Source: Haloarcula rubripromontorii (GTDB lineage Archaea > Halobacteriota > Halobacteria > Halobacteriales > Haloarculaceae). From it: a DNA stretch of 64,000 bases. The DNA lies in the NCBI RefSeq assembly GCF_001280425.1, contig NZ_LIUF01000007.1, positions 1 to 64,000 on the forward strand. The letters are read 5' to 3'. Made by a program: the position numbers and the translations under genes. How positions within the stretch are numbered: position 1 is the stretch's first letter; each line of letters opens with the position of its first letter. Under the pieces are notes generated by a model. It worked only from the letters and a program-made list of their open reading frames with translations, did not search any database and was not told where the DNA came from. This document shows positions 1 through 64,000 of the stretch, in pieces.

Positions 1-649
1 GGTGATAACGGCGGAATTACGGGAATGGCGCGGCCGCGCCATTCCCTTGGAGGGCAAACAGATCCACGATGTGGTCGATGATCTCTCGCGGAAGTACATC
101 GACGTAGAGGTGGAAGCGGAGTTCAAGCGTGGCCAGTACGAGGGAACCCGGTCGCTGGACACGAAGCGATTTCGCGTCGTCGGCGTCCGCAACGAGGACG
201 CCGACGACTACCACCTATACATCACGAATCTACCGAGAGAGGAGTTTCTCCCGGCGGATCTAGCGACGCTGTATCGGTGTCGATGGGAAGTAGAAACGTT
301 GTTCCGTGAGTTGAAGACGCAGTACGAACTGGACGAATTCGACACGAACAACCCTGATGTCGTGAAGATTCTACTGTACGCAGCGTTGCTGTCACTGCTG
401 GTGAGTCGTGAGTTGTTGGATCTGGTCACTGAGCAGGCCGACGATGAGATCGTGTTTCCGCCGGAACGCTGGGCGGCGACCTTCCGGTCGCACGCCCAGC
501 TCATCCTTCACGAACTCGGTGAGTACCTCGGTTACTCGCCACCGCCGTTGTTGGAGCGGCTAATCGAAGATGCCCAGAAAATCCACCAACAACGACCGAT
601 CTTACAAGAGACGCTCGCTACCGCTACACAACCGAGGTGTGAGTCTTAG
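1..649 (+). CDS. IS4-family (ISH8-like) transposase, C-terminal part
   Basis: DDE transposase that would move an insertion sequence. The visible 215 residues contain the IS4-family YREK signature in exact spacing: Y91, R94, E98 and K105 within the segment YRCRWEVETLFRELK, where the glutamate is the third catalytic acid. The reading frame runs in from the left edge, so the N-terminal half with the first two catalytic aspartates lies outside the window; the GTG at base 2 is not a credible start. The stop at 647-649 lies just inside the right end of the element and overlaps the stop of the opposite-strand hsdM. The family is common in haloarchaea; the exact ISH8-group name is from memory of family style, not a search. 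Confidence 0.88.
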   Translation, partial: VITAELREWRGRAIPLEGKQIHDVVDDLSRKYIDVEVEAEFKRGQYEGTRSLDTKRFRVVGVRNEDADDYHLYITNLPREEFLPADLATLYRCRWEVETLFRELKTQYELDEFDTNNPDVVKILLYAALLSLLVSRELLDLVTEQADDEIVFPPERWAATFRSHAQLILHELGEYLGYSPPPLLERLIEDAQKIHQQRPILQETLATATQPRCES

Positions 650-662
650 CTAAAGACGAATA
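642..662. repeat. Probable right terminal inverted repeat of the IS element
   Basis: Just past the transposase stop lies the near-palindrome GTCTTAGCTAAAGAC followed by GAATAA. Read from outside inward this is ATTCGTCTTTAGCTAAGAC, which resembles the termini I associate with ISH8-type elements. The left terminus is outside the window, so the repeat and any target duplication cannot be paired here. Confidence 0.55.
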
Positions 663-2100
663 ACTCGCGTAGTTTGCCGAGTTCTTCCTGAACATCAATG
701 TCCTCTTCCGGCTCGGTGGTATCGACGTACAGAGCGATGTTCAGGTTGTGGTCGTTCTCTCGAATTTCGTCCATTGACACCGTTCGGCTGACCCGTTCCT
801 CGGTCGTCCAGTTGCGGAAATTCTCGACGATGTGGTCGAGGCCCTCGTCAGTCAGTTCGTTCTGGTTCGAGAGTTCGCGGTAGAAGGCTTCGTCGGCGGC
901 GTGGATGAATTGTACCTCGTGCGCCCGTTCGTCTGCCTTGTCGGTGTTCAGGACGAGAATCGCGCTCGGAATCGAGTTGTTCTGAAAGAGGTTCTCGGGA
1001 AGCCCGACGATTGCTTCTACAAGGTCGTCTTCGAGCATTGGCTCACGGTATTTGCTCTCGTGCTTGCGGAACAGCACGCCGTGAGGAATGACGATAGCCG
1101 CCTTCCCGCCCGAGTCGTCTCCCCGGTCGGGGTCCTTCAGTTGCTCGGCCATGTGCATGATGAAACTGTAGTCGCCCCGGTCGGCGCGGGGGAGTTTCTC
1201 GGCCCAATGGAAGCGACCATACGGGTCGTCCTGAAGCCCGTCCTTGTCCCAATCAACGGAGAACGGGAAGTTAGCCAGCACTCGGTCGAAGCGCTTGAGT
1301 TCGTTGTCGTCCTCGTTGGTGAACGCCGGACTCGACAACGAGTCTTCGCGCTCGATGGTGCCATTGAGGCCGTGAATCGAGAGGTTCATCTTCGCAATCG
1401 CCGCTATGTCGGGATTGATTTCCTGCCCGGTGAAGGTCATCTTCGAGGGGTCGCCACCCTGTTCCTCGCGGTAGTACCGGGCGGCCTCAATGAGCATACC
1501 GCCCGAGCCGACCGTTGGGTCGTGGAAGGTGTGGCCGTCCTCGAACTCGTCCACGAGGCGAACGCAGAGATTCACGATATGAGGAGGTGTAAAAAACTGC
1601 CCGCCCGACTTCCCCTCTTCTTCTGCGAAGTGGCGTACAAGGTCCATGTACGCCTCTCCGAGCATGTCCGGCGGGATACTGTCACGGTCAAGGTCGTGCT
1701 TCGAGAGGTGTTCAACGAGTTTTCCGAGCCGGTCGTCGTCCAACGCGTCGGCGTCGATGTAATCAGCCCGGAAGAGGCCCTGAAGTTCGGGGTTCTCGTC
1801 GGTGAGCGCGTCGAAGGCCTCGTTCAGTTCCTTGTCCACGTTGTCCGAGACGGAACGAAGGTCGTCCCACAGGTAGCCCTCGGGAACGACCGGAATGTCG
1901 TATAGGTTCTCCCGGCGGGCGAAGTCCTCGCCGTACTCTTCGAGGTTCTGCTGATACTGTTTCTCGAACTCGTCGGAAATCGACTTGTAGTAGACGAGCG
2001 GCAGGATGTACTCCTTGTAGTCGGTCGGGTCTACGGCGTCACGAATAATGTCGGCGCATTTGAAAAGATGTGAGTCCAGTTCTTCCAACGAGAGGGTCAT
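646..2100 (-). CDS. hsdM: Type I restriction-modification methylase subunit HsdM, 3' end truncated by IS
   Basis: Modification subunit of a type I restriction system, which methylates adenine when complexed with HsdS. 484 residues: an HsdM N-terminal helical domain (about 5-140), the GQFFTP segment (167-172), SAM motif I DPTVGSGG (194-201), and the catalytic motif IV, here NFPF (277-280) instead of the usual NPPF. The last five residues (LFVFS) and the stop are encoded by the terminal repeat of the adjoining IS, so the natural C-terminal helix (roughly the last 20-40 residues) is missing. hsdS and hsdR, if present, would lie beyond the IS and are not visible. Upstream on the same strand, 115 bases away, is a HAD-like gene. 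Function is probably impaired; this is inference. Confidence 0.9.
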   Translation of the reverse strand: MTLSLEELDSHLFKCADIIRDAVDPTDYKEYILPLVYYKSISDEFEKQYQQNLEEYGEDFARRENLYDIPVVPEGYLWDDLRSVSDNVDKELNEAFDALTDENPELQGLFRADYIDADALDDDRLGKLVEHLSKHDLDRDSIPPDMLGEAYMDLVRHFAEEEGKSGGQFFTPPHIVNLCVRLVDEFEDGHTFHDPTVGSGGMLIEAARYYREEQGGDPSKMTFTGQEINPDIAAIAKMNLSIHGLNGTIEREDSLSSPAFTNEDDNELKRFDRVLANFPFSVDWDKDGLQDDPYGRFHWAEKLPRADRGDYSFIMHMAEQLKDPDRGDDSGGKAAIVIPHGVLFRKHESKYREPMLEDDLVEAIVGLPENLFQNNSIPSAILVLNTDKADERAHEVQFIHAADEAFYRELSNQNELTDEGLDHIVENFRNWTTEERVSRTVSMDEIRENDHNLNIALYVDTTEPEEDIDVQEELGKLRELFVFS

Positions 2101-2215
2101 ATGCCTCTCATTTCATGCGAGCGTGTTATTTGCTCCGGTGAAGTTCGTGGACGACGAGCGCGTGGTTGCCAGAATATGTCCGCTCTCGCTCTGACTCGAC
2201 TTGTAGGGCGCTCTG

Positions 2216-2818
2216 TTATTTCTCGGAACCGACGGGGGTACGCACCCTCTTCTGTATCTGCCGGAGTTCCCGCTTCTGGTCGTACTCGAAATCCGGGTCG
2301 TTGGTCGAGTTGAACGGCACACCGTCGTTCCGGTAGGCGTCGGACGGAGGTTCTTCGAGCGCGAAGTCGCCGGATTCGACGGCTTCCACGAAGTCCCACG
2401 GGAAGTAGTGACACCACGGGCCTTCGTCTTCCAAGTCGCTTACGTCGGCGTCGTCAACGACGATGAACCGGAAGTCCTCGTCGGGGAACGTCTCTTGATA
2501 CAGGTCTTGAATGAGCCGAAGACCGTCCCGACGGCGCGGCTTGTGGAAGTCCTTGAACTGCGAGTTCTCGTAGTTGTACTCGTCACCGTCGATGTACGAT
2601 TCCCACAGGTGTTCACCCTCGCTGATACCGGGGATTTCGGCTTCCACCCGCAGATGTTGATTGCCGGAGGCCCACACAGGAATTTCGAGAACGTGCGCCC
2701 AATACTGAATCCATCCAATCGGCACCGCTCGCTTCTCGGGGTGGCCGTTGACCGATACAGTGTGGTCGCGGTCGAAGCACAGCACGACCCCATTCGTCGT
2801 ATCTACAGCGTTGCTCAC
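2216..2818 (-). CDS. HAD-like hydrolase candidate, haloarchaeal hypothetical protein
   Basis: 200-residue acidic protein with a GTG start. I do not recognise it as a named family, but its N-terminus has FDRDHTV (D16 and D18), the DxDx(T/V) nucleophile motif of the HAD superfamily; WASGN near 49-53 could be motif II, and VVDDAD near 120-125 could be the metal-binding acidic motif IV. A clear lysine motif III is not obvious, so the assignment is tentative. It is the first gene of a minus-strand pair with hsdM, 115 bases downstream. An AT-rich TATA-like stretch (GATAATATGAC on the minus strand, near 2837-2847) precedes it. It could act with the RM system or be an unrelated island gene. Confidence 0.6.
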   Translation of the reverse strand: MSNAVDTTNGVVLCFDRDHTVSVNGHPEKRAVPIGWIQYWAHVLEIPVWASGNQHLRVEAEIPGISEGEHLWESYIDGDEYNYENSQFKDFHKPRRRDGLRLIQDLYQETFPDEDFRFIVVDDADVSDLEDEGPWCHYFPWDFVEAVESGDFALEEPPSDAYRNDGVPFNSTNDPDFEYDQKRELRQIQKRVRTPVGSEK

Positions 2819-2945
2819 TGGCGGGCCACCTCTATGTCATATTATCGGTAAGAAGTATCAAAAGGGTTCGGACTGTCCCAACTACGCCGACGAGTGTGAG
2901 GGTATCGAAGCATATCCGAATGGATTCTGATGGGAACTGGTGGGT

Positions 2946-3000
2946 CGCTCTTGATACCCCTATCAGATTTGCTGAAGCGCTAATATCCCTATCAAGAGCG
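2946..3000. repeat. 11-bp inverted repeat with internal direct repeat upstream of rep genes
   Basis: CGCTCTTGATA at 2946-2956 is repeated exactly in inverse at 2990-3000. Between and beside them the pentamer-rich string CCCTATCA occurs twice in the same direction (2957-2964 region and 2987-2994 region). The block is in the intergenic space before the short protein and primase genes. It could be an operator for that operon or part of a replication origin. Confidence 0.6.
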
Positions 3001-3033
3001 TTCCTGTGGCCGGTTTTGAGGATGAACCAGACT

Positions 3034-3044
3034 GGCCTTTATTA
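3034..3044 (+). promoter_or_regulatory. TATA-like promoter for the rep operon
   Basis: GCCTTTATTAG lies about 25-30 bases before the ATG at 3068. That spacing matches a haloarchaeal promoter giving a leaderless transcript. Confidence 0.5.
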
Positions 3045-3067
3045 GTGTTCCCAACGATTGCTGTAGT

Positions 3068-3211
3068 ATGGCAGAATCACAATATGCCAGTATTCCAGTT
3101 CGCCCTGAAACGCGCGACATGGTTCGCGCCCTGAAACGAGGGGGACAGGACTACGACTCGCTCATTCGACAGATGTGCGACCAGTACGACCCTGACGAGA
3201 CTGCCCACTGA
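3068..3211 (+). CDS. Small 47-residue protein, DUF7557-like
   Basis: Encodes 47 residues beginning MAESQYASIPVRPETRD and ending with an acidic tail. The string IPVRPETRDMVRALKRGGQDYDSLIRQM has a short beta strand followed by two helices, the layout of a ribbon-helix-helix/antitoxin-type DNA-binding unit; similar short proteins are frequent in haloarchaeal genomes (DUF7557, from memory). It sits 86 bases before the primase/helicase gene on the same strand, with a TATA-like box placed for a leaderless start. A role in regulating the downstream replication gene is plausible but not shown. Confidence 0.65.
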   Translation: MAESQYASIPVRPETRDMVRALKRGGQDYDSLIRQMCDQYDPDETAH

Positions 3212-3297
3212 ACGGTGGTTCTCGTGAGGACGAATAGGGCCGGAGAGTTCCCACACCTGACCGGCCCGACAGCCCCATTACACTACGAAAACCGACA

Positions 3298-4977
3298 ATG
3301 ACTGATACGAACCCGACCGACGTAACGTCTTCGGCGCAGAGTGTCTCTGCCGTTGAAGTAGCGCAGGCTATTGAAGCAGAACCCGACGAGTGGATTCGAG
3401 AGAACAACCAAGTGATTGCTACCAACCCGGTAGGGGACGCGACCGCAGAGGAAATTCGCCGGGCTTTCGAGAACGACAATTTCCCTGACGGTACGCCGCT
3501 TTCTAACGCTACAGGGCTGGTCAGCAACCAGACCGTGAAAGACGCGTTCAGTGACTACCTCGCAAATCCGAACGATTGGCAGGTACGCGACAGACAGAAC
3601 ATTGACCCTTGGGCCACCATCTATGGCGCTTATGCGGACCCCGATAGAAGCGCGAAAACGGCTCGACAGAAGGCCGTAGACCAACTCAAAGACGACCTTC
3701 ACATCGAATCGCTCGAACGTGCTGGCGAGATGGTCCGCTACAACGACGAGACGGGAATCTACGAGGACGACGCCGAACGAATCGTGAGGGAACGATTGGA
3801 AGCGAAGTTACGTGAACACAACACACCGAGCGAGGCCAAGCACATCCTGCACAAACTCGACAGTCAGCCCTCGATAAAAGAAGACGAGTTCAGCCCTGAA
3901 GGCAAGGTCTGCGTAAGGAACGGCGTGTTGGACGTTTCCGACCCATCCAATCCCGAATTGGACCCCCATAGCCCCGAATACCGATTCCGTGAACGCCTCT
4001 CCGTCGAATATGACCCCGAGGCTGGCTGTCCACGATTCAGGCGGTTCATCTCTAACCGAGTGGCCGAGAGCGACGTGGACAAACTTCAGGAATTTGTCGG
4101 TTACACGGTGTTTCATCCGTGGGAAATGCCCTATCACAAGGCGCTGATGGTCGTCGGGCCGACCGCGACCGGGAAGAGTACCTTCCTCAATGTACTGACC
4201 GCGCTTCTCGGGCAAGAGAACGTGTCTCACCTCTCGATTCAGCAGTTAACGAACGACGAGTACGCCCTCGCTCAAGCACACGGAACCTTCGCTAACATCA
4301 GCAACGACTTGGACGCGAGCGTAGTCGAAAACGTTGGGCAGTTCAAGCATATCGCCGCTGGCGAACCGGTCGAAGCGAATCAGAAGTACAAGGAGTACCG
4401 TACCGTCCGAATGACGCAGAAACAGATTTACGCAACCAACCGAGTTCCCGAAGTTAAGCACGAAGACGACGCCTTCTATCGGCGGTGGCTTCACGTTCAA
4501 TTCCCCGAGACGATTCCGCGTGACGAGCGAGAGGAAGGAATCGAGGACGAACTCAAAACCGAGTTGCCGGGAATCCTGAATTGGGCGCTCGAAGGTTTCG
4601 CTCGCCTCATGGAAAACGGGGGTTTCACTGACGAACTCGCGCTTGACGAAAAGCGGAACCTGTGGAAAGAGTACGGCAACTCAATCGACCGCTTCGTGGA
4701 CGACCGCGCTGAATTGGTCCCGGACACTGAACTGCCGAAGGACAAAATCTACTCTGCCTACACGGCCTTCTGTGCCAAAACAGGACGACAAGCGAAGCCG
4801 AAAAATTCGTTCAGTGACTACCTGACGCGGGAATACAACGTAGAAACGGCCCGTCCGACGTTGGGTGGTGAGCGAGTACATTGCTTCCGGGGTCTAAACC
4901 TATCGGACGCCGACGAGGACGAAATTCCACAGCAGGACTCGGCGGACTGGCCTGACGAACTCACCACGTCTGAATAG
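3298..4977 (+). CDS. Phage/plasmid P4-type primase-helicase (D5/SF3 helicase domain)
   Basis: 559 residues. The C-terminal half is an AAA+ SF3 helicase: Walker A GPTATGKST (287-295), a Walker-B-like acidic stretch at ISNDLDAS (about 335-342) and the sensor segment IYATNRVPEV. The middle carries the D5-type N-terminal region that precedes such helicases. The first about 120 residues do not show a clear primase catalytic site, so it may be helicase only. Proteins of this kind replicate P4-like satellites, viruses and plasmids, which marks the surroundings as an integrated replicon. It is flanked on both sides by inverted repeats (2946-3000 and 4994-5077). C-terminal residues 470-535 look like a winged-helix DNA-binding region. 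Confidence 0.88.
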   Translation: MTDTNPTDVTSSAQSVSAVEVAQAIEAEPDEWIRENNQVIATNPVGDATAEEIRRAFENDNFPDGTPLSNATGLVSNQTVKDAFSDYLANPNDWQVRDRQNIDPWATIYGAYADPDRSAKTARQKAVDQLKDDLHIESLERAGEMVRYNDETGIYEDDAERIVRERLEAKLREHNTPSEAKHILHKLDSQPSIKEDEFSPEGKVCVRNGVLDVSDPSNPELDPHSPEYRFRERLSVEYDPEAGCPRFRRFISNRVAESDVDKLQEFVGYTVFHPWEMPYHKALMVVGPTATGKSTFLNVLTALLGQENVSHLSIQQLTNDEYALAQAHGTFANISNDLDASVVENVGQFKHIAAGEPVEANQKYKEYRTVRMTQKQIYATNRVPEVKHEDDAFYRRWLHVQFPETIPRDEREEGIEDELKTELPGILNWALEGFARLMENGGFTDELALDEKRNLWKEYGNSIDRFVDDRAELVPDTELPKDKIYSAYTAFCAKTGRQAKPKNSFSDYLTREYNVETARPTLGGERVHCFRGLNLSDADEDEIPQQDSADWPDELTTSE

Positions 4978-4993
4978 GTGGCTTCGTCCGGGG

Positions 4994-5077
4994 TGTCCAA
5001 GGTGCTTCTCGAAAGTTAAGATAATGAGAGACAAAGAGACGGTATAGAAAGAGAAGTTTTGCCCTTGACCTTGGACA
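4994..5077. repeat. Inverted repeat around an AT-rich core, candidate replication origin
   Basis: TGTCCAAGGT at 4994-5003 is repeated in inverse as ACCTTGGACA at 5068-5077, and the match extends with GG/CC beyond a single mismatch. The 64 bases between are AT- and purine-rich (AAGTTAAGATAATGAGAGAC in part). It begins 17 bases after the replication helicase stop. AT-rich DNA flanked by inverted repeats beside a rep gene is how many haloarchaeal origins look. Confidence 0.5.
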
Positions 5078-5792
5078 GCCCAGACGAGTCTGTACGTCGC
5101 TCCGTAGTTCATTTCGAGGGTTGGAATGACCTGAAGTCCGGACCCCTTCGGGGGGTTTGGCACTCTCTGCGGTTATTCCCCATTTCGGAATGACCTCCGA
5201 AACAGGAGAAAACTGGCTCTAAAGCCGTCTAAAGGCGTTTTAGGTAGGGGGAGATAGTCGTAGCGCCCCTCTACGGGCCACAGCCCCCGTCTCTGGTTGG
5301 GCCAGCCTCGACCCGTAGCCCAACCTGTGCCTACACCCTCGCAACACTGGCGCAGGTACCCTGCGAGCGCTCTACAGGGACAGGGGCCAGTGGGTACCCT
5401 CTGACAGATGGGGTGGGCTGGTAGGGGTGCAAGAGGCCGGGGACTGCCCCCCGGTGGGGGACGGGGGGTCACCGGTCGGGCCGGGACAGTCGGGTGTAGG
5501 GACGGGGGCTGTGAGAGCGATGGTGAAAATTCTGAACGGTGGCGCTCTCTGATTGAGAGTCCGTTTCAGCGGTGGTCGAACCGACCGATTTTCATGAGAG
5601 CGTGAAGGCTATTAGCGGTTCGTACAGGTTCCGTAGCCGGTCGTGACGGTCGCCTTCGACTGCGTGGCCCACTCGTCGGCGTCGGGCTTCGAGGACGAGA
5701 GCGGTGGACTGCGAGCCGGGAACAGGCCGGTGGCGGTGGTCGAAGACGGCGTTCGTAGCGGGGTCGTCGGGTATCGGCTCTTTAGTAGTATT

Positions 5793-5825
5793 TCAGGGTA
5801 TCATGCAACAGTCCACATACCCTGA
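5793..5825. terminator. 9-bp inverted repeat after the small membrane protein gene
   Basis: TCAGGGTAT (5793-5801) and ATACCCTGA (5817-5825) form a perfect inverted repeat with a 15-base loop, 23 bases beyond the stop of the minus-strand gene ending at 5848. It could end that operon or bind a protein. Confidence 0.35.
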
Positions 5826-5847
5826 TTCTGATTCCGCTGAATGGTCC

Positions 5848-6051
5848 TCACTCTTGACGCTGAACGAGAGCAAGGTGAATAAGTAAGCCGAGGATTCCAA
5901 GGAAGCCCAACGCGACACCTCGGAGTTTCGAGTTCGCCAAGCCTCGTTTCTCCGAATCCGAGTAGACGTAGTACCCAACGGTCGGCCAAAACACGAGAAG
6001 ATACAGGCCAACACGAACCAGCAGGCCGTTGTATGCGGTTAAGAGGGTCAT
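5848..6051 (-). CDS. Small two-helix membrane protein (67 aa), copy 1
   Basis: 67 residues starting MTLLTAYNGLLVRVGLYLLV with two hydrophobic segments (about 8-28 and 46-62) separated by a charged stretch DSEKRGLANSK. Not a family I can name. It overlaps the preceding gene by ATGA, so the two are translationally coupled. A second copy, about 80-85 percent identical in protein and recognisable at DNA level, lies in the opposite orientation at 8349-8552. Last gene of the minus-strand small-gene string 7044-5848. Function unknown. Confidence 0.75.
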   Translation of the reverse strand: MTLLTAYNGLLVRVGLYLLVFWPTVGYYVYSDSEKRGLANSKLRGVALGFLGILGLLIHLALVQRQE

Positions 6052-6218
6052 TGCGCGCTTCTCGAATTATTGATTACCTGTGGGACGACGACGCCGACGA
6101 GAATCACGACTGCGATATTCACCCACGTCGGAAGGTTCGTGAAGGTGGCACTGGCGTAGAGAAGGACGATAGCCAACAGCCCGAAGGCGACAATGACCTG
6201 ATTCTCGCGGGAAACCAT
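6048..6218 (-). CDS. Small membrane protein (56 aa)
   Basis: 56 residues beginning MVSRENQVIVAFGLLAIVLL and ending NNSRSAQ. Two hydrophobic helices (about 8-24 and 31-49) joined by a short polar turn. Its stop overlaps the start of the 67-residue membrane protein by four bases (ATGA), which argues that both small frames are real and coupled. It follows the double-HTH gene by 56 bases. No known family recognised. Such pairs of tiny membrane proteins could be viral holin-like, signalling or toxin components, but nothing here decides. Confidence 0.65.
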   Translation of the reverse strand: MVSRENQVIVAFGLLAIVLLYASATFTNLPTWVNIAVVILVGVVVPQVINNSRSAQ

Positions 6219-6274
6219 AGTCGGAACGTGAGCGGGAAGTGGAATAATACTCCGGGTCGTCGTGGGTTCCCAAG

Positions 6275-6658
6275 TTATGCTGTCGGCACGGGCGACTCAC
6301 TGCCGAGTTCGTCCAAACGACCGTAGGTGATTTCGTCGGCGTTCTCGTCGGTCAGCCCGTACTCCGCGAGATACTTCCGGACGGTCGTCGGGCTACAGTC
6401 GAATCCATCACGGGCCGCTATCTCGTCCGCTGAAAGGCCCTGTTCGACGTACAGGCGGCGCAGTGTCGGTTCGTGTCGCCACGGGCGAAGGACGCCGAGG
6501 CGTTCCATGTGGACGGTCACGCGGCTCACTTCGGTACCCAACTCGTAGGCAATAGTTCGAGGCGACAGGCCCCGCTCGTGATAGGCCCACCGAAGGAAGT
6601 CGCGGTCGCGCCACGGCTGGTCTTCTGGCACGCGCTCGGGTGGAAGGCGGAAGGTCAT
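6275..6658 (-). CDS. Protein with two tandem helix-turn-helix repeats
   Basis: 127 residues. Two homologous halves each begin with WR, pass through RGLS/QGLS and end in a recognition-helix-like stretch: residues about 16-57 (WRDRDFLRWAYHERGLS... VTVHMERLGV) and about 60-101 (WRHEPTLRRLYVEQGLS... TTVRKYLAEYGL). This is the layout of sigma-factor-region-4-like or transposase-type HTH repeats. No catalytic domain is present. It is likely the DNA-binding regulator of the small-gene string or of the island. Its start overlaps, by ATGA, a possible 17-residue frame (6655-6708). Confidence 0.75.
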   Translation of the reverse strand: MTFRLPPERVPEDQPWRDRDFLRWAYHERGLSPRTIAYELGTEVSRVTVHMERLGVLRPWRHEPTLRRLYVEQGLSADEIAARDGFDCSPTTVRKYLAEYGLTDENADEITYGRLDELGSESPVPTA

Positions 6659-6718
6659 GGCTGGTAGTTGTGGTTCGGGTCAGTAACCTGTTCGGTGGCG
6701 TACCTCATGGACAGGTCG

Positions 6719-6871
6719 TCACTCCGGCGCTACAACGTCCTCACACGCCGGACATTCGGCCCACTCGCCCTCGGTGCCATCGGCCCGTTCGTACTCGACA
6801 AGGAGCCACGCAGAGGGAATAGGCTCGCCGCAGTCCGGACAGCGACCGAGAGACGATTCGTCAGTGTTCAT
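6719..6871 (-). CDS. CPxCG-type zinc-ribbon miniprotein (50 aa)
   Basis: 50 residues. Two cysteine pairs, CPDCGE (11-16) and CPACED (40-45), are 29 residues apart, with a WLLVEYERADG beta-type middle. This is the layout of the zinc-binding CPxCG miniproteins that haloarchaea encode in large numbers (DUF7837-like, from memory). They are thought to bind one zinc ion and some affect regulation. Located between an acidic 50-residue protein and the double-HTH protein on the same strand. Confidence 0.75.
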   Translation of the reverse strand: MNTDESSLGRCPDCGEPIPSAWLLVEYERADGTEGEWAECPACEDVVAPE

Positions 6872-6891
6872 GGGCCGGTGGGCGTCGTGGG

Positions 6892-7044
6892 TTACTCGTC
6901 AGGTAGGTCGCCAATCAGACGAGCCTGCGCGACCGCCAGCGCCTTCTCTTCGTCCGTCTCCGCGCCTGCGATTTCGTGAACGTCCTCTTCGTCGTCAGGT
7001 ATGCGTATCTTGGGGTTCTCGTTCTTTTCGTCGCTCATACCCAT
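6892..7044 (-). CDS. Acidic hypothetical miniprotein (50 aa)
   Basis: Starts MGMSDEKNEN (ATG at 7044; a second ATG at 7038 is equally possible) and ends IGDLPDE. Very acidic, no cysteines, no membrane segment; a central PDDEEDVHEIAG and a helical tail EEKALAVAQARLI. The longer frame back to a TTG at 7107 is less likely. First gene of the minus-strand string, 20 bases before the zinc miniprotein, reading away from the tRNA-Thr. Family not recognised. Confidence 0.6.
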   Translation of the reverse strand: MGMSDEKNENPKIRIPDDEEDVHEIAGAETDEEKALAVAQARLIGDLPDE

Positions 7045-7197
7045 ACTATCAGCCCCAATCGGTGTATCAGTTTCCCCGACTGGCCGGTGCCGTAGGCTAC
7101 CGGGCAAACGAACATCGGCCCATGTTCAATGCAATTCAACCCCGAAAATTAGCGAAACGGATTGGTCTTGATTCGGCATACACCGCTCCCACCCCAC

Positions 7198-7210
7198 GTT
7201 TTATAAAAGT
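7198..7210 (+). promoter_or_regulatory. TATA box of tRNA-Thr
   Basis: The palindromic TTTTATAAAA at about 7199-7208 is a strong archaeal TATA element, with another AT-rich stretch (GGTTATAATATG) just after. It lies about 70-80 bases before the tRNA, so the transcript would have a leader to be trimmed by RNase P. Being palindromic it could also serve the divergent small genes. Confidence 0.5.
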
Positions 7211-7277
7211 GCAATGGTTATAATATGATAAGAGGGGCCGAATTGGACGGCCTACCGGCAACCCTTGCCGAGAACGC

Positions 7278-7349
7278 GCCTGGGTAGCTTAGCGGTAAAG
7301 CGCGTCCTTGGTAAGGACGAGACCCCGGATTCAAATTCCGGCCTAGGCT
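7278..7349 (+). tRNA. tRNA-Thr (anticodon GGU)
   Basis: Complete cloverleaf: acceptor GCCTGGG pairs with CCTAGGC (one G-U), D arm GCTT/AAGC with AGCGGTA loop, anticodon stem CGTCC/GGACG with loop TTGGTAA (anticodon GGT in DNA), T arm CCGGA/TCCGG with loop TTCAAAT, discriminator T. No CCA is encoded. It sits inside the accessory island. A damaged relative with an otherwise better-paired acceptor end occurs at 8796-8859, so this copy may have been brought in by the mobile element. Confidence 0.95.
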
Positions 7350-7705
7350 CTTTCCTCCGTACACTCCTTGTACGCACACTTTTCTGACTACATTCGTCTG
7401 AACGAAACCCGTTCAAGATTCGCTTCTCTCGCTAAACAGGGCATCCCTCGCCGTAATGCGATTCGGAGAGGTGTCAGGACACACAAATTAAATCACAGAC
7501 AGCGGCGGGATAGACCCGAAATCGACCGGGGGCGCGTCGCTTCAGGGACACACAGGATTTCGCTAATCAACGCTCACAGAGGGAGGGTTGAACCTTGGTC
7601 AAGAATGTGATAGAACTGCCTCTCGATGCGGCCATCCACGTCGGTTACGCGGCGAGTGAGGCCCCGCCGAAACGCCTATTGGTAAGACCAGCGTATTACG
7701 TCTAT
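7350..7705. other. Gene-free stretch between tRNA-Thr and the antitoxin gene
   Basis: No frame on either strand looks coding; the + frame from 7595 lacks haloarchaeal composition before the ATG at 7706. The string GGACACACA with a preceding CAG occurs twice (about 7476 and 7548). An integrase remnant was looked for and not seen. Confidence 0.45.
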
Positions 7706-7984
7706 ATGTCTGAAGCGGCCACAAACGACGACGGAGGGGACGACATCGCCACGGTGAATTTCAAACTCACCGAGTCGTTCCTCGAACAGATAGACGATAC
7801 GTGGCAGGGACGCGGGTTCAACAGTCGGAGCGAGTTCATCCGGTACACGCTTCGAGACGCCGTCGAGTTCCCGACGTTCGACCGCGACGAACTCGTCGCC
7901 CTGCTCGAAGCTGAGGAGGACATCCGCGAGGGACGAACGACGAGCGCCGAGGAGGCCCGCGAGCGGTTCGGTACGGATGAGTGA
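7706..7984 (+). CDS. Ribbon-helix-helix antitoxin (CopG/ParD-like)
   Basis: 92 residues from ATG 7706. The segment TVNFKLTESFLEQID followed by SRSEFIRYTLRDAVE is a standard ribbon-helix-helix DNA-binding fold, and the acidic C-terminal tail (DELVALLEAEEDIREG) is the part that would wrap the toxin. It overlaps the following RelE-like gene by eight bases, the usual arrangement of a type II toxin-antitoxin operon in which the antitoxin dimer represses its own promoter. An upstream ATG-less extension in the same frame is unlikely to be translated. The next AT-rich box is immediately before the ATG, so the message may be leaderless. Confidence 0.85.
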   Translation: MSEAATNDDGGDDIATVNFKLTESFLEQIDDTWQGRGFNSRSEFIRYTLRDAVEFPTFDRDELVALLEAEEDIREGRTTSAEEARERFGTDE

Positions 7985-8261
7985 TGAGGAGTGGACGTGG
8001 GAACTCTCCTCGACCGCCGAGAATGACCTCGATGGACTCTCCCCCGCCGACCAAGACAGGATACTCGACAAACTCGATGAGATAGTCTCCTCGCCGTGGC
8101 GCGACCCGCCGGACTACGGGGAACCGCTCCAGAACAGCCCGTACAAGAAGATACGCGTCGGGGAGTTTCGGCTCTCCGTGAGCTTTCGTCGGAACAATGA
8201 GCGTCTGGTCGTCGCGCGTATCAAGCGTCGGGGTGGTGCATACACCGCTGACGACGACTAA
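7977..8261 (+). CDS. RelE/ParE-family toxin
   Basis: 94 residues. WTWELSSTAENDLDGLSPADQDRILDKLDEIVSSPWRDPPDY is the RelE N-terminal strand plus two helices, followed by the core strands PYKKIRVGEFRLSVSFRRNNERLVVARIKRRGG, with the conserved arginines of the family. RelE members cut mRNA on the ribosome and ParE members act on gyrase; the sequence does not decide between them. Eight-base overlap with the antitoxin gene indicates co-translation. Lies between the intact tRNA-Thr and its remnant. Confidence 0.85.
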   Translation: MSDEEWTWELSSTAENDLDGLSPADQDRILDKLDEIVSSPWRDPPDYGEPLQNSPYKKIRVGEFRLSVSFRRNNERLVVARIKRRGGAYTADDD

Positions 8262-8348
8262 ATAGTCGAAAAATACGCCGATAGACATTTCTCAATGCCT
8301 AACTGATATTCCTGATATGGTTCCCCGCGTCGATGAGGTAAGAGCGAG

Positions 8349-8552
8349 GTGAGCCTTCTAACCGCTTACAACGGCGTGTTGATTCGAGTCGGGCTGTATC
8401 TACTCGTATTTTGGCCAACTGTCGGCTACTACGTGTATTCCGATTCGGAGAAGCGGGAGTTCTCCAATCCGCAACTCCGAGGTGTCATCTTGGGATTCTT
8501 GGGTATCCTCGGATTGCTCATTCATTTGTCCCTCGTCCAACGGCAGGACTGA
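8349..8552 (+). CDS. Small two-helix membrane protein (67 aa), copy 2
   Basis: 67 residues from a GTG start, MSLLTAYNGVLIRVGLYLLV to LIHLSLVQRQD, collinear without gaps with the protein at 5848-6051. Two hydrophobic helices around a charged YSDSEKREFSNPQ linker. The coupled 56-residue partner found beside copy 1 is not present here; instead an 11-codon frame (8317-8352) overlaps the start by GTGA. Function unknown. It may be a duplicated island gene kept by selection, because substitutions between the copies are mostly conservative or synonymous. Confidence 0.75.
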   Translation: MSLLTAYNGVLIRVGLYLLVFWPTVGYYVYSDSEKREFSNPQLRGVILGFLGILGLLIHLSLVQRQD

Positions 8553-9062
8553 GTTCTTTCATCGTGTTTCGCCCGACTCGATGAAGGGAGCCATTCAGTT
8601 GAACCACGCATATCCCAAAATTCTGATGTGACAGAGAGGGCATCACTCACTCGAACACGTTTGTCGATTTCTTGCGTCCACAGACGGCATACGGGTCCGA
8701 ATATCCAATTCTTTTATAAGTAGATTGCTAACAGAGAGGTGAGAAGCGCGCAAAGTGGAAATTTTCGGCAAAGGTCGCCGCTTTCAGGGCCGAAGGCCTC
8801 CTCGGTAAAGCAAGTCCTTGGTAAGGACGAGACCTCGGATTCAAATTCCGGCCGAGGCTTTTCCGAGTACACTTCTGTGAGGCCTCCGTCGCCGAGTGAC
8901 TACTGTGGTCGGAGAGTCAGAACCGGGATCTGACGCGCTGGACGGCGAGCGACGCGATTCTGCCGCCAGTTCAACTCCCGGCCGGCTCGATTCCGAAGCG
9001 CATTGTCGCGGCCGCTGAAACCATGCCCGGCGCTTATGTGAACGTGGCCGCTGGTGAGAGAT
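8553..9062. other. Gene-free island border with TATA box and tRNA remnant
   Basis: Contains TTTTATAAGTAG at about 8713, the tRNA-Thr remnant at 8796-8859, and an AT-to-GC composition change after about 8870. No coding frame is credible. Confidence 0.5.
8796..8859 (+). pseudogene. Broken tRNA-Thr(GGU) remnant / attachment-site scar
   Basis: The 3' two thirds match tRNA-Thr: anticodon arm GTCC-TTGGTAA-GGAC, T arm with TTCAAAT and acceptor strand CCGAGGC plus T. The 5' side is GCCTC-CTCGGTAAAGC, so the D-arm 5' strand and part of the acceptor are deleted (about ten bases). Anticodon-stem 5' side has AAG instead of GCG. A TATA element lies about 80 bases upstream, as in the intact gene. It cannot fold as a tRNA. 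Its T stem and acceptor differ from the intact copy at only two positions. Confidence 0.8.
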
Positions 9063-10070
9063 ATGCAAGCCGCGGCTATGCAAGACCATCTCCGAGACAG
9101 GCTGTACGAGGTGTCGCCGGAGCAGTTCGAGATCCTGTGCAAGATGGTCCTCAGCCGCCGCCTCGAGACGGAGTCGGTGCAGGTGACGGCGTTCCGGCAG
9201 GACGACGGCATCGACGTCGAGGGCGTCATCGAGGAGGATGTCGTCCGGGTGTTGTTCGGTGCGCAGGTCAAGCGATACCACGAGGGCAACACGGTTAGCA
9301 GCGGGCACGTACAACGCTTCAGCGGGGCACTGACTCAAGGGAACTACCAGACGGGAACCTTTCTCACCTCCAGTTCGTTCACGGGGCCGGCGAGACGAGC
9401 GGCCGAGAACCTTCAGATACACCTCGTCGACGGGGAGCAACTTGCGGCAACGATGGTCAGCAACAGCATCGGTGTTGCCGAGAGGGTCAGTGGCTACGAG
9501 CTACAGCCGGAGTTTTGGGACGCACTGACCGAACCGGAGCGGACCGATACGATTCCCTCTAAGGAGGTCCCGCTTGCCAACAGTTTCGAGTCGCTTCGAG
9601 AGTTCTTGGCGGCCATCGACGAGACGGACGGCACTAGAGCGGAAATCAACAACGCGGTCTCGGAGTTTGACTCGCGGCACGCTGACCTCTACGGCACTGC
9701 TGGCTGGCTGTTGGGCTTCGTACACGAGGACACGCCGACAGAGGTCGACGGTCGCGAGGTCCGTCGCTGGGGGTTGACCAAGAACGGCCTCGAGTACCGC
9801 CGCCTGCACGAGTCTGGCGACACTGAAGCGGCCCGTAAGCGCCTCATTGCTGGCCTTCGACAGGTCGAGGTTGTCGACCGCCTTGCGACAGTGATAGCGG
9901 AGCGCGGGTCCCTCTCGTACGATGAGCTGAAGGCGGTGCTGGCTGCCGAGACGGACCTGTCCGAGTCGAGCGTGGCTCGCCGAGCGAGTACGCTCGGTCA
10001 GTGGCTCACCGTACTCCCGGAGATAGCCGAGCGACCCGAAGGCCGTAGCAAGAAGTTCGTCAGCGTCTAA
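9063..10070 (+). CDS. Mrr-like restriction endonuclease
   Basis: 335 residues from ATG 9063 (GTG at 9054 also possible; TATA-like GCTTATGTG near 9034 favours a near-leaderless start). The N-terminal domain has the PD-(D/E)xK variant of the Mrr family: G-I-D51 and, on the next strand, F-G-A-Q68-V-K70, followed by GNTVSSGHVQRFSGAL and ...TGTFLTSSSFT, all typical of Mrr_cat. Residues about 245-335 are a winged-helix-like domain. Mrr enzymes cut DNA carrying foreign methylation. It stands alone, without a methylase, at the island border. Confidence 0.85.
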   Translation: MQAAAMQDHLRDRLYEVSPEQFEILCKMVLSRRLETESVQVTAFRQDDGIDVEGVIEEDVVRVLFGAQVKRYHEGNTVSSGHVQRFSGALTQGNYQTGTFLTSSSFTGPARRAAENLQIHLVDGEQLAATMVSNSIGVAERVSGYELQPEFWDALTEPERTDTIPSKEVPLANSFESLREFLAAIDETDGTRAEINNAVSEFDSRHADLYGTAGWLLGFVHEDTPTEVDGREVRRWGLTKNGLEYRRLHESGDTEAARKRLIAGLRQVEVVDRLATVIAERGSLSYDELKAVLAAETDLSESSVARRASTLGQWLTVLPEIAERPEGRSKKFVSV

Positions 10071-10102
10071 TTGTTGACCGCCTCCTAGCCGACTGACTCG
10101 GC

Positions 10103-10546
10103 TCAGTCTCGCTCGGGTTCCTCAGCCAGCGCTCTGTCCCGCAGTTCACGGCACTCCTCGCTTTCGGCGGTCAGTTCGGGGACCGGCGTCGGTGTCCCGT
10201 CGTCGACGGCGACGAAAGTGGCGTACGCGCTGGTCGTCTCTTCCGTTTCGCCCGTGTGTGGCTCCTCGCGGGCGACCTCGATGCGGACCCGGACGCTAGT
10301 TCGGCCGGTAGCGTAGGCGTAGGAGTCAACGAGTGCGGTGTCGCCGATGGGAATCGGTCGTTCGAAGTCGACACGAGACATCTGTGCGGTCACGCAGGTC
10401 TCCCTGGCGGCCCGCATGGCAGACATCGCGCCGATTTCGTCCATCCACTTCATGACGATGCCGCCGTGGGCGCTCTGGTAGTTGTTCGCGTGAGTCGGCT
10501 GGACGCGCTCGCGGTTGACGATGTGCGTCTCGGCGATGGTCGGCAT
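10103..10546 (-). CDS. Acyl-CoA thioesterase (hotdog fold)
   Basis: 147 residues from ATG 10546 (MPTIAETHIVNRERVQP). The hotdog signature is clear: N-Y-Q-S-A-H-G-G-I-V-M-K-W-M-D-E, with the catalytic acidic residue on the central helix, then VDFERPIPIGDTALVDSYAY. This is the YciA/BACH-type acyl-CoA thioesterase layout, which hydrolyses acyl-CoA to free acid. Acidic C-terminal tail. A longer frame back to 10648 exists but has no matching family sequence. First core-chromosome gene after the island. Confidence 0.85.
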   Translation of the reverse strand: MPTIAETHIVNRERVQPTHANNYQSAHGGIVMKWMDEIGAMSAMRAARETCVTAQMSRVDFERPIPIGDTALVDSYAYATGRTSVRVRIEVAREEPHTGETEETTSAYATFVAVDDGTPTPVPELTAESEECRELRDRALAEEPERD

Positions 10547-10673
10547 ACCTCCTCGTAGCGCCTGTTCCGACAAAACGGTGTGGTGCGCCCCTGATAATGC
10601 CTGACTGCGACCGTCCGCACCGATACTGTCGCCGTGGTTCGCAGTCAACAGCTACGCAGCCGAACCGCCGGCG

Positions 10674-11222
10674 TTACCCGGTGAACTGGTGGTATTCGAG
10701 GCCCTTGTGCTTCATCTCGTTGTGTTTGCGTTCGAGGAACGCGTAGACGGAGCCGTGGGGCGCGCCGTCGAGAATCATCTCGGCGGCTTCTCGCACGGCG
10801 TCGACCTGTTCGGGGCCGCCGATGATGCCCAGCGTCGAGCCGTAGATGACCACAGCCGCGCCGGAGAGTTCTTGCATGAGTTCCCGCGTCCGGCCGCCCT
10901 CGCCGATGAGACGACCTTTCTGGCGGCGGAAGTCGTTCTTGTTGCGGGAGGCAGCCTCGATGTCGATGAGTTCGAACATCATCATGTCGTCGTCGAGCAG
11001 CGCCAGCGCGTCGTCGGGTGCGAACCCGCGGCCGATGGCCTTCACGATGTCGGGGCCTTTCAGCGCCGTCACGGGGTCACCGACGGACTCGACTTTCACC
11101 GTGCCGTCCTCGGAATCGATATCCAGTCGGACCTCTGCGCGCTCCTCTATCTCGCGCATAGTCTCACCGCCCTCGCCGATCAACACACCGATACGGTCCT
11201 GCGGAATCTTCACGTGTTGCAT
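10674..11222 (-). CDS. KH-domain protein, archaeal Dim2/Pno1 homologue
   Basis: 182 residues from ATG 11222 (MQHVKIPQDRIGVLIGEGGET). Two KH domains: the first with GVLIGEGGETMREIEER (GxxG motif), the second with KGRLIGEGGRTRELMQEL. The protein matches archaeal Dim2p/Pno1-type factors that bind pre-rRNA near the 3' end of 16S rRNA and help small-subunit maturation. Sits directly downstream of the RIO1 kinase and aIF1A, which act in the same maturation step; same strand, 67-base gap to rio1. Confidence 0.92.
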   Translation of the reverse strand: MQHVKIPQDRIGVLIGEGGETMREIEERAEVRLDIDSEDGTVKVESVGDPVTALKGPDIVKAIGRGFAPDDALALLDDDMMMFELIDIEAASRNKNDFRRQKGRLIGEGGRTRELMQELSGAAVVIYGSTLGIIGGPEQVDAVREAAEMILDGAPHGSVYAFLERKHNEMKHKGLEYHQFTG

Positions 11223-11289
11223 AAGTATACCTCTGTGTAGGAGGGTCTGCCTGTTTAAAACTTCGGCGTCGGTCACGCCACCGCGCCGC

Positions 11290-12225
11290 CTACTCCTCGT
11301 CGCGTCGCTCTGCCGGTGTTCCCTGTGGGACAGCGTCGTCGTCGCTGCCCGGCGCGGTGTCGTCCTTGTCCTTCGGGGTCGCGTACTCTCGGACGTACGC
11401 GAGCAGCTCCTCGGGCGTGGCGTCGACGCCCTGTCTGGCGAAGAAGTTCGCGACGTTACGGCAGTCCCGTTCCAGAAAGTCGTCGGCGTTGGGGTGGTGG
11501 ATCGTCACCGCCTGCCCGAGGTCGATGATGTACAGCTGGCCCTCGTGAAAGACGATGTTGTACTCCGAAAGGTCCCCGTGGACGAGGCCGGCGTCGTACA
11601 GCCGGCGGGTGTACTCCTTGACGACTTCGTAGGCGGTTTCGGGATTCTCGATGTGGACCTCGCTGAGGCGCTTGCTGCGGCCCTCTTCGGTCCCGAGATA
11701 CTCCATGACGAGGACGTTCCGCTCGACGGCGATGGGTTCCGGCGTCCGGACCCCGGCCCGCCGGGCGCGTTTGAGGTTCGACGATTCCTTGCGAACCCAC
11801 GCGGTGACGACCTTCTTTTTGTCCGAACCGATACCCTCGAAGCGGGGGTCGCCGTCGAGATAGCTCCGCATATCCTTGAAATCGGAGGCGTTGATGCGGT
11901 ACACCTTGACGGCGACCTCCGTGTCGCCCGACAGGGCGGTGTAGACGTTGGCTTCTTTCCCAGTCGAGATCGGCCCGCCGAAGGCGTCGATATGGCCGTC
12001 CTGGACGAGCTTGTACAGTGCCCCGTAGGTCGCGTCGTCGAAGACGCTGGCCTCGACTTTGAACTGGTCGGCGTCCTTGATTCGCTTTCGAAACTCGCTA
12101 AACTCGCGGTCCCGCTTGCGGGCGATACGGTCGGCTTCCGTGTCGGAGACGTCGACCTCTTCCCACTCATCACCCGGTGAGTCGACATCGTCCGTATCGA
12201 GCAGGCCGAACTGCCCCTCGGTCAC
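11290..12225 (-). CDS. rio1: RIO1-type serine/threonine protein kinase
   Basis: 311 residues, GTG start. RIO kinase features: nucleotide loop STGKEANVY, lysine in VAVKVYRI, hinge VMEYLG, catalytic loop LVHGDLSEYN and metal-binding IIDLGQAV. Long acidic N- and C-terminal tails, the latter disordered. RIO1 releases maturation factors from the pre-40S/30S subunit. Order aIF1A - rio1 - Dim2-like KH gene is conserved in archaea and supports an operon. The start is preceded by a 12-codon frame ending in a GTGA overlap (12222-12260), of unknown significance. Confidence 0.95.
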   Translation of the reverse strand: MTEGQFGLLDTDDVDSPGDEWEEVDVSDTEADRIARKRDREFSEFRKRIKDADQFKVEASVFDDATYGALYKLVQDGHIDAFGGPISTGKEANVYTALSGDTEVAVKVYRINASDFKDMRSYLDGDPRFEGIGSDKKKVVTAWVRKESSNLKRARRAGVRTPEPIAVERNVLVMEYLGTEEGRSKRLSEVHIENPETAYEVVKEYTRRLYDAGLVHGDLSEYNIVFHEGQLYIIDLGQAVTIHHPNADDFLERDCRNVANFFARQGVDATPEELLAYVREYATPKDKDDTAPGSDDDAVPQGTPAERRDEE

Positions 12226-12266
12226 GCTTGCGCCTCCGTCTCCACCGCGGCCAGATACATGTCAGG

Positions 12267-12554
12267 CTACTCCTGGATGTGTCCCTCCTCGCGTAGTTGG
12301 TCTGCGTCCTGTTTCTCGTAGCGCCACGTGATATCGGCTTTCTCGTCTTGCCAGTCCCATGGTTCGACGAGGACCACGTCGTCCTCGCGTATCCAGATGC
12401 GCTTTTGCATCTTGCCCGGAATCCGGGCTGTGCGCTCGACGCCGTCCATACAGCGTACCTTGACGCGGTTCGCGCCAAGCATGTCCATGACGACGGCGAA
12501 CACCTCGTCTTCTTCCGGCATCCGCAGGTTCTTTCTGCTGTCGTTGTCGCTCAT
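12267..12554 (-). CDS. eif1A: Translation initiation factor aIF1A
   Basis: 95 residues. OB-fold protein of the aIF1A/IF1 family: [27 protein letters not shown], then [37 protein letters not shown]. It binds the ribosomal A site during initiation. Full length for archaea. First gene of the aIF1A-rio1-KH group, 41 bases before rio1. Confidence 0.96.
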
Positions 12555-12691
12555 AGACGGTACTTCGACGGGGAGAGGTTTAAGGTTTGGAAAAATCGGA
12601 CCGCGAACGGGGGTCCGGGCCGCCGGCGGTGTGTGGGACAGACGCGTGCCGGGGCCGTACGGAAAAGCGGGCGTCGAAGCGTCGGTCGCCT

Positions 12692-12820
12692 TCAGTCAGC
12701 GCCGAGACAACCGACCCACGAGCAGTCGGTGCAGGTCTCGATGCCTTTCGCCGTCGTCGTCTCGCCGCGGCAGCGCGGACAGACGGAGCCGATCTCCGGC
12801 GACTGCACGGACTTACTCAT
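12692..12820 (-). CDS. Zinc-finger miniprotein (42 aa) coupled to the aldehyde dehydrogenase
   Basis: 42 residues from ATG 12818-12820: [17 protein letters not shown] continuing to [15 protein letters not shown]. Cysteine pairs CPRC (14-17) and CTDC (31-34) form a zinc ribbon. Its start overlaps the end of the aldehyde dehydrogenase by eight bases, implying coupled translation and a shared transcript. Members of this haloarchaeal miniprotein group are common, but the tie to a P5C-dehydrogenase-type gene is notable. Function not known. Confidence 0.75.
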
Positions 12821-14336
12821 CGGTGATGATATCGGCTGACAGGCCCTGAGCCATCTCGATATCCTTGGAGTTGTTCAGTGTCCAGGCGGTGCGTTCGGTG
12901 ACAGCCTCGATGACCTCGCGGCCACTCGGGAGACCGTTGCCGGACTTCTTGACGCCGCCGAAGGGCAGGTGGACCTCCGCACCGATACACGGGAGGTTGC
13001 CGTAGGCGAGGCCGATTTCTGCCTCGTCGCGGAACTGGTTGATCTGGCGGTAGTCCTCGGAAATGATTGCGCCGGCGAGACCGTAGTCGACGCTGTTGTG
13101 CATCTCCAGCGCCTCATCGAAGTCGCCCGAGTACTCGAGCAGCGCGACGTGGGGGCCGAACACTTCCTCGTTGATACAGCGTAGGTCCTCGTCGTAGTCA
13201 ATCTCGTAGACGAACGGGCCAACCCAGTGGCCGTCCTCGTGGCCGTCGGGGATCTCCTCGGAACCGAGGTCAGCGCGGTCGACGAGTACGTTCGCGCCCT
13301 CCTCGCGGGCGAGGTCGTTGTACTTCTTGAACTTCTCGACCTGGTCCGCCTCGATGAGCGGCCCCATGAAGGTGTCTTCCTCCAGCGGGTCGCCGACGGC
13401 GATGTCCGATGCGATGTCGACGAACCGCTCCTTGAACTCGTCGTAGAGATCCTCGTGGACAATGAGACGCTCCGAGGAGACACAGCGCTGACCGGTCGTC
13501 TTGAAGCTTGACATCACGGCCGAGTGAACGGCGATGTCGAGGTCCGCTTCCTCTGTGATGACGACGGCGTTCTTCCCGCCCATCTCGCAGGCTGCGATCT
13601 TGCCGGGCTCGCCGCCGACCTTCGAGGCTATCTTGTGGCCGACCTCGGCGCTGCCGGTAAACAGGACGGTCTCGACGCGGTCGTCCTCGACGATTGCGTT
13701 GCCGGCGTCGCCGTAGCCCTGTACGAGGTTGAACACGCCGTCCGGGATACCCGAGTCCTCGAACATTTCGGCGATGATGTGGGCACACCACGGCGTCTGC
13801 TCGGCGGGCTTCCAGACGACGGTGTTGCCCTCGACCAGCGTGACGGCGAGGTGCCAGAACGGGATGGCGACCGGGAAGTTCCACGGGGTGATACAGCCGA
13901 CGACGCCCTTCGGTTTGCGGCGCATGTAGGCGTCCTTGCTGGCGATTTCGGAGGGGACCACGTCGCCGTGGGGATGGCGGGCGTTACCGGCGGCCCACTC
14001 GACCATGTGCCAGGACTCGGTGACATCGGCCAGCCCTTCGCTGATCTCCTTGCCACACTCCATGGTGACGATTTCGCCGAGTTCCTCGTGGCGGTCACGC
14101 AGCTCGTGGTAGATATCCCAGAGGTATTCCGCGCGGTCGATGTGCGAGAGCGAGCGCCACTCGTCGTAGGCGTCCTCGGCCGCCGCGAGTGCGCGGTCGA
14201 CGTCGGCCTCGGTCCCACGGTGGAACGACGCGAGTTCCTCCCCGTTCGCGGGGTTTACGCTGGAGAACGTTTCGTCGCCGGTGCCTGTCGTCCATTCACC
14301 GTCGATGTAGTGTCGTCGTGAGTCGTCTGTACTCAT
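12813..14336 (-). CDS. Aldehyde dehydrogenase, probably L-glutamate gamma-semialdehyde (P5C) dehydrogenase
   Basis: 507 residues from ATG 14336 (MSTDDSRRHYIDGEW). NAD(P)-dependent ALDH fold: PWNFPVAIP, glycine loop FTGSAEVG, catalytic Glu251 in CEMGGKN and Cys285 in GQRCVSSERL, and EVFGPHVALL near the end. The exact substrate is inferred from context: beside proline dehydrogenase and an epimerase, it would oxidise the P5C/glutamate semialdehyde made by PRODH to glutamate. The promoter region on the minus strand has CATATT about 30 bases before the ATG, with the CCATGG motif (14378-14383) just upstream of it. Other aldehydes cannot be excluded. Confidence 0.88.
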   Translation of the reverse strand: MSTDDSRRHYIDGEWTTGTGDETFSSVNPANGEELASFHRGTEADVDRALAAAEDAYDEWRSLSHIDRAEYLWDIYHELRDRHEELGEIVTMECGKEISEGLADVTESWHMVEWAAGNARHPHGDVVPSEIASKDAYMRRKPKGVVGCITPWNFPVAIPFWHLAVTLVEGNTVVWKPAEQTPWCAHIIAEMFEDSGIPDGVFNLVQGYGDAGNAIVEDDRVETVLFTGSAEVGHKIASKVGGEPGKIAACEMGGKNAVVITEEADLDIAVHSAVMSSFKTTGQRCVSSERLIVHEDLYDEFKERFVDIASDIAVGDPLEEDTFMGPLIEADQVEKFKKYNDLAREEGANVLVDRADLGSEEIPDGHEDGHWVGPFVYEIDYDEDLRCINEEVFGPHVALLEYSGDFDEALEMHNSVDYGLAGAIISEDYRQINQFRDEAEIGLAYGNLPCIGAEVHLPFGGVKKSGNGLPSGREVIEAVTERTAWTLNNSKDIEMAQGLSADIITDE

Positions 14337-14372
14337 GGTTGGTACTGTATGCGTCCCCCACCAATATGTTCC

Positions 14373-14391
14373 ACCGTCCATGGTCAGGGGG
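14373..14391 (-). promoter_or_regulatory. Putative operator A (CCATGG motif) before the aldehyde dehydrogenase
   Basis: On the minus strand reads CTGACCATGGACGGTGG, next to a TATA-like ACATATT. Nearly the same as site C before the transporter (CCTACCATGGACGGGGA). Confidence 0.55.
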
Positions 14392-14430
14392 GACCGCTGT
14401 AGCCTGACGTATCCCCGACAAATGGGCATT

Positions 14431-14447
14431 ATCTACCATGGTCGGTG
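14431..14447 (+). promoter_or_regulatory. Putative operator B (CCATGG motif) before the Bat-type regulator
   Basis: ATCTACCATGGTCGGTG, about 85-95 bases before the regulator start. It shares CTACCATGG(A/T)CGG with sites A and C and lies in the divergent promoter region between the aldehyde dehydrogenase and regulator genes. Confidence 0.5.
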
Positions 14448-14526
14448 TTCCCCTTATCAACCGCACCTTTATTTGCGTCCATATCGTGACTACCTTTAGC
14501 ACCCCTTCATACGGAGGGCGCACAGT

Positions 14527-15243
14527 ATGAGTGAAGCACAAGCAGAACACGGGGGACTCCAGCTTACCCTGAGCATCTGGCATCCTGACTGCTGGACGCT
14601 CGAAGTGACCGACAAGACGGCGGCTGGCTTGCTGGCTCACGGCGTGTACAACACACAGAACGGTAGCGTAAAGGGCCTGTTCACGGCGTACGCTGACAGT
14701 ATTAGTGAGGTCGAGGACCTCATCGACGCGACTCGTGACTCGTCGCTGACCGACTCTGTGCTGGAGCTGCGCGAGCGCCACGGGGCGACTGGCACCGGCT
14801 CGTCGCCGGGAAACACGACCAGAGAGCTGTTCGTCGAGTACAATCCGGACAACACCATCAGCGACAGCCTGCTCTCGCGCGGGTTCATTCACAACGACCC
14901 GGTCCGGGTCCGGCACGGTCGCGAACATTGGCCGGTGTTTTTCCCGGATTCACGCGACGAAGCTGAGTCACTCCTCGACGAGATCCGCGAGGAGCAGTCG
15001 GCCGATATCGAAGTCACGCGAATCACGTCCGCCGGCGGCGGCAATCCGCAGCAACTCCGGCGGATGGACCGCCTCTCAGACAGCCAGCGCGAGGCGTTCG
15101 AACTCGCTCGACAGGAGGATTACTACGCGTGGCCGCGGGGTATCTCGACGCGCGAACTCGCCTCGAAGCTCGGCGTCTCGAAGACGACGCTGTTAGAACA
15201 CCTTCGGAAGGCAGAAGCGAAACTGCTCGACCCGGACACCTAG
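14527..15243 (+). CDS. Bat-type HTH_10 transcriptional regulator
   Basis: 238 residues. The C-terminal 55 residues, LSDSQREAFELARQEDYYAWPRG... ISTRELASKLGVSKTTLLEHLRKAEAKL, are the HTH_10 domain of bacterio-opsin-activator-like regulators. The N-terminal 170 residues form the beta-rich sensing region (TLSIWHPDCWTLEVTD at the start) seen in haloarchaeal relatives, without PAS or GAF. Divergent from the aldehyde dehydrogenase, convergent with proline dehydrogenase: it is the natural candidate for the regulator of the proline/hydroxyproline genes and for binding the shared CCATGG motif. TATA-like TACCTTTAGC lies about 30 bases upstream. Confidence 0.9.
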   Translation: MSEAQAEHGGLQLTLSIWHPDCWTLEVTDKTAAGLLAHGVYNTQNGSVKGLFTAYADSISEVEDLIDATRDSSLTDSVLELRERHGATGTGSSPGNTTRELFVEYNPDNTISDSLLSRGFIHNDPVRVRHGREHWPVFFPDSRDEAESLLDEIREEQSADIEVTRITSAGGGNPQQLRRMDRLSDSQREAFELARQEDYYAWPRGISTRELASKLGVSKTTLLEHLRKAEAKLLDPDT

Positions 15244-15306
15244 CTCAGGACTGCACGGACGGCAAACAGCGACACCTAGCTCAGAACGGCCCGGACAGCA
15301 AACAGC
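15235..15306. repeat. Tandem duplication of a 36-bp unit at convergent gene ends
   Basis: Two 36-base units (15235-15270 and 15271-15306) both start GACACCTAGCTCAG and end CAAACAGC, differing at four positions. Unit 1 contains the stop of the regulator; unit 2 contains the stop and last codons of proline dehydrogenase. One gene tail was copied beside the other. Confidence 0.85.
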
Positions 15307-16112
15307 GCGTTCTCCTTGCGCTCGCGGACGCGCCGGTAGAAGTAGGAGAACCACTTGTCGCCGTAGGGGATGTACTGCCACATCGGGACGCCCTCGGCGG
15401 CGAGGTCGCGCTGGGCGTCATCGCGGACGCCCATCAGCATCTGGACTTCGTAGTCAGTGCCGTACTCGTCGTGGAGGTCCTTCGCGTAGTCTATCATCGC
15501 CGGATCGTGGCTGCCGACGCCGATGCCGCCCTCGAATTCCTCGAACATCAGTTCGAGACAGTCCCGATAGGCTTCGTTGACACGCTCTTTCTTTTTGTAG
15601 GAGACCGTTTTCGGCTCGGAGTAGGCCCCCTTGACAAGCCGGACTTTCCCGGGAAGGGGCGCGAGCCGTTCGAGGTCCTCGGGCGTTCGCTTGAGGTTGG
15701 CCTGTGTGCAGACGCCAACGCCGCCCTCGTGTTCCGTGACGAGTCGCTCGTACGCGTCGAGGGTCACATCTGTCGTGGTGTAGTCCTCCATATCGACCCA
15801 GACAAAGACGCCGCGGTCATCGCCGGCCGCGACGATGCGTTCGAGGTTTTCGACGAACACCTCGTCGCCAACGTCGAGGCCGATCTGTGAGGGCTTGACT
15901 GAGATACAGCAGTCGAGGCCGCTCCTGTCGATTTCCTTGACCAACTCGATGTACTGGTCTGCGTCCTCGTCGGCCGGCTGGCGCTCGTCGTAGTGTTCGC
16001 CTAACAGATTCAGGATGCCCTTGACGTCGTCGTCGTTGAGCGAAGCGACGTGGTCGAGCGCCCCCGGCGCTGTCTCCCCGGCGACGAAGTTGTTCGCTAT
16101 CGGCGGAATCAT
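15276..16112 (-). CDS. putA: Proline dehydrogenase (PRODH)
   Basis: 278 residues, monofunctional PRODH TIM barrel that oxidises L-proline to pyrroline-5-carboxylate with FAD. Recognised by SVKPSQIGLDVG, FVWVDMEDYTTTD, KVRLVKGAYSEPK, GIGVGSHDPAMIDYA, YEVQMLMGVR and the C-terminal YIPYGDKWFSYFYRRVRERKENALF that binds the substrate carboxylate through arginines. Product would go to the P5C dehydrogenase at 12813. A half-copy of the shared motif (GGTAGG on the minus strand near 16151-16157) lies in the upstream region with TATA-like GATATAG. Its last codons are in the 36-bp duplicated unit. Confidence 0.95.
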   Translation of the reverse strand: MIPPIANNFVAGETAPGALDHVASLNDDDVKGILNLLGEHYDERQPADEDADQYIELVKEIDRSGLDCCISVKPSQIGLDVGDEVFVENLERIVAAGDDRGVFVWVDMEDYTTTDVTLDAYERLVTEHEGGVGVCTQANLKRTPEDLERLAPLPGKVRLVKGAYSEPKTVSYKKKERVNEAYRDCLELMFEEFEGGIGVGSHDPAMIDYAKDLHDEYGTDYEVQMLMGVRDDAQRDLAAEGVPMWQYIPYGDKWFSYFYRRVRERKENALFAVRAVLS

Positions 16113-16183
16113 TATCGAAACTACGCCACTATATCAGCCTAAACGCACCCCCTACCAAAAAAATCAGCAGTTAGGTCATGAAA

Positions 16184-17149
16184 TCAAGCGAGCGTAAAAC
16201 TGCCGAGCGTATCGTCGTCGGTCCGATAAAACGTGTGTTCGCCCGTGATATGTGCTGTGCCAGAAACGACCGGGCTGGTCACGGTGACGCCGTTGGCGAC
16301 GCGGGTGTCGCTGATGTACCCCTCGAATGTTGATCCGACTGGGCCGGTCACTTCGACACGCTCGCCGATAGCGAGACCGCCGTCGGCGTGGTGAAGGGTC
16401 AATCGCGCACACGTGCCTGTTCCACAGGGAGAGCGGTCGACAGAGCCGTCGGCGAACACGACACAGCTCCGGTCGCCGCTGGCGGTGAGTTCGACTGCCG
16501 AGACGGCCACCCGCGCTCCGGTGACTGGATCCTCCGGTGTGGCGTCGTTGACTGCCCGACGGAGTTCCAGTGCGGGTTCGATACACTGCGTGGCATACTC
16601 GCCGTCAAGCGTGACACCGAGGCTGTCAGCGTCGACGACGGCGAAGTAGTTCCCGGAGTAGACGATACGAGCCTCGACTGGGTTGCCGTCCTGTTCGACG
16701 GGAACCGTCTCACAGACGTAACTGTCGACGTTTTCGAACGCAACGCGGCGGACAACGCCATCCGCTATTTCGACCGTCACGTCGACCAGTCCGGCGGGGG
16801 TTTCGACGGTCAGTTCTGGTGTCTCGGGGAGTTCGCCCTGTTCGATGAGTGCGGTCACGACCCCGATGAGGCCGTGGCCACACATATCCAGATAGCCGTC
16901 AGTATCCATGAAGAAAACCCCGAGGTCGGCCCGGTCTGTTGGCACCGGGACCGCTCCGAACATATCTGCGTGCCCACGGGGCTCCTGCATGAGGAGTTTC
17001 CGGATATTGTCAGCCGTGGCTGCAAACCGGTCGCGCTTCTCCCGGACGGTCTCTCCGCTGAGCGTGTCGGCCTCGACCCCATCGAGTACGATGCGCGTCG
17101 GCTCCCCGCCCGTGTGTGTGTCTACTGTAATAAACTCCGTTCGTTCCAT
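16184..17149 (-). CDS. Proline racemase / 4-hydroxyproline 2-epimerase family enzyme
   Basis: 321 residues. Both catalytic cysteines are present: Cys90 in MCGHG and Cys242 in SPCGTGTCARL. Having two cysteines points to a racemase/epimerase, whereas the dehydratase branch (trans-3-hydroxyproline) replaces one with Ser or Thr. N-terminal ITVDTHTGGEPTRI and RGHADMFGA are typical. Likely converts trans-4-hydroxy-L-proline to the cis-D form, or proline enantiomers; the genes for later hydroxyproline steps are not in the window, so proline racemisation feeding PRODH is equally possible. Divergent from the ABC transporter; the two share a 140-base promoter region with site C. Confidence 0.88.
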   Translation of the reverse strand: MERTEFITVDTHTGGEPTRIVLDGVEADTLSGETVREKRDRFAATADNIRKLLMQEPRGHADMFGAVPVPTDRADLGVFFMDTDGYLDMCGHGLIGVVTALIEQGELPETPELTVETPAGLVDVTVEIADGVVRRVAFENVDSYVCETVPVEQDGNPVEARIVYSGNYFAVVDADSLGVTLDGEYATQCIEPALELRRAVNDATPEDPVTGARVAVSAVELTASGDRSCVVFADGSVDRSPCGTGTCARLTLHHADGGLAIGERVEVTGPVGSTFEGYISDTRVANGVTVTSPVVSGTAHITGEHTFYRTDDDTLGSFTLA

Positions 17150-17225
17150 AGCCGTAGCGATACTCTATACGGCAAACGCGTTCCAGAAGTATTAATTCAC
17201 GGCTTCTCGTATGCCGTGGAGAACA

Positions 17226-17246
17226 TGGTGCCTACCATGGACGGGG
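17226..17246. promoter_or_regulatory. Putative operator C (palindromic CCATGG motif) before the ABC transporter
   Basis: CATGGTGCCTACCATGG is itself an inverted repeat (CATGGT / ACCATG) and continues ACGGGGA, as in site A. It ends about eight bases before the TATA-like GGTTATACA (17251-17259), where an activator would sit. An additional CACGGC...GCCGTG inverted repeat lies at 17202-17219. Confidence 0.55.
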
Positions 17247-17289
17247 ACACGGTTATACAGGGAGTTACGAAAAAGAATATCAGTATACC

Positions 17290-18591
17290 ATGAACGACCA
17301 TGACAAGCGCTCGATTGACAGGCGAACCGTAATCAAAGCCGCTGCCAGTGCTGGACTCGTCGGCCTCGCCGGCTGTTCCGGTGGTGCTCCCGAAGACGGT
17401 GGTGGCGACGGCGGCGATGGTGGTGGCGGCGACGGCGAATCAACGGATTCCGCGACGGACTCCGGGTCCGAAACCTACACTATCGGGATGGTTGACAGCC
17501 TCTCCGGGTCACTGTCGGCGTTCGGGCAGCGGAACCAGCGCGGCAAGGAGATCGCGCTTGATGATGTTAACGCCGTCGGCGTCGGTGGCGGCACACTGGA
17601 GATCTCACAGCAGGACGACCAGAGTACGAGTCAGGGTGGCGTCAGCGCGGCACAGACGCTGGTCAATCAGGAGGGTGTCCCGTTGCTCATCGGTACCGTC
17701 GGGAGCGGTGTCAGCACGGCTATCCACGAAAGCGTCGTCCAGAACACTGACGTTGTCCAGATCAGCCAGAACAGCACCAGCCCAAACCTGACGAACTTCC
17801 CAGACCTGCTTCGGATGCCGCCGGCAGGCAAGGCCCAGGCGGAGGCAATTTCGTCGCTCCTCAGCGAGGACGGCAACGAGTCCGCCGCCCTGGCCTGGAT
17901 TAACAACGATTACGGCCAGTCCGTGGGCGAGGCATTTATCGAGGCCTACGACGGAGAAATCGTCTACAACGAACCCCACGACCAGGGCCAGTCCTCCTAC
18001 AGCAGCACCATCTCCTCGATGTCCGACACCGACGCTGACGCGTGGGTGTTCATCACCTACCAGCCGGAGTTCGCGACAATGTCTCAGGAAGCGTTCGACC
18101 TGGGCGTCACCGATCAGGCCGCCTGGTACGGCGGTGACAGTGTCAAGGGTCCGAAAGTCCTCGAATCAGCTCCTGAGGGGAGCCTCGACGGAATGAAAGC
18201 CGTGGTTCCGAGCGTCCCACAGGACGCCGAGAACTACCAGGCGTTCGTCTCGGAATTCGAGGAGCGTTTCGGCGAGGAACCCACGTCGTGGTCGGCGTAC
18301 GCGTACGACGCGGTGATTGTCAGCGCACTCGCTATCGAAGCCGCAGACGAGTTCACGGGTTCAGCACTCATGGAGGTCGTCCGGGACGTGACCCGTCCCG
18401 AGGGCGAGGAAGCGACCACGTACGAGGAGGCACACGAAATTCTGGCCAACGGTGGCTCGCCGTCTGACGTGGACTACACCGGCGTGAGCGGCCCCATCGA
18501 CCTCGACGAGAACGGCGACCCGGTCGGGTTGCTACAGGTGTTCGAGGTCGTTGACCACGCGTACGAATCCGCCGGCTTCATCGAGGGCTAA
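17290..18591 (+). CDS. ABC transporter substrate-binding lipoprotein (LivJ-type)
   Basis: 433 residues. Tat lipoprotein signal: RRTVIKAAASAGLVGLAGC with the lipobox cysteine at about residue 31, then a Gly/Asp-rich linker (about 33-55). The mature part begins YTIGMVDSLSGSLSAFGQ and follows the type I periplasmic-binding fold of branched-chain amino acid/urea/amide receptors. Located outside the membrane, it delivers substrate to the permeases encoded next. TATA-like box at 17251-17259. Adjacent catabolic genes suggest proline, hydroxyproline or a betaine as substrate rather than leucine; this is inference. Confidence 0.93.
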   Translation: MNDHDKRSIDRRTVIKAAASAGLVGLAGCSGGAPEDGGGDGGDGGGGDGESTDSATDSGSETYTIGMVDSLSGSLSAFGQRNQRGKEIALDDVNAVGVGGGTLEISQQDDQSTSQGGVSAAQTLVNQEGVPLLIGTVGSGVSTAIHESVVQNTDVVQISQNSTSPNLTNFPDLLRMPPAGKAQAEAISSLLSEDGNESAALAWINNDYGQSVGEAFIEAYDGEIVYNEPHDQGQSSYSSTISSMSDTDADAWVFITYQPEFATMSQEAFDLGVTDQAAWYGGDSVKGPKVLESAPEGSLDGMKAVVPSVPQDAENYQAFVSEFEERFGEEPTSWSAYAYDAVIVSALAIEAADEFTGSALMEVVRDVTRPEGEEATTYEEAHEILANGGSPSDVDYTGVSGPIDLDENGDPVGLLQVFEVVDHAYESAGFIEG

Positions 18592-18621
18592 GGCGGCCAC
18601 GACTCTTTCCCATTTTCACCA

Positions 18622-19539
18622 ATGGCGCAGATATTACAATACCTGGCAAACGGGCTCGTTTTCAGTAGTATCATCATCCTCGGGAGTATCGGGCTCTCGC
18701 TGGTCTACAGCATCGCCGATTTCGCGAACTTCGCACACGGCGATACGATGACTCTGGGCGCGTACGGGGCGTTCGTCGCCTTCGGCGTGTTCGGTGGTCT
18801 CGGCGGCACCGTTCTTGGCCTCCCAATCGGCTTCTTCCTGGCCCTTGCAGTCGGGATGGCGCTTGCTGCCGTTGTCGCCGTCCTCACCCACGTTCTCGTG
18901 TACAAGCCCCTCGATACGGACTCGATCGGGTTGCTTATCACGAGCATCGGCGTGGCGTTCGTCTACCGCGCGGTGCTACAGGGGACGTTCGGGACGGACT
19001 TTCTACAGTATGACATCCGCCGTAGCGGACCGATTCCGCTGCTGCTTGACACACTCGATGTCGCCGTGACGCAGCGAGACGTGGCGATCATCGTCAGCGC
19101 GGCGGTGCTCGTCGTCGGCCTGCACCTCCTGCTCCAGCGGACAACGCTTGGCCGGAAGATGCGCGCGACGGCTGACAACCCCGACCTCGCACGCGTGAGC
19201 GGTATCCGAACTGACCGCGTCATTCTCGTCATGTGGGTCGTCGGCAGCGCCTTGGCCGCCGCCGGCGGCGTCTTCCTCGCACTGTACAGCCAGCTCGACC
19301 CGCGTATCGGCTTCAATATCCTGCTGGTCGTGTTCGCCGCGGTCATCCTCGGTGGTATCGGCTCGGTGTACGGCGCGATGCTCGGTGGCCTTCTCATCGG
19401 GATGCTCCACGAACTGACGCCGCTGCTTAGCGATGTCGGTCTTCCCATCAGCAACGCCTACGCGCCGGCTGTCGCGTTCGTCATCATGGTCGCGGTCCTG
19501 CTTGTCAGGCCTCGCGGCATCGCGGGTGATATGACATGA
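18622..19539 (+). CDS. ABC transporter permease (LivH-type)
   Basis: 305 residues, about eight membrane helices, beginning MAQILQYLANGLVFSSIIILGSIGLSLVYSIADFANFAHGD, which is the conserved N-terminus of LivH permeases (SLVY...NFAHGD). TTLGRKMRATADNPDLARVSGI is the cytoplasmic coupling region facing the ATPases. Ends by a four-base overlap with the next permease gene. One of two permeases forming the heterodimeric channel with LivM. Confidence 0.95.
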   Translation: MAQILQYLANGLVFSSIIILGSIGLSLVYSIADFANFAHGDTMTLGAYGAFVAFGVFGGLGGTVLGLPIGFFLALAVGMALAAVVAVLTHVLVYKPLDTDSIGLLITSIGVAFVYRAVLQGTFGTDFLQYDIRRSGPIPLLLDTLDVAVTQRDVAIIVSAAVLVVGLHLLLQRTTLGRKMRATADNPDLARVSGIRTDRVILVMWVVGSALAAAGGVFLALYSQLDPRIGFNILLVVFAAVILGGIGSVYGAMLGGLLIGMLHELTPLLSDVGLPISNAYAPAVAFVIMVAVLLVRPRGIAGDMT

Positions 19540-20645
19540 GCACGCTCGATGTCGGTGCCTACTCGGCCCGCGAGAAGGGCGTCGTGGGACTGCTCGGCGC
19601 GCTCGGCGCATTCTTGCTCCTGGCGGTTGTCACCGGCTTCCTCGCCCCGGCATACCTGCTGTATCTCGTTGGGCTGTCGGCGATGTACATGCTCCTCTCG
19701 ATGGGGCTGAACGTCCAGTGGGGGTACGGCGGCATGATCAACTTCAGCGTCGCGGCGTTCTTCGGCCTCGGCGCGTACGGGACCGCATTGCTGACGGCGT
19801 CCGGGTCGCCAATCTCCGGCGGCGTCAGCCCAGTTATCGCGCTGTTTGGCGGTCTCGGACTCGCCGCAGTGCTCGCGGTCATCATCGGGTATCCGACGCT
19901 GAAGCTCCGCGACGACTACCTCGCAATCGCGTCGCTGGGCCTTGCAGAGGTCGTCCGAATCTTCATCCTCAACGAGTCCCAGTGGACGGCGGGCAGCGCC
20001 GGCCTGACCGGCATCCCGCTGTTCTTCTCCGACTGGCCGATCCTCGGCGACCTGACCTACCCGTACGTCTTCTACGTGGGCGGGGCTCCGCTGTTTTACA
20101 CGACCCAGTCGGTTGTCACCAGCCTGCTGAACGTCGTCCTCGTCACGGTCATCGTCGCGGCGGTCTACCTGTTCCTCCGCCGCATCCACCGGTCGCCGTG
20201 GGGCCGCGTCCTGCGGACAATCCGGACCGACGAGGACCTCGCGGAGACGCTGGGCAAGAACACGTTCGCGTTCAAGATGCAGGCCTTTGTCATCGGGAGC
20301 CTCATCATGGCGCTCGCCGGCGTGTTCTACTCCCACCTCGTGCTGTTTGTCAGCCCGCAGGACCTCCAGCCCATCACGACGTTCTACGTCTGGGTCGCCG
20401 TCATCCTCGGCGGCACCGGCAGCGACCGCGGCGCGATGCTGGGCGGGTTCACCATCGTCGCCATCCAGCAGGGGACGCGGTTCATGACCGACACGGGCGC
20501 GCTGCCCATCGGCGCGGCACCGCTCCGACTCATGCTGGTCGGGTTGCTTATCATCTTCATCGTCAGACTCCGCCCGGAGGGGATTCTCCCGCCGGAGCGC
20601 GAACTTATCTGGCCCGACTCGCTGGGCGGTGGTCGCGATGAGTGA
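19536..20645 (+). CDS. ABC transporter permease (LivM-type)
   Basis: 369 residues, around nine to ten membrane helices. Typical LivM strings: GLNVQWGYGGMINFSVAAFFGLGAYGTALLT, PTLKLRDDYLAIASLGLAEVVRI, WGRVLRTIRTDEDLAETLGKN and VILGGTGSDRGAMLGG. Starts with ATGA overlap after LivH and its last eight bases overlap the LivG gene. Partner permease for the same importer. Confidence 0.95.
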   Translation: MSTLDVGAYSAREKGVVGLLGALGAFLLLAVVTGFLAPAYLLYLVGLSAMYMLLSMGLNVQWGYGGMINFSVAAFFGLGAYGTALLTASGSPISGGVSPVIALFGGLGLAAVLAVIIGYPTLKLRDDYLAIASLGLAEVVRIFILNESQWTAGSAGLTGIPLFFSDWPILGDLTYPYVFYVGGAPLFYTTQSVVTSLLNVVLVTVIVAAVYLFLRRIHRSPWGRVLRTIRTDEDLAETLGKNTFAFKMQAFVIGSLIMALAGVFYSHLVLFVSPQDLQPITTFYVWVAVILGGTGSDRGAMLGGFTIVAIQQGTRFMTDTGALPIGAAPLRLMLVGLLIIFIVRLRPEGILPPERELIWPDSLGGGRDE

Positions 20646-21450
20646 GCAGTCGCTCGTCTCCGACGGACCAATTCTCGGAAAGGACGACCCGGTGCTCCGG
20701 GCCGAAGGACTGGAGAAACGCTTCGGCGGCCTCGTGGCGACTGACGACGCGTCCATCGAGGTCGAACGCGGCACGATTACGGGCCTCATCGGTCCCAACG
20801 GGGCCGGCAAATCGACGCTGTTCAATCTCGTCTCGGGCTTCTACGAACCCGATGCGGGCTCCGTCTCGGTCAACGGCGTCGACGTAACCGGCCGGAAGCC
20901 ACACGAAATCGCCGATCAGGGAATGATTCGGACGTTCCAGACGCCGCGCAAACCGGAGGGGATGACCGTTCGGGAGGCGCTGCTGGTGGGCCCACACGAC
21001 CAGACCGGGGAATCGATTATCCCGCTGTTCACCTCGCCAAGCACCGTCGAACAGGAGGAACGACGCTCGCTCGAACAGGCCCAGCAGATGCTCGAACGGT
21101 TCGAAATCGGCGACCTGGCGACTCAGCCCGCAACGGACCTCTCGGGTGGGCAGATGAAACTGGTCGAACTGGCCCGCGGGATGATGGCCGAACCCGACCT
21201 GTTGCTGCTCGATGAGCCGGTCGCCGGCGTCAATCCCGTGCTGGCCGACAAACTGGCTGGGTTCATCGAGGAACTTAACGAGGAAGGCATCACCTTCCTC
21301 ATCATCGAACACGACATGAACTTCATCATGCGGCTTGCTGACCCGATTATCGTCCTCAATCAGGGGAGTGTCCTCGTGGAAGGGCCGCCCGAGGCGGTCC
21401 GGAGCGACGAGCGCGTCATCGACGCCTATCTGGGAGGGCCGTCGGAATGA
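20638..21450 (+). CDS. ABC transporter ATP-binding protein (LivG-type)
   Basis: 270 residues from ATG 20638 (MSEQSLVSDGPILG); the GTG at 20629 is less likely. Walker A GPNGAGKST, signature LSGGQMKLVELARGMM, Walker B LLLLDEPVAGV and switch His in IIEHDMNFIM. LivG features such as IRTFQTPRKPEGMTV and INPVLADK-type loop are present. Eight-base overlap with LivM and four-base overlap with LivF indicate one transcript. Confidence 0.95.
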   Translation: MSEQSLVSDGPILGKDDPVLRAEGLEKRFGGLVATDDASIEVERGTITGLIGPNGAGKSTLFNLVSGFYEPDAGSVSVNGVDVTGRKPHEIADQGMIRTFQTPRKPEGMTVREALLVGPHDQTGESIIPLFTSPSTVEQEERRSLEQAQQMLERFEIGDLATQPATDLSGGQMKLVELARGMMAEPDLLLLDEPVAGVNPVLADKLAGFIEELNEEGITFLIIEHDMNFIMRLADPIIVLNQGSVLVEGPPEAVRSDERVIDAYLGGPSE

Positions 21451-22169
21451 CTGGCCCTATCCTCACCGTCGATGGCGTCGACAGCGGCTACGGCGAGGTG
21501 CAGGTGCTCGACGACCTCTCGCTGACGCTTGGTGAGGGGGAAATCGCCTGCCTCGTCGGCCCGAACGGGGCCGGCAAGTCCACCGTCCTCAAGACGGTGT
21601 TCGGCATGCTGACGCCGTGGACCGGTTCCGTCCGTCTGGGCGACCGCGAGATCGGCGGGATGGCCCCCGAAGACATCGTCCGCATCGGTGTCGGCTACGT
21701 CCCACAGACGGAGAACGTGTTCGGCTCGCTGACCATCGACGAGAACCTCCGGATGGGTGGGGTCGCCCGTGACGGCGGCCTCGACGAGGTCGTGACCGAA
21801 CTGTACGACCGGTTCCCTATCCTCGACGACAAGCGCGACGCGAACGCAAAGACGCTCTCGGGCGGCCAGCGGCAGGTGCTGGCCTTCGCCCGTGCGCTTG
21901 TGATGGAACCTGACGTGTTGCTCATCGATGAGCCAAGTGCCGGGCTGGCACCGAACACCGCAAAAGAGGTGTTCGACGACGTGGAGACGGTCAACGAACT
22001 CGGCACGTCGATTCTCATGGTCGAGCAGAACGCCCGCGAGGGACTGGGCATCTCAGACCGCGGGTTCGTCCTCGACCAGGGGACGGTCAAGTTCGAGGGC
22101 GAGGCCGACTCGCTGCTCGATGACCCCGAGGTGTCACGGCTGTATCTCGGCGGCGAATCCCGTCGCTGA
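21447..22169 (+). CDS. ABC transporter ATP-binding protein (LivF-type)
   Basis: 240 residues. Walker A GPNGAGKST, Q-loop VGYVPQTENVFGSLTIDENLRMG, signature LSGGQRQVLAFARALV, Walker B LLIDEPSAGLAP and SILMVEQNAREGL. The QTENVF and VEQNA strings are LivF-specific. Last gene of the transporter operon; starts in an ATGA overlap with LivG. Short arginine tail. Confidence 0.95.
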   Translation: MTGPILTVDGVDSGYGEVQVLDDLSLTLGEGEIACLVGPNGAGKSTVLKTVFGMLTPWTGSVRLGDREIGGMAPEDIVRIGVGYVPQTENVFGSLTIDENLRMGGVARDGGLDEVVTELYDRFPILDDKRDANAKTLSGGQRQVLAFARALVMEPDVLLIDEPSAGLAPNTAKEVFDDVETVNELGTSILMVEQNAREGLGISDRGFVLDQGTVKFEGEADSLLDDPEVSRLYLGGESRR

Positions 22170-22286
22170 CCGCTCTTTTCGCTGTTTTCGTCACGCTCGC
22201 CGCGGAGCCACAGCAACGACTCCCCGGGTGTTACACTCGGACAGACAAGGCAACACAGAAAAGCCCCCCTTGCATACCGCCTGCCA

Positions 22287-22697
22287 ATGACTGTGACGCT
22301 GCCGACTGAAGCCGATGACTGGGCTGCTGCGTGGCGCGACCGGATCAACGAGCGGGCCGCGTTCGCTGACAGCGCTGACGGCTTCACCGCCGCGTTCTGC
22401 TTCGAAATCCGCGCCGACGACGCTTACTCCGGCGAACCGATACAGTTCTCCGTCGTCATCGAGGACGGCGTCTGCACCGCCGCCGGGACGGCCGCGGACC
22501 CCGAGTACGACTTCGCGTTCCGTGGCCCCTACAGCCAGTGGGTCACAATGTTGCAGGGCGACCTCGACATCTCCGCCGCCGCGATGGACGGGACCTTTGC
22601 TGTCGAGGGCGACACGATGCGGCTGCTTCGCCGGCAGGACACAATCGCCGAGATGGTCGCGGCGGCACAGAACGTCGACACCGAGTTCGAGTACTGA
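22287..22697 (+). CDS. SCP2 sterol-carrier-domain protein
   Basis: 136 residues resembling haloarchaeal SCP2 proteins: FCFEIRADDAYSGEPIQFSVVIEDGVCTAAGTAADPEYDFAFRGPYSQW followed by LQGDLDISAAAMDGTFAVEGDTMRLLRRQDTIAEMVAAA. The alternating strands and the final helix form a hydrophobic cavity that binds lipids or acyl-CoA. Stands alone after the transporter operon with its own 117-base upstream gap; no catalytic site. Role in lipid handling is inferred from the family. Confidence 0.85.
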   Translation: MTVTLPTEADDWAAAWRDRINERAAFADSADGFTAAFCFEIRADDAYSGEPIQFSVVIEDGVCTAAGTAADPEYDFAFRGPYSQWVTMLQGDLDISAAAMDGTFAVEGDTMRLLRRQDTIAEMVAAAQNVDTEFEY

Positions 22698-22735
22698 CCG
22701 ACGGGCTTTTGTCCGCCCGCTTGGCCTACACGGGT

Positions 22736-22981
22736 ATGCTCGACAAACTCGGTGCGGTTGGTATCGGCGGCATCGTCGTGTTGCTCGCCGGCATCGGTCT
22801 GGTCGCGTGGAAGGCACCTATCGTCGCCGTCGGTATCGCTCTGGTCGTCGGCGGCCTCGGGCTGGTCGTCTACGGACTCGTCACGAGCCTGCTCGGCGCG
22901 TTCGGCCTCGGTGGCGGCATGGGCGGTATGGGTGGCGGCGGCATGGGCGGTGGCGGTATGGGCGGCGACGGCATGCCCTGA
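22736..22981 (+). CDS. Small membrane protein with Gly-Met-rich tail (DUF7470-like)
   Basis: 81 residues from ATG 22736. Two hydrophobic helices (about 7-25 and 28-58) are followed by a tail of GGGMGGMGGGGMGG type repeats (about 59-81). The tail has six methionines and no charged residue except one Asp, unusual for an acidic haloarchaeal proteome; such tails could bind metal or mediate assembly. Follows the SCP2 gene by 38 bases on the same strand, so co-transcription is possible. No function known. Confidence 0.75.
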   Translation: MLDKLGAVGIGGIVVLLAGIGLVAWKAPIVAVGIALVVGGLGLVVYGLVTSLLGAFGLGGGMGGMGGGGMGGGGMGGDGMP

Positions 22982-22992
22982 GGCGGGGACGA

Positions 22993-24039
22993 CTAACAGG
23001 CGGTGTCTGCATCGATATCGAACTCGAACCGTGCACCGCCGTGTTCTGCTGCTGTGGCACGCACCGTCCAGCCGTGGGCTTCGGCGATTGTCCTGACGAT
23101 GTAGAGGCCGAAACCGGTCCCGTCAGCCGCCTGTGACGCGCCCGGTTCAAACACCCACTCCCGGTCGTCCGGGTCGATTCCCCGACCGTCATCCTCGACA
23201 GCGAAGCCGTCGGCCGTTGGGACGAGACGAACTGTGATGTCGGTAGTGCCAGCCTCGCGGTCCTCGCCAGATGCGCGCTCGCCGCGTTCAGGGCCGTGTG
23301 TGACGGCGTTGACGAAGATATTCTCGAACAGTCGGAGCAGCCGCTTCGGGTCAGCCTCGACCAGTATCGGCGGCGGCGGTTCCAGCACTGCACTGCCGGT
23401 TTCGACGTGGTTCCACGCCGTCGTCGCCACGTCGGCGATATTGACCGCCTGCTCCTCGGTTGCCAGCGCACCCTCTCTGGTCGCCGTCCGCATATCGTCG
23501 ATAATCGCTTCTAACCGTTCCAACCCGTCTCTGGCGGCGTCGATGCGCTCGGGCGACAGCTCCTTGGCGGCGAGTTCGAGGTGGCCGCTGGTGACGGCAA
23601 GCGGCGTCCGGAGGTCGTGTGCCAGCAGATCAGCGAACTCCGTGAGCCGCTCGTTCTGTCGCTGAAGGTGCCACTCCCGTTCGCGCCGGTCCGTGATGTC
23701 ACGTCCGACACCGCTGAACCCCTGCACTGTGCCGTCGTCCCCTGTAAGAAGCCGGCCGCTGAGCTCGAATGTCACTACACCTTCTGTCGTCTCTGCCCGC
23801 GCTTCGACGCTCGTCTGACCTGATTCAAACACTTCATCGATGGCTGCTTCAACGGCTGCCCGGTCGTCCGCGACGAAGAACTCGGTCGGCGCTGTGCCTG
23901 ACAGTTCGCTATCCGTCAGGTCGAACAGTTCGTTCAGCCGAGCGTTCCAGTACGCAAGTTTGCCGTCTGCGTCGTAGACGTAGAAGACGTCGTCGAGCGT
24001 CTCGACTGCGGCCGCCAGAACACGACACTGGTCTTCCAT
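22993..24039 (-). CDS. PAS-domain sensor histidine kinase
   Basis: 348 residues from ATG 24039 (MEDQCRVLAAAVETLDDVFYVYDADGKLAYWN). One PAS domain (about 8-125, with GFSGVGRDITDRREREWHLQ linker), H-box FADLLAHDLRTPLAVTSGHL (phosphorylated His about 153), then the HATPase domain with N-box ENIFVNAVTHG and G-boxes DDGRGIDP and TGFGLYIVR. No membrane segment, so it senses inside the cell. No response regulator is adjacent; haloarchaea often have orphan kinases of this type. Confidence 0.93.
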   Translation of the reverse strand: MEDQCRVLAAAVETLDDVFYVYDADGKLAYWNARLNELFDLTDSELSGTAPTEFFVADDRAAVEAAIDEVFESGQTSVEARAETTEGVVTFELSGRLLTGDDGTVQGFSGVGRDITDRREREWHLQRQNERLTEFADLLAHDLRTPLAVTSGHLELAAKELSPERIDAARDGLERLEAIIDDMRTATREGALATEEQAVNIADVATTAWNHVETGSAVLEPPPPILVEADPKRLLRLFENIFVNAVTHGPERGERASGEDREAGTTDITVRLVPTADGFAVEDDGRGIDPDDREWVFEPGASQAADGTGFGLYIVRTIAEAHGWTVRATAAEHGGARFEFDIDADTAC

Positions 24040-24154
24040 GCGAGACAAACGCACCCGAAGCACATAACTACTCAGTACAGATTTACACTATCGGAGCAGT
24101 GCCACCCGGTAGCGGAGTCGGCCCGTTACTGCCCGCCGGGTCCCAGCACAACGG

Positions 24155-26130
24155 TTAGTTCTCGCTCGTCGGCCGGTCGGCCCGGTGTTCGCTGATTATC
24201 TGGTCGACCATCTCCGCGTTCTGTTCCTTTCGGCGGTCGGCGGCGCGTTCCTCCCAGTCTTCGATTGCCGCCTCAATCTCGCTTTCGCGGGCGACGGCCA
24301 GTTCGTCTACTTCCTGCACGGTGACCATCTCCGCCGGCGCGACGGGAATCTCGTTGTCGAACAGCACCTGATCGGCGATGTCAGAGAGGTTCCCGTTCCG
24401 GAGCACGATTTTCGGGTCGATATCTGCCAGTTGCTGGGCCGTCGACCGGCCCGCGCCCGAGGCATCCCGAAACATGACGATGTCATCCTCAACGAGGCCA
24501 AAGCGCTCGTCGGCGTCAGCGATGGCGTCCTTGGTGAACTGCTCGACCACCTTGACCGGGGTCAGTCCTTCCTGCTTCTCCGACACGTCGGCGAAGTTCG
24601 AGTGGTCGAGCTTCCACAGCGCCTTCAGTCGGTCGAGCTTGTCGGCCAGCGTCTCCCGCTTTTCCTGTTCCTCCTCGACTTTCCGTTCGAGGGCTTCGTT
24701 GCGCCGCTGGAGCCGCGTCACCTCGCGGTCCTTCCTGACTTCCCGCCGGCCCTCGCTGCGGGCTTTCTCCAGCTGTTTGTCCTTCTCCGAGAGCTGGTCG
24801 TCCTTGCGCTGGATGGTCTCTTTGAGGTCGTCGACGTGTGACTCAAGGCGCTCGATGCGGGCGTTCAGCCGCTTGATCTCCTTTTCGTCGTCGGTGAGTT
24901 CCCGCGGTTCGTGCGCCGTGGCCTCCTCGTCGTCGCCGTCGTCGTCTTCGAGATCGCGCAGCACCGTCTCGACGCTCTCCTCGCCGGCGACGACGCGGTC
25001 GATGACCGGCCCCACGTCGTGCTGTGGCGGCACCTTGCCGGCGACGCGCTCGAACTGGTCGGCGTGGTGGTCGAAGGCATAGAGCGCGGCGGCCATCGCG
25101 TCCCGCTCGTGGTCGTTGTCGTAGGCCTCCTCGCGGGTCCGGTGTTTCTTCTCGTCGACCGGGAGGTCGGTGTCGGGTTCCCAGCCGGCGGCGCTGAACG
25201 AGCGCCGGAGCTTCTCGACGGTCTCGGGCATCGGCGTCACGTCGGCGGCGACGACGACCGGCCGGCCGCGCTCGATTATCCACTCCGTCGTCGCGGCGGT
25301 GTCGTCGGTCCGCGAGGAGTACACGTCCAGCACAGTGCCGTCGAGGGAGACGATGGCAACGGCCGTCGTCGTCCCGGGGTCGACGCCGACGATGACGTGG
25401 TCGCGGCGCTTCGCCAGGGGTTTGAACTCGATGCCGTCGCGCCGCTGGCGCTCGATTTCGACCCGGGTGTCGCCCGACCGCGCTCTCGACACGGGGATGT
25501 CCTGCGGTCGCGCCGACACCCGGAACACGGCGTTGGAGAAGCCGCCGTACTTCTCGGTCACGTCCCGCTCGTACTCCAGTCCGGCGGCGTCGAGTTCGGA
25601 CTCGATTTCCCGGGCGCGCTTCTTGACCGCCCCGTGGATGCGCCGGGTGTAGCGGTCCTCGGACCAGCCGCCCTTGCCCGTCGAGCGGCCCCGCGAGACC
25701 TTCACCTCGGTCGTGTCGGTGAAGGCGGACACCTCCTGGCCGACGTTGGCGGCGGCCAGTCGGGCGGCGGCCTCGGCCTCCTCCATCGGGTCCTTGCCGT
25801 AGGGGACGCCGTGGCGTTTGGCGACCCGCGAGAGCGGTTCCGGCCGCTCGTCGCCTGTCACCTGCACCAGTTTCGTCTCGTCGGGGAGCGAGCCCAGAAC
25901 GTGAATCAGGGCGTCCTTGTCCTCGGCGAGTTCGTACATGTTGTCCGTCGCGACGATGGCCGGCTCCTCGCTCTCGATACGCCGGCGGAGCTTCCGCCGC
26001 GAGACCACGTCTCGCTCGACTGATTCCCCGTCGAAGACCACCAGTGCGTACGACGGCGCGTCGCCGCGCACGTCGCCGCTCTGGATGTCGACACCGAAGA
26101 CGACCGCGTCGAGCGCTGCCGTGCGGTTCA
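24155..26130 (-). CDS. DUF460 protein, RuvC/YqgF-like RNase H fold with coiled coil
   Basis: 658 residues from GTG 26130 (VNRTAALDAVVFGVDIQSGDV). The family is archaeal COG2433. N-terminal region about 1-200 is an incomplete RNase H-like unit; the second unit has the motif VIVGVDPGTTTAVAIVSLDG with a catalytic-type Asp, VVVAADVTPMP and a conserved HERDAMAAALYAF end, as in RuvC/YqgF nucleases. A long charged coiled coil (about 400-520) follows, then a small C-terminal domain (FRDASGAGRSTAQQLADIDPKIVLRNGN). Predicted nucleic-acid-binding nuclease of unknown biological role. Confidence 0.85.
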
Positions 26131-26320
26131 CGGGCCATGGTAGGCGACGGTCGATTATAAATCCGTTCCGGGCTAGCAAGATGGGAGTGGTTTGGTTACG
26201 CTATGGCGACTTCGAACAGCCAGAAAGCCCCCGACCCAACATCTCTTACCGGGGCGCTCCCACAGCCCGCTATGAGTACACCTCATTGCGCCACGAGCGC
26301 CACTCCGGAGGGCGGTCAGG

Positions 26321-26881
26321 ATGCCCGCTGAACGCGAGAAGATGCTCGCGGGCGAGCGCTACGACCCCAGCGACCCCGAACTCGTCGCCGCCCGCGAGCG
26401 TGCCAACGAACTCACCCGGGAGTACAACGGGACCGACCCGGCCGACGACGACGCGAGACGGGCCCTCCTCGCGGACCTGTTTGGCTCGGTCGGTGCGGAC
26501 TGCCACGTCGAACCCCCGTTCCGGTGTGACTACGGCGAGCACATCCACGTCGGCGACGGCTTCTACGCGAACTTCGACTGCGTCGTGCTGGACGTCTGCC
26601 GGGTGAATATCGGCGACGACTGTCTGCTCGGACCGGGTGTCCACATCTACACTGCGACCCACCCGCTGGACCCGGAGGAACGGCGCAGCGGCGTCGAGTA
26701 CGGGAAGCCGGTGACTATCGGCGATAACGTCTGGATTGGCGGGCAGGCGGTCATCAATCCGGGCGTCACCATCGGCGATGACGCCGTTATCGGGTCCGGC
26801 GCGGTCGTCACCGACGACGTTCCCGCAGGCGTCGTCGTTCAGGGAAACCCTGCGTCGGTCGTGCGGGAGATCGAGGACTGA
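26321..26881 (+). CDS. Maltose/galactoside O-acetyltransferase-like hexapeptide protein
   Basis: 186 residues. N-terminal Mac domain [21 protein letters not shown], then left-handed beta-helix repeats: [61 protein letters not shown]. The catalytic His is in YTATHPLD and the ending [13 protein letters not shown] is standard. Transfers acetyl from acetyl-CoA to a sugar or related hydroxyl compound. Single gene, 190 bases after the divergent DUF460 gene. Sugar substrate cannot be told from sequence. Confidence 0.92.
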
Positions 26882-26956
26882 CGGTCCGGCGTCCCAGTCA
26901 CGGCAAACAATCGCGCCCGTCGCGGGGTTCTTCGCTCCGGGGCACGTACTGACTGT

Positions 26957-27304
26957 ATGAACACCACAACCGAAAACAGCGTTCGAACGGTCGAAACACG
27001 GAGCGAACTCGACGACGTGGTGGCGACGGCCGACCGCGTACTGGCGATGGTCCGGACAAGCGGCTGTACAATCTGCAAGTCGATGGAGCCGATACTCGAC
27101 ATTGCCGCGAAGGCCACCGACGCCACGGTAGTCGTGTTCAATCCCAAACGCGACCTCGATGCCGTCGACGCGTTCGACGTCCGGAGCGTCCCGACGCTCC
27201 TGCTGTTTGCCGACGGCGAGCTTATCGACCGCCGTGCCGAGGGGTTCGTCCCGGCCGAGGAGCTTATTGAGTTCGTCGAGAGCGGGTCAGAATCGAGCAA
27301 CTGA
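26957..27304 (+). CDS. Thioredoxin-family protein with CTIC active site
   Basis: 115 residues. Thioredoxin fold with redox pair Cys37 and Cys40 (SGCTICKSMEP), cis-proline in VRSVPTLLLFADGEL. The active site CTIC differs from the standard CGPC, so reduction potential and partner are probably different. Cytoplasmic, no signal. Alone on its strand with 76 bases to the previous gene and 62 to the next. Confidence 0.9.
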   Translation: MNTTTENSVRTVETRSELDDVVATADRVLAMVRTSGCTICKSMEPILDIAAKATDATVVVFNPKRDLDAVDAFDVRSVPTLLLFADGELIDRRAEGFVPAEELIEFVESGSESSN

Positions 27305-27366
27305 ACTGAGTGGAACTGTCACACTGAGACAACACTTATACCTCCGCTTGTCGAAGCGCTCCGTTG

Positions 27367-28134
27367 ATGGCCCTCCAAATTGGCTCCGCCCTCGAAGAGG
27401 CGGGGTATCGGCTGTTCAGTCGTACCGGCGCGATACTGTTTGTGGCGTTTCTCGCCCTGATGAGTAGCTTTCAGGCACTGTTCAACACAATCCTGGCGAC
27501 GACTTACGCCAGAATGGGATACGGCGAGATTGCTGCAGCCCTGCCACTCACCCTCGACATCCCGCTTTCTGTTGCGGGTGCCGGTATCGCTATCGGCTCC
27601 GTGGTCTCACTGTATCTCACCATCGTGTCCTTCCGGACGTTCGCTGCCGGAGCGCGCGACAGTTTCCCCACGGGAGCGTTCACTCGGAACGTACCGCTAG
27701 CGATGGTGAACGTGTTCGTCGGCGGAATCGTCTACAGCCTGCTGGTGTTCGTCGGGTCGGTCCTGTTCCTCATCCCTGGCATCTTCGCCTACGTCGCGTT
27801 CATCTTCATGATGCCGTACGTCATCGTCGACGACCGGAACTTCGTCGCGGCGCTCAAAGAGAGCTATCGGCTCACCACGGGCAACCGGCTAGCGCTGTTC
27901 GGACTGCTGTTGATTGTCGGTACCGCCGCGGCGATCGTTGGCGGTGTCATCGGATTCGTCGGCGCGCTGGCGCTTCCGGGGCCGACTTCGCAGCTTCCGA
28001 CCGTCGTCATCCAACCACTGGCGTCGCTGTACGGTACCGCAGTTATCGCAGTCGCATTCGAGCAACTACGCGAGAGCGACGGGATGCCGCCGTCAGCCCC
28101 GAGCGAGGACGACACGACGACGACGGCGCTCTGA
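27367..28134 (+). CDS. Polytopic membrane protein (glycerophosphodiester-phosphodiesterase-type membrane domain family)
   Basis: 255 residues from ATG 27367 (MALQIGSALEEAGYRLFSRTG). About five to six hydrophobic helices; the core FLIPGIFAYVAFIFMMPYVIVDDRNFVAALKESYRLTTGNRLALFGLLLI resembles the DUF7847/GPDPase-membrane-domain group, which has PGIY/F and KESxxLTxGN motifs. C-terminal tail is acidic and Thr-rich. No enzyme domain. Role unknown; possibly membrane organisation. Confidence 0.8.
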   Translation: MALQIGSALEEAGYRLFSRTGAILFVAFLALMSSFQALFNTILATTYARMGYGEIAAALPLTLDIPLSVAGAGIAIGSVVSLYLTIVSFRTFAAGARDSFPTGAFTRNVPLAMVNVFVGGIVYSLLVFVGSVLFLIPGIFAYVAFIFMMPYVIVDDRNFVAALKESYRLTTGNRLALFGLLLIVGTAAAIVGGVIGFVGALALPGPTSQLPTVVIQPLASLYGTAVIAVAFEQLRESDGMPPSAPSEDDTTTTAL

Positions 28135-28229
28135 CTGGAACGGCTGGCCGCTGTCGTCTCCACTCAGGATTCCAGCGTCGATTTGTCGGACCGTGACTGT
28201 CTTGTCCGTTCAGTTTCCTATCGGGAGCA

Positions 28230-28748
28230 ATGCGACGGCATCGGGTCGGCACGAGTCTGTACGCCGGCGTGCTGTTTGTCGTCCTCGGAATGCTCGCGTG
28301 GGCGAGCGGGCAACCGTTTATTTTCCCGAGTCTCGGCCCTTCTGCGTTCATCCTCGCGTTTCAGCGGGACGGCGACCGGACAGGGCTGGTCAGCGTCGTC
28401 GCGAGCCATCTCATCGGTAGCGTTGCGGGGCTGGCCGCGTACAGCCTGCTCGCCGGCGGTGTCTCACTCGTCGCGGACCCGACCGCGTTCTCCGCGGCCG
28501 GGCTCCGCCTCGTCGCGAGTGCGACGCTCTCGATTGTCGTGACGAGCTGGGGGATGATTGCGACCGACACCGTCCACGCGCCGGCCTGTGCGACCACACT
28601 CATCGTCTCCTTGGGACTGCTCTCGACGCCGCTGCAGGTCGCAGTCATCGTCGCCGGTGTCGCCGTCCTCGTCGCGTTCCACGCGCTCGTGCTGTCAGCG
28701 TATCACCGAGCGACCGATGCGTCCCGGACAGGCCCGGTCGACGGCTGA
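28230..28748 (+). CDS. HPP-family integral membrane protein
   Basis: 172 residues, about four membrane helices. HPP-domain features: FIFPSLGPSAFILAFQRDG near the N-terminus and VHAPACATTLIVSLGLL in the third helix (HPP in most members, HAP here). The family is linked to nitrite transport in some bacteria and plastids, but function in haloarchaea is not established. The gene points toward, and is nearly back-to-tail with, the convergent uspA gene (14-base gap). Confidence 0.85.
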   Translation: MRRHRVGTSLYAGVLFVVLGMLAWASGQPFIFPSLGPSAFILAFQRDGDRTGLVSVVASHLIGSVAGLAAYSLLAGGVSLVADPTAFSAAGLRLVASATLSIVVTSWGMIATDTVHAPACATTLIVSLGLLSTPLQVAVIVAGVAVLVAFHALVLSAYHRATDASRTGPVDG

Positions 28749-28762
28749 TGCGGTCGCCGTGG

Positions 28763-29200
28763 TCACTCCTCAGACAACTGGACGGTCAGCACCGGCACCG
28801 GCGACTCCCGGACGACCGTCTCCGCGACGCTCCCGATGAGGTAGTGGTCCAGCCCGGTCCGACCGTGGGTCCCCATCACGACGAGGTCCGCCGGAATCTC
28901 CGTGACCGCGTCGACGATTTCGCTTTTCGGGACGCCCTCGCGCTGTGTGGTTTCGACCGACACGCCGTCAGGTAGCTCGGTGACGGTCGCCTCGATGGCC
29001 TCCGCGGCGCGCTCGCGCTCCGCGTCGAGCCACGCGTCGGCCGAGAGGCCGCTCGACGGGCTCTCGAACCGGTTGCGGGTGTCGACGACCGAGAGCACGT
29101 GGACCGTCGCGTCGAACCGGTCCGCAATCGTTCCGGCGTGGCGCGCCGCCGCACCGATGCCGTCGCTGCCGTCGGTCGGGAGCAGCACTGTGTCGTACAT
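28763..29200 (-). CDS. Universal stress protein (UspA family)
   Basis: 145 residues. Begins MYDTVLLPTDGSDGIGAAARHA and ends with the ATP-binding motif GTHGRTGLDHYLIGSVAETVVRESPVPVLTV (G-2x-G-9x-G-S type). Nucleotide-binding stress protein. It lies four bases downstream of the TauE-like exporter on the same strand, so is likely co-transcribed with it; pairs of UspA with transporters are common in haloarchaea. Confidence 0.94.
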   Translation of the reverse strand: MYDTVLLPTDGSDGIGAAARHAGTIADRFDATVHVLSVVDTRNRFESPSSGLSADAWLDAERERAAEAIEATVTELPDGVSVETTQREGVPKSEIVDAVTEIPADLVVMGTHGRTGLDHYLIGSVAETVVRESPVPVLTVQLSEE

Positions 29201-29204
29201 CGTC

Positions 29205-30299
29205 TCAGACGCCCCCTGTCGCCATCAGGAACAGCGCGGCGGCGATGACCGCGAACAGGCCGCCGACGAACTTCTTGATGGTCCCGGTGTCCAGCGCGGT
29301 CGAGACGTACGGTGCGATCTGGCCGCCGGTGACCGTCGCGGGCACGGTCCAGACGACCATGTTCCACGGCGTCGACGCGAGGTCGATGGAGTGAGCGCCC
29401 GGGACCAGCCCCCCGCCGAAGACGTGGACCAGCGAGGCCAGAACCGCTGTCAGTGCCACAACGATGTGGTTCGTGCCGATGGCGACCCGGACTGGGACAT
29501 CCGTTCGGAGCATCGAGATGATGCCCAGTTCGCCGACCCCGAAGCCGGCCAGCCCCTGGAAGACGCCACCGATGCTGTAGTTCGCGAAGCGTTCGAGGTA
29601 GCCGCCGCGCGTGTAGCCATAGTCGTTGCCGTCGCGGTCGACGCGCGTAACCGCCCCGTCGTCAGCCGTCTCGACGCCGGCCGGCCCAAGCTTGTTGGCG
29701 TCGTCGGGCAGGGTCTTGTCGCCGCCGTCGGCCGACACGTCGGGCTCGCTGTCGCCCGCCTCGCCCGGCTCTTCGTGGCCGAGGTCGGCCTTGAAAAGCA
29801 GGTACGAGGCCGCCAGCAGGGCGATACCGAGCAACGCGTGAAACAGCGGTTCGGGGATGACAAACGAGAGCAGCGCCCCGGCGACGACGAAGGGCACGCT
29901 CCCGAGGACGAGGCTCAGCGCGAGTCGTCGGTCGACGAGCCCGTACTGGATGAACGCCAGCGCCGAGCTGGAGAGGCCGAACGACTCGCTGATGAGGCCG
30001 ACCTTCACCAGCGTCTCCGGCGTGAGCGTCTCCCCGGCGAGCAGTGGGAAAATGAAGATGAGGAACGGGACGAACAGCGCCGACCCGCTGATGCCGACCG
30101 TGTTAACGATGGTGGCACCGGTGACGAAGGCGATACAGAGCCACCAGTACTCGAACCAGTAGCCGCTTCCCGCGTCCGCGGGCGTCGGCGCGGCGGTGTA
30201 CACGCCGACGACGAACAACAGCGGTGCCAGGAAGACGAAGACGTGCTGGTACTTGAGAAACCCCTTCTGGAGTCGACTAGACGGTGACGACGTTGTCAT
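29205..30299 (-). CDS. TauE/SafE-family sulfite/anion exporter
   Basis: 364 residues from ATG 30299 (MTTSSPSSRLQKGFLKYQHVF). About eight to nine helices in two half-repeats, each with the TauE-type glycine-rich turn: NTVGISGSALFVPFLIFIFPLLAG in the first and GVFQGLAGFGVGELGIISML in the second. An acidic soluble loop (about residues 178-245) separates the halves. Exports sulfite, sulfoacetate or similar anions in known members. The upstream region is AT-rich, with a TTAAATCCC element before the start. Confidence 0.9.
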   Translation of the reverse strand: MTTSSPSSRLQKGFLKYQHVFVFLAPLLFVVGVYTAAPTPADAGSGYWFEYWWLCIAFVTGATIVNTVGISGSALFVPFLIFIFPLLAGETLTPETLVKVGLISESFGLSSSALAFIQYGLVDRRLALSLVLGSVPFVVAGALLSFVIPEPLFHALLGIALLAASYLLFKADLGHEEPGEAGDSEPDVSADGGDKTLPDDANKLGPAGVETADDGAVTRVDRDGNDYGYTRGGYLERFANYSIGGVFQGLAGFGVGELGIISMLRTDVPVRVAIGTNHIVVALTAVLASLVHVFGGGLVPGAHSIDLASTPWNMVVWTVPATVTGGQIAPYVSTALDTGTIKKFVGGLFAVIAAALFLMATGGV

Positions 30300-30464
30300 T
30301 GACGCGTGAAGCCAGCATTGTGAACTATCGCTTAAATCCCTTGTTGTCTGTACTTGTTTCAAAAATCGTTGTAAAAACCGTCGAAGACGGCAAAAACGCA
30401 CGACCCCGTCGGCTCCCTAATATCCCTAATATTTATTTCACAGGCCGTGGTAACATCTAGCGTC

Positions 30465-30635
30465 ATGAGTTTTCCACAGGGACCGATGGAGTCGGGCGGC
30501 CGGTCGAGTTACGACGAAGACGCCAGCGACGCCGTAGACGGCGGACTCTTCGGAGCCCTGCACCGCTTCTCGAAGCGGTGGTCCCGCCGCTACGTCGAGA
30601 TGCGCGTCGACGCGCTCGGCAGTCGCCGGGACTGA
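30465..30635 (+). CDS. Small basic-tail hypothetical protein (56 aa)
   Basis: 56 residues from ATG 30465: an acidic first half (YDEDASDAVDGG) and an amphipathic arginine-rich second half (HRFSKRWSRRYVEMRVDALGSRRD). No cysteine and no membrane helix. An AT-rich promoter (CCCTAATATTTATTTCAC, about 30423-30440) stands 25-40 bases upstream, which supports expression. Family not recognised. It precedes the D-2-hydroxyacid dehydrogenase gene by 54 bases. Confidence 0.6.
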   Translation: MSFPQGPMESGGRSSYDEDASDAVDGGLFGALHRFSKRWSRRYVEMRVDALGSRRD

Positions 30636-31613
<978 letters not shown>

Positions 31614-31632
31614 GGGGCAGACGACGGGGCGC

Positions 31633-32268
31633 TCAGGTCCCGTCGACGAGCCGTTCGAGTTGCTCGGGCGGGACTGCACCGCGGGCGGCGTGGCCATCGT
31701 AGGCGAACGTCGGGACGCCGGTGATGCCCTGGCGCTGCGCCGCGGTGAATTTCTCCCGGACCGACGACCGGAGCGCGTCGTCCGCGAGCGCCGACCGGAT
31801 TTCGTCGCCGTCGACGCCCGCGTCTTCGGCCAGGTCGACCAGCAGGTCTTCGTCGCCGATATCCTGTCCGTCTTGCCACAGCGCCTCGAAGATGGCCACG
31901 TCGAAGGTCAGCCACGTCTCGTAGTCGTAGTGCTCTTTGACGTAGTAGGAGGCGATCTGGGCGGGCAGTGAGTCGATGTCGGTGGCGATGTCCAGATCCA
32001 TCTCGACGTCGTATTTCGCCTGCAGCCGGCGGACGCTCTCTTTGGCCTGCTCGTAGTAGTCCTCGTCTTTGCCGTCGTCGACGGAGTGGTCGATAGAGCC
32101 GTCGGGGTTGCGCTTCCCGCTCCGGAGGTCGAAGGGGTGCCAGTCGATCTCCAATTCCTCCTCGCGTGTCGACTGGTACTGCCTGAGCGATTCGCGTCCG
32201 AGATAACAGAACGGGCAGACGTAGTCCGAGAAGACCGTGATCCGCTCGTTCGACTGTGTCTCACTCAT
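31633..32268 (-). CDS. DsbA-family (FrnE-like) thiol oxidoreductase
   Basis: 211 residues from ATG 32268 (MSETQSNERITVFSDYVCPFCYLG). Active-site pair Cys18 and Cys21 in CPFC, a helical insertion, and the closing thioredoxin strand with cis-Pro in GITGVPTFAYDGHAARGAVPPEQLERLV. This matches the FrnE/2-hydroxychromene-isomerase-like branch. No signal peptide, therefore cytoplasmic. The longer frame to 32307 has no supporting sequence. Confidence 0.92.
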   Translation of the reverse strand: MSETQSNERITVFSDYVCPFCYLGRESLRQYQSTREEELEIDWHPFDLRSGKRNPDGSIDHSVDDGKDEDYYEQAKESVRRLQAKYDVEMDLDIATDIDSLPAQIASYYVKEHYDYETWLTFDVAIFEALWQDGQDIGDEDLLVDLAEDAGVDGDEIRSALADDALRSSVREKFTAAQRQGITGVPTFAYDGHAARGAVPPEQLERLVDGT

Positions 32269-32343
32269 ACGTCCGGGTATGCGTTGCTCGCGGTTAAACG
32301 CGGCCACCGTCTGTGTCGGGCCAGCGCACGACCGACTGACGGG

Positions 32344-33702
32344 CTACGCGCCGTCTTTGACGGCTTCGTGGACAGTCTCCACGCGGGAGACGAGGTCGTC
32401 GGCATCCGCTGCGAGCAGCGTCACGCGTCCGCCGACACCGACGCCCTCGCGGCCGATGACTGCGGCCGGTGTCCCGTCGCTGGTCTCGACAGCCCGGCCA
32501 GTGCCCCACGCGATAGCGTCGGCGGAAGCCCCGTCCGGTCGCTCCTCGGGATCGTACGAGGCAATCGCGCCGCCTAGCGACGCCAGCGCGTCCTCGACGG
32601 CGTCGGTCAGCCGACAGTCGATGGCGAACCGGAGCGACGGGTCGTGTTCACGGGCGGCCAGCAGGGCGCGAGCCACCGTTGTGGACGCGCCAAAGCGGAC
32701 GCCGCGGTTCGGCCGGACACCGTCCATCGTGCGGGTGATGCGGCCCTCGACGGCGGCGACCGCGTCGGGTGTCTCTGCGTAGGGGGTCGTGCCGGCGACG
32801 GTCATCCCTCGCTCGGGAACCAGCGCCGACACGTCCGCATCGACGAGCGCCGACACAACCCGCTCGACGGCCTCGCTCGTCGGATGGCGTGCGGCGTCGT
32901 CGCGCGTCCGGACGAGGTGATGGACCGCCCCCGGCCCCTCGCCCACGTCGACGTTGTACCGGACCGCACTCGCGAGCAGGTCGATGCCGCTCCCGACCGC
33001 CGCCGACAGGTCGTCGCCGTGGGCCAACTGTGTCGCGATGGCCGAGGAGAGCGTACAGCCAGAGCCGTGAGTGGCCTCGGTGTCGATGCGGTCGTGGCGG
33101 AACGTCGTCACCTCGTCTTCGGTCACGAGGGTGTCGACGACGGTGTCACCCGGGACGTGGCCGCCCTTCACGAGCGCGCTGTCGGCCCCCATCTCGACGA
33201 GGTCGCGGCCCGCCTGTTCCGCGGCCGCGGGGTCGTCGACATCGCGCCCGGTCAGGACGGCGGCCTCGTCGGCGTTCGGTGTGACGACCGTCGCTTCGGC
33301 GATGAGAGATTCGTAGGCGTCTTCGGCCTCGGCGGCCAGCAGCCGATCGCCCGAGGCTGCCACCATCACTGGGTCGACGACGAGGTTCGGCAGGACGGCG
33401 GCGTGGTCCGCGACCAGCTCGATGACCTCGCTCGTTGCGAGCATCCCCGTCTTGACCGCGGCCACGTCGAAGTCCTCGATGACCGCCTCGATCTGAGCCT
33501 CGATCTCCGCAATCGGGAGCAGATGCTGGCCCTGTACGCCCGTGGTGTTCTGTGCCGTCACACTCGTGATCGCGCTGGTCCCGAAGCCGCCACAGGCCTC
33601 GATAGTCTTGAGGTCGGCCTGGATGCCGGCCCCACCACCGGAGTCGCTGCCGGCGACGGTCAACACAACTGGCGGTGTCACTGGGCCGTCCGCTCGTGTC
33701 AT
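32344..33702 (-). CDS. thiD: Bifunctional HMP/HMP-P kinase and thiamine-phosphate synthase (ThiD-ThiN)
   Basis: 452 residues from ATG 33702. Residues 1-265 are Thi[22 protein letters not shown], the [11 protein letters not shown] loop, [15 protein letters not shown] and [14 protein letters not shown] (anion hole and catalytic Asp-type Cys region). Residues about 275-450 are Thi[39 protein letters not shown] and [25 protein letters not shown]. It phosphorylates hydroxymethylpyrimidine twice and joins it to the thiazole phosphate. The fusion is usual for archaea lacking ThiE. Confidence 0.95.
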
Positions 33703-33850
33703 ATCGGATGCCTTTGCCGGCGGCCACATATCGGTGCTGGTCTCTCAGCTGGACTGTATTAGCGGGCAAATCCTAATATGCTAATAATACTTCATACCAC
33801 ATTCGAGAAACATTTATGTAGCGCTGTGTCGGATGTTCCCTTGTACCACA

Positions 33851-34015
33851 ATGGAACCAGCGTCGCGCGATACTACCGACTCCGACGAGCAGTACGGCAG
33901 CTTCACCACTGGCGGCGGCGACGTCGTCGTCTACGACACCGAGAACCCGACCGCGTGGCTTCAATCGAGCTATGCGGTACAGGTTGGCTGCGCGTCGGAA
34001 CGAAAGTCGGCCTGA
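33851..34015 (+). CDS. Small haloarchaeal protein (54 aa), DUF7331-like
   Basis: 54 residues from ATG 33851. Core YGSFTTGGGDVVVYDTENPTAWLQSSYAV is a conserved beta-rich string I associate with small haloarchaeal DUF7331 proteins. TATA-like AACATTTATG lies about 40 bases upstream. Ends seven bases before the stop of the convergent DMT transporter. Function unknown. Confidence 0.7.
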   Translation: MEPASRDTTDSDEQYGSFTTGGGDVVVYDTENPTAWLQSSYAVQVGCASERKSA

Positions 34016-34021
34016 CTTTTC

Positions 34022-34894
34022 TTATCCGACCGAGATCATCGCGATACCGACGATAGCCAGCCCCGCAGCGGCCAGCCGTGCTCTGAACTGCGCCTCGTCG
34101 AGTACAATCGCTCCCAGAATGACGGCGACGATAGCCTGCCCGTTGACGATTGGCGACACGATACTCGCCGGGAGCAACTGGAAGGACAGCAATACGATGT
34201 GATTCGCGTAGGCGACGAACATCGCCGCGACGACGAACTTCGGGAGGTCTCCTTGCCACCCTGGCGGGACCTGGTATCGGAACGCGAGCGGCGTCATCAA
34301 CGCCGCAATACCGACGGCCATCACCGGGATGTACGTCGTCGGTTCGATGGCCAGTTCCTGCATCAGCACCCGCTTGCTTACATCGACGAGCGCGAACGCC
34401 GCAGCCGACAGCAGCGCCAGTTGTGCGGGCCGGGACTTCCGGGCCCGCTTGAGTGGGGCCAGTAACGCTGTCCCCTGCCAGTTCGCGACGTAGACGGCGG
34501 CAGTCGCGACGACGACGCCGCCGACCTGCAGCGCCGAGAGGTGCTGGCCAAGCAGGCCGACTTCCAGCGGCAACACGAACACGGGAACGATTTTGCTGAT
34601 CGGCGACACGTAGGAGACTTCGCCGACGCGGATCGCTCGAAAGAGGGTGAGCAACCCCACTGCCGTCACCGCTGTCACAGCGAGTATCGACGAGAGAGCG
34701 TTGATACGGTTTCCCGCCGGCAGGAACGGCTCGTTGCTGGCGAAGACAATCGGGAGGTAGACGATGGGGACCAAGCTGTATGTAAGCAACAGAAACACCG
34801 GCGACGGGTAGTCGGTGAACCACCGCTTCATCACGAACAGGTACACCCCAAACACCAGCGCCGACAGGACGGCATACGCGATTCCGACGTTCAC
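34022..34894 (-). CDS. EamA/DMT-family drug/metabolite transporter
   Basis: 290 residues from GTG 34894 (VNVGIAYAVLSALVFGVYLFVMKRW); the frame extends to a TTG at 34966 but that would overlap the upstream gene. About ten helices as two EamA repeats, with GEVSYVSPISKIVPVFVLPLEVGLLGQHLSALQVGGV at the first repeat end and NHIVLLSFQLLPASIVSPIVNGQAIVAVILGAIVLDEAQFRARLAAAGLAIVG at the second. Substrate unknown. Downstream of, and 49 bases from, the large protease-like gene. Confidence 0.88.
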   Translation of the reverse strand: MNVGIAYAVLSALVFGVYLFVMKRWFTDYPSPVFLLLTYSLVPIVYLPIVFASNEPFLPAGNRINALSSILAVTAVTAVGLLTLFRAIRVGEVSYVSPISKIVPVFVLPLEVGLLGQHLSALQVGGVVVATAAVYVANWQGTALLAPLKRARKSRPAQLALLSAAAFALVDVSKRVLMQELAIEPTTYIPVMAVGIAALMTPLAFRYQVPPGWQGDLPKFVVAAMFVAYANHIVLLSFQLLPASIVSPIVNGQAIVAVILGAIVLDEAQFRARLAAAGLAIVGIAMISVG

Positions 34895-34943
34895 GGTTGA
34901 CAACGACTGGCCGACCGCAATAACTGTTCCCTTCGGGCTCGTG

Positions 34944-37250
34944 TCAGGAACGACGCTGGCGGGCAATCAGAGCCGCAAGCAACACTGCGAGACCGGCGAT
35001 AATCGCGGTAAAGCCGTCGCCCTCTCCGGCTGTCGTCTGTCTGTCTGTGGGCACCTCCGTCGAGTTCGGAGTCGACGGTGGTGCCGCCGTCTCCGTCGAG
35101 ACGACCACGTCAACCGTCGTCGTAGTCCGTCCGTCACCCGCCGACAGCGACACCGTTCCGGGTTCGTCGAGGGTGACTGCCCGGGTGACTGTTGTCGTTA
35201 CGTGTGGCGAGAGATACAGCCGCTGTTCGGCGAACACGACATCGTTGCGGCGGAACTCGACCGTTGCTGTCCCCGGAATATCGTTGTCGTTGGCGACAGT
35301 CGCAGTCACGTCCGCACTGTCCCCCTGCCTGACTTCTTGCGGACTCGCGGTGACGTTAGTGACACTGGCGGCTGCCGGTTCCGACACAATGACTGTGACG
35401 GTGTCACCGTCGACGCTGACCACGTATCGGCCGGGGGCAGCAAACGTGTGTGTCACTGCAACCTCGGTCCGTACTCCCGGTTCGATCCGGCCCTGTTTCG
35501 CGTCGACGACAGTCTCGTTGACCGCGAGCGACACGTTGTAGGTCCCTGCCTCGCCGCCGGCGTTCTCGACGACCGCATCGACCGCGAGCGTCTCGTTGGT
35601 CGCCAGCCGGATCGGTTCGCTACCGCCGACCGGTGCGTCCGACCGGTAGAGACTATCTGCGCGGTAGGCGTCCGCCCGGTCGACCGGCGGGAGGCTGTAG
35701 CCAATACGGGCGGGAATCGAACCGAACAACTGCCGGTGTGTCGTCTCGTTCCACATCGTCACGGCCGCTGCCGTCTCGGTCTCCGTCGCGGTCGCGTCCC
35801 GGACGCTTGGCCCACCAGCAGCCTCGATCTCGGCGAGGAACTGTGACTGTGTGACGGGGTCACGGTAGCCGTTCAGCGACTGAAACACGCGCTGGAGTGT
35901 CTGGTTACGGCCAGTCGCCGAACGGATGTGGACATCAGTCTGTCCGGCGACGAGCGCCCCTTTCCAGTAGTTCGCGTCGTTCGTCCAGCTTGTCCTCTCG
36001 GTCAATATCACATCACTGTAGACCGGCCGCCCGCCCGCCGCGAGCTGTGCCTGAAACTCGTCGAACCCGATCCGGTTCTGTTCCAGCGTCAGGACAGCGG
36101 CGTAGTACGTCGCCCAGCCTTCGACCGTCCACCGCGTCTTCTCTGTCGTCTCGTAGGCCTGCCGGCTGTGGACGTACTCGTGGAGCCAGACGTTGTTAGC
36201 GACATCCAGCGACTGCCGGGACTGGACCCACATATCTGCGTCACCGATCTGATACCCCTCGACACCCCAGCTGACGGCCCCGGATGGCGCAGCGACGACG
36301 AACACCTGCTCGTCACGGTCGCCGACCCGGAGCGCGTTCGACGCGTTCGCCATCGAGTCCAGCACCGAAATCGGTGAGGCTGTCATCGTCGCACGCTCTG
36401 GCACAGCCAGCGTGAACGTCTGGTTGTGCGCCGTCTCCTCGAAGGTCGCGACGTCGCCGAGGTACACGATCTCCTCGCCTGCCGCTCCGGGTCCCGCCGT
36501 CCGGAGTGTGCGGTTGTACCTGACGGGATCACGGCCGGTGTAGCGCCAGCGCGTCGGTGTCAACGACCGCGTGAGCAGCGCCCACTCGCCTGTATCGACG
36601 CTGAGATACCGTCCCTCGGCCCCCTCTGGCCCGCTCTTTTCGATGGTCCGATTCGGGTTGACGCGGTAGCTGATCGTCGCTGTGTCCGTCGTTTCTTCCC
36701 ACTCGTAGACGGACTCGTTGACACGCTCGAATCCGTCCGTTTCGGTCACTGTCGCCGCCGCCGGGACGTGCGTTTCGAGGTCGACAACTCGGTCTGGCAC
36801 CTCGTAGGTCAGGGTCACCGCGACTTCGCCCGGCTGTTCTGGCACGCGCGCGTATGTCTGTGTCTGCTGAATCACGTCACCATCACTGGTCTGTGTTGTA
36901 CCCGAAGTGGCTGTCCCCGTCTCCATGCCGGCCGCTGTCGTAGCTATGTCTCCGCCTTGTTCTCGTGGCTGTCGTCGATGTGTATCGGCGCTTCTCGTTC
37001 GGAGTACTGAGCCATTCGCCTTGGCAGTGCCTGTCGACGAGTGTACTGGATCGACCGTCGCCTCGCTCCGGTTTGGCGCTGTATCACCGCTGTACGTGCA
37101 GTTCTCGCCGACCCCAGCCGCCAGTCCGTCGCCGTCGTCGGTCACCGCTCCGTGGTCAAGAGTCGCCGCCACCGGGAGCGACGCGATTCCCCCACCGAGG
37201 AGAAGGACCACGAGTCCGACGGCCACCACCCGCCGGAGTACAACGAACAT
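34944..37250 (-). CDS. Large surface-anchored HEXXH metallopeptidase-like protein
   Basis: 768 residues. N-terminal signal peptide (about 1-29, VAVGLVVLLLGGGIASLPVAA) and a C-terminal membrane anchor (FTAIIAGLAVLLAALIARQRRS). The middle has HEYVH (357-361) and a downstream Glu in WTVEGW (377), the zinc-site layout of gluzincin peptidases (M1/M61-like), inside VWLHEYVHSRQAYETT. Residues about 600-720 are two beta-sandwich units (CARDB-like: LAVDAVVENAGGEAGTYNVSLAVN and VTNVTASPQEVRQGDSADVTATVANDN). Many NxT/S sites fit a glycosylated surface protein. Activity is inferred. Confidence 0.8.
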   Translation of the reverse strand: MFVVLRRVVAVGLVVLLLGGGIASLPVAATLDHGAVTDDGDGLAAGVGENCTYSGDTAPNRSEATVDPVHSSTGTAKANGSVLRTRSADTHRRQPREQGGDIATTAAGMETGTATSGTTQTSDGDVIQQTQTYARVPEQPGEVAVTLTYEVPDRVVDLETHVPAAATVTETDGFERVNESVYEWEETTDTATISYRVNPNRTIEKSGPEGAEGRYLSVDTGEWALLTRSLTPTRWRYTGRDPVRYNRTLRTAGPGAAGEEIVYLGDVATFEETAHNQTFTLAVPERATMTASPISVLDSMANASNALRVGDRDEQVFVVAAPSGAVSWGVEGYQIGDADMWVQSRQSLDVANNVWLHEYVHSRQAYETTEKTRWTVEGWATYYAAVLTLEQNRIGFDEFQAQLAAGGRPVYSDVILTERTSWTNDANYWKGALVAGQTDVHIRSATGRNQTLQRVFQSLNGYRDPVTQSQFLAEIEAAGGPSVRDATATETETAAAVTMWNETTHRQLFGSIPARIGYSLPPVDRADAYRADSLYRSDAPVGGSEPIRLATNETLAVDAVVENAGGEAGTYNVSLAVNETVVDAKQGRIEPGVRTEVAVTHTFAAPGRYVVSVDGDTVTVIVSEPAAASVTNVTASPQEVRQGDSADVTATVANDNDIPGTATVEFRRNDVVFAEQRLYLSPHVTTTVTRAVTLDEPGTVSLSAGDGRTTTTVDVVVSTETAAPPSTPNSTEVPTDRQTTAGEGDGFTAIIAGLAVLLAALIARQRRS

Positions 37251-37476
37251 TGCAAACAGTTACCGTCCCATGGTTGAAATAGTTGACCGCCGACCGTGGG
37301 TGTTGGTATCACGCATCTATCGCCGCCACCACTGGTTGTACTCAGAAGTTCTCACGACGGCACCAAAACGGCTGGATGGAGTTCACTCGCGGGCAATCAC
37401 AGCTGAAAAGCCGGCGAACAGGTCACAGCAGTAGCTTGCCACGGCGCTCTCACGAGAACCGTTGGCAGTCAGGAGT

Positions 37477-37794
<318 letters not shown>

Positions 37795-37814
37795 CTATTA
37801 AACACTGTCGGGGA

Positions 37815-40049
37815 CTACCGGTCGGAAACGATTCCATCGGCGATTTCGACGGCCTCGTCGGCAATCGCTTCGTCGACCTCGCCGCTGTACCGGAGCCGCT
37901 CCCGTAGCGCCGCCAGCCGCTGAATCCGATCGTCGGCCTCTATCGCGTCGAGATACGCCCGTACTGTCTCGCCGCTCCTGCGGCTCCGGTGATCCGTTGC
38001 GAGGACGTACATGACCCGCTGGAACGCCCGCTCAACGTCGGTCTCGGGGTCCACGCGGCGCTGGTAGCGCAGCCATACCGCCCGGTACGCTCGCTCGCTG
38101 AGGCCGGACCGGCGCGCGCCCGCCGCGATGCCGAGCAACGCGACGACGCCCAGCGTCATCTCCTCGCGCGACGGGAGCGCCGGCAAACGCAACTCCGTCC
38201 CTTCGTCCGTGTCCGATGCCTCTGTTGTGCTAGTGGGTGTGTCAGTTTCGGTGGCCGTCGGCGTCTCAGTCGGCTCAGTTTCGGTACTGGTGGTCTCTGT
38301 CAGCGGGGCGGGCGTCGACGTGTCGGATGGCGTGTACTGCTCTACCGGGTTCCCGTCGCCGACGGTGGGCGACGACCCGTCCGCATTCGCGTCCTCGATA
38401 CGTTGCTGTCTGACTTCTTCGCGCGGCCCGGACGGCGTCGGGTCGAACTGTACCCAGCCCTGGCCGGGGAAGTACACCTCGACCCACGCGTGGGAGTTCA
38501 GCCCGCGCACGACCCACTGGTTCTCGTCGATTCGCTGGCCGGAGGTGTACCCGACGGTCATGCGCGCCGGGATGCCCTGGGTCCGAAGCATCGTCACCAT
38601 CGTCGTCGCGAAGTAGACGCAGTACCCCTCATCCATCTCGAAGAGGAAGGCGTCGGCGACGTTGAAACCGGGTCGGTCGACGTCAAGTGAGTAGCCCTTG
38701 CTGTCCTGCAGCCAGCGCTCGATTACCAGCGCTGTCTCGTAGGGGTTCTCAGCGTTCGCGGTGAGAATAGCTGTCCGCTCCTCAACCCGATCCGGCGTGC
38801 TGTCGGGGAGCTGGGTGTACAGCTCGGTGGTTGCGTCGTCGTAGTCGGTCCCGGCCTCACGCAGCCCGTCCGGGGTCGCCACGAGCAGTTCGCTCCTGAC
38901 CTCATAGCTGTCGCCCGTCGACAGCGTGCCGTCGGGCTGGAATCCGCCTTCACTGGCGACCGAGACCGACGGCTCCCCCGAGTAGCGAACGGGCTTCCAG
39001 GCGGCCGGGACAGTTCCGATGGTCGACTCTGCCCGGAACTCCTGTCGAAGCGTCCGAGTTTCACCCGGTGGGCTGTCGAGGCGCTGGTCGCCGTACGGAC
39101 GGGGGGTTCCAGTCCGGACCCACCCATTGCCGGTGTAGCGGTCGTAGGAGGCGACCCGCCAGTATCGCGGTTCTTCGCTTTCGACCGTGTACCGTATCTC
39201 CGGTGTCAACGAGATACTCCCCTGTACCGAGAGGGACTCCCCGGCGTCGAAGAGGCTCCCCTCGACGGTCTGGCCGTCCGACCCGTCGTCGTACGACAGC
39301 AAGCTGTCGCGGGTGATTGGCACCTGTGACAGCGCCGCCGGGACGACGATTATCGCCGCCAGTTGTTCGAGGACAGCGCGCCGCCCGGCGTCGATACCCT
39401 CGCTGTCGTCGTCCGCGGGCTCCGTCGCGTCACTGCCAGTCATTGCGTCGGGTCGCTTCGTCAGGTCTGCTGGCTCGTCCGTCGACAGCGCATCGAGCGT
39501 CCCGAAGCCGATTGTCGCCGCGATGCCGACGACGCCCAGCAGGGTCGTCACCACACCGGCGTCGGTCGTCAGGGCGAAGAACGCGAGCGCTGTGCCGGCC
39601 GCCACCGTCGCTGTCACGTACCAGCGCCGCAGCGCGAAGTACCAGGTCAGAAACACCGGTGCCGGCGCAAACGACAGCACCCATAGCCTGACCTTGGCAA
39701 TCTGGAGCAGCGACCGCCCGGTCAGCAGGGCGGCGGTATCCCCCAGTAGTTCCGTCACCGCCGGATTCGTCGAGAGGTTCAGGATGTACGCGACGAGCCC
39801 GCCGGCGAACAGCACCGCGCCGACACCGACCGCGAGGGGCGGTCTGAGCACGCGGGCAAGCAGCGTAGCACCCACGAACGAGAGCGCGGCAAGCGCCAGA
39901 AACAGGGTCGGGTCGCCGACCACGTCGCTGAGGTAGTACATCGTCCGCAGTGGCGCGCCGATGGCCAGCGCCGCCCCAAGCAACGCCAGTATCCGGGACC
40001 CGCTCCACGGGATCCGGTCGCGGACCTGCTCTGTGCCGGCGGCGCTCAT
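37815..40049 (-). CDS. Membrane transglutaminase-like protein (TgpA type)
   Basis: 744 residues. Six or so N-terminal helices (about 15-205), an extracellular portion, then a transglutaminase-like core with Cys477 (EGYCVYFATT), His520 (NSHAWVEVYFPGQGWVQFDPTPSG) and the following Asp, a Thr/Glu-rich spacer, one more helix and a C-terminal DUF4129-like helical domain. Last gene of the moxR-DUF58-tgpA operon, four-base overlap with the DUF58 gene. Such sets are found across bacteria and archaea; the substrate of the transglutaminase is unknown. Confidence 0.9.
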   Translation of the reverse strand: MSAAGTEQVRDRIPWSGSRILALLGAALAIGAPLRTMYYLSDVVGDPTLFLALAALSFVGATLLARVLRPPLAVGVGAVLFAGGLVAYILNLSTNPAVTELLGDTAALLTGRSLLQIAKVRLWVLSFAPAPVFLTWYFALRRWYVTATVAAGTALAFFALTTDAGVVTTLLGVVGIAATIGFGTLDALSTDEPADLTKRPDAMTGSDATEPADDDSEGIDAGRRAVLEQLAAIIVVPAALSQVPITRDSLLSYDDGSDGQTVEGSLFDAGESLSVQGSISLTPEIRYTVESEEPRYWRVASYDRYTGNGWVRTGTPRPYGDQRLDSPPGETRTLRQEFRAESTIGTVPAAWKPVRYSGEPSVSVASEGGFQPDGTLSTGDSYEVRSELLVATPDGLREAGTDYDDATTELYTQLPDSTPDRVEERTAILTANAENPYETALVIERWLQDSKGYSLDVDRPGFNVADAFLFEMDEGYCVYFATTMVTMLRTQGIPARMTVGYTSGQRIDENQWVVRGLNSHAWVEVYFPGQGWVQFDPTPSGPREEVRQQRIEDANADGSSPTVGDGNPVEQYTPSDTSTPAPLTETTSTETEPTETPTATETDTPTSTTEASDTDEGTELRLPALPSREEMTLGVVALLGIAAGARRSGLSERAYRAVWLRYQRRVDPETDVERAFQRVMYVLATDHRSRRSGETVRAYLDAIEADDRIQRLAALRERLRYSGEVDEAIADEAVEIADGIVSDR

Positions 40050-41020
40050 CCGTTCACCTCGCCCGCGATGGGGTTGTCCCGACTGGCGGTCACGTCAGCG
40101 AAAGACTGGCGGCGGCCGTCGACCGACACCGTGACGCCGTCGCCGTTGGCCGTGACGACCACGTCAGCGTCGTCCACGCGGTCGGTCCGGCCCGCGTCGG
40201 CCCGGGCCAGCAGTTCGAGCAGTCGTGTCCGGTGGGTGTCGCCGTAGCCCTGCTCAACCGCGCCGTTCGGAACGGCGAGTTCGACTGCCAGACCACTCTC
40301 CAGCGCGGCCATCGCGATGGTCGCCGCCGCAGCGGCCATCGCGTCGGCGTGCCCTTGCTGGGCTTCCGCGGCAACGAGCAGGGTCCGGTCGCTTCGGCTG
40401 TCGGTGAACTCCTTGACTAACAGGTCCTCGCGCTTGGCGCTGGATTTCCAGTGTACGTCCCGTAGCGAGTCGCCGCTGACGTACTCGCGCAATCGGTCGA
40501 ACGACTGGCGGTCCTCGTTCTCCGGCGTGAATGTCTGCGCGAACGCGTCCGTCCCGCCCAGCCGGTAGACGGGCGGATACACGAGCACGTCGGTCCTGTT
40601 TCCGACAGTGTAGCTCTCCCTGACGAGTCCAAGCGCGTCCGTCACTGTCACGTCGACTGGACCAGCCTGTTGCTCGCCCCGGGCCGTGTAGGTGACGCGG
40701 TAGGTCACCGTCGCCGGCAGGGACTTCCTGACTGTCGTCTCTCCATAGAGGCCCTCAGAAAGCCGGTCGGTGACCGTCGCAATTCCGCTGCCGTCGACGC
40801 GGAACTCCACGGGCTTCGTCTCGCCGGGAAACCCGCGGCGGAGGCGGCCCCGCTCGACGGTCGGCGCGCCGCCCCAGCGAACCTGCACGGCAGCAGCGAA
40901 CACACCCACCAACAGCGGGCCGGCAACGGCAGTAAGCCCGGGCTGACCGAATCTGGCGCTGACAACAAGGGCGGCAACGGCGACGGCGAGGACGGCGAAA
41001 CCGCGGCGTGTCGGTCTCAT
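40046..41020 (-). CDS. DUF58 domain protein
   Basis: 324 residues. Two N-terminal hydrophobic helices (FAVLAVAVAALVVSARFG, VAGPLLVGVFAAAVQVRW), then a beta domain and the DUF58 segment EYVSGDSLRDVHWKSSAKREDLLVKEFTDSRSDRTLLVAAEA, which contains the vWA-like fold of the family. Overlaps the MoxR gene by four bases and the transglutaminase gene by four bases. It probably bridges the ATPase to the membrane partner. Confidence 0.9.
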   Translation of the reverse strand: MRPTRRGFAVLAVAVAALVVSARFGQPGLTAVAGPLLVGVFAAAVQVRWGGAPTVERGRLRRGFPGETKPVEFRVDGSGIATVTDRLSEGLYGETTVRKSLPATVTYRVTYTARGEQQAGPVDVTVTDALGLVRESYTVGNRTDVLVYPPVYRLGGTDAFAQTFTPENEDRQSFDRLREYVSGDSLRDVHWKSSAKREDLLVKEFTDSRSDRTLLVAAEAQQGHADAMAAAAATIAMAALESGLAVELAVPNGAVEQGYGDTHRTRLLELLARADAGRTDRVDDADVVVTANGDGVTVSVDGRRQSFADVTASRDNPIAGEVNG

Positions 41021-41976
41021 TCGACGTAGACGGTATCGAGCGCCTCCGCGACGAGTTCCCGGGCGTCCTGCTCGCTGCGCTCGGTGCGGATGCGGTGTGG
41101 CAGGACGACCGGCGCTTCAGTCTGGATGTCGTCGGGGATGACGTAACTGCGGCCGTCGAGTACGGCGCGGGCCTGTGCCGCCCGGAGCAGCGAGATGCTG
41201 CCTCGCGGACTGACGCCGAGTTGCGCGTTTTCCCGCGTGTACCGCGCGAGTCGGGTCGCGTACGACCGAATCGGCTCTTCGACGGTCACGTCGGCTACTG
41301 TCTCCCGGGCGGCGGACAGCGAATCGAGGGTAGCCACCGACGTGAGTTCCTCGATGGGATGATGGCCGACCACGTCACCCAGCATCTCCGTCTCCGCCGC
41401 CTCGTTCGGATAGCCGAGATGAAGCTTCATCATGAACCGGTCGAGTTCGGCCATCGGCAGGTCGTAAGCCCGGTTCTGCTCGACCGTGTTCTGCGTAGCG
41501 ATGACCGTGAACGGCTGTGGCACGGGATGTGTGGTCCCGTCGACTGAGACCTGCTGTTCCTCCATCGCTTCCAGCAGCGCCGACTGCGTTTTCGGCGGCG
41601 CGCGGTTGATCTCGTCGCCGAGGACGACGTTGGCGAAGATCGGCCCCGGCCGGAACTCGAACTCCTGTGTCTTCTGGTTGTAGATGTTGACACCGGTCAC
41701 GTCGGTCGGGAGGAGGTCCGGCGTAAACTGGACGCGCTTGAACTCGCCGTCGAAGGAAGCTGCGACGGAGCGGGCCAGCATCGTCTTGCCGACGCCGGGA
41801 ACATCTTCAAGCAGGACGTGGCCGCGGCCGAGCAGCGCGATGACGATGTGTTCGATGGCGTCGTGTTGCCCGACAATGACCTGCTCGACGTTTTCGATCA
41901 CCTGATTGGCGACGCGTGTGGCGTCGCGGAGGGGACTGTCCGACTGTTGACTGTGTGATGTGTCAGTATCTGTCAT
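41017..41976 (-). CDS. moxR: MoxR-type AAA+ ATPase
   Basis: 319 residues from ATG 41976 (MTDTDTSHSQQSDSPLRD). Walker A EDVPGVGKT, Walker B ANVVLGDEINRAPPKTQSALLEAMEE, sensor 1 TVIATQNTVEQNRAYDLPMAELDRF, arginine finger region and C-terminal helical lid. A chaperone-like ATPase that acts on vWA proteins, which fits the DUF58 gene directly after it. Confidence 0.94.
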   Translation of the reverse strand: MTDTDTSHSQQSDSPLRDATRVANQVIENVEQVIVGQHDAIEHIVIALLGRGHVLLEDVPGVGKTMLARSVAASFDGEFKRVQFTPDLLPTDVTGVNIYNQKTQEFEFRPGPIFANVVLGDEINRAPPKTQSALLEAMEEQQVSVDGTTHPVPQPFTVIATQNTVEQNRAYDLPMAELDRFMMKLHLGYPNEAAETEMLGDVVGHHPIEELTSVATLDSLSAARETVADVTVEEPIRSYATRLARYTRENAQLGVSPRGSISLLRAAQARAVLDGRSYVIPDDIQTEAPVVLPHRIRTERSEQDARELVAEALDTVYVE

Positions 41977-42169
41977 AGTCGCGATCTCGTGGGACGACGC
42001 CGTGGCACGGGGACTGGTGGGATAGTCTGTCCTGTCGACCAGTAAGTGTCTTGTGTGGGTACCACATCCTCCGGGCCGTTCAGTTGTAGCCACGTCTATG
42101 GTGTGCGCGTATGTAACTCTGTGGATGGGTGAGAAAGACACACATCCGATTCACGGCCGGTAGCGCCGC

Positions 42170-42439
42170 TCACCAGGACTTACACGCCCCACAGACGAGG
42201 ATACTGTCCTGTCTCCACCGCCGCTCGACGACCTCGCCACACTCGGCACAGGGCGCTCCCTCGGGCGACCACGCGTACGTCGTCACGGCAGGTTCGACCC
42301 CGTCGGTCGAGACTTCGGCGTCGGAGACTTCGCTTTCCGTCTCTGTCGTCTCGTCTCCCGCAGACACGCCGTTCACTCCCTCGTCCTCGCTCTCGTCGCC
42401 GGCGTCGAGAAAGTCCTCCAGCGAGGTTTCTTCAGCCAT
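42170..42439 (-). CDS. Small acidic protein with C-terminal zinc ribbon (DUF7573-like)
   Basis: 89 residues from ATG 42439. Strongly acidic, likely disordered first 55 residues (LEDFLDAGDESEDEGVNG...), then YAWSPEGAPCAECGEVVERRWRQDSILVCGACKSW, with two CxxC pairs making a zinc ribbon at the very C-terminus. Resembles a conserved haloarchaeal protein group of unknown function; partner or DNA binding is possible. Alone between the moxR promoter region and the methyltransferase. Confidence 0.75.
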   Translation of the reverse strand: MAEETSLEDFLDAGDESEDEGVNGVSAGDETTETESEVSDAEVSTDGVEPAVTTYAWSPEGAPCAECGEVVERRWRQDSILVCGACKSW

Positions 42440-42522
42440 ACGCCTTGGTTTTGCCTGCGGCCACAAAATACCCTGTCGGTCGTTCCGGCCGGAGTCCGTG
42501 TTTTGACCGGCTGTCCGGGCCG

Positions 42523-43206
42523 TTATTCCGTGGCGACGCCGACGGTCAGCAACGTCCCCAGTTCGCGGTAGCGCTCGACCATCGCCTCACGGGTCTCGAA
42601 CTCGTCGGTGGGGAACGCATCCGCCGGCGGGATCTCCACTTCACGGTCGGGGATGGTGTCCTGTGCTGCCACTGCCAGCCCCGCCTCGTGGAAGGCCTCG
42701 CGGTACTCCGGGGCGCTCCAGCGGGTCATCTCGATATCGATGAACTCCTGCCACTCGTGGGAGTGGACGTTCTCCTCGTAGTAATTCACCGCGATGTGGG
42801 CGGTCCCGCCCGGTCGCAGCACTCGTGCGATTTCTTCGAGCGTGTGCGGCGGGTCGCTGGCGTAGTAAAACGCCTCCATCGAGAACACATGGTCGATGCT
42901 GTCAGTCGCAAACGGGAGGGCGTCGAAGTCCCCGCGCAGGAACCCGATGCCGTCGTCGTCCGTGTACTCGCGGGCGTTCCGGAGCATCTCCGGCGACCCG
43001 TCGAGACCATAGCAGGGTCCGGCATCGTTGGTGTCGCGGAGCGCACGGAGCGCATAGCCCGACCCCGTTCCGAGGTCGAGGACCGTGTCGCCCCGCTCGA
43101 CCGGCATCCGGGCGAGGACGTGCTTGGCGGTGTGCCAGTGCCGGTCCTCCATGCCTCTGTCTTTGCCTTCGGCCGCCCACGCGTCGAATTCCTCGCGAAC
43201 GCTCAT
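42523..43206 (-). CDS. SAM-dependent methyltransferase (UbiE/Methyltransf_11 type)
   Basis: 227 residues from ATG 43206 (MSVREEFDAWAAEGKDRGMEDRH). SAM motifs VLDLGTGSGYALR (I), YGLDGSPEML (post I), FDALPFATDSIDHVFSMEAFYYASDP (motif II/III) and LRPGGTAHIAVNYYEEN. Class I methyltransferase; the substrate is not readable. Divergent from the tryptophanase gene with a 126-base gap. Confidence 0.9.
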   Translation of the reverse strand: MSVREEFDAWAAEGKDRGMEDRHWHTAKHVLARMPVERGDTVLDLGTGSGYALRALRDTNDAGPCYGLDGSPEMLRNAREYTDDDGIGFLRGDFDALPFATDSIDHVFSMEAFYYASDPPHTLEEIARVLRPGGTAHIAVNYYEENVHSHEWQEFIDIEMTRWSAPEYREAFHEAGLAVAAQDTIPDREVEIPPADAFPTDEFETREAMVERYRELGTLLTVGVATE

Positions 43207-43332
43207 ACGTCCCTCCAGCAGTTGTGGCCTCAAAATGCCCGCTATTTTGGCCTGCCAGAAACACCTGTCCACCGATAGCCGCACTCGGCTGGTGATGGAC
43301 ATCTCAGCCCACCGCTGTACACAGAATATCAG

Positions 43333-44712
43333 ATGGTGAATAAGTCGGTCGGCGTACTGCGACACAGCATGCGCTCGTACAAGGCCAAATCGGTAACCTC
43401 GATACAGCTCCCGCCCCGTGAGCGACGTGAGACCGCGCTCACCGAGGCCGGACACAACGTCTTCAACCTCGCTGCGGATGATGTCTTTATCGACCTGTTG
43501 ACTGATTCGGGGACAGGAGCGATGAGTGACGAGCAGTGGGCGGACGTAGTCCGAGGAGACGAGGCCTACGCCGGCTCACGCTCGTTCGAACGCTTCCGTG
43601 AGACGGTCGCCGACGTGATGGGATTCGACCGCGTGGTCCCAACACATCAGGGCCGCGGTGCGGAGAACGTCCTGTTCGGGGCGCTACTGGACGAGGGTGC
43701 TGTCGTTCTCAACAACACGCACTTTGACACCACCCGCGCACACGTAACGAATCAGGGTGCAACCGCGGTTGACTGCCCGGCGGAGACGGACCTGACCGCT
43801 GACAGCGTCGGGACGTTTGCCGGAAACTTCTCCACAGACCGTGGGTGGGATGCCGTCGAAGAGTACGGGGAAGACGCTGTTTCGGCTGTCGTCCTGACGA
43901 TCACGAACAACTCCGCCGCCGGCCAGCCGGTGTCGATGGAAAACATCCGCGAGACGGCCGCTTTCGCCACGGAAATCGACGCGACGTTCGTCATCGACGC
44001 CTGTCGGTTCGCCGAAAACGCACAGTTCATCAAACAACGCGACCCCGAATACACCGACACGCCCCTCCGTGAGATCGCTCGCGAGCAGTTGCGTCCCGCG
44101 GACGCAATCACGATGAGCGGGAAAAAAGACGCACTCACAAACATCGGCGGGTTCACCGCCGTTCGCGACGCTGCCCTGTTCGAACAGTGCAAACAGCGCG
44201 CGATCCTCTATGAAGGGTTCCCGACCTACGGTGGCCTCGCGGGCCGCGACCTCGAAGCGATGGCCACCGGTCTCCGGGAAGCGGTCGAACCCCCGTACGT
44301 CGCCGAGCGACTCGAACAGGTCGCGACCCTCGGCGACCTCCTGCGTGAGCGCGATATCCCGATTGTCACGCCGACCGGCGGTCACGCCGTCTACATTGAT
44401 GCGGCCGCCCTGTTCCCGAACATTCCCGCCGACCAGTTCCCCGGGCAGCGCCTCGTCTGTGAACTTTACCGCGAAGGCGGCGTCCGGACAGTCGAACTCG
44501 GCTCGTTCGCCTTCCCCGGGACCGACCGTCCGGAACTCGTCCGTCTCGCCCTGCCTCGCCGGACATACTGGCGCGAACACCTCGAACACATCGCCGAGAC
44601 CGCTGCGCGCGTCCGCGACCGCCGCGACGAGTACACCGGCCTGAAGATCGTCTGGGAGCCACCGATGGAAGAACTCAGACACTTCTCAGCTGAACTCGAA
44701 CCCGTCGCGTAA
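43333..44712 (+). CDS. tnaA: Tryptophanase / beta-eliminating lyase
   Basis: 459 residues, PLP enzyme converting tryptophan to indole, pyruvate and ammonia, or tyrosine to phenol in close relatives. Conserved strings: VFIDLLTDSGTGAMSDEQWADVVRGDEAYAGSRSF, VPTHQGRGAENVLF, ITNNSAAGQPVSMENIRE, FVIDACRFAENAQFI and the PLP lysine in ITMSGKKDALTNIGG. Start may instead be ATG 43369 (MRSYKAKSV), since the AT-rich AGAATATCA lies only a few bases before 43333. Monocistronic. Tryptophanase-type sequence (SGKKD) is favoured over tyrosine phenol-lyase, not proven. Confidence 0.93.
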   Translation: MVNKSVGVLRHSMRSYKAKSVTSIQLPPRERRETALTEAGHNVFNLAADDVFIDLLTDSGTGAMSDEQWADVVRGDEAYAGSRSFERFRETVADVMGFDRVVPTHQGRGAENVLFGALLDEGAVVLNNTHFDTTRAHVTNQGATAVDCPAETDLTADSVGTFAGNFSTDRGWDAVEEYGEDAVSAVVLTITNNSAAGQPVSMENIRETAAFATEIDATFVIDACRFAENAQFIKQRDPEYTDTPLREIAREQLRPADAITMSGKKDALTNIGGFTAVRDAALFEQCKQRAILYEGFPTYGGLAGRDLEAMATGLREAVEPPYVAERLEQVATLGDLLRERDIPIVTPTGGHAVYIDAAALFPNIPADQFPGQRLVCELYREGGVRTVELGSFAFPGTDRPELVRLALPRRTYWREHLEHIAETAARVRDRRDEYTGLKIVWEPPMEELRHFSAELEPVA

Positions 44713-44810
44713 GATCACTCGATTGTGACTCCGGACGAGAGCGGCTCGCGAGCGCCCACGTGGTGGCCGGGAACGCAAACGCAAAGTAGGGCCACGCTAA
44801 CGTTCAGGTA

Positions 44811-45029
44811 ATGCAAGGACTGCTGTCGGAACTGCTCCAGAGCGTCATCGACATGCCCGGCTGGTTCATCGACGTGGCACTGAACGACCCGCTGGCGGCA
44901 CTTATGCTCGCCGTCGGTGCCGTCATCACGACCGTCTCGGTCGCCTTCTTCGGGTACCTGTCGCTGGGGGCCGTGCTCTCGCTGTTCAGCGGCTCCGGCG
45001 GTCGAGGACCGCCCCAAGCAAATCGATAG
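44811..45029 (+). CDS. Small single-helix membrane protein (72 aa)
   Basis: 72 residues. A central hydrophobic segment LAALMLAVGAVITTVSVAFFGYLSLGAVLSLF (about 28-59) and a Gly/Arg tail. Its last 44 bases overlap the 3' end of the convergent mer gene. Similar short membrane proteins recur in haloarchaea, but I cannot name the family. Preceded by a TAACGTTCAGGTA region without a strong TATA box. Confidence 0.65.
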   Translation: MQGLLSELLQSVIDMPGWFIDVALNDPLAALMLAVGAVITTVSVAFFGYLSLGAVLSLFSGSGGRGPPQANR

Positions 45030-45963
45030 CCGTCTCGACATCCGGCCCGAGCGGCGACGCAAACACCACGCTGTCCGCGTGTTCTTCTAACGCCGCCGTG
45101 CGCTCGGCCACCGTCTCCGGCGTCCCGGCGATACAGAACGCGTCCAGCATCGCCTCTGTAACGCCGTCGAACGCGGCCGTGAAATCGCCGGCGGCAATCG
45201 CCTGTCCGATATCTTCGGCGGCCTCGTGGTCGATGCCGTGGCGGTCGAGCACCGGCGGCGGCGACCCCGCAGCGACGAACGCGACCGGCGGCCGGGCGGC
45301 CTCCCGCGCTTCGGCCTCGTCTTCGGCGACCGAGACACTGGCGTAGGCCGCGAGGTCGAACTCGCCGTACTCCTCAGGCCGCTCGTCGGCCATATCCTCT
45401 ACCTGCTCGCGTGCCCACGCGAGGTCTTTTGGATGCGCCCCGTTGTACAGCGCGCCGTCGGCGTGTTTCGCCGACATCCGGGTCATGTGCGGCCCCTGCG
45501 CGCCGACGTACACCGGAATCTCATCGACCTCGTAGTTCAGCCCGGCGTCGACCGCTTCGAACGTCCCGTCGTGGGTGACCCGCTCGCCGTCCCAGAGCTT
45601 TCGGGCAGTCGTGAACGTCTCAAGCACGCGTCGCAGCGCGTCGTCGTGGTCGAAGCCGAGGTTGCTGAGCGTCGACTTATCGCCCGGCCCGATACCGAAG
45701 ACGGCCCGCCCGTCGCTCAGTTCGTCCAGCGTTGCGACCCGCGAAGCTAGCGTCACTGGGTGCGTCTCATAGGGGTTCGCGATGCCGGGGCCGAGCAGTA
45801 CCTCGTCGGTCCGCTCGGCCATCGCGGTCAGCGACATGAACTGGTCGCGGTTGTTGTAGTGGTGGCTGACGTAGACGGCGTCGAGCGCGTTCGATTCAGC
45901 CTGTTGTGCAAGCGAGGCGAGCTGTGCGACCGGGTGTTCCGGGGTGAGTTCAATCGCGTACAT
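44986..45963 (-). CDS. mer: F420-dependent methylenetetrahydromethanopterin reductase-like protein (Mer)
   Basis: 325 residues, luciferase-like LLM fold that uses reduced F420. MYAIELTPEHPVAQLASLAQQAES, DAVYVSHHYNNRDQFMSLTAMAERT, GPGIANPYETHPVTLASRVATLDELSDGRAVFGIGPGD and VDEIPVYVGAQGPHMTRMSAKHADGALYNGAHP are Mer-type. Haloarchaea carry such Mer homologues with a probable folate/C1 role rather than methanogenesis. It starts inside the end of cofE (14-base overlap), so enzyme and cofactor gene are coupled. Confidence 0.92.
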   Translation of the reverse strand: MYAIELTPEHPVAQLASLAQQAESNALDAVYVSHHYNNRDQFMSLTAMAERTDEVLLGPGIANPYETHPVTLASRVATLDELSDGRAVFGIGPGDKSTLSNLGFDHDDALRRVLETFTTARKLWDGERVTHDGTFEAVDAGLNYEVDEIPVYVGAQGPHMTRMSAKHADGALYNGAHPKDLAWAREQVEDMADERPEEYGEFDLAAYASVSVAEDEAEAREAARPPVAFVAAGSPPPVLDRHGIDHEAAEDIGQAIAAGDFTAAFDGVTEAMLDAFCIAGTPETVAERTAALEEHADSVVFASPLGPDVETAIDLLGAVLDRRSR

Positions 45964-46723
45964 GTGACCACTGTCTGAGTGCTTGTCTGACTACGTCCTT
46001 CTCGGGGTCGCGGAACAGTTGTTCGCTGCCCGCGTGGTCGCCGAAGTCGAAATCACGGACGACTGCGGCGGGTGTTCCGCCGTCGCCCTCGCCGGTAACG
46101 AGGTTGGCTGCGGCGGCCAGTTCATCGACGACGGCTTGGACGGTGGCTTCGAGTTCGCGGCCGTCGCGGTCGTGTTCGCCACGCCAGTCCCGGGACGCAG
46201 AAAGACCGGCCCAGCCCAGCGCGACCCCGCGCTGGCCGAGACGGAACGGCCGGCCTGACGTGTCGGTGACGATGACGCTTGGTTCGACGCCCGCCCGTTC
46301 GCGGATGCCGTCGCGGATCGCTTCAGCCTCCGCTGTCGGGTCTTCGGGAAGTAAGAGGAGGTCCGATCCGGGCACGTTCGAGCGGTCAATGCCCGCGTTG
46401 ACCGTGATGTGCCCGAACTCCGTCACCCCGAGGATGAACGGGGCTTCGACCAGCACTTCCGCACACTCCTCTATAATCGCCTGTGCCATCCGCGGATCCT
46501 TCTCTTCGTCGGCGATATCCTCGATGGTCGCCGCGATGCGCTCGGCGCGTTCGCCCGGCTCGTACGATGACAGCGACCGGCCGCGTCCGCTGGCTTTGGA
46601 AACGATGGTGCTGGCGACACAGACCACGTCGTCATCCCGCAGGTCGGCCTGCTCGACGAGCAACTCGGCTACGTCGTCGCCAGGCCGAACTTCGGGCAGC
46701 CCTTCGACCGCGAAGACTTCCAT
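45950..46723 (-). CDS. cofE: Coenzyme F420-0:L-glutamate ligase
   Basis: 257 residues. MEVFAVEGLPEVRPGDDVAELL, VVCVASTIVSKASGR, ITVNAGIDRSNVPGSDLLLLPEDP and VIVTDTSGRPFRLGQRGVALGWAG are CofE signatures. GTP-dependent addition of glutamates to F420-0, the last step in making the cofactor that the following mer gene product uses. The 14-base overlap with mer supports one transcript. Confidence 0.95.
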   Translation of the reverse strand: MEVFAVEGLPEVRPGDDVAELLVEQADLRDDDVVCVASTIVSKASGRGRSLSSYEPGERAERIAATIEDIADEEKDPRMAQAIIEECAEVLVEAPFILGVTEFGHITVNAGIDRSNVPGSDLLLLPEDPTAEAEAIRDGIRERAGVEPSVIVTDTSGRPFRLGQRGVALGWAGLSASRDWRGEHDRDGRELEATVQAVVDELAAAANLVTGEGDGGTPAAVVRDFDFGDHAGSEQLFRDPEKDVVRQALRQWSHVRD

Positions 46724-46830
46724 ACCGTTCCTGCGGTCCCTGCGGGAAAAAGACCCGCGTTCGCTGCAAAGCCGGCCAACAGTGGCAACAGCTGCCGGTA
46801 CGCGGGAGCGAACCGCGACAGCGCTACGCG

Positions 46831-47319
46831 TTACAGCTCGTGTTCGGCCACGTCGAACGTCCCATCCTCGACTGTCGCGGTCAACATCGTCGGGCGGTCT
46901 GCCGGTGAGGCGCCCGTGACGCTGCCGGGGTTCAGCAGCCGCACCCCCTCGTAGACGATGTCCGCAAGTTCATGAGTGTGGCCGGCGACGCCGACAGCGG
47001 TACTGTCGGCCTCCTCGCGGACCGCAGCGGCGACACGGTCTGCCCAGCCTTGCTGTGAGCCAGTGCCGTGTGTCACGACGAACGTGACGCCACCGAGTTC
47101 GACTGTGGCCCGCTCCGGCAACCCGATCTGCGGATCGATGTTGCCCGAGACGGCAGTCAGTCCCGCCGCCATATGCCGGATATCAGCGAGCGCTCCTTTG
47201 CTGTCGAAGTCACCGGCGTGGATGACGTGGTCGGCGACTTCGATGCGCTCCCGGAACGACGGCGGAATCTCGTGTTCCCGGGACGGAATATGTGAATCGC
47301 TGATGAGAGCGACATCCAT
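46831..47319 (-). CDS. Metallophosphoesterase (YfcE/MJ0936 type)
   Basis: 162 residues from ATG 47319 (MDVALISDSHIPSREHEIPPSF). Dimetal phosphoesterase motifs: ISDSHIP, IHAGDFDS, VSGNID, VVTHGTGSQ and VAGHTHELADIVYEGVRLLNPGSV. Calcineurin-like phosphodiesterase, single domain; the small size matches the MJ0936/YfcE branch, where substrates are phosphodiesters. The longer frame to 47715 joins non-matching sequence. Next upstream, on the same strand, is a DNA-binding regulator 73 bases away. Confidence 0.93.
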   Translation of the reverse strand: MDVALISDSHIPSREHEIPPSFRERIEVADHVIHAGDFDSKGALADIRHMAAGLTAVSGNIDPQIGLPERATVELGGVTFVVTHGTGSQQGWADRVAAAVREEADSTAVGVAGHTHELADIVYEGVRLLNPGSVTGASPADRPTMLTATVEDGTFDVAEHEL

Positions 47320-47392
47320 ATCGACCCATCGCATCGGCGTTCGAAAAGGGTTACTCCCACGGAAACGGTGCCGACTGGTCGTCCTCGCGACG

Positions 47393-47695
47393 CTACTCTG
47401 TGGACGAAAACACGTCCCGAAGTCCGTCCAACTGCTCGACCAGACGGTCGATGCCGTCGTTGATCGTTGCGACCCGCTCGTCGATGTTGTCGACCGGAAT
47501 CGCTCCCTGCGGCGTCGGTTCGATGAGTTCGTCGTCTTCCAGCATCCGTAGCGAGTAGCGCACTTTGTGTTTCGGAACCCCTGTCTCCTCGGCGAGCCGA
47601 ACGATGCCGATCGGCCCGTTCTCGATGACGGCTTCGAGGATCGACAGGTCCCGCCCCTCCTTCTCGACCTGATCTTCGAGTCGGTCCATTCCCAT
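47393..47695 (-). CDS. Haloarchaeal winged-helix transcriptional regulator
   Basis: 100 residues from ATG 47695 (MGMDRLEDQVEKEGRDLSILEAVIENGPIGIV). Winged helix: ILEAVIENGPIGIVRLAEETGVPKHKVRYSLRMLEDDELIEPTPQGAIP, followed by a C-terminal coiled coil VATINDGIDRLVEQLDGL. Resembles a conserved haloarchaeal regulator group (DUF5791-style or MarR-like short types; name not certain). Stands just before the phosphoesterase gene on the same strand. Confidence 0.8.
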   Translation of the reverse strand: MGMDRLEDQVEKEGRDLSILEAVIENGPIGIVRLAEETGVPKHKVRYSLRMLEDDELIEPTPQGAIPVDNIDERVATINDGIDRLVEQLDGLRDVFSSTE

Positions 47696-47802
47696 AGCAA
47701 GTCGTACCTGTGCATTTACGGCCGCGACACATAAACGCCCCAGTTGCGGCACTGTGGCTCGGGTCTATCGGCTGAAACTGTGCGCTCGGGGCCCCACGAT
47801 TC

Positions 47803-48456
47803 CTATTCGTCTGAGACCGGTGTGCGCCGAAGTTCGTCGAGCTGGTCCCGGAGTTTACTCAGCTCAGTCTCTAGTTCCTCGCGGCGGTCGATGAGCGCGC
47901 TCAACTCCTCCGTGTTGACCGAATAGTCGTTATCCATCGCCACGTCCAGCGCGTCTGTCGTCGCGCCCGTGAGGTCAGACGCGACCCGCAACACTTCACT
48001 TGGTGTCCCGCGGGATTCGTACAACTCCTGTTCACCTGATAGCGGGCTGTAAGTCACCATCGGTGACTCGACACCGCGGTGGTAGCTCACCGCGTAGCTC
48101 GTGTCTGTCACCGGATTGAGGCGGTCGTCCGCCCGCTCCGTCCGGACGATGTTGAACGGCTCAGCCAGCGCCGGGAACGTGTCGGCGAGGTCCCGAAGCC
48201 GGTCCGCGGCGGTCACGTCCAGCTGTGCTTCCACGTCGCCGAAGAACTGCCGCGAGTTGGTGAGGCTAAAGGCCACGGTGTAAAACACCGACTCGTCGCT
48301 GTCGGCCAGATTACGAACACGGTCGCGGACCTCCTCGTGTCGGCCCTCGATAGTGAGCTTCTCCAGTTCCTCAAGCAGCGCCCGGACGCCCTCTTCGCGT
48401 TCGAGGAACGCCTCGACGATTGCGCCGGGCATCTCCTCGCCATCCACGTCCTCCAT
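47803..48456 (-). CDS. Hypothetical haloarchaeal protein with C-terminal coiled coil
   Basis: 217 residues from ATG 48456 (MEDVDGEEMPGAIVEAFLEREEG). Helical N-terminal 100 residues, a beta-rich middle (TSYAVSYHRGVESPMVTYSPLSGEQELYESRGTPSEVLRV) and a coiled coil at 180-212 (ALIDRREELETELSKLRDQLDELRR). No membrane segment, no metal motif, no family I recognise. The long frame to 48600 is not supported. Preceded by a 311-base gene-free region. Confidence 0.7.
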   Translation of the reverse strand: MEDVDGEEMPGAIVEAFLEREEGVRALLEELEKLTIEGRHEEVRDRVRNLADSDESVFYTVAFSLTNSRQFFGDVEAQLDVTAADRLRDLADTFPALAEPFNIVRTERADDRLNPVTDTSYAVSYHRGVESPMVTYSPLSGEQELYESRGTPSEVLRVASDLTGATTDALDVAMDNDYSVNTEELSALIDRREELETELSKLRDQLDELRRTPVSDE

Positions 48457-48767
48457 GGCCTCTCTTTTGCGGGGGCTCGTAAACAGTTTGTCGCTGGCAG
48501 CCGCTAATCGGCACGCCTTACACCCAACACAAAACATATGCCATCCCACGTGAAGTGATAGCACGTCCGGCCCCGGTGGACGGACACTATGACAGGCCAC
48601 GGGGGAACTTCCCCGGACACCTGCTACTGCTCTTGTGGTATCAGTATGTGCTGTTTTCTCGGCACGTCGGCGGTGTTTACTGCCTGCTAACGGCCACTAA
48701 TACGCCCTATCGGTCCGTACGACGGGGGCGACGTGTCTCTCGCGTCGCTTGAGGATTTGCGAAGTAG
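48457..48767. other. Gene-free region before the tRNA-Asp array
   Basis: No credible frame; contains several GC-rich stem-like stretches and a TAATACGCC element. The strand of any transcript is unclear. Confidence 0.4.
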
Positions 48768-49107
48768 CGCACGGAGCGGGATTTCAACCCGGGCAAACGC
48801 GTCGCTGCCGCTCGCGTTTGCGTGATTCAAATCCCTCGCAGTCACACAGCGAAATAGAGCAATCGCGACGCGGTGAAACGCGTCGGTTCAAGATCTGAGG
48901 TTCAAATCCGCTCATTACGGATTTACGGCTCACGAGTTTATTCGCCGCAAAAGTACGCCCGGAGCGGGATTTGAACCGACGGAAGACGGTCGCCTCACTC
49001 TGTTCGGCGCTGCGACTTCCAGGGTTCAAATCCCGTACCGTCGTTCACTGCATAGAGTAATCGCGACGCGATGAAACGCGTCGCTTGTCGAGTTAATTTC
49101 AGAGAAA
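48768..49107. repeat. Decayed tRNA-like sequences beside the tRNA-Asp genes
   Basis: Two degenerate units (about 48768-48956 and 48957-49107). Each starts with a near copy of the tRNA-Asp 3' end on the minus strand (CGCACGGAGCGGGATTTCAA, then CGCCCGGAGCGGGATTTGAA) and also carries plus-strand T-arm-like strings (GATTCAAATCC, AGGTTCAAATCCG, AGGGTTCAAATCCC). Both contain AATCGCGACGCG...GAAACGCGTCG. No unit folds into a full tRNA. Confidence 0.7.
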
Positions 49108-49180
49108 CGCCCGGAGCGGGATTTGAACCCGCGTCACGACCGTGACAGGGTCGTATGATGGGCCACTACACCATCCGGGC
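49108..49180 (-). tRNA. tRNA-Asp (anticodon GUC), copy 1
   Basis: On the minus strand: acceptor GCCCGGA/TCCGGGC with G discriminator, D arm TGTAGTGGCCCATCATA, anticodon stem CGACC/GGTCG with loop CTGTCAC (GTC), T arm GCGGG/CCCGC with TTCAAAT. Identical to copy 2; separated from it by 50 bases that include a GAGCAC/GTGCTC hairpin, consistent with one precursor transcript. Confidence 0.96.
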
Positions 49181-49230
49181 AGCCTACGAGCACGCACTGC
49201 ATAGTGCTCGTCAGTTTGGTCGCAATAGAA

Positions 49231-49303
49231 CGCCCGGAGCGGGATTTGAACCCGCGTCACGACCGTGACAGGGTCGTATGATGGGCCACTACACCATCCG
49301 GGC
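49231..49303 (-). tRNA. tRNA-Asp (anticodon GUC), copy 2
   Basis: Same 73-base sequence as copy 1. A TATA-like TCTTAATACTG on the minus strand, about 30-35 bases before the tRNA 5' end (near 49333-49343), probably drives both copies. Copy 2 is therefore the first gene in the precursor. Confidence 0.96.
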
Positions 49304-49579
49304 CTTCGTTGCATTCTTTCGTACCCTGGTGTCAGTATTAAGACTTTCCAAAGAGACCCGCCCCGGGATGAATGCACATGACGGGACCCAAAGTTCTATG
49401 TCCGGTCTGCGTTATGTGGTTGGTAAGAGCAATCACGCCCGCAGTCCGTGAGGGTGGGCGGGTCCGATAGCCACGGCAGAGCGACTTGGTAAGTGTTATA
49501 TGCGCCCCGACAGTACGGCCCTGTAGTATCTCGTGACAGCCACCTTCTCCAGCAGCAGGCCAAACGCACACGCACACAC

Positions 49580-49807
49580 ATGGTAGATGTAAGTCAACAC
49601 GACCTCGTCCCAGACCACAGTGTCGTCGACGAGGACGACCTCGAAGCAGTACTCACGGAGTATGAAATCAAGAAGACGGACCTCCCGAAGATCAAGCGCA
49701 CCGACAAGGCGCTGCCGGATGACGCCGAAGTCGGTGACGTGGTTCGGATCGAACGCGACTCTCGGACAACCGACACCGCAGTTGTCTACCGACTGGTGGT
49801 AGAATAA
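49580..49807 (+). CDS. rpoH: RNA polymerase subunit H (Rpb5 C-terminal homologue)
   Basis: 75 residues: [45 protein letters not shown] and [23 protein letters not shown], the complete archaeal Rpo5. First gene of the RNA polymerase operon; its stop overlaps the rpoB'' start by one base (TAATG). TATA-like TGTTATATG lies near 49495, leaving a leader of some 50 bases. A 276-base gap without genes separates it from the tRNA-Asp pair. Confidence 0.97.
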
Positions 49808-51372
49808 TGGACACACAAGATCGCCGCGCTATATCGCGTGAATATTTCGCCAAGGAACGGCTCGCCGAACATCACTTCCGCTCGTTCAACGCCTTCCTCG
49901 ACAGAGGGATGCAGCAGGTCGTCGACGAGAAAGAGACCATCGAGACCGACATCGGTGACAAGGAAGGACAGGAACCGGTGTGGGTCGAACTGGGCGACGT
50001 CCGCGTCGTCACCCCACGGGTCCGCGAGGCCGACGGCAGCGAGGAACTGCTGTACCCGCAGGAGGCCCGACTCCGGAACATCACCTACTCCGCGCCGGTG
50101 TTCATGGAGATGGCCATCGTCCGCGGTGGCGAGGAGGAACCGGAGGAAGTCGTCGACCGAACCGAGACCAAGATCGGGCGGATGCCCATCATGGTCGGGT
50201 CGAACAAGTGCAACATCGCGGGCTTCACCGACGAGGAACTCATCGACATTGGCGAGGACCCCGCAGACCCCGGTGGCTACTTCTGTGTCAACGGCTCCGA
50301 GCGGGTGCTGATGACCAGCGAGGACCTCGCCCCGAACAAGATTCTGGCCGAGTACGACACCAAGTACGGCGACGAGGTGCAGGTCGCCAAGACGTTCTCC
50401 CAGCGCCGTGGCTACCGCGCGCTGGTGCTGTGTGAACGGACGCGGGACGGGCTGCTGGAAGTCTCGTTCCCGTCCGTCTCGGGCAGTATCGACTTCGTCA
50501 CGCTGGTCCGCGCGCTGGGGCTGGAGTCGGACGAGGAAATCGTTCACCGCGTCAGCGAGGACCCGGAGATTGTGAAGTTCATGCTGGAGAACCTGGAGGA
50601 GGCCGAGGTCCAGACGACCGAGGAAGCCATCGAGACGCTGGGCAAGCGTGTCGCCTCCGGGCAGGGCAAGAACTACCAGCTCAAGCGGGCCAACTACGTC
50701 ATCGACCGCTATCTCCTCCCGCATCTACACGAGGAAGGCGTCGAGGAAGAAGAGGTCCGTATCAACAAGGCGTTTTACCTCTGCCGGATGGCCGAGGCGT
50801 GTTTCGAACTGGCGCTTGGCCGCCGGGAGTCCGACGATAAGGACCACTACGCCAACAAGCGGCTGAAGGTCAGCGGCGACCTGATGACCGACCTGTTCCG
50901 GACGGCGCTGAACAAGCTCGCCCGGGACGTGAAATACCAGCTGGAACGGGCCAACATGCGCAACCGCCAGCTGTCCGTCTCGACGGTCGTCCGCTCGGAC
51001 GTGCTGACCGAGCGGCTCGAACACCCGATCGCGACGGGGAACTGGGTCGGCGGCCGCTCCGGCGTGAGCCAGCTGGTCGACCGGACCGACTTCATGGGAG
51101 TGCTGTCACACCTCCGACGACTGCGCTCGCCGCTCAGTCGCTCCCAGCCCCACTTCGAGGCACGGGACCTGCACGCGACCCAGTGGGGTCGCATCTGTCC
51201 CTCCGAAACGCCGGAGGGTCCGAACTGTGGGCTGGTGAAGAACTTCGCCCAGGCGATGGAGCTGTCACAGGACGTATCGGACCCACAGGGTCTCAAACAG
51301 GAGCTTGCCGAGATGGGGGTCCAGGGCATCCCCGGTATCGAGTCGATCGAACAGCAGCCCGCGGACGATTAA
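49807..51372 (+). CDS. rpoB2: RNA polymerase subunit B'' (N-terminal part of Rpb2)
   Basis: 521 residues, the N-terminal half of the beta-type subunit: [50 protein letters not shown], and the end [43 protein letters not shown]. The B subunit is split in two genes as in most euryarchaea. Only one base separates it from rpoB'. Confidence 0.97.
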
Positions 51373-51373
51373 T

Positions 51374-53200
51374 ATGAGTCAGGGACGCGAAGCCAAGGTA
51401 TACGTAAACGGTAGTCTGGTTGGGACACATCCCGACCCGGAACAGCTCGCAGAACAGGTACGACAGGCGCGACGACGAGGGGATGTCTCCCAGATGGTCA
51501 ACGTCTCGGTCAAGAACCGGACCGGGGAAGTCATCATCAACGCCGACGCCGGCCGTGCCCGACGCCCGCTGCTCGTCGTCGAGGACGGCGAGCCGCTGAT
51601 GACCGACGAGGAAGTCGAACAGGTCAAAAACGGTGAGCTGGAGTTCGAAGAGCTCGTCGAACGCGGCCTCGTCGAGTTCATCGACGCCGAGGAAGAGGAG
51701 GACATCCTCGTCGGCGTCGACGAGGACGAACTCACGGAGAACCACACGCACCTGGAAGTCGACCCGCAGCTGATGTTCGGTATCGGTGCCGGGATGATTC
51801 CCTACCCCGAACACAACGCCTCGCCCCGGATTACGATGGGATCGGGGATGATCAAGCAGTCGCTTGGCCTGCCGTCGGCGAACTACCGCATCCGCCCGGA
51901 CACGCGCCAGCACCTGCTGCACTACCCGCAGCTGTCGATGGTCAAGACACAGACAACCGAACAGATCGGCTACGACGACCGCCCGGCGGCACAGAACTTC
52001 GTCGTCGCCGTCATGAGCTACGAGGGGTTCAACATCGAGGACGCACTCGTAATGAACCAGGGGTCGGTCGACCGCGCGCTCGCACGTTCGCACTTCTTCC
52101 GTACCTACGAGGGCGAGGAGCGGCGCTACCCCGGCGGCCAGGAGGACCGCTTCGAGATTCCGGACGACGAGGTCCGCGGCGCTCGCGGCGAGGAAGCGTA
52201 CACGCACCTCGACGACGACGGCCTGGTCAACCCCGAGACGAAGGTCGGCGAGAACGCCGTCCTGCTTGGCAAGACCAGCCCGCCGCGGTTCCTCGAAGAA
52301 CCCGACGACATGGGCGGTCTCTCACCGCAGAAGCGCCGGGAGACGAGCGTCACGATGCGCTCGGGCGAATCCGGCGTCGTGGACACGGTCACGCTGATGG
52401 AAGGCGAGGACGGCTCGAAGCTCTCGAAGGTCTCGGTGCGTGACGAACGCATCCCCGAACTCGGGGACAAGTTCGCCAGCCGGCACGGCCAGAAGGGCGT
52501 CGTCGGCCACATCGCCCCGCAAGAGGACATGCCCTTCACCGAGGAGGGCGTCGTCCCGGACCTCATCATCAACCCGCACGCGCTGCCGTCGCGGATGACC
52601 GTCGGCCACATCCTCGAAATGATCGGCGGCAAGGTCGGCGCGCTCGAAGGCCGGCGCGTCGACGGCACCGCCTTCACCGGCGAGGACGAGGAGGAACTCC
52701 GCGGCTCGCTCGAAGAGCACGGCTTCGACTCCAGCGGCAAGGAGACGATGTACTCCGGCGTCACCGGCGAGAAGATCGACGCCGAAATCTTCGTCGGCGA
52801 CATTTTCTACCAGAAGCTCTACCACATGGTGTCGAACAAACTGCACGCCCGTTCGCGCGGGCCGGTGCAGGTGCTGACCCGCCAGCCCACCGAGGGGCGC
52901 GCCCGCGAGGGTGGCCTGCGCGTGGGTGAGATGGAGCGGGACGTGCTCATCGGGCACGGCGCGGCGATGGCGCTCAAGGAGCGCCTGCTCGACGAGTCCG
53001 ACCGCGAGTGGATCAACGTCTGCGGGCAGTGTGGGATGACAGCCGTCGAGAACGTCGAACAACGGCGCATCTACTGTCCGAACTGCGAGGAGGAGACCGA
53101 CATCCACGAGGTCGAGATGTCCTACGCGTTCAAGCTCCTGCTCGACGAGATGAAGGCGCTCGGAATCGCCCCGCGGATCGAACTGGAGGACGCAGTATGA
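51374..53200 (+). CDS. rpoB1: RNA polymerase subunit B' (C-terminal part of Rpb2)
   Basis: 608 residues. Contains the active-site neighbouring regions ([75 protein letters not shown]) and the C-terminal zinc clamp [25 protein letters not shown]. Its stop shares bases with the rpoA' start (ATGA). Confidence 0.97.
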
Positions 53201-56106
53201 GTTCACAACAGACACCACAGGAAATCGGTCAGCTCAGCTTCGGGCTGATGGACCCCGAGGAGTACCGCGAGATGTCGGCCACGAAGGTCATCACGGCCGA
53301 CACGTACGACGACGACGGTTTCCCCATCGACATGGGGCTGATGGACCCGCGACTCGGGGTCATCGACCCCGGACTGGAGTGCAAGACCTGCGGGAAACAC
53401 AGCGGGTCGTGTAACGGCCACTTCGGCCACATCGAACTGGCCGCGCCGGTTATCCACGTCGGCTTCGCGAAGCTCATCCGCCGGCTCCTGCGTGGCACCT
53501 GCCGGGAGTGCTCCCGGCTCTGTCTCGACGAGCACGAGCGCGACGAGTTCGCTGACCGGCTGACACGGACCCAGGACCTCGGTCGCGACCTCAACGACGT
53601 GACCAAGGCCGCCATCCGGCAGGCTCGCAAGAAGGACCGCTGTCCGTTCTGTGGCGAGAAGCAGTACGACATCAAACACGAGAAGCCGACCACTTACTAC
53701 GAGGTGCAGGACGTGCTGGCCTCGGACTACCCCGAGCGGATCGCAGCCGCGATGGAGGAGGCCGAGGAGCCGATTTCGCCCATCGAGCTGTCCGAGGAGA
53801 CCGGCATCGACAGCAGCCGCGTTCAGGAGATTCTCAGCGGCGAGTTCCGCCCGCGCCAGGAAGACCGCCGCGCTCTGGAGAAGGCGCTGTCGGTCGACCT
53901 GACCGAGGAGGACATGAACAAGCTCATGCCCAGCGACATCCGGGACTGGTTCGAGGACATCCCGGACGAGGACATCGAAGTGCTGGGGATGAAGCCGGCC
54001 CGCTCCCGACCAGAGTGGATGATTCTGACGGTGCTGCCGGTACCGCCGGTCACCGCCCGTCCCTCGATTACGCTGGACAACGGCCAGCGCTCCGAGGACG
54101 ACCTCACTCACAAGCTCGTGGACATCATCCGCATCAATCAGCGGTTCATGGAGAACCGCGAGGCGGGTGCGCCACAGCTGATTATCGAGGACCTCTGGGA
54201 ACTGCTGCAGTACCACGTCACCACGTTCATGGACAACGAGATTTCGGGCACGCCGCCGGCGCGCCACCGCTCGGGCCGCCCACTCAAGACGCTCTCCCAG
54301 CGCCTGAAAGGCAAAGAGGGACGCTTCCGTGGCTCACTGTCCGGAAAGCGTGTGAACTTCTCGGCTCGTACCGTCATCTCGCCGGACCCGACGCTCTCGC
54401 TGAACGAGGTCGGTGTACCGGATCGGGTCGCAAAAGAGATGACCCAGACGATGAACGTCACCGAGCGCAACCTCGAAGAGGCGCGACGGTACGTCTCCAA
54501 CGGGCCGGAAGCCCACCCCGGCGCAAACTACGTCAAGCGGCCCGATGGCCGCCGGCTGAAGGTGACCGAGAAGAACTGCGAAGAGCTCGCAGAGAAGGTC
54601 GAACCGGAGTGGGAAGTGTCCCGCCATCTGGTCGACGGCGACATCATCATCTTCAACCGCCAGCCGTCGCTGCACCGGATGTCCATCATGGCCCACGAGG
54701 TCGTCGTGATGCCGTACAAGACGTTCCGGCTGAACACGACGGTCTGTCCGCCGTACAACGCTGACTTCGACGGCGACGAGATGAACATGCACGCCCTGCA
54801 AAACGAGGAGGCCCGCGCGGAGGCGCGCGTCCTCATGCGCGTGCAGGAACAGATGCTCTCCCCGCGCTTTGGCGAGAACATCATCGGCGCGATTCAGGAC
54901 CACATCAGCGGGACCTACCTGCTGACCCACACGAATCCGAAATTCAACGAGACGCAGGCGCTGGACCTGCTCCGGGCGACGCGCATCGACGAACTGCCCG
55001 AAGCCGACGGCGTCGACGAGGACGGCGAGGAGTACTGGACCGGCCGCTCGCTGTTCTCGGAGCTGCTGCCCGAGGACCTGAACCTGGAGTTCACGTCTTC
55101 GGCTGGCGACACCGTCGTCGTCGAGGACGGCCAGATGACCGGCGGCACCATCGACGAGGACGCCGTCGGGGCCTTCGGCGGCGAAATCGTCGACACCATC
55201 GCCAAGGAGTACTCCCGGACCCGCGCCCGGATTCTCGTCAACGAGGTCTCGGCGCTGGCGATGCGCTCGATCATGCACTTCGGGTTCTCCATCAGCATCG
55301 ACGACGAGTCCATCCCGCGGGAGGCGGAAGAGCAGATCAACGACGCCATCGACAGCGCGTACGACCGCGTCGAGGAGCTCATCGAGACCTACGAGCGGGG
55401 CGAACTCGAATCCCTGCCCGGCCGAACCGTCGACGAGACGCTGGAGATGAAGATCATGCAGACGCTGGGCAAGGCGCGTGACTCCGCCGGTGACATCGCC
55501 GAGGACCACTTCGGCGAGGACAACCCGGCCGTCATCATGGCCGAGTCCGGCGCGCGTGGGTCGATGCTGAACCTGACCCAGATGGCCGGCTGTGTCGGCC
55601 AGCAGGCAGTCCGTGGTGAGCGTATCAACCGCGGCTACGAGAACCGCACCCTCTCACACTTCGAGGAGAACGATCTGTCGGCGGACGCCCACGGCTTCGT
55701 GGAGGCTTCCTACCGCTCCGGGCTCGGCCCGAAGGAGTTCTTCTTCCACGCGATGGGTGGCCGCGAGGGGCTGGTCGACACGGCCGTCCGGACCTCCAAG
55801 TCCGGATACCTGCAGCGCCGGCTCATCAACGCGCTCTCCGAACTGGAGACGCAGTACGACGGGACCGTCCGGGACACCTCGGACACCATCGTCCAGTTCG
55901 AGTTCGGCGAGGACGGCACGTCGCCGGTTGACGTGTCCTCGAACCAGGACGAGGCCGCCGTCGACGTCGAGCAGATCGCCGACAGCGTCCTCGACGAGGA
56001 GTTCGAGAGCGAGAAGCAGAAAGAGAGCTTCCTCGGCACGCGGACCGAGCGGACCAACCTCTCGGAGCACGCCGACGACTGGTGGATGGCCGAGGGTGAC
56101 GACTAA
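53197..56106 (+). CDS. rpoA1: RNA polymerase subunit A' (N-terminal part of Rpb1)
   Basis: 969 residues. Zinc site [18 protein letters not shown] near residue 62, a second CxxC/CPFCGEK, and the catalytic magnesium loop [10 protein letters not shown] at about residues 521-530. Middle and end include [23 protein letters not shown] and [23 protein letters not shown] (trigger-loop region). Residues 265-310 ([35 protein letters not shown]) are a charged helical insertion. No intein or inserted domain seen. Confidence 0.98.
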
Positions 56107-56108
56107 CA

Positions 56109-57296
56109 ATGACAGGACACGACGTATCAGCAGACATCGAGGCCGTCGTCGAGGACACCGAGCTGCCGCGACGGCTGAAAGACGAAGTGTACAGCACCGT
56201 CGAGGAACGCGGCGTCGGCGTCGACGACGCCGACCGCATCGCCAAGGCCGTCGAGTCCCGCTACCTCGACACCCGCGTCGACCCGCTGGACCCGGTCGGG
56301 ACCGTCTCGGCACAGTCCATCGGCGAACCGGGAACGCAGATGACGATGAACACGTTCCACTACGCGGGGGTCGCCGAAATCGACGTGACCCAGGGCCTGC
56401 CACGGCTCATCGAGCTGGTGGACGCCCGGAAGACGCCGGACACGCCGATGATGACGGTCCACTTAGACGAGGAGTACGCGGACGACCGCGAGCGCGCCCA
56501 CGAGGTCGTCTGGAAGATCGAGGCGACGCGCATCCTCGCGCTGGGTGACATCTCGACGAACGTCGCGGATATGCTCGTCGAGATCGACCTCAACGAGGAC
56601 ACCCTGCTGGAGCGGTGGCCGACAGTCAACGACACGGACGCCATCGCCGAGGAGATCGCCGAGACTATCGAATCGAACCTCGGCGTCTCGACCCGGCAGG
56701 TGGGGACGGTCATCGAGTTCGGTCCCGAGGAACCCAGCTACCGCGACCTGCTGCAACTGGTCGAGGAGCTGCGGGAAATCGTCTTCAAGGGCATCGAGGA
56801 GATCACCCGCGTCGTCATCCGCAAGGAGGAGACGGACAACGGCGAGGAGTTCGTCCTCTACACCGAGGGGTCGGACTTCGGCGAAGTGCTGGACATCGAA
56901 GGCGTCGACGCCTCCCGAACGACGTGTAACAACATCCACGAGATTTACCGGGAACTCGGCGTCGAGGCCGCCCGCGAGACGCTCATCAACGAGACGATGA
57001 ACACGCTCGAAGAGCAGGGGCTGGACGACGTGAACGTCCGGCACCTGATGCTCGTGGCCGACATCATGACCAACGAAGGGACCATCGAGTCCATCGGCCG
57101 CCACGGCATCTCCGGGTCGAAAGACTCCGTACTCGCCCGCGCAGCGTTCGAGGTGACGGTCAATCACCTGCTCGACGCCGCCATCCACGGCGAGGTCGAC
57201 GAACTCGACGGCGTCACGGAGAACGTCATCGTCGGGAAGCCGATCAAACTCGGCACCGGCGACGTCAACCTCCGGATGGGCACGACCCAGGACTGA
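56109..57296 (+). CDS. rpoA2: RNA polymerase subunit A'' (C-terminal part of Rpb1)
   Basis: 395 residues. [50 protein letters not shown] is the trigger-loop/bridge-helix end typical of A''; the C-terminal part has [52 protein letters not shown]. Its stop overlaps the nusA start by one base. Confidence 0.97.
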
Positions 57297-57721
57297 TGCG
57301 GGTCGAACTCTCGGACGAAGCGCGTCGACTGGTCGCCCTCTTCGAGGACGAGGCAGCCGTCACCGTCCGGGATTGCGTCGTCGACGAAGAGCACGATCAG
57401 GTGGTGTATCTGGTCAAACGCGGGGAGATGGCCGACGCCATCGGCCCGGGCGGCCAGACGGTCGAGCGCGTCGAGGAGCGTCTGGGACGCGAGGTCAAAC
57501 TCGTCGAGGCCGCCGAGACGGCCGAGGACTTCGTGGCCAACGCGCTCGCGCCGGCCGCGGTGTACAACGTCACTGTCTCAGAGAACGACGACACCGTCGC
57601 CTACGTCGAAGTGGCACAGGAGGACCGCGGGGCCGCAATCGGTCGTGAAGGGCGAAACATCGATGCCGCCCGACAACTGGCCAAGCGACACTTCGAAATC
57701 GACGGCATCGAACTGACCTGA
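57296..57721 (+). CDS. nusA: NusA-like transcription elongation factor
   Basis: 141 residues, two KH domains: EAAVTVRDCVVDEEHDQVVYLVKRGEMADAIGPGGQTVERVEERLGREVKLVE and ...AYVEVAQEDRGAAIGREGRNIDAARQLAKRHFEIDGI, each with GxxG (GPGG, GREG). The archaeal protein lacks the bacterial N-terminal and S1 domains. Last gene of the polymerase operon here. In many archaea rps12 follows directly; here it does not. Confidence 0.95.
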   Translation: MRVELSDEARRLVALFEDEAAVTVRDCVVDEEHDQVVYLVKRGEMADAIGPGGQTVERVEERLGREVKLVEAAETAEDFVANALAPAAVYNVTVSENDDTVAYVEVAQEDRGAAIGREGRNIDAARQLAKRHFEIDGIELT

Positions 57722-57816
57722 GCGGGAGATTCGGGTGAGTCGCGCACCGATCACCCGGACAGCCGATGCGGTGACTGACAGAAACCGCTTTTTTCATCGG
57801 CTGTGAACGGACTGCC

Positions 57817-58173
57817 ATGGCCGCGCTCCGGCGTCCAGACGGTGGCGACCTGCTCGCTCCACTGACTATCGTCGGAATCTACCTGTATCACGCACACGTT
57901 CTGGGGAATTCACCGTCCGCGCTCGAGGGCACGTTTATCCTCGCGCTGTTCGTGTTGCTGATAGCCACGAGTCTCGTCAAGGGACTGCTCGCGTCACCGA
58001 CGTACTCGCTTACCGGCGGCGGACTAATCACGCTCTTTTATTTTATCCGGTTCAGTCAGCGACAGGATATCGGCGCTGGCCTCGGTATCTGTGTCGGAAT
58101 TCTCTTCGGTGGTTACGGTCTCTATCAATGGTTCGAGCAGAGTGCCGGACCAGAACTGTCGCTGTCAGAATAA
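57817..58173 (+). CDS. Small membrane protein (118 aa)
   Basis: 118 residues with four hydrophobic segments (about 13-28, 39-58, 66-80, 88-105): LLAPLTIVGIYLYHAHVL, FILALFVLLIATSLVKGLLAS, GGGLITLFYFIRFSQ and LGICVGILFGGYGLYQWFEQS. Not a family I recognise. It lies between nusA (95 bases) and the convergent transducer gene (13 bases), breaking the classical rpo-rps12 order. Confidence 0.7.
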   Translation: MAALRRPDGGDLLAPLTIVGIYLYHAHVLGNSPSALEGTFILALFVLLIATSLVKGLLASPTYSLTGGGLITLFYFIRFSQRQDIGAGLGICVGILFGGYGLYQWFEQSAGPELSLSE

Positions 58174-58186
58174 AAGAACTTCGTAC

Positions 58187-60574
58187 TCAGTCGTCGTCTG
58201 CTGAGGCGTCCGGCGCGTCGTGTTCGTACACGTCGGTATCGCTGTGTGTAGTTCCGCTATCGACATCGAACGTCTGCAGGAGTTCGCTGAGGTCGCCGGC
58301 CTGATCGGACAGGGATTCGATCCCGCTAGTCACTTCGTTGATCGTCGCTGTCTGTTCCTCAGCGGCGGCGGCGACGTTCTCGGCGCTGGAAGCGGTTTCC
58401 TCGCTGATTGTCCCGACCTCGTCGGTCATTGCGACGACTTCCTCCGTCGTCGCGGCCTGTTCGTCGGTGGCGTCGCTAATTGACTGAATGCCGTTGTTTA
58501 CCTCCTCGACGCGGTCGACAATGGCCTCGAGCGATTCGATGGCGTCGTCGACAGTCTCGATACCGTCAGTGACGGAGTCACCCATCTGTCTGATGTCGGT
58601 CACGGCGTCACCGGTGGTGTCCTGCACGTCTTCGATAACCGTCGAGACTTCTTCGGTGGCCTCGGTTGTCTCCTGTGCAAGACCCTTGATCTCATCGGCG
58701 ACGACGGCGAACCCTTCACCCGCCTCACCGGCGCGGGCGGCCTCGATGGAGGCGTTCAGCGCGAGCATGTTCGTCTGCTCTGCGATGTCGTCGATGAGGT
58801 CGACGATGTCCCCGATCTGCTCCATCTCCTCGTCGAGCGACTCGACGCGGTCGATTGTTTCGTCGGCACGCGCCTCAATATCGTTCATCACCTCGATGGC
58901 CTCGGAAGCACGCTCGCTGCCGGTTTCGCCGATTTCGGCGGCCTCGTCCGACGTGGCCGCAACCTCGTCGGCCTGTGCTGCGACCTCTTCGACCGTTGCG
59001 GAGAGGCCCGACATCTCGTCGACCGTCTCCTCGATGTTCTCGTACTGCGTCTCCGCGCCGTCGGCGATCTCTTGAACGGATTCGCTGACCTCCTCGCTGG
59101 CGCTCCGGACTTCGGTGGCGCTTGCGGTGATCTGGTCGGCGGAGCCGTCGACGTCATCGGCAAACTCACGGATACGCATGACTGTCTGGCCGAGCTGGGC
59201 GAGCATATCGTTGAACGCGGTGGCGATGTTGGCCATCGCGTCGTTGTCTGTGTCGGTATCGAGGCGCTGCGTGAGGTCGCCGTCGGCCGCTTTCCGCATT
59301 ACGGCCGAGAACTCTTCGGCCTGCTGTTCGAGCGTTTCTGCTATCTCCTCTGCCTCTGCCTTGGACTCTTCGGCCTCTTGCTGGGCCTGTTCGAGGTCGC
59401 TGATGAACGATTCGAGGTTCCCGTGCATGCTCGATAGCGACGAACCGAGCTGGCCGGGCACGTCCTTGTCGAGCGCCGGGTCGTCGAACGCCTGTCTGGA
59501 GAGCGCGTCGGCCTGTGCGGCGACGGTATCGAGATACGTCTTCATCTCGTAGAATGCGTTCTGGACATCGCCGACCTCGTCGAGGCGGTCAGACTGCTCG
59601 ATGTTGGTATCGAAGTTGCCCACTGCGAGGGCTTCCGCCTGTGTCGAGAGCCGCCTGAGCGACTGCATGATGCCGCGACCGACGAGGACGCCGATGAGGG
59701 CGAATCCGGCCAGCGAGACGCCGATGATGGCGACGAAGCTCCCCTGAATACTGTCGCGGAGGGCGAAGGCGGTCGATTTCGGGGCCTGCTTGATGACGAT
59801 CCACGGCGTGTCATCGACAGACTCCGCGGCGAGCAGGTACGACCCGCTTCGGGCCACACCGCTGTCTTCCGCTGTGAGTGCGGTCAGGTTGGCGGAGACG
59901 TTGTACTGCGTGCCGATAGTCGAGGCGTCCTCGGCGAACTGGACCGTCCCATCCTGTCGGACGATTCGCGTTTCACCGCCCTCGATTGAGTTACGGAACT
60001 GGGCCGTCCGTGCGGTCACGTTGTGGACCACGACGACTAGTTTGTCGCTCCGAGCGACTGGGCTTGCAAAGGCAATGTACTTCCCCCCGTCGTAGGTGTA
60101 CACTTTCGACATATCGACGGAGTTCGATCCGGTGACGGAGAGCGCACCGCCCTCCCACTCGAAGTCGTCCGTCTTGAGGGACGTTTCCCGTCGATCGCTC
60201 AGTGACGATTCCTTGATATCCAGCGTCTCCTCATTAACGTAGTGGATGGCATACACTGACTCCGGTTGGTAGAACGCTTGCCGCTGTAACGCGCCACGGA
60301 TCATCGTCGGACTGCCCTCCTGAACGTCAGACAACGTCGAGAGGGTTCGAGCGGCGTTGCGCTGGCTACGGACCCAGTCAGCTGTTGTCGTGGCCGTCTG
60401 GACGGCCCCCGTCTGGAGTTCGTTCTCGCGCTGTTCTGTCAGTTCGTCTGCAACCGTCCGCTCCGCGGTGACGCTGACGCCCGCAACGAGCAGGGCGATA
60501 CAGAGAATGATAAGCGCCAACTTCCGGAGATACGTTTGTCGGACGATATCTGGGAGACGTTGTTCAAGTTTCAT
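58187..60574 (-). CDS. Methyl-accepting chemotaxis transducer with extracellular Cache-type sensor
   Basis: 795 residues from ATG 60574 ([19 protein letters not shown]). First membrane helix about 17-37, an extracellular sensor about 40-280 ([25 protein letters not shown] shows the Cache fold), second helix about 285-310 ([20 protein letters not shown]), two HAMP domains, and the signalling hairpin with [51 protein letters not shown]. Methylation-type Glu/Gln pairs flank it. Ligand unknown. Convergent with the small membrane protein gene at 57817. Confidence 0.94.
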
Positions 60575-61047
60575 AGCTACTCCGGCAGGTCTGTGTGAAT
60601 AACTCAAGCGGCGGTACTAGAAACCACCTGCCCAGTTATCACACCTGATTCCGCGTGTGTGCGAGCGATTTCACGGTCTGACAGAGTGTGGCACTGAGTG
60701 TCGTGGCCCCTGATACGTCTTCTGTCGGCTGTACGACTGCGTCGCCGCCCGCTACTCTGTGACGGTGGCTCCATGGTACTACCCGCAGCCGGTAGTGTCA
60801 GTTGACTCTCATCGGAGGCCGATGTCACGGAGAGCGGGTTTTGGAGACCCAAGTGTTGTGGTGACCGCCAGCCGCCGACCGAACCACTTCGCTGACAGCT
60901 TCTTTTTTTCGTTTCCGTGGCGCTCTCGCCGCGTTATTTAGCACCCTTCTCGCCCGGTCTATGCCACAGAACGCCACACACGCCGACGCTACCGGCTGAG
61001 TCCGAAAGAGGAGTCTTAAGTACCTCCGAAAGGTACCAGTGCCTACT
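60575..61047. other. 473-bp gene-free region upstream of rps12
   Basis: No coding frame found. It contains the divergent promoters of the transducer (minus strand) and of rps12, with a TATTTAGC element near 60935 and another, TCTTAAGTAC, about 30 bases before the rps12 ATG (61013-61022). A T-run at 60902-60908 could be part of a terminator. Confidence 0.5.
61013..61022 (+). promoter_or_regulatory. TATA-like promoter of rps12
   Basis: TCTTAAGTAC lies 26-35 bases before the ATG at 61048. This gives rps12-rps7 an independent promoter, consistent with their separation from the polymerase operon. Confidence 0.5.
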
Positions 61048-61476
61048 ATGGCGAACGGCAAGTACGCCGCGCGCAAGCTCAAGAAGGACCGCCAGAAACA
61101 CCGGTGGTCCGACACTGACTACGCGCGTCGCGAACGCGGCCTGGGCAAGAAGTCCGACCCGCTCGAGGGTGCGCCCCAGGGACGAGGTATCGTACTGGAG
61201 AAAGTCGGCATCGAGGCCAAGCAGCCGAACTCCGCTATCCGGAAGTGTGTCCGCGTCCAGCTCATCAAGAACGGTAAGCAGGTCACCGCATTCTGTCCCG
61301 GTGACGGCGCTATCTCTTTCATTGACGAGCACGACGAGGTCACAATCGCGGGTATCGGCGGGGCGAAAGGCCGCGCGATGGGCGACCTCTCCGGTGTCAA
61401 CTACAAGGTCGAGAAGGTCAACGGCGTCTCTCTCATCGAACTCGTTCGCGGGAACGCGGAGAAACCGGTCCGATAA
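61048..61476 (+). CDS. rps12: Ribosomal protein S12
   Basis: 142 residues from ATG 61048 ([25 protein letters not shown]). Archaeal/eukaryotic S12 (uS12): [60 protein letters not shown]. Located in the decoding centre of the 30S subunit. The GTG at 61039 is an alternative but the ATG after TATA spacing is better. Two bases before rps7. Confidence 0.98.
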
Positions 61477-61478
61477 CC

Positions 61479-62099
61479 ATGAGTGCCGAAGACACACCCG
61501 AGGCTGACGCTGACGCGGCTGAGGAAAGCGAGCCCGAGACGGCCCGTGCGAAGCTGTTCGGCGAGTGGGAGATCACGGAGATCGAGTACTCCGACCCCTC
61601 GACCGAGCGCTACATCACGGTGACGCCGATCGCCCACACGATGGGGCGCCACGCGGACAAGCAGTTCAAGAAAAGCGAGATCAGCATCGTCGAGCGGCTG
61701 ATCAACCGCCTGATGCAGACCGACGAAAATACGGGCAAGAAACAGCTTGCAACCTCTATCGTCACTGAGGCGTTCGAGATCGTTCACGAGCGCACCGACG
61801 AGAACCCGATTCAGGTGCTCGTCCGCGCCGTCGAGAACAGCGCCCCACGGGAGGAGACCGTCCGCCTGAAGTACGGTGGCATCTCGGTCCCGAAGGCCGT
61901 CGACGTCGCGCCACAGCGCCGCGTCGACCAGGCCCTGAAGTTCCTCGCCGAGGGCGTCTACGGCGGCTCGTTCAAGACCACCACGAGCGCCGCCGAGGCG
62001 CTCGCACAGCAGCTCGTCGGCGCTGCCAACGACGACGTCCAGACCTACGCGGTCAACCAGAAAGAAGAGAAAGAACGCGTCGCGGCTGCCGCTCGCTAA
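61479..62099 (+). CDS. rps7: Ribosomal protein S7
   Basis: 206 residues with an acidic haloarchaeal N-terminal extension (about 25 residues: EDTPEADADAAEESEPE), then the uS7 core: PIAHTMGRHADKQFKKSEISIVERLINRLMQTDENTGKKQLATSIV and PRRRVDQALKFLAEGVYGGSFKTTTSAAEALAQQLV-type end. Binds the 16S rRNA head. The usual next gene, fusA (EF-2), is absent; a secreted dehydrogenase follows. Confidence 0.97.
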   Translation: MSAEDTPEADADAAEESEPETARAKLFGEWEITEIEYSDPSTERYITVTPIAHTMGRHADKQFKKSEISIVERLINRLMQTDENTGKKQLATSIVTEAFEIVHERTDENPIQVLVRAVENSAPREETVRLKYGGISVPKAVDVAPQRRVDQALKFLAEGVYGGSFKTTTSAAEALAQQLVGAANDDVQTYAVNQKEEKERVAAAAR

Positions 62100-62148
62100 C
62101 CCGGCTGTCTCCGACATCTTTATTCTTCTATACTTGGCAGAGAAATCT

Positions 62149-63531
62149 ATGCGAAAGTCCAGCCGTGACGCCCGTTCCCGTCGCCAGTACCTCGCCGCAC
62201 TCGGCGGTATCGGGGCGACCGTGCTGGCCGGCTGTCGCGGTGAGTCAGGGACACAGACAGCGTCCCCGGAGCCGACACCGACGGCCACAACGGCGACAGG
62301 CCCGACACGCGCGCTGGACCGCTACGATGTCTCCCTCAACCACGAGCGCCGCCAGTCACCCGATACCGACTGGACGGCTCCGACCACGTCGCCGACGGAC
62401 ACGTCGCTCGCCACCGACCCACTCATCGAGGACCTCGAAATCCCGTGGGACCTCTCGTTTGCTGCGGACGGAACGCTGTTTCTCACCGAACGTGTCGGTC
62501 GCGTCCTCTCGTTTGTGGACGGCAGCGCCCGAACAGTCACCGAACCGGCCGCGGTCATCGACGCGGAATCGAGCGACGACGGCTGGTGGGTGACGGGTGG
62601 TGAGGGGGGCACGCTTGGGGTCGCCGCCCATCCGACCTACCCCGACCCACCGGTGGTGTACGTCTACTACACGACGATGACTGGCGACGACGAGCGAGCT
62701 AATCGGGTCGTCGCGATGGACGTGTCGGCCGAGGACCCGGCCGCCACGGAGTCCGTCCTCGTCGACAACATTCCCGGGAGCAAGATACACAACGGCGGTC
62801 GGCTCACGTTCGGCCCCGAGAAGTATCTCTGGATTACGACGGGGGACGCGGGCGACGGCGAACTGGCCGCGGACACCGACTCGCTCGGTGGGAAGGTCCT
62901 CCGCGTGACGCCCGCGGGCGACCCCGCACCCGGGAACCCTGATGTCGGCGGGGACCCGCGGGTGTTCACCTACGGCCACCGGAACCCACAGGGACTGGCC
63001 TGGCTCCCGGACGGCACCGTCATCGCCTCCGAACACGGTCCGACCGGACGGGACGAACTCAACCGCCTCGTGGCCGGCGGCGACTACGGGTGGCCCGACA
63101 CTCGCGAACACGCGGAGTACCTCGATGCTGATCCCGAGGTCCGCCGGCCGCTCGCAAACACGGGCAACGCCGGCGGCTGGGCACCCTCCGGGTCGCTGTT
63201 CTACACCGGCGACGCCGTTCCATCACTCCGGAACCGACTGCTCACCGGCGGCCTGAAAGGGCAGAAGCTCCTCGTTACGACGCTGACGCCGGCCGGTGCG
63301 GACCTGCCGCCGGGCGATGACGCCGAGGTGTACGACGCCGACTGGACCGACGACGCCTACACCGCGACGACACATTCCCTCCTGTCTGACGAACTCGGCC
63401 GGATTCGTCATATTGAGCAGGGGCCTGACGGCGGCCTCTACCTCATCACGTCGAACCGCGACGGACGGGCTGGCGATGGCTTCCCGCGGGAGCGCGACGA
63501 CGTACTCGTTCGGGTCACGCCGGCCGAGTGA
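62149..63531 (+). CDS. PQQ-dependent aldose sugar dehydrogenase-like lipoprotein
   Basis: 460 residues from ATG 62149. Twin-arginine lipoprotein signal RRQYLAALGGIGATVLAGC, then a Thr-rich linker and a six-bladed propeller of the GSDH/sorbosone dehydrogenase family: IEDLEIPWDLSFAADGTLFLTERVGRVLSF, GGEGGTLGVAAHPTYPD, KIHNGGRLTFGPEKYLWITTGDAGDGE, YGHRNPQGLAWLPDGTVIASEHGPTGRDELN (with the PQQ-site His) and GDYGWPDTREHAEY. It would oxidise sugars outside the membrane. An AT-rich TTTATTCTTC box lies about 30 bases upstream. Monocistronic. Confidence 0.93.
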   Translation: MRKSSRDARSRRQYLAALGGIGATVLAGCRGESGTQTASPEPTPTATTATGPTRALDRYDVSLNHERRQSPDTDWTAPTTSPTDTSLATDPLIEDLEIPWDLSFAADGTLFLTERVGRVLSFVDGSARTVTEPAAVIDAESSDDGWWVTGGEGGTLGVAAHPTYPDPPVVYVYYTTMTGDDERANRVVAMDVSAEDPAATESVLVDNIPGSKIHNGGRLTFGPEKYLWITTGDAGDGELAADTDSLGGKVLRVTPAGDPAPGNPDVGGDPRVFTYGHRNPQGLAWLPDGTVIASEHGPTGRDELNRLVAGGDYGWPDTREHAEYLDADPEVRRPLANTGNAGGWAPSGSLFYTGDAVPSLRNRLLTGGLKGQKLLVTTLTPAGADLPPGDDAEVYDADWTDDAYTATTHSLLSDELGRIRHIEQGPDGGLYLITSNRDGRAGDGFPRERDDVLVRVTPAE

Positions 63532-63648
63532 GCATTCTTAGTCGTTGTGAATACGGCTTCTTTACTCACTTATATAGCTGAAACACCCGCTCAGTTTGCC
63601 TGCGAGTTTAACGAAAGAGGCATCCCTCTGTTACTGGTTATCAAACGT

Positions 63649-63861
63649 ATGGACACTCTACGACAGCTGTACCACAGACTGGATAATCGAGTCCGGGAAC
63701 TATCTCGTGTGTCGTACGCTCTTCTTATCGGCCTTGTTTCTGCTGTGGGCGTATTTGCTGTTAGAAGCGTCTTGCCGGGCGAAGGAAGTTTGGACCCAAT
63801 CGCAATGGGTGTCTCAATGGCTATCGTTTACTACGCGTTCAACCCGAATAACAAGAACTGA
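63649..63861 (+). CDS. Small membrane protein (70 aa)
   Basis: 70 residues from ATG 63649 (MDTLRQLYHRLDNRVRELSRVSYALLIGLVSAVGVFA). One or two hydrophobic segments (about 22-39 and 47-62), a basic N-terminus and the ending YYAFNPNNKN. Not a named family to me; AT-richer than its neighbours, like many small haloarchaeal orphan genes. The longer frame to 63547 is not supported. Confidence 0.6.
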   Translation: MDTLRQLYHRLDNRVRELSRVSYALLIGLVSAVGVFAVRSVLPGEGSLDPIAMGVSMAIVYYAFNPNNKN

Positions 63862-64000
63862 CGCAAACTGCCTCCACTGTACTGACCAGCTGTCCGCTCC
63901 AATCCCATGACTAGCAGTACCGTATTCACAATGACTGTTATAGGCAACACGTGGAATCCCCGTCTGTGAACCCCTGGCTATATTTCGGTTGACGAGAGAG

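Follow-up and report, generated by a model that had tools for sequence, protein, structure and literature searches.

The 64,000-nt stretch of Haloarcula rubripromontorii DNA analysed here (the window, on contig C7 of the draft genome G000, which comprises 18 contigs with IS-related breaks) very probably represents the right half of a tandem array, in which two integrative elements occupy one tRNA-Thr(GGU) gene. Read in the direction of transcription, the array would start with the native upstream flank and the resident tRNA-Thr on contig C1 (C1:613072-613001) and run into element A, with its integrase adjoining the tRNA, then cargo, a type I restriction-modification operon interrupted by an IS in hsdM, and a P4-type primase; it would continue through the complete tRNA-Thr at 7278-7349, mini-element M and a tRNA fragment at 8803-8859, and end in the native downstream flank. 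Sequence comparison shows the integrations, the order of the parts and the crossover region: each element would have entered by a tyrosine-recombinase crossover at the anticodon loop, which would restore a whole tRNA on the native-promoter side and leave the displaced part at the far end. The remnant would then be the displaced far end of mini-element M and not a decayed resident gene, and the 7278 copy would be the far end of element A, whose attachment site would include the first part of the tRNA and so create a second complete gene.

Scanning the genome for tRNAs and searching its DNA turned up exactly one further intact tRNA-Thr(GGT) gene in G000, at C1:613001-613072, with identity to the 7278 copy over all 72 nt. 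In relatives from the genus, C1 above 613072 is matched by the flank upstream of their single tRNA-Thr(GGT), and in many of these genomes what follows that gene matches the window after 8860; C1 therefore holds the upstream half of the resident gene in intact form, and the remnant adjoins the native downstream flank (8860-10648, with a Mrr-type endonuclease gene at 9054-10070 and a thioesterase-like ORF at 10103-10648). In G027 the two contigs correspond to adjacent regions on either side of a single tRNA-Thr, in long synteny at about 93% identity (C7 78979-8935 corresponds to 2710276-2780324, and C1 613000-672750 to 2780548-2840000), and an empty site, flank-tRNA-flank without element A, is present in both G009 and G027. 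A huge island down to C1:493001 was considered, since C1 below 613000 lacks a local match in G027, and was rejected, because immediately below 599721 C1 is normal chromosomal sequence (G027:226-233 kb) joined through an IS. Elsewhere in the window, two near-identical tandem tRNA-Asp(GTC) genes lie about 50 bp apart on the minus strand (49107-49303).

The contigs are connected through an IS inserted in hsdM of element A. The window opens with one end of this IS, carrying the transposase C-terminus (1-662, plus strand); the contig breaks inside it, and the sequence is 100% identical to the copy at C1:599721-601122. A 10-bp target duplication, CTACGCGAGT, is found at window 663 onward, on the hsdM side, and at C1:601123, on the hsdS side, which identifies them as two sides of one IS insertion and joins the contigs. 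It counts against the tandem array that this link depends on the target duplication and a sister element, and that on C1 the IS leads into another part of the chromosome, corresponding to G027:226 kb; the partner target duplication for this second insertion, agccccggtaac, lies on C8. The mismatched duplications of the C1 copy, with partners on C7 and C8, imply either recombination between IS copies or a misjoin by the assembler.

Element A measures about 18.5 kb plus the 1.4-kb IS and has a complete tRNA-Thr at each end. Its tyrosine integrase, a 396-aa ORF that starts 182 nt after the C1 tRNA (PF00589, 4e-17; phrog_1, 1.8e-29) and is presumably the enzyme that catalyses integration, is followed on C1 by cargo, then hsdR, hsdS and the IS (hsdS and hsdR at C1:601193-605474; hsdR TIGR00348, 1.3e-142). 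The part within the window holds hsdM (646-2100, minus strand; NCBIfam TIGR00497, 1.7e-52), whose 3' end is cut by the IS, a P4-family plasmid/phage primase-helicase (3298-4977, plus strand; TIGR01613, 7.2e-50, with D5_N and DUF5906) and a predicted small protein of 67 aa (5848-6051, minus strand), a paralogue of the one in M with 76% nucleotide identity to 8350-8553. A small HTH protein at 6275-6658 has PHROG matches of the HNH-endonuclease type (2.8e-13) but seems to lack the nuclease part. Small ORFs continue to the end of the element at 7277. In Halopiger djelfimassiliensis (L176), hsdM-hsdS-hsdR are contiguous beside a related integrase and tRNA-Thr, and the element ends about 18 kb from its tRNA. 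Element A does not match an SSV-type suicidal integrase element: its integrase is not split, the whole 396-aa ORF aligning end to end with relatives at 70-99%. As in tRNA-targeted tyrosine-integrase elements, the integrase lies by a complete tRNA and relatives have an empty site, but the far end, where a displaced partial tRNA is typical, holds a complete 72-nt gene, the fragment being present in the sisters. Judged by these sequence features, element A would be a variant of this class and not a standard member of it. Contig L179 (PUOX01000072.1), filed as a Mollicutes MAG, also carries a haloarchaeal-type tRNA-Thr with an integrase element and is apparently mis-binned.

The right arm site of element A (7230-7251, plus strand) is an inverted match to the left arm by the C1 integrase (local alignment score 20), a similarity that for this element alone is modest (15/1000 shuffles as good), and the centre of the arms falls at tRNA nt 33.25. 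The left and right arms are likewise inverted matches in G017 (0 shuffles as good per 1000) and G020 (13), and in the three elements the arm centres lie at nt 33.25-34.25, which is the anticodon. The right arm of the G006 mini-element equals the left arm of the integrase element L126 at 19/19 nt (0/1000 shuffles); L126 was the one related element in a scan of viral contigs, and has an intact tRNA at its integrase end only. All these right ends share a block consisting of a TATA-like box, the arm site and (C)CGGCAA or a close variant, nearly fixed at 15-16 nt before tRNA nt 1 with complete or incomplete cores, and the block also occurs on the Haladaptatus plasmid NZ_CP119784. The preliminary description had placed a TATA box about 80 nt upstream of both tRNA copies, and such boxes are indeed there: TTTTATAAAA at 7199-7208 (plus strand) in the right arm of element A, shared with the sister right ends and the Haladaptatus plasmid, and TTTTATAA at 8712-8719 in the right arm of M (8712-8758, plus strand; arm site at about 8741-8758), conserved before six remnants. 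We do not favour the boxes as tRNA promoters, since they are also present ahead of broken cores and on a plasmid. The arms are probably integrase arm sites, and the TATA box would serve the element, perhaps its integrase in the circular form. An AT stretch resembling a TATA box, some 25 nt ahead of an ATG, was also observed after the tRNA at G000:C1:612911-613000 and in the left ends of G017, G020 and L126; it may belong to a leaderless small gene or to an early integrase promoter.

At the other border, the putative attR of M (8788-8859, plus strand) combines element sequence with tRNA nt 16-72, the latter at 8803-8859 (E 3.7e-18, 93% identical), too good a match to have arisen by chance. The preliminary description was right to see a second tRNA-Thr stretch here, although not in its view that about ten bases are lacking: the remnant is in register over 72 nt, with nt 1-15 (8788-8802) replaced by a different sequence, GGCCGAAGGCCTCCT, that is conserved at the same position in six genomes of several families. 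Over nt 1-28, the remnants show 0-6 mismatches among genomes of different families and 10-14/28 against resident genes, whereas nt 36-72 tend to follow the remnant's own host. This host-specific 3' part is clear in G354 (0 mismatches to the gene of its own genome, 8 to the G000 gene) and uninformative or weaker in other genomes; the G000 remnant, with 2 mismatches to its resident gene, and that of G281, with 7/37, speak against a host-derived 3' half. An element-like nt 1-28 and a host-like nt 36-72 place the crossover between nt 28 and about nt 46, and make nt 1-15 element DNA. The G-U pair of the intact copy and the CCGAGGC strand of the remnant were both correctly recorded at the outset, but CCGAGGC does not represent a retained ancestral strand: the G006 and G217 remnants have CCTAGGC, as resident genes do, so that the form in G000 is most simply a later change. 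The same 57-nt fragment is found in G094 (103049-103105), with the same gene pair beside it.

That gene pair belongs to mini-element M (7350-8859, about 1.5 kb), which ends in the remnant. Its left non-coding end (7350-7594) recurs beside tRNA-Thr in many haloarchaeal genomes, mostly at 75-89% identity, and is followed on the plus strand by a ribbon-helix-helix (RHH) protein, a likely antitoxin (7595-7984; PF01402 at E 0.003, below the cut-off; phrog_27098, 2.8e-21), a ParE/RelE-like protein, a likely toxin (7977-8261; PF05016 at 1.3e-4 and 22.9 bits against a cut-off of 23; RelE-like phrog_1213, 1.3e-9), whose ORF overlaps the previous one by 8 nt, and a predicted small protein of 67 aa (8349-8552), without a Pfam match and with a homologue in the Haloquadratum (Hqr.) walsbyi remnant region. 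The search from 7350 to 8859 found no integrase ORF in M, which resembles an autonomous integrative element but is not one. The arrangement of an intact tRNA, 1.3-1.7 kb with an RHH/ParE-like pair and a remnant is shared by G006, G217, G281, G354 and G134, so that six genomes have the layout of an element, with a complete tRNA at one end and a fragment at the other. Sequence identity of M is 90% to G217, 88-90% to G281, G308, G102 and G354, 87% to G134 and 84% to G094, whereas identity in the KH/Rio1 core genes of these genomes is mostly 66-83%, which indicates that M spread horizontally. Tentatively, and with some doubt, we consider M a non-autonomous unit that moves between haloarchaeal families by means of integrases borrowed from tRNA-Thr elements in the same cell; some of these elements, like A, would leave a second complete tRNA gene as a fresh intact target for the next element.

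The complete tRNA-Thr(GGU) at 7278-7349 (plus strand), which from the flank comparisons would be both attR of element A and attL of M, was confirmed as a complete gene by ARAGORN, which calls tRNA-Thr(GGT), and by Rfam (RF00005, 66.8 bits, E 2.4e-12). It has a complete cloverleaf with one G-U pair in the acceptor stem, is 100% identical to the gene in about 30 genomes of the genus, and may be expressed. Its TATA-like box lies 79 nt upstream, compared with about 30 nt at the resident gene; upstream of nt 1 it does not match the C1 copy, and a leader specific to it, GAGAACGC, precedes GCCTGGG. The 5' part and the upstream region of this copy are element DNA, which agrees with the original suggestion that the island supplied its own tRNA sequence, and the data also support the suggestion that the pair of tRNA stretches marks two integration events. 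Sister elements, with integrases 95-96% identical, have the same right end at 81% and in the same register, with tRNA nt 17-72 only. Of the 262 genomes sampled across the order that gave a full-length match, G000 alone was seen to have complete copies on both sides of an element; the locus of G049, in the same survey, is interrupted by contig ends. The tandem full copies of G228, G230 and G258 were rejected as parallels, being 28-160 nt apart with no element between them. These close pairs of complete tRNA-Thr(GGT) genes (G228:C167:99171-99474, G230:C1:313856-314156 and G258:C19:104736-104907) are an observation in their own right, and in G258 the copies and their spacer form near-exact repeats. 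When plasmids and phages were searched with 7100-7400, none of the records combined the whole right end with a complete tRNA; the matches were fragments on the plasmids pHGLR3 and NZ_CP119784 and halovirus stretches annotated as tRNA-Thr. No element carrying a complete tRNA was found in the literature searched, which does not prove absence.

How element A came to end in a complete gene can be explained in more than one way. With a probability that we put slightly short of even, it had a truncated core (nt 17-72) in which gene conversion with a resident tRNA-Thr, in this host or a previous one, rewrote nt 1-16 in place. The sisters, with their closely similar integrases, share its right arm and register but have unrelated nt 1-16, and the sampled order offers no second case of bracketing complete copies; on the other hand, C1 as the donor would require a conversion tract ending at about nt 1 without homology. 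That the lineage of element A always carried a complete tRNA-Thr with its own promoter as cargo, later truncated in the sisters, is a possibility we hold with more reserve. The nearly constant distance between core and arm in all elements is what would be expected if truncated cores were degenerate whole tRNAs; yet in every other related end examined the tRNA part is confined to nt 15-30 to 72, and at nt 1-15 the mini-elements have in common a sequence that is not tRNA. It is very unlikely that the 7278 copy is an assembly chimera of the resident gene and an element end. The fragmented draft, its IS-related breaks and the mismatched target duplications of the C1 IS might suggest it, but 7.3 kb separate the copy from the contig end, the sequence it lies in occurs only once in G000, and the region upstream of it is homologous to the right ends of the sisters.

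Having seen an intact copy within the island and a remnant where the island ends, the preliminary description proposed a replacement: the island would have imported a tRNA-Thr while the resident gene decayed into the remnant, leaving the imported copy as the sole GGU decoder, so that loss of the island would remove it. This we regard as scarcely credible. The intact GGU gene on C1, identical and with its native upstream flank, contradicts both the decay of the resident gene and the dependence on the island, and the remnant is an attR-type fragment, its first 15 nt being an element sequence common to several families. The same broken copy also occurs without the island: the G006 locus has no element A, and in both G006 and G217 the mini-element and remnant stand alongside an intact resident gene. 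Both findings that the preliminary description had named as refuting its model, a further intact GGU gene and an identical broken copy where the island is absent, have thus been made. Contamination as the source of the C1 copy is unlikely to rescue the replacement, as its flank shares about 94% identity and tens of kb of synteny with G027.

Partial tRNA-Thr genes of this kind have been described before. Hqr. walsbyi C23 has a 57-nt fragment of tRNA-Thr1 that is missing 15 nt at the 5' end, downstream of an intact gene as in our array, and was interpreted as left behind by a prophage or plasmid (PMC3119063); the Hqr. walsbyi remnant region (L155) has the same RHH/ParE pair, the 67-aa ORF and the right arm adjoining. 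Unlike the present locus, where a 1.5-kb element has a second island stacked in front of it, the region between tRNA and fragment in C23 is 6.7 kb long and common to both strains. A similar truncated tRNA-Thr lies beside the integrase gene of haloviruses HF1/HF2 (PMC3119063). Archaeal tRNA-targeting tyrosine-recombinase elements (PMC8371274) and tDNA islands (Islander, PMC4383910) are alike in having an integrase by the rebuilt tRNA, a displaced part at the far end and a crossover at the anticodon loop; element A departs from them in ending in a complete tRNA gene and not a fragment. The SSV-type suicidal and pTN3-type 5'-half integrases also have tRNA targets (PMC8371274), and pTN3-like elements themselves provide the promoter from which the restored tRNA is transcribed (PMC8371274). 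At the present locus, by contrast, the native promoter region stays with the rebuilt resident gene, and the integrase ORF is uninterrupted (396 aa) and does not include the att site.

The tempting reading of tRNA replacement and addiction to the island is thus to be corrected. Recombination at the anticodon between the C1 and 7278 copies would remove element A and leave the native gene intact, so losing the large island by that route costs no GGU tRNA; recombination between the C1 copy and the remnant would bring CCGAGGC and a G-G mismatch into the acceptor stem. If anything stabilises the array, it may be the toxin-antitoxin-like pair and the restriction-modification system. The haloarchaeal tRNA-Thr gene emerges as a stacking site for islands, and with a complete tRNA at both ends of an element, integration leaves two intact targets instead of one. 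M, integrase-less, only 1.5 kb long and widespread, would make trans-mobilisation in archaea testable.
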